This document shows, piece after piece, positions 1 through 44,501 of a stretch of 44,501 nt of DNA. Made by a program: the position numbers and the translations under genes. Source of the DNA: Streptomyces sp. SBT349 (GTDB lineage Bacteria; Actinomycetota; Actinomycetes; Streptomycetales; Streptomycetaceae). The stretch is from assembly GCF_001083795.1 (NCBI RefSeq), contig NZ_LAVK01000017.1:1-44501 (forward strand), given 5' to 3'. The first letter of the stretch is position 1. Every line of letters starts with the position of its first letter. The notes under the pieces were generated by a model. The model made no database searches. It was not told where the DNA came from and worked only from the letters and a program-made list of their open reading frames with translations.

Positions 1-490
1 GGGGCGGGTTCAGGTGGTCGATCTCCAGCACCGGCGCCACCCGCTCCAGCTCGCGCAGCAGCCCGTGACTGGAGCCCAGGGGCCCACCGCCGGCCAGCAG
101 CGTCTCGTTGACCAGCGGGTGCGGGAAGTCGACCGGGACGTACGCGCCCGCGTGGTCGAAGTGCCACACCAGGTGCGACTGCTGCGCGCTCGCCTCGAAC
201 ATCTCCAGCAGATGCTGGTAGTCGCCGTCCAGCTCCTCCGCCGGGGAGACCGGCAGGCCGCTGAGCTGGAGCAGGTAGGCGCGGCGCAGCAGGTGGAGCG
301 CGGCGTAGTCGAAGCCCGCGATCGGCGCGACCGCCCCGGACATGCCGGGGACGTACCCGTAGACGGGGACCGGCGGCAGCCCGGCCTCGTTCAGGGCCCG
401 GTCGTACTCGGCGAGCTCGTCGGCGAACGGATTGTCGGGGCTGTGGCACAGCACATCGACGAGGGGGACCAGCCACAGGTCACAGGCCAC
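1..490 (-). CDS. Conserved hypothetical protein, C-terminus cut by window edge
   Basis: An open frame of at least 163 codons reads leftwards from a GTG and runs off the window, so the C-terminus is missing. The product begins VACDLWLVPLVDVLC and shows no signal peptide or membrane helix. It holds conserved-looking blocks such as LVWHFDHAGAYVPVDFP and GGGPLGSSHGLLREL. I do not recognise a characterised family; it resembles actinobacterial hypothetical proteins only in general style. The GTG is preferred because AGAGAAAG lies seven bases upstream. Third-position GC supports this strand over the overlapping open frame on the plus strand. The next gene upstream on the same strand is the GntR regulator, whose stop is 57 bases away, so the two could be cotranscribed. 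Confidence 0.7.
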   Translation of the reverse strand, partial: MACDLWLVPLVDVLCHSPDNPFADELAEYDRALNEAGLPPVPVYGYVPGMSGAVAPIAGFDYAALHLLRRAYLLQLSGLPVSPAEELDGDYQHLLEMFEASAQQSHLVWHFDHAGAYVPVDFPHPLVNETLLAGGGPLGSSHGLLRELERVAPVLEIDHLNPP

Positions 491-546
491 GTCACTGCTT
501 TCTCTGCGAGGGGCGCGTACGGGCCAGCGTAGAGCCTGAAACGGCC

Positions 547-1206
547 TCATGCCCCGGTCAGTTGCGCGGCGAGGGCGAGGGCCTGGGCGCGGTAGGCGCC
601 GAGCAGGCGGGCCGTTCCCGCGGGGTCCTGGCGTTCGACCGAGTCGGCGAGCTCCAGATGGCCCGCCCACAGGCGCCCGGCGAGGCCGGGTTCGCGGCGC
701 AGGTAGGGCACGGTGAACGCCCAGCAGGCGACCCGCAGCCGGTCGAGGAAGTCCCCGATGTGGGGGTTGCCGAGCAGCGCGTCGAGCTCGCGCCAGAAGC
801 GCAGGTCGTAGGCGATGAGGATGTCCAGGTCGCCGGCCAGGGCGGCCTGCCGCGCGGCGGCGGCGCGGCGGCGGATCGAGGTGAACGCCTCGGGCAGCGC
901 CTCGCGCCCGGCCAGCTCCGGGTTCATCACCAGGACGCCGTCGCTGACGATGCGCTGCGCCTCGATCATGCTGCGGAAGTCTTCGAGCGAGAACCGCCTG
1001 ATGCGGAAGCCGCGGTGCTGCTCCACCTCCAGGAGGCCCTGGGCCGAGAGGTCCACCAGGGCCTCGCGGACCGGCGTGGCCGAGACGCCGTACTGCTCGG
1101 CTATCTCCCGCACGGTGAATTCCCCGCCCGGGGCGAGCCGCCCGGCGAGGATCTCCTCCCGCAGGGCGTCGGCGAGTTGCTCGCGCAAGGTGCTGCGTTG
1201 AATCAC
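547..1206 (-). CDS. GntR-family transcriptional regulator (FadR/FCD type)
   Basis: A DNA-binding repressor or activator of 219 residues, starting at GTG (VIQRSTLREQLADALR). Residues 1-70 form the winged helix-turn-helix of the GntR family, with the signature EILAGRLAPGGEFTVREIA followed by GVSATPVREALVDL. The rest is an all-helical ligand-binding region typical of the FCD/FadR subgroup (about 220-240 residues in family members). The open frame extends far upstream, but that extension runs antisense through the PfpI gene and is rejected. It is divergent from the PfpI-like gene. The intergenic region holds a perfect 14-bp palindrome overlapping the opposite promoter, which suggests that it controls that gene and perhaps itself. 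The effector is unknown. Confidence 0.9.
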   Translation of the reverse strand: MIQRSTLREQLADALREEILAGRLAPGGEFTVREIAEQYGVSATPVREALVDLSAQGLLEVEQHRGFRIRRFSLEDFRSMIEAQRIVSDGVLVMNPELAGREALPEAFTSIRRRAAAARQAALAGDLDILIAYDLRFWRELDALLGNPHIGDFLDRLRVACWAFTVPYLRREPGLAGRLWAGHLELADSVERQDPAGTARLLGAYRAQALALAAQLTGA

Positions 1207-1231
1207 GGCGGCCCAGCCTAGCCCTCCCCCG

Positions 1232-1266
1232 TTGACAGCATGCTGTCCATTTGCCAGGATGCTGTC
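1232..1266 (+). promoter_or_regulatory. Promoter with embedded palindromic operator for the PfpI-MarR pair
   Basis: TTGACA at 1232-1237 and CAGGAT at 1255-1260 are separated by 17 bases, a good match to the housekeeping sigma promoter pattern. GACAGCATGCTGTC (1234-1247) is a perfect 14-bp palindrome overlapping the -35 box and spacer. Its right half, ATGCTGTC, recurs at 1259-1266 just past the -10 box. This is the expected layout for repression by the divergent GntR regulator; the assignment to that protein is inference. Confidence 0.65.
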
Positions 1267-1299
1267 ACAGGCACCCGTTCCCGAGGCCGGGAGGCCCGC

Positions 1300-1896
1300 A
1301 TGAACAAGACCGTTCACCTCGCCGTATACGACACACTCGCCGACTGGGAGACCGGTCACGCCACCGCCGAGCTGGCCAGGCGCGGCTACCGGGTGGTGAC
1401 CACCGGGCCCACCACCGAGCCGGTGACCACCGTCGCCGGCGTGCGCGTGCTGCCGGAGATCGCGCTCGCCGACCTCTCCCCCGAGGACAGCGCGCTGCTG
1501 ATCCTGCCCGGCGCCGACCTGTGGCTGGAGGGCGAGGCGCTGGCGCCGTTCGCCGACGCCGCCCGCCGCTTCACCGAGGCGGGGGTGCCCGTGGCCGCGA
1601 TCTGCGGCGCGACGGTGGGTCTCGCCCGCGCCGGGCTCCTCGACGACCGCGCGCACACCGGCGCGGCGCCGTACGTGCTCGGGCTCAGCGGGTACGCGGG
1701 CGGCGAGCTGTACCGGGACGCGGACGCGGTCTGCGACCGCGACGTGATCACGGCGGGGCCGACGGACCCGGAGGCGTTCGCCCGCGAGATCTTCCGGCGG
1801 CTCGGCGTCTTCGGTCCCGAGGTGCTCGACGCGTGGTTCCGGCTGTTCGCGCACTCCGACGCGGACGCCTACGAGACCGTGGCGGCGGCCGGGTGA
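1300..1896 (+). CDS. DJ-1/PfpI family protein (glutamine amidotransferase-like)
   Basis: A 198-residue single-domain protein of the DJ-1/PfpI superfamily. It starts MNKTVHLAVYDTLADWE, has the family's nucleophile-elbow motif at AAICGATVGLARAGLL (cysteine at about residue 102) and an upstream acidic patch (DLSPEDSALLILPGADLW). Related proteins act as hydrolases, deglycases or redox-sensing chaperones; the sequence does not say which. The start at 1300 was chosen over a frame beginning at 1240 because the earlier ATG lies inside the promoter palindrome. The downstream MarR gene overlaps its stop by four bases (GTGA), so the two are translationally coupled. Expression is probably governed by the divergent GntR regulator. 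Confidence 0.88.
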   Translation: MNKTVHLAVYDTLADWETGHATAELARRGYRVVTTGPTTEPVTTVAGVRVLPEIALADLSPEDSALLILPGADLWLEGEALAPFADAARRFTEAGVPVAAICGATVGLARAGLLDDRAHTGAAPYVLGLSGYAGGELYRDADAVCDRDVITAGPTDPEAFAREIFRRLGVFGPEVLDAWFRLFAHSDADAYETVAAAG

Positions 1897-2342
1897 CCCC
1901 CGGGGGAGCGCCCGCCCTGCTGTCCGGCACCGCGCTGACGTCCTTCAGGATCAACGGCCAGTTCCTCGCCGTCGCCGAGGGGCTGGCCCGCCCGGCGGGG
2001 CTGACCGCCGCGTGGTGGCAGGTGCTCGGGGCGGTGCTGAACGAGCCGCTGACCGTGGCCGGGATCGCGCGCGCGATGGGCATCACCCGGCAGAGCGTGC
2101 AGCGCATCGCGGACCTGCTGGTCGAGCGCGGCCTCGCGGCGTACCGGCCCAACCCGGCGCACCGCAGGGCCAAGCTGCTCGCGGTGACCGACGAGGGGCG
2201 GACGGCGGTGGACCGGATCGGCCCCGGGCACGCCGAGTTCGCCGCCCGGCTGAGCGAAGAGCTGGGCGGCGAGGAGGAGTTCGCCCGCGTCCACGACGTG
2301 CTGCGACGGCTCACCGCCGCGCTGGACCGCCTGGAGGAGTGA
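1893..2342 (+). CDS. MarR-family transcriptional regulator
   Basis: A 149-residue winged-helix regulator starting at GTG and overlapping the PfpI-like gene by four bases (GTGA). The core is the MarR wHTH: LTAAWWQVLGAVLNEPLTVAGIARAMGITRQSVQRIADLL, then the wing region with NPAHRRAKLLAVTDEG (the DxR-type wing in which many MarR proteins contact DNA). N- and C-terminal helices would form the dimer interface. Cotranscription with a PfpI-like protein suggests a small stress- or metabolite-responsive unit, but no ligand can be inferred. No separate promoter is evident. Confidence 0.88.
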   Translation: MTPGGAPALLSGTALTSFRINGQFLAVAEGLARPAGLTAAWWQVLGAVLNEPLTVAGIARAMGITRQSVQRIADLLVERGLAAYRPNPAHRRAKLLAVTDEGRTAVDRIGPGHAEFAARLSEELGGEEEFARVHDVLRRLTAALDRLEE

Positions 2343-2505
2343 CCCGGGCGCCGGGCGGTCCGCGCCCCCCGGGGGGAGTTCACGTCACGGGGTGAGTTAC
2401 AGAACGGGTGACGAGTCGTGACACGGCGGGGACCGGCCGGACCAGGGGCGTTGGCCCTATGCTCGGGGCGACGTGTCCGCGCACCGGGGGGAAGGACGTC
2501 CGCGC

Positions 2506-4395
2506 ATGGAATCGCTCGCGCCCGAGGACCCGCGCACGATCGGTGGCTACCGACTGCTCGCCCGGCTCGGCGAGGGCGGCATGGGGCAGGTCTACCTGGC
2601 GCGTTCCGAGCGCGGCAGGACCGTCGCCGTCAAGACCATCCAGCCGGGGCTGGCCAGGGAGCCGGACTTCCGGCGGCGGTTCGCGCGGGAGATCACCACC
2701 GCGCGGCGGGTGGGCGGCGAGTGGACCGCCCCGGTGCTCGACGCCGACACCGAGGCGGCGACGCCCTGGGTCGCCACCGGGTACATCGCCGGGCCGACGC
2801 TCCACCGGGTCGTCGCGGAGGACTACGGCCCGCTGCCCGAGCGCTCCCTCGCCTTCCTCGCCTCGGGGCTGACGCGGGCGCTGCGCGACATCCACAGCAC
2901 CGGGCTGATCCACCGCGACCTCAAGCCGTCGAACATCATGATCACCATCGACGGCCCCCGCGTCATCGACTTCGGCATCGCCCGCGCCCTGGACGGCATC
3001 ACCAGCGGCGGGCTGACCAGGACGGGGGCCGTGATCGGCTCCCCCGGCTTCATGTCGCCCGAGCAGGTCCGCGGCCAGCGGCTCACCCCCGCGAGCGACG
3101 TCTTCTGCCTCGGCTCGGTGCTGGCCTACGCGGCCACCGGGAGGCTGCCGTTCGGGACCGGGGACAGCGGCGGGCACGCGCTGATGTTCCGGATCGTGGA
3201 GGAGGAGCCGGACCTCGACGGGGTGCCGGACGCGGTGCGCGGGCTGGTCGCCGACTGCCTGCTCAAGGACGCGGAGCAACGCCCCGGCGTCGAGGGGCTG
3301 CTGGAGCGGACCGGGCCCGGAGGCGACGGGCCCTGGCTGCCCGCCGAGGTGCTGGCACAGCTCGGCCGCCACGCGGTCTCGCTGCTGGACAGCGAGGACC
3401 CTGACGCCGTGTCCGGACCGGCCGCGCCCCCGGCGCCGCCCGCCCCCGGGGGGCCCAGGACGCCGCCGACGTTCGGCGCCCACGCCGACGTCACCACGGC
3501 CGCGCCCTCACCCGGCGGCGCGGCGCACCCGCCGACCTACGCCGTGCCCCCGGCGCACACGCCCCCACCGCACCACACCCCCGTGCCCCCGCACACCCTC
3601 GCGCCGCCTCACACGCCGGTGCCGGGCGCGCCGGTGCCCCGCGCGCCGGTGACGTACACGCCGCAGGGGTACCGGGAGCCCCCGACGCGCCCCTGGCACT
3701 CAGCGCCGGCGTACGCGCCGCCGCCCCCGGCGCCGCCCCCAAAACCACGGCCGGTGCGCGGATCGACCACCGCGCTGACCGCCCTGTTCGCCGTGATGGC
3801 GCTGACGCTGGCCGTCACCCTGGCGCTGTACGCGCAGGTGGCGGGCGACATCGGCGACTGGGAGAGCGAACTGCTCCGTGGCGGGGGCGACGTGACCCTG
3901 ATCTCCGAGACGGCCGAGAAGCGGAAGAACGACCTGGAGTGGTTCGCCAACGCGGCGGGCGTGGTCCAACTGGCCCTGTTCCTCGTCTGGTTGATCTGGT
4001 TCTGGCAGGTCAGGCGCAACGCGGAGGCGTTCGCCCCCGGCCGGATCAGGTACAAGCAGAGCCGCGCGGCCGTCTTCTGGTTCATCCCACTCGCCAACCT
4101 GGCGCTGCCCAAGCAGATCGCCGACGACATCTGGCGCGCCTCGCACCCGAGGCCGTACGCGTCCCTCGCCCTGGTCAACGCCTGGTGGACCCTGCTCCTC
4201 GCCTACCTGCTCTCGGGCGTGGTGCTGAGCGGCCAGCCGTGGCACGAGGCGGAGAACGTCGGCCAGGCCACCCGGCGCGCCGTGCTCGGCGCCCTCCAGA
4301 ACGGCCTCGGCCTGGCCGCGGCCGTGGCGGCGCTCGTTCTCGTCAGGAGGATCGCCGGCATGCAACACGCGCGGCTCACCGGCACACCGCACTGA
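2506..4395 (+). CDS. Membrane Ser/Thr protein kinase fused to DUF4328 domain
   Basis: A 629-residue Hanks-type kinase. Domain 1 (about 15-265) has the glycine loop GEGGMGQVYLA, catalytic lysine at 43, HRDLKPSN with catalytic Asp 138, and DFG at 155-157, so it looks catalytically complete. After it comes a short conserved motif (WLPAEV, then LGRHAV and LLDSED), a long proline-rich linker (about 300-420), and a C-terminal region with about four membrane helices. That region matches DUF4328 as I know it (blocks VWLIWFWQVRRNAEAF, FWFIPLANLALPKQ, ADDIWRAS). There are no PASTA repeats. The ATG at 2506 is favoured over the GTG at 2473 by GGAAGGA upstream and by the matching N-termini of the two following kinases. 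It is first of three tandem paralogues. Confidence 0.92.
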   Translation: MESLAPEDPRTIGGYRLLARLGEGGMGQVYLARSERGRTVAVKTIQPGLAREPDFRRRFAREITTARRVGGEWTAPVLDADTEAATPWVATGYIAGPTLHRVVAEDYGPLPERSLAFLASGLTRALRDIHSTGLIHRDLKPSNIMITIDGPRVIDFGIARALDGITSGGLTRTGAVIGSPGFMSPEQVRGQRLTPASDVFCLGSVLAYAATGRLPFGTGDSGGHALMFRIVEEEPDLDGVPDAVRGLVADCLLKDAEQRPGVEGLLERTGPGGDGPWLPAEVLAQLGRHAVSLLDSEDPDAVSGPAAPPAPPAPGGPRTPPTFGAHADVTTAAPSPGGAAHPPTYAVPPAHTPPPHHTPVPPHTLAPPHTPVPGAPVPRAPVTYTPQGYREPPTRPWHSAPAYAPPPPAPPPKPRPVRGSTTALTALFAVMALTLAVTLALYAQVAGDIGDWESELLRGGGDVTLISETAEKRKNDLEWFANAAGVVQLALFLVWLIWFWQVRRNAEAFAPGRIRYKQSRAAVFWFIPLANLALPKQIADDIWRASHPRPYASLALVNAWWTLLLAYLLSGVVLSGQPWHEAENVGQATRRAVLGALQNGLGLAAAVAALVLVRRIAGMQHARLTGTPH

Positions 4396-4498
4396 GCCGC
4401 GCGCTCCAGCAGCCCCGCTGACCCGCATGGGCGGTCGGCCCGTTCACCTTTATCCTCGGTGGGGCAACCAACGACAGTATCGGGGGAGTCTGCTCCAT

Positions 4499-6478
4499 AT
4501 GGATCGGCTGACGCCACAGGACCCGCACCGGATAGGGGAGTACCGGCTGCTCGGCAGGCTCGGCGAAGGCGGGATGGGACAGGTCTTCCTGGCCCGTTCC
4601 GAACGCGGCCGGACCGTCGCCGTCAAGACGATCAGGTCCGCACTCGCCCAGGAGCCCGACTTCAGGCGGCGGTTCGCACAGGAGATCACCGCCGCGCGCC
4701 GGGTGGGCGGCCGGTGGACCGCGCCCGTGCTCGACGCCGACACGGAGGCGGCGACGCCCTGGGTCGCCACCGGGTACATCGCCGGGCCCTCGCTGCACGA
4801 GGTCGTGAGCCGGGACTTCGGCACGCTGCCCGAGCACAGCGTCCGCCTCCTGGCCAACGGCCTGGCGCACGCGCTCCAGGACATCCACGGCGCCGGGCTC
4901 GTGCACCGCGACCTCAAGCCGTCCAACGTGCTGCTCACCATCGACGGGCCGCGGGTCATCGACTTCGGCATCGCCCGCGCCCTGGAGCCGGGCCCCGGCG
5001 AGGGGATCACCCGCACCGGCGCGACGGTGGGCTCCCCCGGGTTCATGTCCCCCGAGCAGATCCGCGGGGGGCGGCTGAGCCCGGCCAGCGACATCTTCTG
5101 CCTCGGCTCGCTGCTGGCGTACGCGGCCACCGGCCACACCCCGTTCGGCGCGCTGGACTCGGGCGTGCACATCCTGATGTTCAACATCGCGGAGGAGCCG
5201 CCCGATCTGGCGGGCGTGCCCGAGGGGCTCCACGAGCTGATATCCGGCTGTCTCGCCAAGGAGCCCGAGCGGCGGATCACGGTGGAGCAGCTGCTCCAGG
5301 CGACCACGCCGCTCAGCGTCTCCCGCGAGCCGTGGCTGCCCGGCGCGCTGGTCGCCCAGCTCGGGCGGCACGCCGTCGAGTTGCTCGACTCGGAGAACCC
5401 GGAGAGCCGCACCGATCTGCCGGTGGTGCCCCCGTCCGCCGCGGCCTCGCCGCCCCCGCCCTCGGGCCCGCGGCCCGCGCACTCCTCGCCCTGGCCCGCC
5501 TCCACGAGTCCGCAGCCCAGGCCCGCGCCGGTCCCCTCGCCGTACTCGCAGCCGGGCACTCCCTACCGCCCCGCGGCGCCCTCGCTCCCCTCGGTCGGCG
5601 GTTACCCCGGCGGCGGCTACGGCACCCCGCCGCCGCCCTCGGGCCGCTCGCGGCGTCCGGCCACCATCGCCTCGATCGCCGCCGTGCTGGTCGTGATGGC
5701 GGTGCTCGGCGTGCTGGTGGCCCAGCAGGTGACCGGGGACGGCGGCGGCGGAGGCGGGGGCGACGGCGTGATCGACGAGGCGTATCTCGGCGCCTGGCAG
5801 GGCGAGTACACGGACGACGGCGGCGATGTGAAGGAGCTGCGCTTCGAGATCGAGCAGGGCGGCGAGGGCGAAGTCGTGGGCCGGGCCCTGACGCTCACCC
5901 CCAGGACCCTGTGCGTCTTCGAGATGCAGCTCGACTCGTTCGACGGCCGGCTCTCGTTCACCGAGGTCGCCGACTGGAGCGCGCCCGAGGACGAGATCGA
6001 GGAGTCCTGCCGGGACAACACCACCGTCCAGACGCTGCGCCTCAACGAGGAGGGCGGGATGGACTGGGCGTACAGCAGCCAGAGCGCGGTGCTGCACACC
6101 GCCGACCCGGCCGCGGCCGAGAACGTCCCGGCGGGGCTGCTCGGCGAGTGGCGGGACGAGTGGCACGACGAGGACCAGGATGTGGACGGCGAGGACATCG
6201 TCACCATCTCGCAGGGCAGAGTCGGGGACATCGTGCTGCGGTTCGCCAGGTCGCAGGACGGCGAGATGACGTGCACCTGGGAGAACCACCTGGTGGCGGT
6301 CGGGGAGCGGCAGATCACGCTGGGTCCCGACCAGTTGGTGGAGAGCGGGCCCGACGCGGACTGCAGCGTCTACCCGAGCTTCCGGCTGTTCCAGGAGGAC
6401 GGCGACGAGGACACCATCAAGATCAATTGGCTGGACCGCCTCGACGAGGACCCGGCCGAGCTGGAACGTATCGAATAG
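4499..6478 (+). CDS. Membrane Ser/Thr protein kinase with duplicated cysteine-bearing ectodomain
   Basis: A 659-residue kinase paralogous to its neighbours. The kinase domain (15-265) keeps Lys 43, HRD Asp 138 and DFG Asp 155. A proline/serine-rich juxtamembrane linker leads to one membrane helix at about 388-410 (ATIASIAAVLVVMAVLGVLV). The extracellular part of about 250 residues opens with a glycine run, then appears to contain two related units. Unit one starts YLGAWQGEY and has cysteines in RTLCVF and EESC; unit two starts LLGEWRDEW and has cysteines in MTCTWENHLVA and DADCSVYPSF. The pattern suggests two disulfide-stabilised beta domains. The start at 4499 is supported by GGGGGAG ten bases upstream. 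The gap to the previous kinase is 103 bases. Confidence 0.92.
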   Translation: MDRLTPQDPHRIGEYRLLGRLGEGGMGQVFLARSERGRTVAVKTIRSALAQEPDFRRRFAQEITAARRVGGRWTAPVLDADTEAATPWVATGYIAGPSLHEVVSRDFGTLPEHSVRLLANGLAHALQDIHGAGLVHRDLKPSNVLLTIDGPRVIDFGIARALEPGPGEGITRTGATVGSPGFMSPEQIRGGRLSPASDIFCLGSLLAYAATGHTPFGALDSGVHILMFNIAEEPPDLAGVPEGLHELISGCLAKEPERRITVEQLLQATTPLSVSREPWLPGALVAQLGRHAVELLDSENPESRTDLPVVPPSAAASPPPPSGPRPAHSSPWPASTSPQPRPAPVPSPYSQPGTPYRPAAPSLPSVGGYPGGGYGTPPPPSGRSRRPATIASIAAVLVVMAVLGVLVAQQVTGDGGGGGGGDGVIDEAYLGAWQGEYTDDGGDVKELRFEIEQGGEGEVVGRALTLTPRTLCVFEMQLDSFDGRLSFTEVADWSAPEDEIEESCRDNTTVQTLRLNEEGGMDWAYSSQSAVLHTADPAAAENVPAGLLGEWRDEWHDEDQDVDGEDIVTISQGRVGDIVLRFARSQDGEMTCTWENHLVAVGERQITLGPDQLVESGPDADCSVYPSFRLFQEDGDEDTIKINWLDRLDEDPAELERIE

Positions 6479-6645
6479 GTCTCTTTCATGTCTGCTCCAT
6501 GTCCCCTTCAGGTCACGAATTGGTACGGATGCCGACGTCAGAGGGGCACGGGGGAACCGGTCGCCGTTCGGCTCCTGTCCCCTACCTTGTGTACGGTCCC
6601 CCGTATTCTCATGAGGCTTATCGGAGCGAAGGGGAGTAGCACGAC

Positions 6646-8901
6646 ATGAAACCGCTCGGGCCGACCGATCCTCAACGAGTGGGCCACTACCGCCTGCTGG
6701 GGAAATTGGGCGCCGGCGGAATGGGCAGCGTTTATCTCGCCCGCTCCGACCGCGGGCGCACGGTGGCCGTCAAGCTCGTCCAGCCGGAGCTCGCGGCACA
6801 ACCGGAGTTCAGACAACGGTTCCAGCACGAGGTCGACGCGGCGCGCCGCGTCGGCGGTGACTGGACCGCTCCGGTGCTCGGCTGCGACACCGAGGCGGAG
6901 ACGCCCTGGGTGGCCACCGGCTACGTGGCGGGTCCCTCGCTCCACGAGGTCGTCGCCCACACCTATGGCCGCCTGCCCGAACGCTCGCTGCGGATCCTCG
7001 CCAACGGCCTGGTCAAGGCGTTGCGCGACATCCACGCCGCGGGCTTGGTGCACCGCGACCTCAAGCCGTCGAACGTCATGATCACCATCGACGGCCCCCG
7101 CGTCATCGACTTCGGCATCGCCCGCGCCCTGGAGGCCGGCGGCGAGGGGCTGACGAGGACGGGCGCGGCCGTCGGCTCGCCCGGCTTCATGTCGCCCGAG
7201 CAGTGCCGCGGCGAGGTCCTGACCGCCGCGAGCGACGTCTTCTGTCTCGGCTCCGTGCTCACCTTCGCGGCGACCGGCTCCACCCCGTTCGGCGACGCCA
7301 ACAGCGCGATGACCGCGCTGATGCTGCGGATCGTCCAGGGCCAGCAGGACCTGAGCGAGGTGCCCGAGGGGCTGCGCGGCCTGATCGAGCGATGCCTGGC
7401 GCAGCACCCGGCGGACCGGCCCAGCCTGGACGAACTCATCGCGTACACCGAGTCCGCGGAGAACGACGAGGAGCCCTGGCTGCCGGGCGCGCTGGTGGCC
7501 AAGCTCGGCCGCCACGCGGTGGAGCTGCTGGACTCCGAGGACCCGCTCCAGGCGCCGCCGAAGCCGGCGACGCAGCCGCCGCCCGCGATGCCGCACATGC
7601 CGCCGACGCCGGCCCCGCCGTCGTCCATACCCGGCATGCCGCCCACGAGTCCGCTGCCGGCGCAGCCGCCGACGCAGCTGAGCGTGCCCGCGACGCCGCC
7701 CCCGAGCCCTCCGCCGAACTCGGGGGTGGACGGGATGGCCACGATGACCTCGGCCATGCCGCCCGCCGGGTACGGCACCCCGCCCCCCGCGGGCGGCGGC
7801 TACGGCTACCCGCAGGGCCCCGGGGGCCCCGGAGGGCCCGCCGGGTACGGCTACCCGCAGGCGCCGGGCACGCCCGGGTACGGCTCGCCGGTCCCCGGCG
7901 ACGTCAACTCCGTGCAGGGCCCCTACGGCGCGAGCTACCCGGCGGGGCCGATGGGTCACGGCGGCCCCGGCGCTCCGGGCGGTCCCGGCCACGGCGGTCA
8001 CGGCGGCGGACAGCGCAAGAACATCACGTGGATCGTGGTCGCGGCGGTCGCCGTCTTCGCCCTGGCCGCGGGCATCGCGGTGGTCTCCATGAGCGGCGGC
8101 GACGACGAGCCGGACGACCCGCCCACCGCGCAGCCGTCCAACGACCCCACCGAGGACCCGACCCAGGACCCGACGCCGACCGAGGACCCGACCGAGGACC
8201 CCGCGCCGCCCGGGGGCGGGGAGGGCACCGTGGGGTACGAGTACATCGGCTCCTGGGAGGGCCCGGTCCTCAACGACGGCGAGGACGCCGGCTGGTACCA
8301 GCGGATCGAGATCAACGAGGGCTCCACGGGCGACACGGTGACGACGCAGTGGACGCTGCTGCGGACCCTGCTGTGCACCGAGGAGTCGCAGCTGACCGGG
8401 GTCGGCGACGCGCTGACCCTGACGGGCACCGGCACCACGGTCACCGCTCCCACCGACGACCCGAGCCGCTGCGAGCCGTACGGCGAGCAGACCATCGAGC
8501 CCCAGGGCGACGGCACGCTGCTGTGGACCTCGGGCAGCCTGACCGCCGAGCTGACGATGGCCGACCTGAGCCAGGGCGGCGACGGCATGCCGATCGCCAT
8601 CTACGAGGGGCAGTACCAGTCCCCCGACTACCAGGTCACCTTCCCGTTCTCCGCCTCCGCGGGCGAGCTGGGGGTCACCTACACGAACGGCTCCTGCACC
8701 TGGGAGGGGCACCTGGTGGCCAACCACACCGACACCACCTCCATCCTGGTCGGCCCGGCCGAGGCCACCTCCGGCGACTGCGAGCCGCTGCCCTCGTTCA
8801 CCATCTCCTGGACGCTGGGCTCGGGCGACTCCGAGGCGCAGTCGGTCGAGTTCTCCGAGTTCGACGGAAGCACGACGTTCAGCGCCGAACGCACCAACTG
8901 A
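6646..8901 (+). CDS. Membrane Ser/Thr protein kinase, third of tandem trio, with related ectodomain
   Basis: A 751-residue kinase starting MKPLGPTDPQRVGHYRLLG after GGGGAG. Lys 43, HRD Asp 138 and DFG Asp 155 are at the same positions as in the two upstream paralogues. The cytoplasmic linker is longer and rich in Pro, Gly and Tyr (repeated GYGYPQ). A membrane helix lies at about 459-481 (WIVVAAVAVFALAAGIAVV), followed by an acidic proline-rich stalk with repeated TEDPT units. The ectodomain resembles that of the previous kinase: YIGSWEGP opens unit one, and SCTWEGHLVA, GDCEPLPSF mark unit two, with matching cysteines. It ends at a strong bidirectional hairpin facing purA. The gap to the preceding gene is 167 bases, so it may have its own promoter. 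Confidence 0.92.
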   Translation: MKPLGPTDPQRVGHYRLLGKLGAGGMGSVYLARSDRGRTVAVKLVQPELAAQPEFRQRFQHEVDAARRVGGDWTAPVLGCDTEAETPWVATGYVAGPSLHEVVAHTYGRLPERSLRILANGLVKALRDIHAAGLVHRDLKPSNVMITIDGPRVIDFGIARALEAGGEGLTRTGAAVGSPGFMSPEQCRGEVLTAASDVFCLGSVLTFAATGSTPFGDANSAMTALMLRIVQGQQDLSEVPEGLRGLIERCLAQHPADRPSLDELIAYTESAENDEEPWLPGALVAKLGRHAVELLDSEDPLQAPPKPATQPPPAMPHMPPTPAPPSSIPGMPPTSPLPAQPPTQLSVPATPPPSPPPNSGVDGMATMTSAMPPAGYGTPPPAGGGYGYPQGPGGPGGPAGYGYPQAPGTPGYGSPVPGDVNSVQGPYGASYPAGPMGHGGPGAPGGPGHGGHGGGQRKNITWIVVAAVAVFALAAGIAVVSMSGGDDEPDDPPTAQPSNDPTEDPTQDPTPTEDPTEDPAPPGGGEGTVGYEYIGSWEGPVLNDGEDAGWYQRIEINEGSTGDTVTTQWTLLRTLLCTEESQLTGVGDALTLTGTGTTVTAPTDDPSRCEPYGEQTIEPQGDGTLLWTSGSLTAELTMADLSQGGDGMPIAIYEGQYQSPDYQVTFPFSASAGELGVTYTNGSCTWEGHLVANHTDTTSILVGPAEATSGDCEPLPSFTISWTLGSGDSEAQSVEFSEFDGSTTFSAERTN

Positions 8902-8916
8902 CGGGGTAACCCGGCG

Positions 8917-8965
8917 GGAGGGGGCCGGGGGCGCGCGTTCGACCGACGCGCCCCCGGCCCCCTCC
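8917..8965. terminator. Bidirectional terminator between third kinase and purA
   Basis: A perfect 19-bp inverted repeat (left arm 8917-8935, right arm 8947-8965) with an 11-base loop, lying between the convergent stops of the kinase gene (8901) and purA (8993). The arms are almost all G and C. There is no clear T-tract, which is usual for Streptomyces terminators. Confidence 0.8.
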
Positions 8966-8992
8966 GTCGTTCCCGCCGCGCTCCGCGCGCGG

Positions 8993-11245
<2,253 letters not shown>

Positions 11246-11761
11246 TCAGCCGGCGCCGCGCTGCGCGCGCCAGCGCGCGAGGGTCTCGGGCAGCTCCATG
11301 CGGAGGAACGCGAGGAAGTCGGCGGTCTCGGCCAGCCTGACCCCGGCCTCCGTGTCGCGCCCCACCGCGTCGACGCCCGACTCCATGGTGGCGACCCAGC
11401 GCGCGAGCAGGGGGTCGCGGCTGGCGATGGCCTCGTGCCAGACGTCGTGCTGGAGCCGGTACCGCTCGCGGCGCGAGCCCGGCTCGCGCTCCCTGCTGAG
11501 CAGGTGCATCTGCGCCAGGTAGCGGACGGCGCCCGAGACGGCGGCGGGCGAGACCTGGAGCCGGTCGGCCAGCTCCGCGGAGGAGAGCGTGCCCTCCTGG
11601 GAGGCCAGCAGGCAGGCGAAGACGCGCGAGGCCATGCGCGGCATGCCGGCCTCGGTCATGTCGGCGGCGCACCGCTCGACCCAGGCGGCCGTGGCGTCGC
11701 TGTACGGCGGAACGGGCCGCCGCTCACCGGGCCGTCGCGTCGGGGGGGTGGGGTCGATCAT
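11246..11761 (-). CDS. GbsR/MarR-type transcriptional regulator of the adjacent ABC exporter
   Basis: A 171-residue winged-helix regulator. The helix-turn-helix is at FACLLASQEGTLSSAELADRL then VSPAAVSGAVRYLAQMHLLSRER, resembling the GbsR branch of the MarR superfamily. The C-terminal half is helical with tryptophans (VWHEAIASRDPLLARWVATM), a likely effector or dimer region. GGAGG precedes the ATG. The gene is divergent from a drug-type ABC exporter with 82 bases between, and a 16-bp palindrome sits over both putative promoters, so it most likely represses the exporter and itself. The effector is probably a substrate of the exporter, by analogy with similar pairs. Confidence 0.85.
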   Translation of the reverse strand: MIDPTPPTRRPGERRPVPPYSDATAAWVERCAADMTEAGMPRMASRVFACLLASQEGTLSSAELADRLQVSPAAVSGAVRYLAQMHLLSREREPGSRRERYRLQHDVWHEAIASRDPLLARWVATMESGVDAVGRDTEAGVRLAETADFLAFLRMELPETLARWRAQRGAG

Positions 11762-11800
11762 CAGATCATCCTCCCATCCGCGTTCATGGAGCTTGACGCT

Positions 11801-11837
11801 TTCCTAACTTCACAACTTTGTGAATCAACAGTAAGTT
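11801..11837. promoter_or_regulatory. Divergent promoters with shared palindromic operator
   Basis: TTCACAA-CT-TTGTGAA (11809-11824) has perfect 7-bp arms. Leftward, TTGATT (11828-11823) and TAGGAA (11806-11801), 16 bases apart, fit a promoter for the regulator, with the palindrome in the spacer. Rightward, TTCACA (11809-11814) and TAAGTT (11832-11837), 17 bases apart, fit a promoter for the ABC genes. The start codon at 11844 is six bases after that -10 and has no ribosome-binding site, so the exporter mRNA may be leaderless. Confidence 0.6.
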
Positions 11838-11843
11838 GAAAAC

Positions 11844-12785
11844 ATGAACACGGCAAGCAACGCCATCACCGTCAGCGGTCTGGTGAAAACCTTCGGCCGG
11901 ACCCGCGCCCTGGACGGTCTCGACCTGGAGGTCGGGACCGGCGAGGTGCACGGCTTCCTCGGGCCCAACGGCGCCGGGAAGTCCACCACCATCCGTGTCC
12001 TGCTGGGCCTGCTCCGCGCCGACGCGGGATCCGTGACCCTGCTCGGCGGGGACCCGTGGGACGACGCGGTGCGGTTGCACAGACGGCTCGCCTACGTTCC
12101 CGGCGATGTCGAGCTCTGGCCCAATCTGAGCGGCGGCGAGGCCATCGACCTCCTCGCCCGGCTCCGCGGCGGCCTGGACCGGGAGCGGCGCGACGAGCTC
12201 ACCGAGCGATTCGCCCTCGACCCCACGAAGAAGGGCCGCACCTACTCCAAGGGGAACCGGCAGAAGGTCGCCCTGGTGGCCGCCCTCGCCTCGCGCGCGG
12301 ACCTGCTGCTGCTCGACGAGCCCACCGCGGGCCTGGACCCGCTGATGGAGGTCGTCTTCCAGGACGTGATCAAGGAGGCCAAGGACGCGGGCAAGACCGT
12401 GCTCCTCTCCAGCCACATCCTGGCCCAGGTCGAGAAGCTCTGCGACCGGGTCAGCATCATCAGGCTCGGGAAAATCGTCCAGTCCGGGACGCTCAGCGAG
12501 ATGCGCCACCTCACCCGCACCACCATCGAGGCGGAGACCGGCGAGCCCGTCACCGGCCTCGACGCACTGCCCGGGGTGCACGACGTGCGCGTCGAGAACG
12601 GCACGGTCCACTTCGGCGTCGACGGCGGCCACCTGGACGGCGCCGTCCGCCACCTCGCGGGCTTCGGCGTCCGCAGCCTGGTCAGCCACCCGCCGACCCT
12701 GGAGGAGCTCATGCTCCGCCACTACGGCGACGAGCTGGAGGCCCTGGAGGGCAACGGCCACCAGCACGCGGGAGCGGCGCGATGA
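11844..12785 (+). CDS. ABC exporter ATP-binding protein (DrrA-like)
   Basis: A 313-residue ATPase subunit. The Walker A motif GPNGAGKST is at residues 40-48. The signature region is [15 protein letters not shown], a divergent form (SKGNRQK rather than LSGGQ) seen in drug-efflux ABC-2 systems. Walker B is [14 protein letters not shown], and the switch histidine is in LLSSHIL. The C-terminal 80 residues form the regulatory tail typical of DrrA/CcmA-like exporters. It overlaps the permease gene by four bases (ATGA). There is no ribosome-binding site before the ATG, in keeping with a leaderless start. The pair probably exports a hydrophobic or antibiotic-like compound; the substrate is unknown. 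Confidence 0.93.
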
Positions 12786-14449
12786 CCGCCACCGCGACCG
12801 CCGGTCCCGCCGCCCCCGCGAGGCCCGCGCACCCGGGCGGCCGGGGCGGAGCGCTGGCGGGCACCGGCACGCTCATCCGGTTCAACCTGCGGCGCGACCG
12901 CGTCCGGCTCCCGGTCTGGATCGGGGCCCTGTTCTTCGTCACCGTCGCCTCCGCCGCCAGCTTCGAGACCACCTATCCCGAGTTCGCGGACCGCGAGTCG
13001 GCCAAGCGGACCGTGGAGGGACCCGCCGGGCTCGCCATGTCGGGCCCCGAGCACTACCTCGGCGGCGACTACCACTACGGCGCCATGACCGGCCACCAGA
13101 TGATCGGCGCGATGGCCATCGTCGTCGGCATCATGAGCGTGCTCACCGTCGTGCGGCACACGCGCACCGAGGAGGAGACCGGCCGCGCGGAGCTGCTGCG
13201 CTCCGCCGTGGTCGGCCGCCACGCCCACCTGGCCGCCGCCCTGACCGTCGCCGTCGCGGCCAACGTGGCGCTCGGCCTGCTGCTGGCCCTCGGCCTCGGC
13301 GGGCTCGGCGTCGAGAGCGTCACCGCCTCCGGCTCCCTGCTCTACGGCGCCGCCAGCGTCGCCGTCGGCGTCTCCTTCGCCGCCGTCGCGGCCGTGACGG
13401 TGCAGATCACCGCGTTCGCCCGCGGCGCCTCCGGCATGGCCATCGCCGTCGTCGGCGCGGCCTACACCCTGCGCGCGGTCGGCGACATCGGCGCCGACGC
13501 GCTGTCCTGGCTCTCCCCCATCGGCTGGGCCCAGCGCACCTACGTCTACGTCGACGACCGCTGGTGGCCGCTGCTGCTCCACGCCGCGTTCGCCGTCGGC
13601 TGCGTCCTCGTGGCCGTGGCCCTCTCCACCCGCCGCGACCTGGGCGCGGGTCTGCGCCCGCCGCGCCCCGGACGGCCGAGGGCGAGCGAGGCCCTGGCCC
13701 ACCCGCTCGGCTTCGCGCTCCGCCTCCACCGCGGCGTGCTGATCGGCTTCGCCGCCGGAGGGCTGCTCACCGGCCTCACGTTCGGCTCGGTCCTCGGGGA
13801 GACGGAGGACCTGCTCGACAGCAGCGACGAGCTGCGCGAGTCCGTCGAACAGCTGGGCGGCGCCAGCCTGGCCGAGGCGTTCGCCTCCGTGGTCCTGGCC
13901 ATCCTGACGCTGATCGCCGCCTGCTACGTGGTGATGGCCGTGCTGCGGGCGCGGGCCGAGGAGACCGGCGGGCGCGCCGAACCGCTGCTCGCCACCGGCC
14001 TGTCCCGCACCCGCTGGGCGGGCAGCCACCTGGCCGTCGCGCTGGCGGGCGGCACGCTGATCACGCTGCTGGCGGGCTTCGGCCTCGGCCTCGCGGGCGC
14101 GGGCTCCGCGGAGGACACCGGCCTGATCTGGAGCCTGACCTGGGGCGCGCTGGCGTACGCGCCCGCGCTGTGGGCGACCGCGGGGATCACGCTGGTGGTG
14201 TTCGGATGGTTCCCCCGGGCGTCGATGGCGGCGTGGGCCGTTCCGACCTACGCGTTCTTCGTCGTCTACCTGGGCAACCTGACCGACATCCCCGGTCTCC
14301 TGAGCAACCTGTCGCCGCTCAGCCATGTGCCGCAGGTGCCGGCCGCCGAGCTGGACTGGGTGCCGCTGCTCGCCCTCACGGCGGTCGCCGCGGGCACGAG
14401 CGCGCTGGGCCTGGCCGGCTTCCGGCGCAGGGACCTGGAGACCAAGTGA
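12782..14449 (+). CDS. ABC exporter permease (ABC-2 type, about 12 membrane helices)
   Basis: A 555-residue integral membrane protein that pairs with the preceding ATPase. After a Pro/Ala-rich N-terminus of about 45 residues come two similar halves, each of about six helices. Each half contains a charged loop that looks duplicated: [22 protein letters not shown] in the first half and [22 protein letters not shown] in the second. This is the layout of the large fused permeases in actinobacterial drug exporters, where two ABC-2 domains are joined in one chain. The ATG overlaps the ATPase stop. Downstream lie short tandem repeats and a terminator hairpin, so the operon ends here. Confidence 0.9.
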
Positions 14450-14469
14450 CCCCGCACGGGCGCTGACGC

Positions 14470-14514
14470 GCGTCGGCTGACTTCGCATCGGCTGACCCCA
14501 CGTCGGCTGACCCC
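14470..14514. repeat. Three 15-bp tandem repeats after the exporter operon
   Basis: Units at 14470-14484, 14485-14499 and 14500-14514 share the core CGGCTGAC (unit consensus GCGTCGGCTGACCCC) with one to three differences, and a fourth partial unit follows. They lie between the permease stop and a terminator hairpin. No function is apparent. Confidence 0.75.
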
Positions 14515-14520
14515 GCGTCA

Positions 14521-14564
14521 TGAGGGCCCGGCCGCCGCCTCCCCGTTCGGCGGCCGGGCCCTCA
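14521..14564. terminator. Terminator hairpin after the ABC exporter operon
   Basis: A perfect 17-bp inverted repeat (14521-14537 and 14548-14564) with a 10-base loop, starting 71 bases after the permease stop and ending before the promoter region of the secreted-protein gene. Confidence 0.75.
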
Positions 14565-14669
14565 CCCGCGAGGACGCGCTCCGGGTGCGGGCGGCGTCAC
14601 GGACTGTTCGCATGAGTGACAACCCGTCACGCCCTCCGCGTGCGGCAGACGACCGGAGGTCACTCGTCC

Positions 14670-15215
14670 ATGAAGCCCCGCATCCGCATCGCCACCCGTC
14701 TGACCGCGGCCACCGCCACGTCCGTTCTCGCCCTGGGCCTCGCGGCACCGGCCGCGCTCGCCCAGGACGCCGCCAGGCCCGGGTGGGACAGCTCCTCCCC
14801 GCTCACCATCTCGCCCAGCTCGGGCGGCGCCGGCACCTCGGTCACCGTCAAGGCCGCCTGCCAGCCGAGCGGTCCCGCCACCTCGCAGGCGTTCCAGCAG
14901 AACATCACCCTCCGCAAGAGCCACGACAAGCGCTGGGTCGGCACCGGCCGGATCAAACGCAGCGGCCTCCAGGTCGGCAGGAGCTACCAGGTCACCGTCC
15001 GCTGCTCCGACGGCGTCACGCTGAGCACGACGTTCACCTTCACCGCCGGCACCCCGAGCGGCGGCGCCTCCGCCGGCTTCGGCGGCCAGGGCGGCGCGAG
15101 CAGCGGCTCCACCCAGGCGACGGCCCTGGCCATCGGCGGCGGCATGGCCGTCGCGGGCGCGGTCGGGTACGTGTTCCTGGCCCGCCGCCGGCGCTCGACC
15201 GGCAACCACTTCTGA
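14670..15215 (+). CDS. Secreted, membrane-anchored small protein upstream of a sortase
   Basis: A 181-residue exported protein. It has a signal peptide with KPRIRIATR, a hydrophobic core and an ALAQDA cleavage region at about residue 32. The middle region (PLTISPSSGGAGTSVTVKAAC, then TLRKSHDKRW and VRCSDGVTLSTTFTF) looks like one Ig-like beta domain with two cysteines. A Gly/Ser-rich stretch follows, then a membrane helix (ALAIGGGMAVAGAVGYVFLA) and a positive tail RRRRSTGNHF. The helix plus arginine tail resembles a sorting signal, but I see no LPXTG or LAXTG motif before it. The sortase gene begins eight bases after its stop, so the two form an operon. The start is supported by GGAGG ten bases upstream. 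Confidence 0.85.
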   Translation: MKPRIRIATRLTAATATSVLALGLAAPAALAQDAARPGWDSSSPLTISPSSGGAGTSVTVKAACQPSGPATSQAFQQNITLRKSHDKRWVGTGRIKRSGLQVGRSYQVTVRCSDGVTLSTTFTFTAGTPSGGASAGFGGQGGASSGSTQATALAIGGGMAVAGAVGYVFLARRRRSTGNHF

Positions 15216-15223
15216 GGCACGGC

Positions 15224-16336
15224 GTGCCCAGACCCCCGCGCCTCCCCCGGCCCTCCGGGCTCGCCGGGATCGCCGCCCGTGCCCGGCTCACCCGGCTCAC
15301 CCGGCTCACCGCGGTCGCCCGGCTCCTCGCCGTGCTGCGCGCCCTCGCGCTGCGGATGGGGCGCTCGCCCGCGGCGCGCCGGGCGGGCGCCTGGTGCGAG
15401 GCCAGGGCGCCGCGCCTGGTGGCCTCCTGCCGCCACCACGCCCTCCGCGCCACCGCCCCGCTCCGCCGCGCCGCCCCGGCGGGAACGGGCGACGCGGCGG
15501 GGCCCGATGGCGCCCCCGCCCCGGGAGGGGGCCCGGCCCGCCCGGCCGCGAGGACCAGGCACCAGCGGCTCTCGCTCACCAGCCGCCGTCTGGAGACGTC
15601 CGCCGCGGCGGTGGCGGTCTCGGTGGGCCTGCTCGCCGGGTTCTTCTGGCCCGGCGGCGCCGACGGCATGCGCGAGGCCCGGGCGTCGAGCGGCATCGCC
15701 GAGGGCGTCTCGCGCCCCGGCGCCGTCGACGCCCCGGCCGCCGCGCCCGACGCGGGTTCCACGGCGGACCTGGACCCGTCCATATCGGGCCAGCCGTCGG
15801 ACGTGGTGGCCCCACCCATGGTCCGGGCGGACCCGATCCGGGTCCGCATCCCCCAACTGGCCACCGACGTCGAAGTCTTCGGCGCCGACCTGTCGCCCGA
15901 CGGCGGCCCGCCCTCCCCCTCGGAACAGGACGCGATGCGCGCCGCCTGGTACTCGGGCGGCGTCGCGCCCGGCGAGCGCGGCGCGGCCATCCTGGTCGGG
16001 CACCTGGACACCTACGACGGGCCCGCCGCGTTCGCCGGACTCGGCTCGCTGCGGCCCGGCGAGAACATCGAGATCGACCGCACCGACGGCCAGGTCGCCG
16101 TCTTCACGGTCGACTCGGTCGAGCAGTACCCCAAGTCGGACTTCCCCGACGAGCGGGTCTACGGCTCGGTCGACACCCCGCAGCTCCGGCTGATCACCTG
16201 CGGCGGACGCTGGTCCGAGGGCGGCGGCTACGACTCCAACATCGTGGCCTACGCCCGGCTGACCGCCTCGTCGGTCTCCGCCAGCTCCCCCAGCAGCCAG
16301 GTCCCGGCGTACGAGCCGGGGTTGAACGGGTCGTAG
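15224..16336 (+). CDS. Class F-type sortase (membrane transpeptidase)
   Basis: A 370-residue protein starting at GTG six bases after GAGG. The first 120 residues are rich in Arg, Ala and Pro, with a membrane segment at about 125-145 (TSAAAVAVSVGLLAGFFW). The sortase domain follows (about 205-350), with the catalytic His in ILVGHLDTYDGPAAF, the catalytic Cys in LRLITCGGRW and an Arg in VAYARL near the end. The form GHLDT...LITC fits the class F/actinobacterial group. The long N-terminus may mean that translation begins further downstream. The C-terminal 29 codons run antisense over the end of kynB by 88 bases. Its substrate is plausibly the preceding protein, although no standard sorting motif is seen there. 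Confidence 0.87.
   Translation: MPRPPRLPRPSGLAGIAARARLTRLTRLTAVARLLAVLRALALRMGRSPAARRAGAWCEARAPRLVASCRHHALRATAPLRRAAPAGTGDAAGPDGAPAPGGGPARPAARTRHQRLSLTSRRLETSAAAVAVSVGLLAGFFWPGGADGMREARASSGIAEGVSRPGAVDAPAAAPDAGSTADLDPSISGQPSDVVAPPMVRADPIRVRIPQLATDVEVFGADLSPDGGPPSPSEQDAMRAAWYSGGVAPGERGAAILVGHLDTYDGPAAFAGLGSLRPGENIEIDRTDGQVAVFTVDSVEQYPKSDFPDERVYGSVDTPQLRLITCGGRWSEGGGYDSNIVAYARLTASSVSASSPSSQVPAYEPGLNGS
15282..15308 (+). repeat. Three 9-bp tandem repeats inside the sortase N-terminal region
   Basis: CCCGGCTCA is repeated three times without change. In the sortase frame it encodes repeated Arg-Leu-Thr (ARLTRLTRLTA). It lies in the low-complexity N-terminal segment ahead of the membrane helix, where length probably matters little. 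Confidence 0.8.
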
Positions 16337-17019
16337 TGCCCCACGCCCGGCAGCAGCCGCAGCCGGGAGCCGTGCCGGGCGGCGTAGGACCGGGAGAGCC
16401 CGGCCGGCACCTGGCGGTCCTCGGCACCGTGCACCAGCAGCACGGGGGCCGCCGGGGACGGCAGCCGCAGCGGGTCCGCCTCCGGCGGCGCTCCCCCGAG
16501 GAACGCCGCCACCGCGCCGCCGCCGAGCGCGAGTTCGGCGGCCCGCCGCAGGTCGCTGACGGCCGCGACCGCGACGGTCGCGGCGATCCGCCCCGGCGCG
16601 CGGGAGGCCGCCCACAGCGCGAGGTGGCCGCCGGCCGAGTGCCCGGCCAGCACCACGGGCCCCTCGCCCGGCAGCACGGCGAGCCCGGCGCGCACGTCGT
16701 CGAACGTCTCGGGCCACCCGCCGCCCCCGCCGGTCCGCCGGTACTCCGCGAGCGCCACCGGGACGCCCCGCCCGGCCAGCGCGACGGCGAACGGCACCAG
16801 GTAGGCGCGGTCGTACGCCTGCCGCCAGAACCCGCCGTGCAGCAGCACCACCCGGGGCGTGCCCTCGCCGTACACGTCGACGACCTGCGCCGGGTCCTCC
16901 CCGTACCGCAGGACCAGGTCGGGCGCCCTCCCGCCCGGCAGCCCGAGCAGCGCGGCGGCCTCCACCGCGTCCCGCCCCGTCTCGGGCGCCCCCTCGGCCT
17001 CCGGCGCCCCCTCGGTCAA
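16249..17019 (-). CDS. kynB: Kynurenine formamidase (alpha/beta-hydrolase type)
   Basis: A 256-residue alpha/beta hydrolase that should remove formate from N-formylkynurenine, the second step of tryptophan breakdown. The oxyanion motif HGGFW and the nucleophile elbow GHSAGGHLALW mark the arylformamidase group; the remaining triad residues are probably in AEDRQVP and GVGHYDPF. It starts at TTG (TTGA overlap with the kynU stop) with GAGGAGG upstream; the rare start is fixed by this overlap and the end of kynU. Note that this is not the metal-dependent KynB fold common in proteobacteria, so the symbol is by function. The last 88 bases overlap the sortase gene on the other strand. It is third in the kynA-kynU-kynB operon. 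Confidence 0.87.
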   Translation of the reverse strand: MTEGAPEAEGAPETGRDAVEAAALLGLPGGRAPDLVLRYGEDPAQVVDVYGEGTPRVVLLHGGFWRQAYDRAYLVPFAVALAGRGVPVALAEYRRTGGGGGWPETFDDVRAGLAVLPGEGPVVLAGHSAGGHLALWAASRAPGRIAATVAVAAVSDLRRAAELALGGGAVAAFLGGAPPEADPLRLPSPAAPVLLVHGAEDRQVPAGLSRSYAARHGSRLRLLPGVGHYDPFNPGSYAGTWLLGELAETDEAVSRA

Positions 17020-18227
17020 CGGGCCTCCTCGCCCGCCGGGTCGAGAGCCCGGCCGAGCTCCCACGCCGCGCGTTCGGCGTCCGCGAACGTCGTGTAGAGC
17101 GGGGTGAAGCCGAAGCGCAGCAGGTTCCGCGGCCTGAAGTCGCCGACCACGCCCCGCGAGACCAGGAGGGCGTGCACCTCGGCGGCGTTCTCGCAGTGGA
17201 CCGAGACCTGGCTGCCGCGCCGCGCGTGCTCCTCGGGCGTGACCGGCCTGGCCAGGGCGCCCGGCACATACCGTTCCAGGCAGGCGAGGAAGAAGTCCGT
17301 CAGCGCCAGGGACTTCGCCCGCACGGCGCGCAGGTCCACGCCCTCCCACACGCCGAGCGCCGCGTCGAGGGCCAGCAGCGACAGGATCTCCGGCGTGCCG
17401 ACGCGGCCCCTGACCGGCCCGTCCGCCGGGGCGTAGGACGGATCCATGGCGAACGGGTCGGCGTGCGAGTTCCACCCGGGCAGCGGGGAGTCGAAACGGG
17501 CCTGGTGCTCGGCGCGCAGATACAGGAACGCGGGGGAGCCGGGCCCCCCGTTCAGGTACTTGTAGGTGCAGCCCACCGCCAGGTCGACGCCCGCCGCGTC
17601 CAGCTCGACCGGCAGCGCGCCCGCGCTGTGGCAGAGGTCCCAGACGGCGAGCGCCCCGGCCGCGTGCAGGGCCTCGGTGACCGCCGGGAGGTCGAACAGC
17701 TCGCCGGTGCGGTAGTCCACGTGGTTCACCAGGGCGGCGGCCGTGCGCGGCCCGGCCGCCGCCGGGATCTCCGGCACCGTCACCGGGCGCAGCGTGCGCC
17801 CGGTGAGCCGGGCGGCGGAGGCCGCGATATAGCCGTCGGTGGGGAAGGTGGCGGCGTCGACCAGGATCTCGTCCCGCTCCTCGTCCGCCATCCTGACCGC
17901 GCCGACCAGTGCCTTGAACAGGTTGACGCTGGTGGAGTCGCCGACGACCACCTGCCCCGGCGCCGCGCCCACCAGCGGCGCGATCGCCTCGCCCACCCGC
18001 TCCGGCGCCGTCCACCAGCCGGCCTCGGTCCAGGAGCGGATCCGCAGCGCGCCCCACTCGCGGGCGACCACCTCGGCCAGCCGCTCCGGGACGTCGCGCG
18101 GCAGCGCGCCCAGGGAGTTCCCGTCGAGGTAGACGGTGTCGTCCAGCACGAAGCGCGCCCGCAGCGCCCGCAGCGGGTCGGTGGCGTCCAGTTGTGCGGC
18201 GCGCCCGCGCGGTTCAGACCTGGCCAC
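17016..18227 (-). CDS. kynU: Kynureninase
   Basis: A 403-residue PLP enzyme that cleaves kynurenine to anthranilate and alanine. The PLP lysine is K223 in CTYKYLNGGPGSPAF; the cofactor-ring Asp is in WDLCHSAGALPVEL, and DGNSLG near residue 35 is a family mark. Length is typical. It starts at a GTG and overlaps the end of kynA by 14 bases; its stop overlaps the kynB start by four. Anthranilate produced here can re-enter tryptophan synthesis, be degraded, or feed secondary metabolism. No biosynthetic cluster is nearby, so a catabolic role is likely. Confidence 0.95.
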   Translation of the reverse strand: MARSEPRGRAAQLDATDPLRALRARFVLDDTVYLDGNSLGALPRDVPERLAEVVAREWGALRIRSWTEAGWWTAPERVGEAIAPLVGAAPGQVVVGDSTSVNLFKALVGAVRMADEERDEILVDAATFPTDGYIAASAARLTGRTLRPVTVPEIPAAAGPRTAAALVNHVDYRTGELFDLPAVTEALHAAGALAVWDLCHSAGALPVELDAAGVDLAVGCTYKYLNGGPGSPAFLYLRAEHQARFDSPLPGWNSHADPFAMDPSYAPADGPVRGRVGTPEILSLLALDAALGVWEGVDLRAVRAKSLALTDFFLACLERYVPGALARPVTPEEHARRGSQVSVHCENAAEVHALLVSRGVVGDFRPRNLLRFGFTPLYTTFADAERAAWELGRALDPAGEEAR

Positions 18228-19038
18228 GGGCGGTCCACAGCTCCGGGAAGACCCACCGGCTCGCCCGCTTCTCCAGCCAGGCCACGCCGGGCGAGCCGCC
18301 GGTGCCGATCTTGCCGCCCATCGCGCGGCGGGTGGCGGCGAGGTGGTCGTTGCGCCAGCGCCACACCAGCTCGGCCACCTCGGTCAGCGCCTCCCCGAGC
18401 CGCAGCAGGTCGCCGCCGTCCGGGCCCTCCTCGCCCGCGGCGTAGATCCGCTGCCAGGCCGCGGCGACGGCCGGGCTCTCCTCGTAGCGCCGGCTCAGGT
18501 CCCGGTCCAGCACCTCGTCCGGGATGCGCTCGCCGTGGCGCGCGAGGTAGGCCAGCACGTCGTCGTACAGGCTCGGTTCGCGCAGGGACTTCTCCAGCTC
18601 CGCGTGGGCGCGGGGCGTGCCGCGGTGCGGGACCAGCATGGACGCCGCCTTGTCGCCGAGCAGGAACTCCATCCGCCGGTACATCGCCGACTGGAAGCCG
18701 GAGCCGTCGCCCAGCGCGGGCCGGTAGGCGTTGAACTGCCGGGGCGTGAGGTGCGCCAGCGGCTCCCAGGAGGCGTTGAGCGCGCGCATCTCGTGGGCCG
18801 AGCGGGCCAGCGCGGCCAGCGCGTCGGGCAGCCGGTCGGCGCGCAGCGCGTCCGCCGCGGTCCGCCACTCGTGCACCAGCACCGTGAACCACAGCTCCAT
18901 GACCTGCGTGGTGACCAGGAACGCCATCTCGCCCGGGTCGTCGGTCAGCGGGTGCTGGAGGTGGGTGAGCACGTCCGCCTGGACGTAGTTCTCGTAGGGG
19001 GTGGGTTCTTCGCCGAAGTCCGTCACCGGTTGCGACAT
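18214..19038 (-). CDS. kynA: Tryptophan 2,3-dioxygenase
   Basis: A 274-residue haem enzyme that oxidises tryptophan to N-formylkynurenine. The N-terminal block TPYENYVQADVLTHLQHPL, the QVMELWFTVLVHEW helix and RRMEFLLGDKAASML are family signatures. Near the C-terminus, VWRWRNDHLAATRRAMG holds the likely haem-ligand His, followed by the GTGGSPG substrate loop. The ATG follows GGAGAC at seven bases. It is first in the kynA-kynU-kynB operon. A 5-bp inverted repeat with 5-bp spacer, CGTAC-GTGCG-GTACG (19075-19089), lies 37 bases upstream and is a candidate operator, though no regulator gene is adjacent. Confidence 0.95.
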   Translation of the reverse strand: MSQPVTDFGEEPTPYENYVQADVLTHLQHPLTDDPGEMAFLVTTQVMELWFTVLVHEWRTAADALRADRLPDALAALARSAHEMRALNASWEPLAHLTPRQFNAYRPALGDGSGFQSAMYRRMEFLLGDKAASMLVPHRGTPRAHAELEKSLREPSLYDDVLAYLARHGERIPDEVLDRDLSRRYEESPAVAAAWQRIYAAGEEGPDGGDLLRLGEALTEVAELVWRWRNDHLAATRRAMGGKIGTGGSPGVAWLEKRASRWVFPELWTARGQV

Positions 19039-19094
19039 CGTTGTCTCCTTGGGCGGCCTTGATTCCCACGTCAGCGTACGTGCGGTACGGGCAA

Positions 19095-19120
19095 AGGCGC
19101 CCCGCGGGGGCGGGGCGCCT
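19095..19120. terminator. Terminator hairpin after the DUF3151 gene
   Basis: An 11-bp perfect stem (AGGCGCCCCGC at 19095-19105 and its complement at 19110-19120) with a four-base loop. It sits 54 bases beyond the DUF3151 stop and ahead of the kynA promoter region, so it should separate the two units. Confidence 0.7.
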
Positions 19121-19174
19121 CGGTGGTGGTGCTCGGGGCGGTGGGCCGGCGCGCCGGCACGCCGTCGGGCCGGC

Positions 19175-19588
19175 TCAGGACAGCGTGTCCGCCGCGGTCG
19201 GCGAGCTGTCCCGGAGGAACTGGGCGCACCGCTCGTACTCCTCCTGCTCGCCGATGGTCTGCGCCGCCCGGGCGAGGGCGTGCAGGGCACGCAGGAAGCC
19301 GCGGTTGGGCTCGTGCTCGAACGGGATCGGGCCCTGGCCGCGCCACCCGCTGCGCCGCAGGGAGTCCAGGCCGCGGTGGTATCCGGTGCGGGCGAACGCG
19401 TACGACTCGATGGTGCGGCCCTCCGCGAACGCGTCGTCCGCGAGCTGCGCCCAGGCCAGCGATGAGGCCGGATACTTCGCCGCCACCTCACCCGGAGCCG
19501 TGCCGGCGGCGAGCAGTTCGCGGGGCTCCGGGTCGTCGGGCAGGTGGGTCGGGGGCGTGCCCCCGAGCAGATTCTCGTGAATGGCCAT
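19175..19588 (-). CDS. DUF3151 family protein
   Basis: A 137-residue soluble protein, starting MAIHENLLGGTPPTHLP. It matches the actinobacterial DUF3151 family as I remember it: the LPDDPEPRELLAAG motif, a tetratricopeptide-like helical middle (SSLAWAQLADDAF, ESYAFARTGYHRGLDSLRRSGWRG) and NRGFLRALHALARAA. Function is unknown. It lies 68 bases downstream of fbaA on the same strand, an association that I recall from other actinobacteria. A TTGGGC/CAGACT pair 18 bases apart ends seven bases before the ATG, so a separate leaderless transcript is possible. No ribosome-binding site is evident, which agrees. Confidence 0.85.
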   Translation of the reverse strand: MAIHENLLGGTPPTHLPDDPEPRELLAAGTAPGEVAAKYPASSLAWAQLADDAFAEGRTIESYAFARTGYHRGLDSLRRSGWRGQGPIPFEHEPNRGFLRALHALARAAQTIGEQEEYERCAQFLRDSSPTAADTLS

Positions 19589-19656
19589 GCCGACCAGTCT
19601 GCCGGTTGGCCGCGCGAAGGCCCAAACGCCCGGGCCCGCGTGCGGCGGTCGGCGTG

Positions 19657-20679
19657 CTACTTCAGCCGGGTGCCGGTGGACCTGAGGTGGCCGCAGGCGG
19701 CGGTGACGCGCTCGGCCATGCCCGCCTCGGCGAGCTTGCCCCAGCTGCGCGGGTCATACGTCTTCTTGTTGCCGACCTCGCCGTCCACCTTCAGCACGCC
19801 GTCGTAGTTGCGGAACATGTGGTCGGCGATGGGCCGGGTGAACGCGTACTGGGTGTCGGTGTCCAGGTTCATCTTGACGACGCCGTTGCCCAGCGCGGTG
19901 GCGATCTCCTCCTCGGTGGAGCCGGAGCCGCCGTGGAAGACGAAGTCGAACGGGCTCTGCTTGCCGTACCGCTCGCCCACACCCTCCTGGAGGTCCTTGA
20001 GCAGCTCGGGGCGGAGCACGACATTGCCCGGCTTGTAGACGCCGTGGACATTGCCGAAGGAGGCGGCCAGCAGGTACCGGCCCTTCTCGCCCAGGCCCAG
20101 CGCCTCGGCGGTGCGCAGCGCGTCCTCGACCGTGGTGTAGAGCTTGTCGTTGATCTCGTGGGTGACGCCGTCCTCCTCGCCGCCGGTGGGCGTGATCTCC
20201 ACCTCCAGCACGATCTTGGCGGCGGCGGCACGGGCCAGCAGCTCCTCGGCGACCTCCAGGTTGTGCCTGAGGGTCTCGGCCGAGCCGTCCCACATGTGGG
20301 ACTGGAACAGCGGGTTCCCGCCGCGCGCCACGCGCTCCTCGGAGATCGCGATCAGCGGGCGGACATAGCCGTCCAGCTTGTCCTTGGGGCAGTGGTCGGT
20401 GTGCAGCGCGATGTTCACCGGGTACTTCTTCGCGACCACATGGGCGAACTCCGCGAGCCCGCTGGCACCGGTGACCATGTCCTTCTGGTACTGGCCGCCC
20501 AGGAACTCGGCGCCACCGGTGGAGATCTGTACGATGCCGTCGCTCTCCGCCTCGGCGAATCCGCGCAGCGCGGCGTGCAGGGTCTGCGTCGAGGTCACGT
20601 TGATGGCCGGATAGGCGAACTGGCCTGCCTTCGCCCGGTCGAGCATCTCGTTGTAGACCTCGGGGGTCGCGATGGGCAT
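19657..20679 (-). CDS. fbaA: Class II fructose-bisphosphate aldolase
   Basis: A 340-residue zinc enzyme of glycolysis and gluconeogenesis that splits fructose 1,6-bisphosphate into dihydroxyacetone phosphate and glyceraldehyde 3-phosphate. Zinc-binding His residues are in ALHTDHCPKDKLD, FGNVHGVYKPGNV and FVFHGGSGS; the catalytic Asp is the one in HTDHC. Block EVEITPTGGEEDGV and VVKMNLDTDTQYAF are class IIA signatures. Length is typical. The ATG is preceded by AAGGAG. Upstream on the minus strand lies a short run of repeated TTGCGTG-like units (20700-20725), of no clear meaning. Confidence 0.97.
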   Translation of the reverse strand: MPIATPEVYNEMLDRAKAGQFAYPAINVTSTQTLHAALRGFAEAESDGIVQISTGGAEFLGGQYQKDMVTGASGLAEFAHVVAKKYPVNIALHTDHCPKDKLDGYVRPLIAISEERVARGGNPLFQSHMWDGSAETLRHNLEVAEELLARAAAAKIVLEVEITPTGGEEDGVTHEINDKLYTTVEDALRTAEALGLGEKGRYLLAASFGNVHGVYKPGNVVLRPELLKDLQEGVGERYGKQSPFDFVFHGGSGSTEEEIATALGNGVVKMNLDTDTQYAFTRPIADHMFRNYDGVLKVDGEVGNKKTYDPRSWGKLAEAGMAERVTAACGHLRSTGTRLK

Positions 20680-20818
20680 CTGTCCGCTCCTTGGAGTCTG
20701 CGTTGCGTGCGTTGCGTGCGACAGCCCGAATATCCTCCCAGACCGCCATCACGGCGCGGGCGAGCGCCCAAAGTTTCACGTGAAACGACTACGGAGCGTG
20801 AGATCCCGCCGGAGCCGC

Positions 20819-21355
20819 TCAGGCGAGGCCGAGGTCACCCAGCCGGAACGCGGGGTAGTACGGCAGCCCGGCGGCCTCGACGGCCGCCGCCGCGCCCCGG
20901 TCGACGATCACGGCGACCCCGGCCACCTCGGCCCCGGCCTCGCGCAGCGCCTCGACGGCCGTCAGCACCGAACCACCCGTGGTGGAGGCGTCCTCCACGG
21001 CCAGCACCCGGCGGCCCGCCACATCGGGCCCCTCGATGCGGCGCTGGAGGCCGTGTGCCTTGCCCGCCTTGCGCACCACGAAGGCGTCGAGACGGCCCCC
21101 GCGCGCCGCGGCGGCGTGCAGCATCGCCGCGGCGACCGGGTCGGCGCCCAGCGTCAGCCCCCCCACGGCGTCGTACTCCAGCTCCGCGGTCAGGTCCAGC
21201 ATCACCTGGCCGACCAGCGGCCCGGCCTCGCCGTCGAGGGCGATGCGGCGCAGATCGACATACCAGTCCGCCTCCTGCCCCGAGGAGAGCACCACCTTGC
21301 CGTGCACCACGGCCTTGCTCGTGATCTGCCGCAGCAGTTCGTCTCGCGCGCTCAT
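20819..21355 (-). CDS. pyrE: Orotate phosphoribosyltransferase
   Basis: A 178-residue enzyme that couples orotate to PRPP to form orotidine 5'-phosphate in pyrimidine synthesis. The PRPP-binding loop is VLAVEDASTTGGSVLTAVEAL (the family form is VEDVVTTGGS). The flexible catalytic loop is FVVRKAGKAHGLQRRIEG, with its lysines. Length is typical of actinobacterial forms. The ATG at 21355 is fixed by homology; the frame extends far upstream, antisense to nothing but within the galM gene, and is discarded. It begins 11 bases after the galM stop, so the two are one operon. Other pyr genes are not in this window. Confidence 0.95.
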   Translation of the reverse strand: MSARDELLRQITSKAVVHGKVVLSSGQEADWYVDLRRIALDGEAGPLVGQVMLDLTAELEYDAVGGLTLGADPVAAAMLHAAAARGGRLDAFVVRKAGKAHGLQRRIEGPDVAGRRVLAVEDASTTGGSVLTAVEALREAGAEVAGVAVIVDRGAAAAVEAAGLPYYPAFRLGDLGLA

Positions 21356-21366
21356 GGCCCCCGAGC

Positions 21367-22182
21367 CTATGCCAGGACGCTCCAGGCCCAGCGGGTGGTG
21401 ATCTCCAGCGGCTCCAGCTCGGTGACCAGCCGGGGGCGGGAGTTCAGGCCGTCCGGCGGGCCGGACTGCGGCTCGACGCAGACGGCCTCGTCCAACTCGT
21501 CGTAGACCACCGCCCACGGGGAGCGGCTGGTGACCGAGAGCTCCAGCTCGCCGGGCCAGGTCAGCGAGACGTCCACGCCGTCGGGCATGCCGAAGGTGTC
21601 GTCCCAGGGTCCGGGACCCGGCTCGACGCGACGGCCGGTGGGGAGGTGGTCCTCGCCGCGCTCCTCCTGCCACTCGGCGTCGAAGTCGATGCGGACGCCC
21701 TGCCCATCGGGGCTGAGGGTGCGCAGGAACCACGGGTGCCAGCCGGCCTGCGCCGGGAAGGAGGCGCCCAGGGTCTCCACGCCCAGCGTGAGCGTCACGC
21801 CGCCGCCGTCCTCGTCCAGTTCCACCAGCTGGGTGACGCGCCCCGGGTACGGCCAGGGATCGGTCAGCTCGCAGAGCAGGACCGCCGAGGTGGCGTCCCC
21901 GCGGACGGTGCGCCACTGCCTGCGGCGGACCGTGCCGTGGATGGCGTGCGGGGCGCCGTTGGTCGGCATCTGGTGAACGGTGCCGCCGTTGCGGAAGCGG
22001 CCGTCCCTCATCCGCCCGCACCAGGGGGCCATCACGAAGGAGCCGAACCGCTCCCCCTGCCGGAGCAGCTCGGTGCCTCCGACCACGAGCGAGGCGATCC
22101 GCCCGCCCTGGTCGGGCCGCAGCACCAACTCGGTCCCGCCTGCGGAGAGTCGTACACCACGGTCGGTGTCATGAGTCGTCAC
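21367..22182 (-). CDS. Aldose 1-epimerase family protein
   Basis: A 271-residue beta-sandwich protein of the galactose mutarotase-like superfamily. Key blocks are MAPWCGRMRDGRF, NGAPHAIHGTVRR (the acid His), AGWHPWFLR (second His) and ALVTELEPLE near the C-terminus with the likely base Glu. It should interconvert alpha and beta anomers of an aldose or act on a hexose phosphate; the exact sugar is not predictable. The GTG at 22182 (VTTHDTDRGVRLSAGG) was chosen because the frame upstream runs into the inverted-repeat element at 22248-22416. It is cotranscribed with pyrE. The mobile-like element lies just upstream and may affect its promoter. Confidence 0.85.
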   Translation of the reverse strand: MTTHDTDRGVRLSAGGTELVLRPDQGGRIASLVVGGTELLRQGERFGSFVMAPWCGRMRDGRFRNGGTVHQMPTNGAPHAIHGTVRRRQWRTVRGDATSAVLLCELTDPWPYPGRVTQLVELDEDGGGVTLTLGVETLGASFPAQAGWHPWFLRTLSPDGQGVRIDFDAEWQEERGEDHLPTGRRVEPGPGPWDDTFGMPDGVDVSLTWPGELELSVTSRSPWAVVYDELDEAVCVEPQSGPPDGLNSRPRLVTELEPLEITTRWAWSVLA

Positions 22183-22247
22183 GGTATGACGATAGCCCCG
22201 GCTCCGCCGCCCTGCCGTCACCGACGGCCCGGTGGGGAGCGGGCCGT

Positions 22248-22416
22248 CTAGGGTCTGTCCGGCGAATCCTCGCGGGCTCCCGACGCCGGCTACGGCACCT
22301 CGCCGCGTTACCGAATCGCCCCGGTACGACCAAGTACGAGGGGCGACCCGGTGCCTTGCGATGCACCGCATCCGACGCCGCTCGCTATCCACGAAGATCC
22401 GCCGGACAGACCCTAG
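22248..22416. mobile_element. MITE-like element with 28-bp imperfect terminal inverted repeats
   Basis: The ends CTAGGGTCTGTCCGGCG and its inverse CGCCGGACAGACCCTAG match perfectly for 17 bases, and the match continues to 28 bases with three mismatches. Total length is 169 bp, too small for a transposase. The inside also folds: CGCCCC and GGGGCG flank a GTAC-containing loop near 22318-22347. GTCTGTCCGGCG ends are familiar to me from repeats between Streptomyces genes, but I could not verify this. The right end supplies the TAG stop codon of the CoxG-like gene. CTAG at each end may be the duplicated target. Short open frames across it are not credible genes. Confidence 0.7.
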
Positions 22417-23303
22417 CGACGGCGCCGGAGGGCGCGGGTGATCAGGACTGCGGTGGCCACGGCCATGGCCGCCGCGGGGGCCGCCCAGCGGAGGGTGGCG
22501 GCGCCCGAGGAACGGCCCGGCGCGGGCTCGGGGGCGTAACGGCCCCGGGGCGGCGCGTGGTCCACCTCCTCCGCGCTGCGGCCGATCATCGTGCGACGGG
22601 CGAAGTCCGCCTCCGGCTCGGGCAGGAGGCCGGACTCGTCCTCCTCCACCGCCGGGTCGAGCGTGGGCGGCGGGATGTCGATGTCCGGAAGCTCGGGCTC
22701 GGGCTCCGCCTCCGCCGAGGGCTCGGGCTCGACCGGGGGCACCTCCCGGATCGCGTCCGGTGGGGGCACCTCCCGGACGGAGTCTGGGGGAGGGATTCCC
22801 GGGATGGCCCGCTCGTTGTCGTCGGGCTCGCCGATGCCGCCGCCCACCGCCGGAGGCTGCCGCTCCTCGTCCGCCAACTCGTCCGCCAGCGCCTCGGCGA
22901 AACGATCCAGCAGCCGGCGCCCCGCCGCCTCGCGCTGCTCGGCCTCGACGTCCTCCATGCGCCCCTTCGCCTCCACCGTGCCGGTGAACGCCAGCACCGT
23001 GCCCGTCCCGTCCTCGGCCTCCCGCGGCGCCACGGTGAGCAGCAGCGTGGCCGTCCCCGAGCCCCGGGCCTCGTGGCCCTGCGCCTCGACGGTGAAGGAC
23101 TCGCCCCCGCCGGTCACCGTCAGACCGCCGCGGTAGGTGATGGTCGAGGAGCCGATGCGCAGCCGCAGGCGGCCCGCGGGGGCGAGGGGATCGCCCTCCG
23201 GGTCGAGCTGGAGCCCCGGCACGCAGCGGGCGACCCGCTCGGGCCGGCCGAGCGCACTCCGCACCGTGGAGGGGGCATACGGCAGGAAGACCTCGTGCTC
23301 CAT
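22413..23303 (-). CDS. SRPBCC/CoxG-like protein with C-terminal membrane anchor
   Basis: A 296-residue protein. Residues 1-150 form an SRPBCC (START-like) domain of the CoxG type: MEHEVFLPYAPSTVRSAL, VARCVPGLQLDPEGD, RLRIGSSTITYRG, then a C-terminal helix RRLLDRFAEALADEL. A long acidic proline-rich linker follows (about 155-260; repeated REVPPPD), then one membrane helix (AAPAAAMAVATAVLITRAL) and a RRRR end. The domain therefore faces the cytoplasm and is tail-anchored. Function is unknown; CoxG proteins bind small hydrophobic ligands or help membrane assembly of molybdoenzymes, none of which are nearby. The TAG stop lies in the terminal repeat of the adjacent element. TAGGCT ends seven bases before the ATG, suggesting a leaderless transcript. 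Confidence 0.85.
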   Translation of the reverse strand: MEHEVFLPYAPSTVRSALGRPERVARCVPGLQLDPEGDPLAPAGRLRLRIGSSTITYRGGLTVTGGGESFTVEAQGHEARGSGTATLLLTVAPREAEDGTGTVLAFTGTVEAKGRMEDVEAEQREAAGRRLLDRFAEALADELADEERQPPAVGGGIGEPDDNERAIPGIPPPDSVREVPPPDAIREVPPVEPEPSAEAEPEPELPDIDIPPPTLDPAVEEDESGLLPEPEADFARRTMIGRSAEEVDHAPPRGRYAPEPAPGRSSGAATLRWAAPAAAMAVATAVLITRALRRRR

Positions 23304-23310
23304 GGCGCGG

Positions 23311-23316
23311 AGCCTA
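23311..23316 (-). promoter_or_regulatory. Probable -10 box for leaderless CoxG-like mRNA
   Basis: TAGGCT on the minus strand is seven bases from the ATG at 23303, the spacing expected when transcription begins at the start codon. TGCCTT lies 17 bases further upstream as a weak -35. The TAG of this box is also the stop codon of the truncated spermidine-synthase-like gene. Confidence 0.45.
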
Positions 23317-24147
23317 CCCACTGCCCGGCGCATAAGGCACTCCCGCTGGCAAAAGCACCGGATGTGCCGCCGCTCGGCCGACCGGGTGCTCCCGCACCTC
23401 CTCCTCGGCGGACCGCTCCAGGGGACCGACGGCCGCCGCGCAGGCGAGCAGCACGCCGACCACCGCGGCGTTGAGCAGGAGGAGGCGGCGCCTGACCCGC
23501 CGGGACAAGTCGCCGCGGAAGAGCCACAGCACCACGACCGCGCCCGCGAGCGCGTTGACCACGCCGGTGCACAGCGCGGCGTTCAGCTGGCCGAGCAGCG
23601 GGAGCAGAAGAAAAGGGAACGCCAGCCCGCCGAGCAGCGCCCCGACATAGTCGGCCGCGGAGAGATCCGCCACCGCGCGGTCGGCGTCCTGCTCGCGGAT
23701 GCGCTGGATCAGGGTCATCAGCAGCGGCATCTCCGCCCCGATCAGCACGCCTATGGCGAGCGAGAATCCCACCAGCAGCGGCCTCGCGTCGCCGAACATC
23801 AGGAAGCAGAGGTGCAGCGCCGTCGCCGAGCAGCCGCCGACCAGCGCGAGCACCGCCTCGATCAGGCCGAAGTTGGCCGCGGCGTGCACCCGGAGCCGCT
23901 TGGCACCCAGCGAGCCGATGCCCATGGCGAAGACCATCAGCGACAGCACGATCGACGTGTAGGTCACGGTGTCGCCGACCAGGTAGTCGGCGAGCGCGAT
24001 GAGCTCCAACTCGTAGACCAGGCCGCAGGCGGCGCAGATGAAGACGGCGACGAGAACCAGAAAACGCCCGATCCCCGCCGATACGGGAAGCCCGTCAGCC
24101 GCTGGACGCACGGCCGTTGGGCTGTCGGCTTCGGGCGTGTCGATCAT
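23314..24147 (-). CDS. Spermidine synthase-like membrane protein lacking its catalytic domain
   Basis: A 277-residue membrane protein with seven predicted helices ([115 protein letters not shown]). This matches the N-terminal half of the long actinobacterial SpeE-like proteins of 500 or more residues. In those the helices precede a Rossmann aminopropyltransferase domain; here the chain ends 39 residues after the last helix with an unrelated-looking tail ([21 protein letters not shown]). The next gene starts 11 bases later, so no room is left for the enzyme domain, in any frame. It overlaps the DUF2617 gene by four bases (ATGA). It may be a decayed gene or a retained membrane module. Confidence 0.85.
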
Positions 24148-24716
24148 GAACCGAACGTTACGTCACACCCCGGGTTCATCACGTCACCCACAGGAGTGCA
24201 CTTCCGGTGATCGGCCACGGCCGTCACCCGCGTCCTGGTGGCGACCAGGCGCATCTCCTGCGGGTAGGAGTGCCAGGTCCGCCAGTGCACCTGGGCGCCC
24301 TTGCGCTGGGCCAGCAGCGCGGTGAACGCGTTGGGCTCGCCCGGGAAGAGCCCGGCGAGGCCCTGCGGGTGCCCGGAGACCAGGGCCAGCAACTCCTGGG
24401 CCCGGCCGGCGAACGAGCCCGCGCTCAGGCTCTCGACGCAGGCCGCGAACTCGTACTCGAAGTGACCGAGCCGCTTGGACACCCCCAGGGGCAGAGGGGT
24501 GTTGCTGCCGGGGATGCAGGCGACCGTCTCGGAGCAGGTGCCCTCGGGACAGTCGAGCAGCACCTGGTGCGAGGCGCCGAGGACGCGCAACTGCACGCGG
24601 GCGTCGACCAGTTCGAGATCGAGCGTGGCGAGCGCGGGCAGCGGCTCCCGGCCCAGGGCCCAGGCAAGATCGCTCGCTCGCGTGTCGGTGAAGGCGGTGT
24701 GGATCGTGGTGAGCAT
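24144..24716 (-). CDS. DUF2617 family protein
   Basis: A 190-residue soluble protein starting [22 protein letters not shown]. The blocks [55 protein letters not shown] and [22 protein letters not shown] fit the DUF2617 family, which in Streptomyces usually stands directly before the SpeE-like membrane gene. Four cysteines are present, two close together ([12 protein letters not shown]). Function is unknown, but the four-base overlap with the SpeE-like gene indicates a shared role or shared expression. GGGAGC lies nine bases before the ATG. Confidence 0.85.
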
Positions 24717-25084
24717 GGGTCGGCTCCCGCATGCGCAGTTGAGGGTGGCGCGGGCCGACCCTCCGGAGACAACGGGAACACCGAATCACGTAACACGCCG
24801 CCGCCACAGCGTTTTTACCCAACTTGGCCAGGTTTCCATCCCGTCGGGGTCAGGGTGGGTCAGGTGTTCTCCCCCGGCTCGCCCGCAATGCGAACACATA
24901 TGCCCGATCAACGCGCGGAGACCCGGAGAAACGCCCCCTTCAGTCCCGATAAAACCCGAAATCATGGTCACGGCTCGGCGTTCTTCACATCTCGGCTGCA
25001 CAACGGTCACGGTGACGCACTTGTTCCCGCACTCGTCTGTGAGGAAGCTCTCGGCAACTTCACACGAATGGGAAGGCCCAGTAG
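24717..25084. other. Intergenic region between DUF2617 and the importer operon
   Basis: These 368 bases contain no credible gene. They should hold divergent promoters. Visible elements are the 11-bp palindrome GTCACGGTGAC (25006-25016) and a wide pair TGTGA (25038-25042) and TCACA (25060-25064) with a 17-base spacer. Base composition is somewhat less GC-rich than the genes. GGAAGG at 25072-25077 is the ribosome-binding site of the binding-protein gene. I could not identify a confident -35/-10 pair. Confidence 0.5.
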
Positions 25085-26830
25085 ATGACGCGAATCGGCA
25101 CAACGTCGAGGCTCGTCGCGGCCATGCTAGGGGGCGTTCTCGTCCTCAGCGCGTGCGGCGGCGACGACGACGACGGCAGCGGCGAGGAGAACGAGAACGG
25201 CGGCTCGGGCGGCACCGTCACCTACGGAATGGCCCAGCCGTTCCAGAGCTTCAACAACACCACCGCGTCGGCCAATACCGTCGCCAACGGCCAGGTGCTG
25301 GAGAACGTCACCTCCGGCTTCTGGACCTTCGGCAACGAGGACGGCCAGCTGGTCCCGGACACCGACTTCGGCACGTTCGAGCAGACCAGCGACGACCCGC
25401 TGACCGTCGACTACACGATCAACGACGCGGCGGTCTGGTCGGACGGCGAGTCCATCGACTGCGACGACATCCTGCTGTGGTGGAGCGCGCAGAGCGGCGC
25501 CATGGACGGCCTGTTCTCCGCGATCGGCACCGACGGCGTCGAGGACACCGCGATGCCCGACTGCCAGGCGGGCGGCAAGGCGTTCCAGCTGGTCTACAGC
25601 ACGCCCTTCGCGGACTGGCAGTTCAACGGCCCCAGCCACGGCAACACCACGATGATGCCCGCGCACGTCGTCGCCGAGCAGGGCGGTCTGTCCCCCGAGG
25701 AGTTCCTGGCGGCGCTTCAGGAAGGCGACGGGGCCGCGCTCCAGGAGGCGGCCACCTTCTACAACGAGGGCTGGGCGATCGACGGTGCCCTGCCCGACCC
25801 CGCGCTCATCCCCTCCTCCGGTCCCTACGTCATCACCGGCTTCGAGCCGGAGCAGTCGGTGACGCTGACCAGGAACGAGAACTACTGGGGCGAGCCGGGC
25901 ACGGCCGACACCATCGTCATCCGCACCATCGCGGAGGAGGAGCAGGTCGCGGCCCTCCAGAACGGCGAGGTGGACATCATCGAGCCGCAGCCCACGGTGG
26001 ACATGGCCAACCAGATCACCGGGGCCTCCACCATCGAGTCGCAGGTCGCCGAGGAATACACCTACGAGCACCTCGACTTCAACTTCAACGAGGGCCCGTT
26101 CGCGGACTCGCTCCCGCTCCGTCAGGCGTGGGCGCTGTGCACCCCGCGCGAGACCCTCGTGCAGAATCTGATCCAGCCGGTCGTCCCCGACGCGACCACC
26201 AAGGACGTCCGCAACGTGGCGCCCTGGGACCCGGGTTACGAGGTCTCGATCGAGACGGCGGGCGACGCCATCGCGGAGTTCGGCCAGCAGGACATCGAGC
26301 GCGCGCGGCAGATCCTGGAGGAGGAGAACGCGGTCGGCACCCAGGTCACCTTCAGCACCCTGGACAACCAGCGGCGCAACGACGCGGGTCAGCTGATCAC
26401 GGCCGCCTGCGAGGAGGCCGGCTTCGACGTCGAGTTCACCGCCGAGCTCGACTTCTTCGACAGCCGTCTCCCGGAGAACCGCTTCGACGTGGCCATGTTC
26501 GCCTGGTCGGGCTCGCCCGACCGCTCCGGCTGGAACTCCACCTACCGCACCGTGGGTGAGTGCTCGCCGACCGGCAAGGGCAACAACAACGGCTGCTACT
26601 CCAGCGAGGAGATGGACGCCCTGCTCGACGAGGTGCTGGTCACCTCCGACATGGAAGAGGCCGACCGGATCACCGGTGAGATCGAGGCGCTGCTCTGGGA
26701 GGACATGGTGACGATTCCGCTGTACCAGCACCCGGGTATCACCGCCTGGAACCCCGACGTGCAGAACGTCGTCCCCAACCCCTCGCAGAACGGCATCACC
26801 TGGAACGCCGACTCGTGGAGCAGAAGCTGA
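25085..26830 (+). CDS. Oligopeptide ABC importer substrate-binding lipoprotein (family 5)
   Basis: A 581-residue extracellular lipoprotein that captures peptides or similar solutes for the adjacent transporter. The signal sequence ends in the lipobox LSAC with the lipidated Cys at residue 24, followed by an acidic stalk (DDDDGSGEENENGG). The SBP family 5 core is clear: TVDYTINDAAVWSDGESI, SSGPYVITGFEPEQSVTLTRN, ENYWGEPG, then PLRQAWALCTPRETLVQNL and FSTLDNQRRNDAGQLITAACEEAGFDV. It is the first gene of a five-gene operon. A GC-rich hairpin separates it from the first permease. The ligand cannot be deduced, although family members in Streptomyces include peptide importers required for development. 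Confidence 0.94.
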   Translation: MTRIGTTSRLVAAMLGGVLVLSACGGDDDDGSGEENENGGSGGTVTYGMAQPFQSFNNTTASANTVANGQVLENVTSGFWTFGNEDGQLVPDTDFGTFEQTSDDPLTVDYTINDAAVWSDGESIDCDDILLWWSAQSGAMDGLFSAIGTDGVEDTAMPDCQAGGKAFQLVYSTPFADWQFNGPSHGNTTMMPAHVVAEQGGLSPEEFLAALQEGDGAALQEAATFYNEGWAIDGALPDPALIPSSGPYVITGFEPEQSVTLTRNENYWGEPGTADTIVIRTIAEEEQVAALQNGEVDIIEPQPTVDMANQITGASTIESQVAEEYTYEHLDFNFNEGPFADSLPLRQAWALCTPRETLVQNLIQPVVPDATTKDVRNVAPWDPGYEVSIETAGDAIAEFGQQDIERARQILEEENAVGTQVTFSTLDNQRRNDAGQLITAACEEAGFDVEFTAELDFFDSRLPENRFDVAMFAWSGSPDRSGWNSTYRTVGECSPTGKGNNNGCYSSEEMDALLDEVLVTSDMEEADRITGEIEALLWEDMVTIPLYQHPGITAWNPDVQNVVPNPSQNGITWNADSWSRS

Positions 26831-26901
26831 CCGGCGGCAGGCCCCGGCCCGCCGTCCGGCGGATTCCTTAGCCGCCGAACGGCATCGCGTCACCCGCCAG
26901 T

Positions 26902-26933
26902 GGGGCCGGGGGTCCGCCAAGACCCCCGGCCCC
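26902..26933 (+). terminator. Intercistronic hairpin between binding-protein and permease genes
   Basis: A perfect 13-bp stem (26902-26914 and 26921-26933) with a six-base loop. It lies 72 bases after the binding-protein stop and 100 before the permease start. Such hairpins in importer operons often terminate part of the transcripts or protect the upstream message, giving an excess of binding protein. Confidence 0.65.
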
Positions 26934-27032
26934 GCCTGCTGTTGTCCGCTGTTGTCACCGGGCCCGACCCGGGCCCGCTCCCCCTGACCGTCCCCGACCA
27001 CCCTCAACCCCCTGATCCCCAGGAGTTGCGCC

Positions 27033-28544
27033 ATGCTCGCCTTCATCGTGCGGCGGCTCTTCGTCTCGATCTGGGTCTTCCTCGCCGCCTCGGTGGTGAT
27101 CTTCTTCCTGGCGGTGAACGTCCGCGACCCGCTGTCCGAGGCCCGGCAGTTGCCAGGCCCGGCCCAGGAAACGGCCGTCGCCGAGATCACCGAGCGGATG
27201 CGCCTGGACGACCCGGTTTTCCTCCGCTACTTCCGCTGGCTCGCCGACGCCGTCACCGGTGACCTCGGCGTCAACCGCCAGGGCCAGGACGTCAACGCCA
27301 TGCTGGAAGGCGCGTTCACGGCAACGCTGCAACTGGTCACCGGCGCGACGGCGCTGGCCATCGTCGTCGGCATCACCATCGGCGTGATCTCGGCGTTGCG
27401 GCAGTACACGGCCCTCGATCAGACCGTCACCTTCGTCGCCTTCATCTGCTTCTCGCTGCCGGTCTTCTGGATCGGCACGCTGCTGAAGCAGTTCCTCGCC
27501 CTCGACTTCAACGACTGGCTGGCGGAGCCGACGATCTCGCCGCTGTTCATCGGCGGCATCTCACTCATCACGGGCATGGCCTGCGCCTCCCTGATCCTGG
27601 GCGACCGCAGAACGCGGCTGATCGCGTTCGCGCTGAGCGCCGCGGCGATGGCGTGCCTGCTGGCCGTGCTGTCGGCCACCGAGTGGTTCGCGGACCCCGG
27701 CCTCGGCCCCGTGGTCGTCGCCCTCACCGCCCTCGGCGGCGCGCTCGGGTTCGCGACCCTGGTGAGCGGCCTGGAGTGGCAACGCCCCCTCCAGGCGGCC
27801 CTGATGGCCGCGGGCGCGGGCGTGATCGCCATGTTCGCCCTCGACCCGGTCCTCGACGACCCCTCGCTGATCACCCTCGGCGGGCTCGCCGTGCTGACCG
27901 CCGCCGTCTGCTTCGGCATCGGCTGGGCCTGGGGCGGCGAGCTCTACCGGGAGGCCGCCATCCCGGCCGCGATCTTCACCGGCCTGTTCACCGGCGCGGT
28001 GATCTTCACCGATCGCATGCTGATGAACTTCGACAACTACTCCGAGTCCGTCGGCGGCCGTCCCGTCTCCACCGTGGGCGCCGAGACGCCCAACTACGAG
28101 GGAACGTTCTGGGAGTCGGGGCTCGACTCGATCGGCCACCTCGCGCTGCCGACGCTCGCGCTGGTGCTGCTCTCGCTGGCCAGCTACACGCGGTACACCA
28201 GGGCGAGCATGCTGGAGGTCATGAACCAGGACTTCGTGCGCACCGCGCGGGCCAAGGGCCTGACCGAGCGCGCGGTCATCACCCGGCACGTCCTGCGCAA
28301 CGGCTTCATCCCCATCACCACCCTGGTCGCCTACGACATCGGCGCCATCCTCGGCGGCGCCGTGGTGACCGAGCAGGTGTTCGGCTGGTCGGCCATGGGC
28401 CGCCTGCTCTTCACCGGCATCGAGCAGGGCGACCCGATGCCGATCATGGCGTTCTTCCTGGTCACCGGCGGCGCCGTCGTGGTCTTCAACATGCTCGCGG
28501 ACATCGCCTATGCCTTTGTCGATCCGCGTATCCGGCTGTCGTAG
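27033..28544 (+). CDS. Oligopeptide ABC importer permease (DppB/OppB type) with extra membrane helices
   Basis: A 503-residue permease. The family's N-terminus (LAFIVRRLFVSIWVFLAASVVIFFL), the helix pair at 95-150 and the coupling loop DFVRTARAKGLTERAVITRHV (about 400-420) with its C-terminal helices are all standard. Usual length is 300-350. The excess lies in the periplasmic loop before HLALPTLALVLLSL: about residues 168-330 carry some six additional hydrophobic segments (for instance LFIGGISLITGMACASLIL, LITLGGLAVLTAAVCFGIGW). An even number keeps the topology of the core. It is second in the importer operon; the next permease starts 15 bases after its stop. Confidence 0.92.
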   Translation: MLAFIVRRLFVSIWVFLAASVVIFFLAVNVRDPLSEARQLPGPAQETAVAEITERMRLDDPVFLRYFRWLADAVTGDLGVNRQGQDVNAMLEGAFTATLQLVTGATALAIVVGITIGVISALRQYTALDQTVTFVAFICFSLPVFWIGTLLKQFLALDFNDWLAEPTISPLFIGGISLITGMACASLILGDRRTRLIAFALSAAAMACLLAVLSATEWFADPGLGPVVVALTALGGALGFATLVSGLEWQRPLQAALMAAGAGVIAMFALDPVLDDPSLITLGGLAVLTAAVCFGIGWAWGGELYREAAIPAAIFTGLFTGAVIFTDRMLMNFDNYSESVGGRPVSTVGAETPNYEGTFWESGLDSIGHLALPTLALVLLSLASYTRYTRASMLEVMNQDFVRTARAKGLTERAVITRHVLRNGFIPITTLVAYDIGAILGGAVVTEQVFGWSAMGRLLFTGIEQGDPMPIMAFFLVTGGAVVVFNMLADIAYAFVDPRIRLS

Positions 28545-28559
28545 AGGAGCTGACCGGTC

Positions 28560-29582
28560 GTGACACAGAACCCACCGGCCTCCGCGCCGGAGAAGGACCC
28601 GGCGGGCCTGCGCAAGGGCCCGCCACCCGAGGCCGCCGATGCCGCGCAGGGCATGACGGTCGTCGCCCGTTCCCAGGGGCAGCTGATCCGGCGCCGGTTC
28701 TTCCGGCACCGCGGCGCCCTGGCCGGAATGGCGCTGCTGCTCTTCGTGGTGGTCCTCGCCATCACCTCCATCGGCGCGGGGCCGATCCCCGGCTGGTGGG
28801 ACAAGGAGCCCACCGCCACCGGGGCCGTCGTGAACAACGGCGACCCGACCCTCGGGCTGCTCCCGGGATTCCTCGGCGGCGGCGGCATCCACTGGGGCGA
28901 ACACCCCTTCGGCCAGGACAACATCGGCCGTGACTACTTCGCCCTGACCATGCGCGGCACCCAGGTCTCGCTGCTGATCGCGATCATCGTCGGCCTGGTC
29001 GCCACGATCACCGGCACCGTGATCGGCGCCACCGCGGGCTACTTCCGCGGCTGGACCGAGGCCGTCCTGATGCGCGTGACCGACGTGGTCATCGCCATCC
29101 CGACGCTGCTGATCGCGGGCCTCATCGGCGTGATCATCGCGGACAAGGGCGTGGTGCTCTTCGCGCTCTTCCTCGGCCTGGTGGTCTGGACCCAGATCGC
29201 CCGGCTGGTGCGCGGCGAGGTGCTCTCGTTGCGCGAGAAGGAGTTCGTGGAGGCGGCCCGTTCGGTCGGAACCCCCTCCCACCGGATCATCTTCAAGCAC
29301 ATCCTGCCGAACACGATCGGCATCATCATCGTCGCCGCCACCCTCGCGATCGCCAGCGCCGTGCTCCTGGAGTCCGCGCTGTCCTTCGTCGGGCTCGGCG
29401 TCCAGCCCCCCGACACCTCGCTCGGCCGGCTGATCACCGACTACCGGACGGCGCTGACCGTGCGGCCCTGGCTGTTCTACTGGCCCGGCCTGTTCATCGT
29501 CGCCATCGCGCTGTCGGTCAACTTCATCGGCGACGGCCTGCGCGACGCCTTCGACCCCCGACAGACCCGGGTGCGTGACTGA
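28560..29582 (+). CDS. Oligopeptide ABC importer permease (DppC/OppC type)
   Basis: A 340-residue inner-membrane permease starting at GTG (VTQNPPASAPEKDP). After a cytoplasmic N-terminus of about 45 residues comes the first helix with FFRHRGALAGMALLLFVVVLA, a periplasmic segment containing HPFGQDNIGRDYFAL (a hallmark of DppC proteins), then five helices. The coupling loop is LREKEFVEAARSVGTPSHRI, and the C-terminus has the conserved NFIGDGLRDAFDP. The start is just after GAGGAG. It overlaps the next gene by a single base (TGATG). It pairs with the preceding long permease to form the channel. Confidence 0.95.
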   Translation: MTQNPPASAPEKDPAGLRKGPPPEAADAAQGMTVVARSQGQLIRRRFFRHRGALAGMALLLFVVVLAITSIGAGPIPGWWDKEPTATGAVVNNGDPTLGLLPGFLGGGGIHWGEHPFGQDNIGRDYFALTMRGTQVSLLIAIIVGLVATITGTVIGATAGYFRGWTEAVLMRVTDVVIAIPTLLIAGLIGVIIADKGVVLFALFLGLVVWTQIARLVRGEVLSLREKEFVEAARSVGTPSHRIIFKHILPNTIGIIIVAATLAIASAVLLESALSFVGLGVQPPDTSLGRLITDYRTALTVRPWLFYWPGLFIVAIALSVNFIGDGLRDAFDPRQTRVRD

Positions 29583-30715
29583 TGTCCCTTCCTCCTGCCA
29601 CCCCCTCCGTGCCCTCCCCGGCCGCGCCCCTGGACGCCGCGGTCACCGAGGCCGCGGAAGAGGTCCACACCGCCCGGACGCTGGCCGACTCCCGGCCGCC
29701 GAGCGACGAGGAGATCCTCACCGTCGAGAACCTGACGGTCGAGTTCCCCACCGACGACGGCCTGGTCAAGGCCGTCCGCGGCGTGGACTACACGCTCCAC
29801 GCCCGCGAAGTCCTCGGCATCGTGGGCGAGTCGGGCTCCGGCAAGTCGGTCTCCTCGATGGCCCTGATGGGCCTGCTCCCGAAGAACGCCCGCGTCCGCG
29901 GCTCCATCCGCTACCGCGGCCAGGAGCTGCTGACGATGCGCCCCAGGGAGCAACGGGCCCTGCGCGGCCGGAAGATCGCCATGATCTTCCAGGACCCCAT
30001 GACCTCGCTCAACCCGGTCCGCAGCATCGGCGACCAGCTCGCCGAGGCCGTTCTCGCGCACCACCTGGTGCCCCGCAGGAAGGCGCTGGGCCGGGCCAGG
30101 GAGATGCTGGACCTGGTCGGCATCCCGCAGCCCGAGAAGCGGCTGCGGGCCTACCCCCACGAGTTCTCCGGGGGCATGCGGCAGCGCGTGATGATCGCGA
30201 TGGCCATCATCAACGACCCGGACATCATCATCGCCGACGAGCCGACCACGGCCCTGGACGTCACCGTCCAGGCGCAGATCCTGGAGAAGCTCCTGGAGGT
30301 CAAGGACGCGGTCAACGCGGCGATCCTCCTCATCACGCACGACCTGGGCGTGATCGCGGGCATGGCGCACAGGACGCTGGTGATGTACGCGGGCAAGCCG
30401 GTGGAGATCGGCGGCACCGACCAGGTCTTCTACGAGCCGCGCATGCCGTACACGGCCGGCCTGCTGGGCTCCATCCCGTCCCTTGAGGGCGAGCGGGACG
30501 CCCGGCTGCGGCCCATCACCGGCACCCCGCCCTCGCTGATCCACCTGCCCCCCGGGTGCCCGTTCTCGCCGCGCTGCCCGCTGGCCACGGACATCTGCCA
30601 CGAGGACGAGCCCGCCATCACCGACACCGGCGACGCGCACTACGCCGCCTGCCACCACAGCGACCTGCTGGCCGAGGCGGAAGACGCCACGGCGTTCTTC
30701 AAGGAGGGCCGATGA
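29582..30715 (+). CDS. Oligopeptide ABC importer ATPase (DppD/OppD type)
   Basis: A 377-residue ATPase. An Ala/Pro-rich N-terminal extension of about 40 residues precedes the domain. Walker A is GESGSGKS at 82-89, the signature is [15 protein letters not shown], and Walker B is [16 protein letters not shown] with the switch His in LLITHDLG. The C-terminal oligopeptide domain has [14 protein letters not shown], the cysteine cluster that in related importers binds an iron-sulfur cluster. It overlaps the next ATPase gene by four bases (ATGA), and the upstream permease by one. Confidence 0.95.
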
Positions 30716-31743
30716 CGACCGAGACCGAACCGAGGAAGGACCCCGTCGACAGCACGCCGGACGAGCTGCTGCGCGTCACCGACCTCGTGGTCAACTTCCC
30801 CGTGCGCGGCGGCGGTCTGGTCCGCCGGATCACCGGGCAGGTCCAGGCCGTCAGCGGCGTCTCGTTCGCCGTGGGCAGGGGCGAGACCCTGGGCGTGGTG
30901 GGCGAGTCGGGCTGTGGCAAGTCGACCACGGGGCGGGCCGTGCTCCAGCTCATCAAGCCCACCTCGGGCTCGGTGCGCTTCGAGGGGCAGGAGATCACCT
31001 CCCTGTCCGGCAACGGGCTGCGGCAGGTGCAGCGCAGCGCGGGCATGGTCTTCCAGGACCCGTACGCCTCGCTCAACCCGAAGCTGCCGGTCAACGACAT
31101 CGTCGCCGAGCCGCTGAAGGTGGCGGGCCGGTGGCGTTCCAGCGGCAAGAAGCGCGTGGCCGAGCTGCTCGAACTGGTCGGCCTGAGCCCCGAGCACGGC
31201 AACCGCTACCCGCACGAGTTCTCCGGCGGCCAGCGCCAGCGCATCGGCATCGCCCGCGCGCTGGCGCTCGAACCCAAGCTGCTGGTGCTCGACGAGCCGG
31301 TGTCGGCGCTCGACGTGTCCGTGCAGGCGGGCGTGGTCAACCTGCTGGAGGACCTTCAGGACCGGCTCGGCGTGGCGTACGTCTTCATCGCGCACGACCT
31401 GTCCGTGGTCCGCCACATCTCGGACCGGGTGGCGGTGATGTACCTGGGCAAGGTGGTGGAGACGGGCACCCGCGAGGACGTGTACGAGCGGCCCTCCCAC
31501 CCGTACACCCAGGCGCTGCTGTCGGCGGCGCCGCTGGCCGACCCCCGGAAGGAACGCGCCAGGCGGCGGACGGTGCTGACCGGCGACGTGCCGAGCCCGC
31601 TCGACCCGCCGAGCGGCTGCCGCTTCCGCACGCGGTGCTGGAAGGCGCAGGACATCTGCGCCACGGAGGAGCCCAGGCTGAAGGAGCGCGGCTCGGGCCA
31701 TCCGGTCGCGTGCCACTTCGCCGAGGACGCGGAGGTCATCTGA
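30712..31743 (+). CDS. Oligopeptide ABC importer ATPase (DppF/OppF type)
   Basis: A 343-residue ATPase and the last gene of the importer operon. Walker A is GESGCGKS at 64-71, the signature [15 protein letters not shown], and Walker [17 protein letters not shown]. The C-terminal domain carries [17 protein letters not shown], the paired cysteine cluster. The N-terminal [15 protein letters not shown] is the F-type block that distinguishes it from the D-type partner. AAGGAGG precedes the ATG. It is convergent with the thiamine-binding gene, with 32 bases between the stops. Confidence 0.95.
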
Positions 31744-31775
31744 GGTACCGGGCCGGGGGCCGGGCGGAAGCGGTG

Positions 31776-32105
31776 CTAGGCGGAGGGTTCCCCGCCGGAG
31801 GTGGCGCCCGCGGGCGGGCTGAGCAGTGACTCGACGCGGGCCACCTTGGCGGTGAGTCCGTCGGTGACGCCGTCGCGGATGTCCGCCTTCAGCACCACGC
31901 TGACGCGGCCGGCGCGGGCCTTCACCGCGTCGACCGCCCGCTTGACGACGGCCATCACCTCGTCCCACTCGCCCTCGACGCTCGTGAACATCGCGTCGGT
32001 CCGGTGCGGCAGCCCGCTCTCGCGGACCACGCGCACGGCCTCGGCGACCTCCTCGCCGACGTCCTCGCCCGCCCCGATGGGCGTCACGGAGAACGCGACG
32101 ATCAC
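31776..32105 (-). CDS. MTH1187-family thiamine-binding protein
   Basis: A 109-residue protein of the MTH1187/YkoF-like (DUF77) family. It starts [34 protein letters not shown] and contains the conserved [22 protein letters not shown] block. Members form ferredoxin-like tetramers that bind thiamine or a pyrimidine precursor, in the cytoplasm. The GTG start overlaps the stop of the upstream YbjN gene by four bases (GTGA), so translation is coupled. No TPP riboswitch is seen ahead of the pair. A Ser/Gly-rich tail follows the domain. Confidence 0.88.
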
Positions 32106-32677
32106 GGGGTCGCCTCGTCACCGGGGGCGTCGGGGCCCTGGTCCTGGCCGTCGGCGGACTCCTCGTCCTCGTCCTTCTCCAGGCCGAAGCGCTCGACGAG
32201 CCACTTGTCGAACTCGCCCGCCGCGCGGACCCAGCTCACCACGGAGGCGACGAAGTGGTCGAAGCCGACGCCCGCGCCCAGCAGCAGGTGGAAGTCGCCG
32301 ATCAGCCGGACCGTTCCGTCGTCGCTGGTGTGCGTGTAGACCTTGGGCCACAGGGTCGAGTGGTTCCACTCGTCGATGCTCTGGAGCAGCCGCGGCTTGT
32401 CGTCGATGGTGTGCGGCCGGTCGTAGAACGTGCGGACCGTGAGCACCCGCTGCCGCTCCTCCCCGCGGAACATGAAGTAGACGCGGTGGTGCTTCCAGGG
32501 GGCGACCAGGTCGCCCTCCTTGTCCACCACGTGCTTGAGCTTCATGCGGTCGAGCAGCTGCTTCACCAGGTCCTGGTTCGGCATGATCGGGCCGGTGGGC
32601 TTCCTCGCCTGCTGCGGCTGGCCGGGCTTGTCCGGCTGGGCCCCGAAGTTCGGGATCGCGGACGGGTCGACAGACAC
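32102..32677 (-). CDS. YbjN-domain protein
   Basis: A 191-residue soluble protein. After a Pro/Gln-rich start ([19 protein letters not shown]) comes a YbjN-like alpha/beta domain (about 45-165; [59 protein letters not shown]) and an acidic tail ([12 protein letters not shown]). YbjN proteins resemble type III secretion chaperones; in actinobacteria their role is unknown. The GTG at 32677 is preferred over an ATG at 32716 because AAGGGA precedes it by about ten bases and the earlier start has none. It is coupled to the thiamine-binding gene. Confidence 0.82.
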
Positions 32678-32724
32678 GGGAGTGTGGTCCCTTCGTAGGG
32701 CGGGCAGGCTCCCCATCCTCTCCC

Positions 32725-32763
32725 ATGCCCGCCCCGGTCTGGCAACCGGACCGGAGCGGGCAT
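32725..32763 (-). terminator. Terminator hairpin after clpB
   Basis: A 15-bp stem (32725-32739 and 32749-32763), with a single G-T-type mismatch and a nine-base loop, starting ten bases past the clpB stop. It lies within the 96-base gap before the YbjN gene, whose promoter must therefore overlap or follow it. Confidence 0.75.
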
Positions 32764-32773
32764 CTCGCCCTCC

Positions 32774-35368
32774 TCAGGCCGCGGCGATCGTCAGCCCGCC
32801 GTCCGGGCTCGCGTCCACGCGGACCGTGTCGCCGTCCCTGATCTCGCCCGCGAGGATCCTGCGGGCCAGCGGGTCGCCGATCGCCGTCTGCACCAGCCGC
32901 CGCAGGGGCCTGGCGCCGTACGCCGGGTCGTTCCCCTCGTCGGCCAGCCAGCGCAGGGCCGGCTCGGTGACGTCGAGCGTGAGCCGCCGCTCGGCCAGGC
33001 GGCGCTGGAGCGAGTCGATCTGGAGCCGGGCGATGCTGCCGAGCTCCGCGCCGCTGAGCGCGTGGAAGACCACCACGTCGTCCAGCCGGTTCAGGAACTC
33101 GGGCCTGAACGCCGCGCGCACCGCCGCCAGCACCTCCTCGCGCTGCTCGTCCGGCTTGGCCAGCGGGTCGATCAGGTGCTGGCTGCCGAGGTTGGAGGTG
33201 AGGACGAGCAGGGTGTTGCGGAAGTCGACCGTGCGGCCCTGCCCGTCGGTCAGCCGCCCGTCGTCGAGGACCTGGAGGAGGACATCGAAGACCTCGTGGT
33301 GCGCCTTCTCCACCTCGTCCAGCAGCACCACCGAGTACGGGCGGCGCCGGACGGCCTCGGTGAGCTGGCCGCCCTCCTCGTACCCGACATAGCCGGGGGG
33401 CGCGCCGACGAGCCTGGCCACCGAGTGCTTCTCGCTGTACTCGCTCATGTCGATGCGGACCATGGCGCGCTCGTCGTCGAAGAGGAAGTCGGCCAGGGCC
33501 TTGGCCAGCTCGGTCTTGCCGACACCGGTGGGGCCGAGGAAGAGGAACGAGCCGGTGGGCCGGTCCGGGTCGGCGACCCCGGCCCTGCTGCGGCGCACCG
33601 CGTCGGAGACGGCCCGCACGGCCTCGCCCTGCCCGATCAGCCGCCTGCCGAGCTCCTCCTCCATGCGCAGCAGCTTCTCGGTCTCGCCCTCCAGGAGCCG
33701 CCCGGCGGGGATGCCGGTCCAGGAGGAGACCACGTCGGCGATGTCGTCGGGGCCGACCTCCTCCTTGACCATGTTCGTCGCGGGACCGCGCTTGGCCTCC
33801 TGCTCGGCCTCCGACGCCTCGGCCAGCTGGCGTTCGAGGCCCGGGATCTCGCCGTACAGCAGCTTGGACGCGGCCTCGAAGTCGCCGTCGCGCTGGGCGC
33901 GCTCGGCGACGCCCCTGGCCTCGTCCAGGCGCTCCTTGAGCTCGCCGACCCGGTTGAGCCCCTGCTTCTCCTTCTCCCAGCGGGCGGTGAGGCCGCGCAG
34001 CTCCTCCTCGCGGTCCGCGAGCTCGCGCCGCAGCCGGTCCAGGCGCTCGCGCGAGGAGACGTCCGACTCGTTGGCCAGGGCCAGCTCCTCCATCTTGAGC
34101 CGGTCGACCGAGCGCTGGAGCTCGTCGATCTCCACGGGCGAGGAGTCGATCTCCATCCGCAGCCGGGACGCGGCCTCGTCCACCAGGTCGATGGCCTTGT
34201 CGGGCAGGAACCGGGAGGTGATGTAACGGTCGGAGAGCGTCGCCGCGGCCACCAGCGCGCCGTCGGCGATGACGACCTTGTGGTGCGCCTCGTACCGTCC
34301 CTTGAGCCCGCGGAGGATGGCGATGCTGTCCTCGACGGTGGGCTCGGCGACCAGGACCTGCTGGAAACGGCGCTCCAGCGCGGCGTCCTTCTCGATGCGC
34401 TCGCGGTACTCGTCCAGCGTGGTGGCGCCGACCATCCGCAGCTCGCCGCGGGCCAGCATGGGCTTGAGCATGTTCCCCGCGTCCATGGCGGAGTCGCCGC
34501 CCGCGCCCGCGCCGACGACGGTGTGCAGCTCGTCGATGAAGGTGATGATCCGGCCGCTGGAGTCCCTGATCTCGGAGAGGACGGCCTTGAGCCGCTCCTC
34601 GAACTCGCCGCGGTACTTGGCCCCGGCCACCATGGCGCCGAGGTCCAGGGCGACCAGCCGCTTGTTCTTCAGCGACTCGGGGACGTCGCCCTTGACGATG
34701 CGCTGGGCCAGGCCCTCCACGACGGCGGTCTTGCCGACGCCGGGCTCGCCGATGAGGACGGGGTTGTTCTTGGTGCGGCGGGAGAGCACCTGCACGACGC
34801 GGCGGATCTCGTGGTCCCGGCCGATGACCGGGTCGAGCTTGCCCTCACGGGCGGCGGTGGTGAAGTCGGTGCCGAACTTCTCCAGCGCCTTGTAGGTGCC
34901 CTCGGGGTCGGCGGTGGTGATGCGCTGCCCGCCCCGGCCCGTCTCGAAGGCGTCGAGCAGCTTGCGGTCGGCCGCGCCCTCCCGGGTGAGCAGCTCACCG
35001 GCCTGGCCGCCCTTGGCGGCGAGCCCGATGAGCAGGTGCTCGGTGGAGACGAACGAGTCGCCCAGCTCGCGGGCGCGCTGGGCGGCGTCGGCGATGACGG
35101 CCAGCAGCTCGCGGTTGGGCTGCGGCTTGGCGACGGACGCGCCGCGGACGCTGGGCAGGCCGGCGAGCAGCCGCTCGGCCCCCGAGCGCAGCGCGGCTTG
35201 GTCGGCGTCGACGGCGGCGAGGAGGTCCTGCACGTTCTCGTTGTCCTCGCCGGTCAGCAGGGCGAGCAGGAGATGCGCCGGGGTGATGTCCGGATGCCCG
35301 CCCGTCAGCGCGCGGTCGTTGGCCGCGCTGAGGGCGTCCCGGCTCCTGTTGGTCAGCTCGGCGTTCAC
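32774..35368 (-). CDS. clpB: ATP-dependent disaggregase chaperone ClpB
   Basis: An 864-residue hexameric AAA+ chaperone that, with DnaK, pulls proteins out of aggregates. The N-terminal Clp-N domain (1-145) is followed by AAA-1 with Walker A GEPGVGKT at 207-214 and Walker B FIDELH. The coiled M domain (about 400-520; [21 protein letters not shown]) marks it as ClpB rather than ClpC/ClpA. AAA-2 has GPTGVGKT near 605 and LLDEVEKAH. Length is typical. The GTG start follows GGAGGAG at ten bases. A HAIR operator upstream indicates control by HspR, encoded at 39883-40338. Confidence 0.97.
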
Positions 35369-35434
35369 TTCAGCGGTACTCCTCCGTGGTCCCGATGGTC
35401 ACGACGTGAGTCTGCTAGACACAACGTGCGATAA

Positions 35435-35455
35435 GTTGAGTCTAATCCACTCAAG
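35435..35455 (-). promoter_or_regulatory. HspR operator (HAIR) upstream of clpB
   Basis: On the minus strand CTTGAGT-N7-ACTCAAC matches the HspR-associated inverted repeat CTTGAGT-N7-ACTCAAG in 13 of 14 positions. It lies about 67 bases before the clpB start. A second inverted repeat overlaps it (GACACAAC at 35418-35425 and GTTGAGTC at 35435-35442, one mismatch). Confidence 0.88.
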
Positions 35456-35497
35456 CAACATCCCGGACCCCGCGGCCTCCTTCCGCCGCTGGTGCCG

Positions 35498-36301
35498 CTA
35501 GGGGGCGCCGCCCGGCTCCGTGCCGCCCGCCCGAGCCAGGAGGTCGCGGGCGGCGGAGGGGAAGGGGCGGCCGACGACCATGCCCCCGCCGCTGCCCACG
35601 GACATCACCGCCACCACCGTGCCCGACTGGCCGTCCTCCGCCCAGTCCGTCACCCAGGGCCCGCCGCTCGACCCGGCCGTCAGGTCGCAGTCCTGGAGCA
35701 CCAGCCCGCCGAGGTTCGGCTCCTGCGCCTCGCCCGGGGTCAGCACGTCGGTCGTTCCCGCGCAGTAGCGCAGCGACTCGCCGTCGTACGGGTCGGCCGC
35801 CGGGTAGCCGAGGACGGCCACCGCGGCGCCCTCCTCGACCGGCTCGAACGCCGTCCTGTTCGCGCCGTGCTCCCCCTGGACCGTGCGCCCCTCCCTGGTG
35901 CCCAGGGTGAGGAACGCGTAGTCGAACGGCAGGATCTCGGCCACCTCCCGCCCCACGTCCCACTCCGGCGGGGTGTGGAAGGAGACCACGGGCCAGCCGT
36001 CCTCCTGGTAGGTGTCGATCCCGCCGGCGTAGCCGGGCACGAACCAGACCTCCTCGGGCGGGTCCGGGGTGTCCGCGGTGCGGACGCAGTGGGCGGCGGT
36101 GGCGACCACGCTGCCGTTGGGCGCGTCCACGACCGCCCCCGAGCAGAGTCCCAGACGGCCGCCGCCCGCGTCCCAGATGAGCTTGCCCACCGTGGAGACC
36201 GGTCCCGCGGCCCAGGGATCGGCCGCGGCGGCGGGCGAGGCGCCGAACGCGAGCAGGCAGGCGGCCACGGCGGCGGGTATGGGCAGGCGCGCGCATCTCA
36301 T
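35498..36301 (-). CDS. Secreted trypsin-like serine protease
   Basis: A 267-residue exported protease of the chymotrypsin fold. The signal peptide ends near ASPAAAADP (about residue 27). The triad is visible: His in VATAAHCVR, Asp in FDYAFLTLG, Ser in [11 protein letters not shown]. Cysteines flank the His (LCSGAVV and AHC) and the Ser (DCDLTAG), as expected for disulfides. The likely start is the ATG at 36301, with AGGGTGG just upstream; a GTG at 36325 would add eight residues but has no ribosome-binding site. Specificity cannot be fixed from the pocket. It is divergent from the murein amidase, with about 210 bases between. Confidence 0.9.
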
Positions 36302-36451
36302 GGGGACCACCCTGGAATCACGCACCGGTCATGTCCAGCTACCATCCGCTGAACGGGTGGTCCGCCCGACGTACCGGCCTTGACGCCACCGGCGCGGCAG
36401 ACGAGCATGCCCATGCCATGGTCAACTGGCGGGGCCCGTCCCGCCGTTCCC

Positions 36452-36499
36452 GTCGCCGTTCCAGTCGCCGTTCACGTCGCCATTCACGTCGCCACGTCA
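36452..36499. repeat. Four 12-bp tandem repeats before the amidase gene
   Basis: Units start at 36452, 36464, 36476 and 36488, with consensus GTCGCCGTTCAC and one to four changes, plus a partial unit before them. They end two bases before the amidase ribosome-binding site GGAGGC (36501-36506), so they occupy the presumed 5' leader. Confidence 0.75.
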
Positions 36500-36513
36500 G
36501 GGAGGCACCCGCC

Positions 36514-38508
36514 GTGCGAGGACCCACCCCCCACACCAGGCGCGCGGCCGTCGCGGTCACGGCGGTCGCCGTGGCGCTGCCGCTGTTCTCCTCGGGGCCC
36601 CCGGCCGCCGCCGACGCCGACGCCGGCGCGCTCCAGGCGGCGTTCGCCGACGCCGCCGAGCGCTACGACGTCCCCGAGAGCGTGCTCCTCGGCGTCTCCT
36701 ACCTCCAGTCCCGCTGGGACGGCCACCGCGGCGCGCCCAGCGTCTCCGGCGGCTACGGGCCGATGCACCTCACCGACGCGGCGACGGCGCTGGCCGAGTC
36801 CCCCGCCGAGGACGGCGAGGGCGGCGAGCACCTGGCCCACGGCCACGCCGACCCCCGCGGCGACGAGGCGCGCCCCCTCGACCTCGCCCCGCCGACCGCC
36901 GAGCCCGGCGGCGCCGCACCCACCGCGGGCACCGGCGGCCACCCCGGTGAGCTCCGCACCCTGGCCGAGGCCGCCGAGCTGACGGGACTCGACCCCGCCG
37001 AGCTGCGCCGCGTCGACGCGGCGAACATCCGGGGCGGCGCCGCCCTGCTGGCCGCCGCCCAGCGCGACCTGGGCCGCGAGGCGAGCGACGACCCGGCGGA
37101 CTGGTACGGCGCGGTCGCCTCGTTCTCCGGCGCGGGCACCCGGGAGGCCGCCGAGGTCTACGCCGACGAGGTCTACGCCGTCATCAACGAGGGCGCCGCG
37201 CACACCACGGGCGAGGGCCGGCGCGTCGTCCTCGCCCCGCTGGCCGTCACGCCCGACACCTCCTCCGCCGACGGCCTCGGCCTCCCGGTCCAGGGACGCG
37301 ACCCGCACGTGGAGTGCCCCCGCTCGGTCTCCTGCGCCTGGCTGCCCGCGCCCTACCAGGACCTCGGGGACGGCGACTACGGGAACCACGACCAGGCCGA
37401 GCGGCCCGAGGGGCCGTCCATCGAGACCATCGTCATCCACGACACCGAGGCCACCTGGGAGACCACCCTCGACCTGGTCCAGGACCCGACCTACGTCTCC
37501 TGGCACTACAGCCTGCGCTCCTCCGACGGCCACATCGCCCAGCACCTGGCCACCGAGGACGTCGGCTGGCACGCCGGGAACTGGTACACCAACGCCACCT
37601 CCATCGGCCTGGAGCACGAGGGCTTCCTGACCGACCCCGACGCCTGGTACACCGAGGCGATGTACCGCACCTCCGCGCGCCTGGTGCGGTACCTGGCCGA
37701 GGAGTACGACATCCCGCTCGACCGCCACCACATCCTCGGCCACGACAACGTGCAGGGCCCGCTCGACGCGAACGTCCCCGGCATGCACACCGACCCGGGC
37801 CCGTACTGGGACTGGTCCCACTACTTCGACCTGCTGGGCGCCCCGATCCGCCCCACCGCGGGACGGGACGGCGGCATCGTCACCATCGCGCCCGACTACG
37901 CCACCCACACCCCCGGCTACACCGACTGCGCGGCGCCCGGCGCCCCCTGCGCGCCGCACGGCTCCTCCGCGGTCCGCCTGCGCACCGCGCCCGACGCGGA
38001 CGCCCCGCTGGTCAGCGACCCGGGCACGCACCCGGGCGGCGGCGCGTCCTCCACCGGCGTGAACGACGTCGGCGCCCGCGCGACCGCCGGGCAGCAGTTC
38101 GCCGTGGCGGGGCGGGACGGCGACTGGACCGCCATCTGGTACCTGGGCCAACGCGCCTGGTTCCACAACCCGGCCGACGCCCCCACCGCGGTGAACGCCC
38201 GTGGCTGGACCGTCACCGGCAGGGACGGCGCCGCCACCATCCCGGTCTACGGCCGCGCCTACCCGGAGGCCGCCGCCTACCCGGAGGGGGTGCCCGCGCA
38301 ACCGGTGGTGCCGCTGTCCTACGCGATCCCGGCCGGGCAGGAGTACGTGGCCGGGCTGCGCACCGACTCCAGCTACTACTGGGCCGTCTCCTTCGACCCG
38401 GCCGGTCACACCGAGGTCGGGGGCGAGCCGTACTACCAGATCCAGCTCGGCCACCGCGTCGCCTATGTCCGCGCCGCCGACGTCGAGTTGCGCCGTTCCG
38501 GAACGTGA
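36514..38508 (+). CDS. Secreted N-acetylmuramoyl-L-alanine amidase with lysozyme-like and SH3 regions
   Basis: A 664-residue exported cell-wall protein. The GTG start is seven bases after GGAGGC, and the signal peptide is [25 protein letters not shown]. Region 1 (about 40-230) resembles a lytic transglycosylase/lysozyme-like domain ([29 protein letters not shown]), but Gln 65 stands where the catalytic Glu is usual. Region 2 (about 300-440) is an amidase_2/PGRP domain, with zinc His residues in [10 protein letters not shown] and [12 protein letters not shown] and [12 protein letters not shown]. Region 3 is SH3-like ([35 protein letters not shown]). It should cut the lactyl-peptide bond of peptidoglycan. 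A longer frame from 36331 lacks a signal peptide at its start and is less likely. Confidence 0.88.
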
Positions 38509-38554
38509 GAGGCACCGGGAACGTGACGGAGCGGGCCGGTGGCCCGGGGCCGCC

Positions 38555-38560
38555 TAGACT
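38555..38560 (+). promoter_or_regulatory. Probable -10 box for a leaderless PAP2 mRNA
   Basis: TAGACT ends six bases before the ATG at 38567, the spacing of a leaderless start. No ribosome-binding site is visible. A -35 box is not clear. Confidence 0.4.
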
Positions 38561-38566
38561 CACCGG

Positions 38567-39244
38567 ATGCCCCAGGCCACCCGCCACGCGCTGACCCGCT
38601 CCCATGTGATCGCCATCGCGGCGGCCACCCTGTTCGCCGCCCTGATCGTGGCGGTCACCGCCGCGGGCGACGGGCCGATCGGCCCCGACGCGGCGGTGCG
38701 GGACTGGGTGGTGGACCACCGCACCCGGGGGTGGATCGACACGTTCCAGGCCATCGCCGACAGCGGCAACCGCGTGGTGCCGCACCTGCTGGCCGCGCTC
38801 GCGGGCGCGCTGGTGGTGCCGCGGGCCTGGCCGGTCGGCGCGCTGGTGGGCGCGGGCGCCCTGGTGGCGGGCCAGCTGATCCGCTACACCCTGGTCAACA
38901 CCCTGGACCGGCCGCGCCCCCCGGCCGCCGAGTGGACGACGCACGTCAGCAACCCGTCGCTGCCCTCGGGCCACGCCACCACGGCGGCGCTGACCGCGAT
39001 CGGGCTGGCCGCCGCGCTGCTGCCGCACTGCCACCGGAGGGTGACCAGGGCGCTGGCCGTCGCCGTGCCCGCCGCCTGGGCCGTCGCGGTCGGGGCCAGC
39101 CGCCTCGTCCTGGGCGTGCACTGGTTCTCCGACGTGGTCGCCGGCTGGCTGCTGGCCACCGTGATGACCGCGCTGGCCCTGCCGCCCCTGGGCCGCGCGC
39201 TCGGCGCGCGGAGCCAGGGACCTACGCGGGCCGCTCGCCCATGA
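38567..39244 (+). CDS. PAP2-family membrane phosphatase
   Basis: A 225-residue integral membrane phosphatase with about six helices. Motif 2 is PSLPSGHATTAALT and motif 3 is SRLVLGVHWFSDVVAG, both intact with their catalytic His residues. Motif 1 is normally K-x6-RP; here the RP of LDRPRPP is present but the Lys position holds Thr. Members dephosphorylate lipid phosphates or undecaprenyl pyrophosphate on the outer face. It follows the murein amidase by 58 bases, so a role in wall-lipid recycling would fit, but that is inference. Its last 23 bases overlap the end of the TerD gene on the other strand. Confidence 0.9.
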   Translation: MPQATRHALTRSHVIAIAAATLFAALIVAVTAAGDGPIGPDAAVRDWVVDHRTRGWIDTFQAIADSGNRVVPHLLAALAGALVVPRAWPVGALVGAGALVAGQLIRYTLVNTLDRPRPPAAEWTTHVSNPSLPSGHATTAALTAIGLAAALLPHCHRRVTRALAVAVPAAWAVAVGASRLVLGVHWFSDVVAGWLLATVMTALALPPLGRALGARSQGPTRAARP

Positions 39245-39752
39245 CCCGGGCGAACGTCTCCGGGTCGGCGTCGAAGCCGCGGAGCGCGGGGGCGAACGCC
39301 CAGGCCCCGGAGCCGTCCCTGGCGAACTCGGCGACCGTCGCCGCCGTGGAGTCGTGGACGCCGGCGAACGTCTCCTCGGCCAGCTGGGTGTAGCCCTCGG
39401 CCACGCGCACCTTGCCGCCCACGACCGTGCCCAGCGTCTTGCGCCCGTCGCGCTGCTGCACGGCGACGCCCACGACCACGCGGCCGTAGTCGGCGGACAT
39501 CCGGTCGAACTCGAACCCCATGACCTCGTCGAAGCCGAAGCCCTGCCCCGTCTTGCTCTCCCTGCTCAGCGTGATCGTCCCGTCGGGGGCCCTGCTGCCC
39601 GCGTGCACGACATAGACCGGGGCGCCGAACGGGTCGTCCTTCCGGTACACCCCCGCGACGATGTCCACGTCCGTGGGCGCCGAACCGGAGGGGCTGGGGT
39701 CCCACCTGACCGCCACCTCGGCCCGCGCGATTCCCTTGTTGGCACCGCTCAC
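39222..39752 (-). CDS. TerD-family protein (calcium-binding stress protein)
   Basis: A 176-residue TerD-domain protein. The GTG start (VSGANKGIARAEVAVRWDPSPSG) follows GGAGGGG at five bases. The domain has APTDVDIVAGVYRKDD and later SKTGQGFGFDEVMGFEFDRM, which fit TerD proteins, and acidic residues that in relatives bind calcium. Such proteins act in tellurite and stress resistance or in conserved TerD-associated membrane systems; this one stands alone. The frame from 39824 would add an unlikely N-terminus. It overlaps the PAP2 gene by 23 bases, convergently. Confidence 0.85.
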   Translation of the reverse strand: MSGANKGIARAEVAVRWDPSPSGSAPTDVDIVAGVYRKDDPFGAPVYVVHAGSRAPDGTITLSRESKTGQGFGFDEVMGFEFDRMSADYGRVVVGVAVQQRDGRKTLGTVVGGKVRVAEGYTQLAEETFAGVHDSTAATVAEFARDGSGAWAFAPALRGFDADPETFARVMGERPA

Positions 39753-39803
39753 AGTGTCCCCTCCACATCCGGCAACATGCGCTGTCCGCCCGTCGGTTGT
39801 CAT

Positions 39804-39825
39804 GGTGTCACGCGAGGGTGACACC
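39804..39825. promoter_or_regulatory. Inverted repeat upstream of the TerD gene
   Basis: GGTGTCA (39804-39810) and TGACACC (39819-39825) are perfect 7-bp arms with an eight-base spacer. They lie 52 bases before the TerD start and 58 after the hspR stop. An operator or a weak terminator is possible. Confidence 0.45.
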
Positions 39826-39859
39826 GCGGGAGGCCGGACGGCGCGTGGGCGTGGGCACG

Positions 39860-39882
39860 GGGCGCGGGGCGCGCCCGCGCCC
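39860..39882 (-). terminator. Terminator hairpin at the end of the dnaK operon
   Basis: An 8-bp stem GGGCGCGG / CCGCGCCC (39860-39867 and 39875-39882) with a seven-base loop, touching the hspR stop codon. Direct contact with the stop is close for a terminator, so its strength is uncertain. Confidence 0.45.
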
Positions 39883-40338
39883 TCAGCGGTTCCCGCGGTC
39901 CGGGCGCCACACCACGATGGCGGAGGACTGGCGGACGTCCTGGTACGGCACCAGGTCGCGGCGGTAGGAGGCGTGCACCTGCGCCTCCCGCTGGGTCATC
40001 GCCAGGGCCGCCCCCTCGACGGCCTGCTGGAGCTCGATCACCTTCGCCTGGAGCGCGGCGACCTGGGTCTCCAGCTCGATGATCCGCTTGATCCCGGCGA
40101 GGTTGATCCCCTCGTCCTGGGAGAGCCGCTGCACCTCGCGCAGCAGCTGGATGTCACGGGCGGAGTAACGGCGGCCCCGGCCCGCCGCCCGGTTGGGGCA
40201 GACGAGGCCGAGGCGGTCGTACTGCCGGAGCGTCTGCGGGTGCAGCCCGGAGAGCTGCGCCGCGACGGAGATGACGTACACCGGGGTCTCGTCGGTCAGT
40301 TCGTAGGGGTTACTGCTCTGTCCGTGCCGGCCGTCCAT
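39883..40338 (-). CDS. hspR: Heat-shock repressor HspR
   Basis: A 151-residue MerR-family repressor. The HTH is YVISVAAQLSGLHPQTLRQYDRLGLVCPNR with the wing GRGRRYSARDIQLLREVQ, followed by a coiled-coil (ELETQVAALQAKVIELQQAVE) and a short tail. HspR binds HAIR sites with DnaK as corepressor and releases them upon heat shock, so free DnaK sets the response. It is last in dnaK-grpE-dnaJ-hspR, four bases after dnaJ. The ATG follows GGAGAG. Two HAIR sites precede dnaK and one precedes clpB in this window, its expected targets. Confidence 0.96.
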   Translation of the reverse strand: MDGRHGQSSNPYELTDETPVYVISVAAQLSGLHPQTLRQYDRLGLVCPNRAAGRGRRYSARDIQLLREVQRLSQDEGINLAGIKRIIELETQVAALQAKVIELQQAVEGAALAMTQREAQVHASYRRDLVPYQDVRQSSAIVVWRPDRGNR

Positions 40339-40342
40339 CTCG

Positions 40343-41542
40343 TTACTCTCCTCTCGCGGCCTCGAACAGCCCCTCTCGGGGGTCCTCGCCATCCACCGCG
40401 GCCCGGTAGTCCTCCAGTGCCCTTCTGGCCTTGTCGCCCAGATCGCGCGGCACGGAGACCTCGATGGTGACCAGCAGGTCGCCGCGGGTGCCGTCCTTGC
40501 GCACGGCGCCCTTGCCCCGGGCCCGCATGGTGCGCCCGCCCGGGGTGCCGGGCGGCAGCTTCAGCGTCACCGGAGGGCCGCCCAGCGTGGGCACCTTGAT
40601 CTCACCACCGAGCGCGGCCTCGGGGAAGGTCACCGGCACCGTGATGGTCAGATTGTCGCCACGGCGGCCGAAGACCGGGTGCTCGTCCACGTGCACCACG
40701 ACGTACAGGTCGCCGCTCGGGCCGCCGCGCTCGCCCGGCGCGCCCTTGCCGCGCAGCCGGATGCGCTGCCCGTCGTCCACGCCGGCGGGGATCCGGACCT
40801 GCATGGTGCGGGAGCTGGTCGCCCGGCCGCTGCCCCGGCAGACGGGGCAGGGGTCCTGGGCGATGAGCCCGCGCCCCCGGCAGTCCACGCACGGGTCGGT
40901 GAGCGAGAAGCCGCCCCCGCCGCCCCGGCTGACCTGCCCGGTGCCGACGCAGGTCGGGCACACCCGGGGCGTGCCGTTCTTGTCGCCGGTGCCCGAGCAG
41001 GACTTGCAGGCCGCGGAGGAGGACATCCGCAGCGGGACGGTCGCCCCGGCCACGGCCTCGGTGAAGCTGAGCGTCACCTCGGACTCGATGTCCTGGCCGC
41101 GCCGCGGCTGGGTGCGGGCGCCCGCGCCGCCCCGGTTGAACAGGCCGCCGAAGACGTCCCCCAGACCGCCGCCGAAGCCGCCGCCCGCGGCGCCGGGCCC
41201 GGGCCCGGCCGGGCCGGGGCCCTGCGGTCCCGTGCCGCCGAACAGGTCGCCGAGGTCGAAGTTGAACTGCCCCCCGCCGCCGGGCCCCGGGCGGAACCCA
41301 CCGGCGCCGAACAGGGCGCGCGCCTCGTCGTACTCCTTGCGCCGCTTGGGGTCGCCGAGCACGTCGTACGCCTCGGAGACGTCCTTGAAACGGTCCTCGG
41401 CGCGCGCGTCACCGGTGTTGGCGTCCGGGTGGTTCTCCCGGGCGAGCTTGCGGTAGGCCTTCTTGATCTCCGCCTCGGTGGCGTCCTTCGGGACGCCGAG
41501 GACCTTGTAGAAGTCCTTCTCGATGAAGTCCTTGGTGCTCAT
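40343..41542 (-). CDS. dnaJ: DnaJ co-chaperone (Hsp40)
   Basis: A 399-residue type I DnaJ that delivers substrates to DnaK and triggers its ATPase. The J domain starts EKDFYKVLGVPKDATEAEIK and has the HPD motif in ARENHPDAN. A Gly/Phe-rich region (FGAGGFRPGPGGGGQFNF) is followed by a Gly/Pro stretch. Four zinc-finger motifs are intact: CKSCSGTG, CPTCVGTG, CVDCRGRG and CPVCRGSG. C-terminal domains complete it. The ATG at 41542 is chosen for the MSTKDFIEKDFYK N-terminus; an earlier start at 41563 is possible. It lies 42 bases downstream of grpE and four bases upstream of hspR. Confidence 0.96.
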   Translation of the reverse strand: MSTKDFIEKDFYKVLGVPKDATEAEIKKAYRKLARENHPDANTGDARAEDRFKDVSEAYDVLGDPKRRKEYDEARALFGAGGFRPGPGGGGQFNFDLGDLFGGTGPQGPGPAGPGPGAAGGGFGGGLGDVFGGLFNRGGAGARTQPRRGQDIESEVTLSFTEAVAGATVPLRMSSSAACKSCSGTGDKNGTPRVCPTCVGTGQVSRGGGGGFSLTDPCVDCRGRGLIAQDPCPVCRGSGRATSSRTMQVRIPAGVDDGQRIRLRGKGAPGERGGPSGDLYVVVHVDEHPVFGRRGDNLTITVPVTFPEAALGGEIKVPTLGGPPVTLKLPPGTPGGRTMRARGKGAVRKDGTRGDLLVTIEVSVPRDLGDKARRALEDYRAAVDGEDPREGLFEAARGE

Positions 41543-41584
41543 CCCCGGCGTCCCTCCTCCCACTTCGGCTCCCTCACCGCGGCG

Positions 41585-42258
41585 TCAGCCCTCGTCCGGG
41601 CCACCGCCGTCTTCCTTCTCGGGCGCACTCTCCTCCTGTTCGGCGGGCTTGCCCGGCTGGGGCTCGGCGACGCCGACCCGGGCCGGCCGAATCGTTCGCT
41701 CGCCGATGCGGTACCCCGGCTGAAGGATCTGCACGCACGTCGTCTCCGTGACATCGGGCGAGTAGCTGTGCATCAGGGCCTCGTGGATGGTCGGGTCGAA
41801 GGACTCGCCCTCCTTCCCGAACTGCGCCAGGCCCATCTTCGCCGCCACGACCTCCAGCGACTCGGCGACCTGCTTGAAGCCGCCGACCAGCTCGCCGTGG
41901 TCCCGGGCGCGGCCGATGTCGTCGAGCACGGGCAGCAGCTCGGTCAGGAGGCTGGCCACGGCCATCTCCTTGACCGCGATGCGGTCGCGCTCGACGCGGC
42001 GGCGGTAGTTCTGGAACTCCGCCTGGAGCCGCTGGACGTCCTGCGTGCGCTCGCCGAGTGCCGAACGCGCCTGGTCGAGCTGGGCGGTCAGGGCCACATC
42101 CGCGAGCTCCTGAGCAGCCGACGGCTGGGGAGTGCCCTCCCCCGCCGCCGCGGCGTCGCCGCGCTCGTCGGAGGCAGGGGACTCCGCGCCCGCCTCGGGG
42201 TTCGCCGCGTCGGCGTCGGGGACCTCGGGCTCCTCGTCGAAGCCCTGCGGGTCCTGGG

Positions 42259-42262
<4 letters not shown>
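41585..42262 (-). CDS. grpE: GrpE nucleotide-exchange factor
   Basis: A 225-residue protein that releases ADP from DnaK. It has an acidic disordered N-terminus (about 55 residues), a long helix ([16 protein letters not shown]), the conserved [11 protein letters not shown] and the beta domain with [17 protein letters not shown] and [20 protein letters not shown]. The C-terminal tail is acidic. The GTG start overlaps the dnaK stop by four bases (GTGA), giving tight coupling. Length is slightly above that of E. coli GrpE because of the tails. Confidence 0.96.
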
Positions 42263-44112
<1,850 letters not shown>

Positions 44113-44134
44113 TTCGATATCCTCCAGCTACTTG

Positions 44135-44155
44135 CTTGAGTGCTTCCCGCTCAAG
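44135..44155 (-). promoter_or_regulatory. HspR operator (HAIR) 1 upstream of dnaK
   Basis: CTTGAGT-N7-GCTCAAG on the plus strand (CTTGAGC-N7-ACTCAAG on the minus strand), matching the HAIR consensus in 13 of 14 arm positions. It is 23 bases from the dnaK start, close to the ribosome-binding site. Confidence 0.9.
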
Positions 44156-44186
44156 ACTGCCGGACACCCTCGGCGCCGTCAAATGT

Positions 44187-44207
44187 CCTGAGTCGGCCAG
44201 GCTCAAG
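44187..44207 (-). promoter_or_regulatory. HspR operator (HAIR) 2 upstream of dnaK
   Basis: CCTGAGT-N7-GCTCAAG on the plus strand, matching the HAIR consensus in 12 of 14 arm positions. It is 52 bases further upstream than the first site, about five helical turns, so both could be bound on one face of the DNA. The promoter probably lies on or between them. Confidence 0.82.
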
Positions 44208-44225
44208 TTTGTCTCCGGAGAAGAC

Positions 44226-44501
44226 TCAACGCGGGGCGCAGAAGCTCAGGGCCAGCAGCGCGACGTCGTCCTCGATCGTCCCGGCGAAGTCCGACACGTC
44301 CTGCCAGACCCAGTCCACCAGCCGGGGCAGCGCCTCGTGCACCGGGGGCCTGCGCTGCTTCTGGGCCTTCTGGGCCGCCGCGCGCGCCAGCTTGCCGGAG
44401 AGCCGGTCGACCAGCGGATAGAACTGCCCCTGCCTGTTCCGCGCCTCGGTGACGCCGTCGGTGTAGCCGAGCAGCACGTCGTCCCGGCGCAGTTCCACGA
44501 G
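44226..44501 (-). CDS. PP2C/SpoIIE-type protein phosphatase, N-terminus cut by window edge
   Basis: Only the last 91 codons are present, running in from the right edge. The visible part is the C-terminal end of a PPM phosphatase of the SpoIIE/RsbU type: DDVLLGYTDGVTEARN carries the metal-binding Asp, and GTIEDDVALLALSF the second metal-binding Asp pair. A basic segment (ARAAAQKAQKQRR) lies between them. In Streptomyces such proteins usually have PAS, GAF or HATPase domains in front and act on anti-sigma antagonists; that part is outside the window. An ATG-like internal codon is not the real start. Confidence 0.8.
   Translation of the reverse strand, partial: LVELRRDDVLLGYTDGVTEARNRQGQFYPLVDRLSGKLARAAAQKAQKQRRPPVHEALPRLVDWVWQDVSDFAGTIEDDVALLALSFCAPR

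Follow-up and report, generated by a model that had tools for sequence, protein, structure and literature searches.

The window, a stretch of 44,501 nucleotides from Streptomyces sp. SBT349, contains a complete importer operon at positions 25085-31743, which codes for a substrate-binding protein (SBP), two permeases and two ATPase halves, all with clear Pfam matches (Table 1). In the translation of the SBP gene a lipobox-like LSAC motif can be read, and the nearest solved relatives of the protein are 6wm6 (E 1.4e-30), which we take to be the EDTA binder EppA, and OppA from Mycobacterium tuberculosis (Mtb; 8j5q_A, E 1.7e-24). The EppA protein itself is the subject of PMC7312458, as far as the accessible part of that paper goes. 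In the list of open reading frames the start ATG of the DppF/OppF gene overlaps the stop of the preceding gene, and the Pfam and NCBIfam scan of this protein was performed on a stretch starting one codon before position 30712. The source genome contains 16 DppB-type places, counted from the list and including the gene at 27033-28544, and the latter was the sole match there to a profile of the insert described below.

Two genes on the opposite strand were identified near the operon. The one at 22413-23333 (-) codes for a CoxG-like protein (PF06240, E 6.3e-5) whose C-terminus is apparently a membrane helix. The other, at 23314-24147 (-), codes for a membrane protein of 277 residues with zero matches in the Pfam scan; by its translation it looks like a spermidine synthase-like protein that ends early, after its front half, and the gene is possibly truncated or frameshifted.

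Table 1. Importer genes of the window and parts of the domain inserted into the DppB-type permease
Feature	Position	Strand	Evidence
Substrate-binding lipoprotein (SBP family 5)	25085..26830	+	PF00496, E 1.4e-41
Long-form DppB/OppB-type permease, 503 aa	27033..28544	+	Pfam, PDB chain alignment, AlphaFold2
Inserted domain of six membrane helices, residues about 166-342, extracellular TM3-TM4 loop	27528..28058	+	alignment junctions, AlphaFold2
Hairpin repeat 1, residues 164-219 (helices 170-187, 192-215)	27522..27689	+	hhalign, shuffles
Hairpin repeat 2, residues 220-275 (helices 225-244, 251-269)	27690..27857	+	hhalign, shuffles
Hairpin repeat 3, residues 276-331 (helices 279-~300, ~305-331)	27858..28025	+	hhalign, shuffles
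DppC partner permease, lengthened TM1-TM2 extracellular loop with Gly-Trp-Trp	28560..29582	+	PF00528, E 2.9e-30
ATPase DppD/OppD	29582..30715	+	PF00005 and PF08352
ATPase DppF/OppF	30712..31743	+	PF00005 and PF08352

The first permease is encoded by 503 codons without interruption. It matches BPD_transp_1 (PF00528) with 108.9 bits (gathering score 26.4), the match being stretched across residues 113-501. Solved OppB/DppB chains align only to the ends of the protein, with residues 3-151 or 1-181 and then 341-503 or 364-501 in the two alignments shown. The AlphaFold2 model of the full permease, calculated from an alignment of 112 rows, has a pLDDT of 85.8 and a pTM of 0.74, and its core superposes on solved OppB/DppB chains with Z 23-30, for Mtb OppB (8j5q_B) with Z 29.9 over 325 of 325 chain residues at 2.5 A. 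This bears out the sequence-only reading, in which the DppB core helices and the coupling loop had been called normal. None of the NCBIfam equivalogs (Opp4B, NikB, DppB and others) reaches its curated cut-off on this protein, the best score being 216.3 bits versus 450. As expected for an Opp/Dpp-type (PepT) permease, the operon provides an SBP of family 5, a second permease and two ATPase halves. Solved members of this class have a short TM3-TM4 loop and six core helices, whereas the window protein has 212 residues between K152 and D365, seven other long forms have 210-215 and eight short forms 19-43, so that the permease is a variant rather than a standard member. It is an Opp/Dpp-type DppB with an intact core and part of a putative ATP-driven importer of the peptide/opine/nickel type.

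About 177 extra residues account for the difference, with junctions set by alignment with the eight short relatives. A hydrophobic block had been noted before at residues 168-330 (nucleotides about 27534-28022); the block is real, but its borders lie slightly further out. Hydropathy averaged over the 112-row alignment has six peaks within the insert. After the four helices of the first two hairpins, the AlphaFold2 model has a helix at 279-331, which is given by DSSP as a single stretch. It was read as two helices, 279-~300 and ~305-331, since it is too long for one crossing, since two hydropathy peaks flank a polar GGELYREA turn, and since, together with the preceding helices, it superposes on helices of an RND pump which we take to be four separate ones. 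When residues 165-340 were modelled alone, a pLDDT of 94.2 and a pTM of 0.81 were obtained. Alignment, hydropathy and AlphaFold2 thus agree with the earlier proposal of a membrane domain inserted into an extracellular loop; a fold outside the membrane was looked for and not found. An influence of this domain on substrate choice, or its coupling to another protein, as also proposed there, is hypothetical.

The inner loops of the insert contain on average 3.05, 1.55 and 1.74 lysine and arginine residues, compared to 0.49 and 0.24 in the first two outer loops; the third outer loop (16 residues) is not poor in K+R, with 1.70 next to 1.96 D+E. From this charge bias and the helix parity, both ends of the insert most likely lie outside and the orientation of the core is kept, as had been argued beforehand from an even number of helices. 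The helices themselves are nearly free of charge, with a mean of 0-2.5% per helix and charged residues in at most 42% of the sequences at any helix column. With 2.32 bits the insert is the least conserved part of the protein (core, 2.83 and 3.31 bits). An outer loop at the start of hairpin 2, WFxxPGLG, is conserved, with W218, P222 and G225, of which P222 and G225 are invariant in the 112 rows. In hairpin 3, D327 is present in 97% of rows.

Three two-helix hairpins in tandem, repeated with a period of 55-56 residues, make up the insert, a feature which had not been recognized in the sequence-only reading. Comparison by hhalign of repeat 1 with repeat 2 gave 94% (E 1.3e-7) and of repeat 2 with repeat 3 81% (E 1.3e-5), in both cases with 0 of 100 block shuffles scoring as high. 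For repeat 1 versus repeat 3, 54% (E 1.3e-4) was obtained with one of 100 shuffles scoring as high, which is weak on its own. The best single block-shuffled profiles reached 64, 30 and 68% probability, reversed repeat profiles gave nothing above 5%, and in 18 comparisons involving a core segment the best value was 2.3%. When windows were slid across the insert with no preset borders, the offset was 55 or 56 in 35 of the 35 comparisons shown. The case for a threefold repeat is based on the two neighbouring pairs and this constant offset. In the window protein, a D/E-P motif opens every hairpin and the polar turn of each contains an arginine. At the level of sequence, the insert has been shown to comprise three copies of a two-helix hairpin.

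The insert alone was searched against membrane families and known folds, as had been proposed with the sequence-only reading, and neither a convincing Pfam family nor a solved fold was identified. For the window insert, the Pfam scan returned only PF07695, with 11.2 bits versus a gathering score of 29. Among the 112 members (E <= 1), the commonest match was TgpA_N, in 23 members with a best E of 0.0073, and the lowest E among the 25 families listed was 2.9e-4, for Bax1-I. In Foldseek searches of the insert model, solved structures gave nothing at E <= 0.001 (best E 1.7) and viral structure models no match (best E 0.87), and the insert profile did not match PDB sequences (best E 0.19). Since solved structures and viral models were searched, the fold may already be known among predicted cellular structures. 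Searched against 118 genomes, the insert profile gave 17 matches at E <= 9.5e-50, with the next at 2.6e-4; all 17 belong to uninterrupted frames 503-567 residues long, and the insert was thus not seen as a protein of its own in these genomes. L179 and L180 each gave a weak hit to a protein which from our own reading of the translations was named MenA or Lnt; both hits were taken as chance and not as kinship.

In total, 151 long-form sequences were collected, including the window protein and repeats of some genes, of which 112 remained after thinning at 93% identity. Cut at the start of the window protein, they are 502-521 residues long across 37-90% identity. An artefact of assembly or frame, or chance, was rejected, since so many sequences (with the window and repeated genes counted) carry the insert at a retained length. 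A search with the window permease found 216 relatives; 80 of these were kept, and all 80 are from Actinomycetota by their titles. The insert matched 72 of 394 genomes of a class sample at E <= 0.001, 68 of them strongly (E <= 3.4e-16) and four weakly (G292, G061, G164 and G334). In a phylum sample, which shares genomes with the class sample, eight of 396 genomes matched, six strongly, and two of these six (G460 and G530) are outside the class; the two weak matches (L186 and L187) were not permeases when the translations were read. Within the genus the insert is rare, with strong matches in seven of 199 genomes including the source genome. Whole genomes were sampled from Actinomycetota, and other phyla were covered through a plasmid collection, in which 3398 records matched the C-terminal core and a single one the insert; this record, from Nonomuraea, has the size of a chromosome.

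Homologues with and without the insert were thus both found, as the sequence-only reading had called for. A tree was calculated from 52 long and 43 short permeases after deletion of the insert, and in it the long forms formed one clade (SH-aLRT 99); it was made by a quick method with no bootstrap, several short rows are long-branched and the root is for drawing only. Most of the short forms nearest to this clade belong to a different family of the order. The sequence-based tree agrees with a single gain of the insert, probably in Actinomycetota. The possibility raised earlier that the long form is the common actinobacterial type with a known role holds to the extent that it is a recurrent subfamily; as the usual form it was rejected, being a minority form by the class and phylum counts, and no role was found in the literature searched. 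This literature, from which subscription papers were mostly absent, included PMC3654945 and PMC3924187, which deal with the topology and inventory of transporters, and in the accessible parts no description of the insert or of its role was found.

In the window, the operon lies between a DUF2617 and a YbjN gene, with a gap of 7.4 kb. These two genes are 1.9-9.6 kb apart in seven relatives of the genus, with the same order and strand as in the window in six of them and on opposite strands in G007. Five of the gaps (1.9-3.7 kb) are too small for the operon, and in the remaining two genomes, G009 and G013, an insert match is absent. From this, the operon seems to have been gained or lost at a fixed site.

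The operon is conserved around the long permeases. An SBP gene was identified upstream of 150 of 151 and a DppC gene downstream of 150 of 151; L031 and L130 each lack one of these neighbours where their contig ends, and for L047 and L093 the SBP gene lay beyond the distance limit of one count but is present in the locus listing. An ATPase gene follows 119 of 151. Among the 32 without one, the available sequence ends within 1.5 kb in 31, and the last is the first of the tandem pair in L162. In loci of at least 8 kb, 118 permeases were followed by two ATPase frames (61), one long frame (56) or a short frame (one).

The DppC partner was found to differ as well. Between two flanking anchors, its TM1-TM2 loop has 49-79 residues (median 64) in long operons compared to 42-57 (median 42) in 21 short ones, with overlapping ranges. 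A Gly-Trp-Trp motif is present in this loop in 150 of 150 long operons (109 of 109 after thinning at 93%), versus none of 47 others, namely 21 short operons, 11 neighbouring operons and 15 paralogues of the own genome, the last number being obtained from 19 rows by removing the partner itself and three repeated rows. Elsewhere in the protein, the motif occurs in two of 18 thinned short-operon DppC proteins, and in the core, not the loop, of two of the 15 paralogues. It is well supported by these sequences that the DppC loop was probably derived together with the insert, which, like the threefold repeat, goes beyond the sequence-only reading. Since both features arose in one clade, their co-occurrence may reflect shared descent rather than contact.

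Among known systems, Mtb OppB (8j5q_B), E. coli DppB/OppB (8z1v, 8z21) and Mtb DppB (8wd9_B) share with the window permease the core fold, the coupling loop, the operon partners and the helices of the TM1-TM2 loop, which lie at residues 35-38, 42-56 and 62-75 in the AlphaFold2 model; the window system differs from these by the six extra membrane helices and the derived DppC loop. Closest in the tree is a sister clade of short OppB-type permeases (L002-L015, L017, L028), in which L002-L015 are flanked, as in long-form operons, by genes for an SBP, a second permease and an ATPase. In contrast to the long form with about 212 residues, six aligned members have 28-37 residues at the TM3-TM4 position, and their DppC loop lacks Gly-Trp-Trp. 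MalF of the maltose importer is likewise an enlarged permease: in the accessible part of PMC3654945, it is described as having two extra helices at its N-terminus and a long insert between its TMS 3 and 4, whereas the window permease has six membrane helices between core TM3 and TM4.

In Opp/Dpp importers, the SBP captures the substrate, DppB and DppC translocate it and two ATPase halves drive transport. We favour, tentatively and at somewhat less than an even chance, an ordinary ATP-driven importer of this kind whose extracellular mouth would bear an accessory membrane scaffold. A DppB of the Actinomycetota would once have gained a membrane domain of three hairpins in its extracellular TM3-TM4 loop, predicted to form a separate six-helix bundle, which would lie next to the core within the membrane and have its two ends on the outer side. 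The conserved DppB outer loop and the co-derived DppC Gly-Trp-Trp loop suggest that these two elements could build an enlarged scaffold, which would hold or orient the membrane-anchored SBP during substrate hand-over, while the bundle itself would transport nothing. Against this role is the position of the known SBP-facing element of DppB: in the accessible part of PMC12136057, the scoop motif of E. coli DppB which enters the SBP is located in the TM1-TM2 loop, not in TM3-TM4, and DppB and DppC are described as differing in both of these periplasmic regions. The insert would add to such a TM1-TM2 element and not replace it.

A serious rival, if an unlikely one, is that the bundle is a recruitment platform which binds another membrane protein for localisation or regulation while the core transports alone. 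Precedents are the TMD0 domains of TAP and TAPL, described in the accessible parts of PMC3437018 and PMC6199259 as accessory membrane domains beside an intact core; the analogy is one of working, TMD0 being terminal in an exporter and the insert internal in an importer. The autonomy of the bundle, which is well folded when modelled alone, almost uncharged in its helices and apart from the core, fits such a platform. However, beyond the importer itself no partner gene is common to the 35 loci compared, in which the most frequent extra genes are PH-like (14 of 35) and TypA/BipA-like (9 of 35), and a platform alone does not explain the DppC loop. A combination can also be considered, doubtful as it is, in which a hairpin-triplication module, inserted once, and the matching DppC loop would form a new kind of extracellular platform on which the lipid-anchored SBP or another protein could dock, as the importer counterpart of the exporter TMD0.

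Distinctly unlikely is the view of the insert as structural ballast, in which a hairpin was duplicated, became fixed by chance and does no more than stabilise the permease, with little influence on function. The low conservation of the insert, its plain hydrophobic helices and its patchy distribution in the genus are in line with this, but its length is kept within few residues and outer-loop residues are invariant in the 112 sequences, which were collected by score so that decayed forms could be missed. That the bundle forms a lateral, lipid-side route or second site for an amphiphilic substrate, or is a small carrier itself, is very improbable. In its favour, model residues 61-175 superpose loosely on the RND pump helices of 6iok_F (Z 8.0, 112 residues, 3.8 A), a Z in the range of arrangements common among helical bundles; the Foldseek result and the scarcity of helix charges argue against it.

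ABC importers are usually viewed as having an invariable membrane core, to which soluble parts are added. The long-form permease has a membrane domain added to its middle, and this addition is conserved. Its evolutionary route can be seen in the hairpin triplication, short forms of a sister clade are available for comparison, and the partner subunit carries a co-derived mark. A direct test thereby becomes possible of how importers gain membrane domains and of the role of such domains in SBP hand-over in cells lacking an outer membrane.

Several further observations were made at the long-form loci. The PH-like gene codes for a small membrane protein and lies antisense between DppC and a single ATPase gene, for example at L096:8078-8686 (-). 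The L096 copy contains a bacterial PH domain (PF10756, E 3.5e-7), the Pfam scan of the L153 copy gave no match, and in L160 a relative is located upstream of the operon instead. The TypA/BipA-like GTPase gene lies downstream on the same strand, for example at L093:10767-12740 (+), the copy on which the Pfam assignment was made; L041 has a relative upstream and L081 one on either side. In L237, a gene which reads as MshB-like follows. This neighbourhood recalls the order typA-lpqW-mshB, presumably that of mycobacteria, in which LpqW is an SBP-like lipoprotein of lipoglycan synthesis. A link of the operon SBPs to LpqW was dropped as doubtful, since LpqW is not their nearest solved relative, with E 1.8e-8 for the window SBP, 5.1e-8 for a Gordonia one and once no match at E 1e-6. 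Genes of a second, short-form Dpp operon were identified upstream on the same strand in ten loci (L096, L097, L100, L101, L104, L107, L108, L146, L149 and L150), and L162 contains two tandem long-form sets of SBP, DppB and DppC, the second of which is followed by a single ATPase gene.
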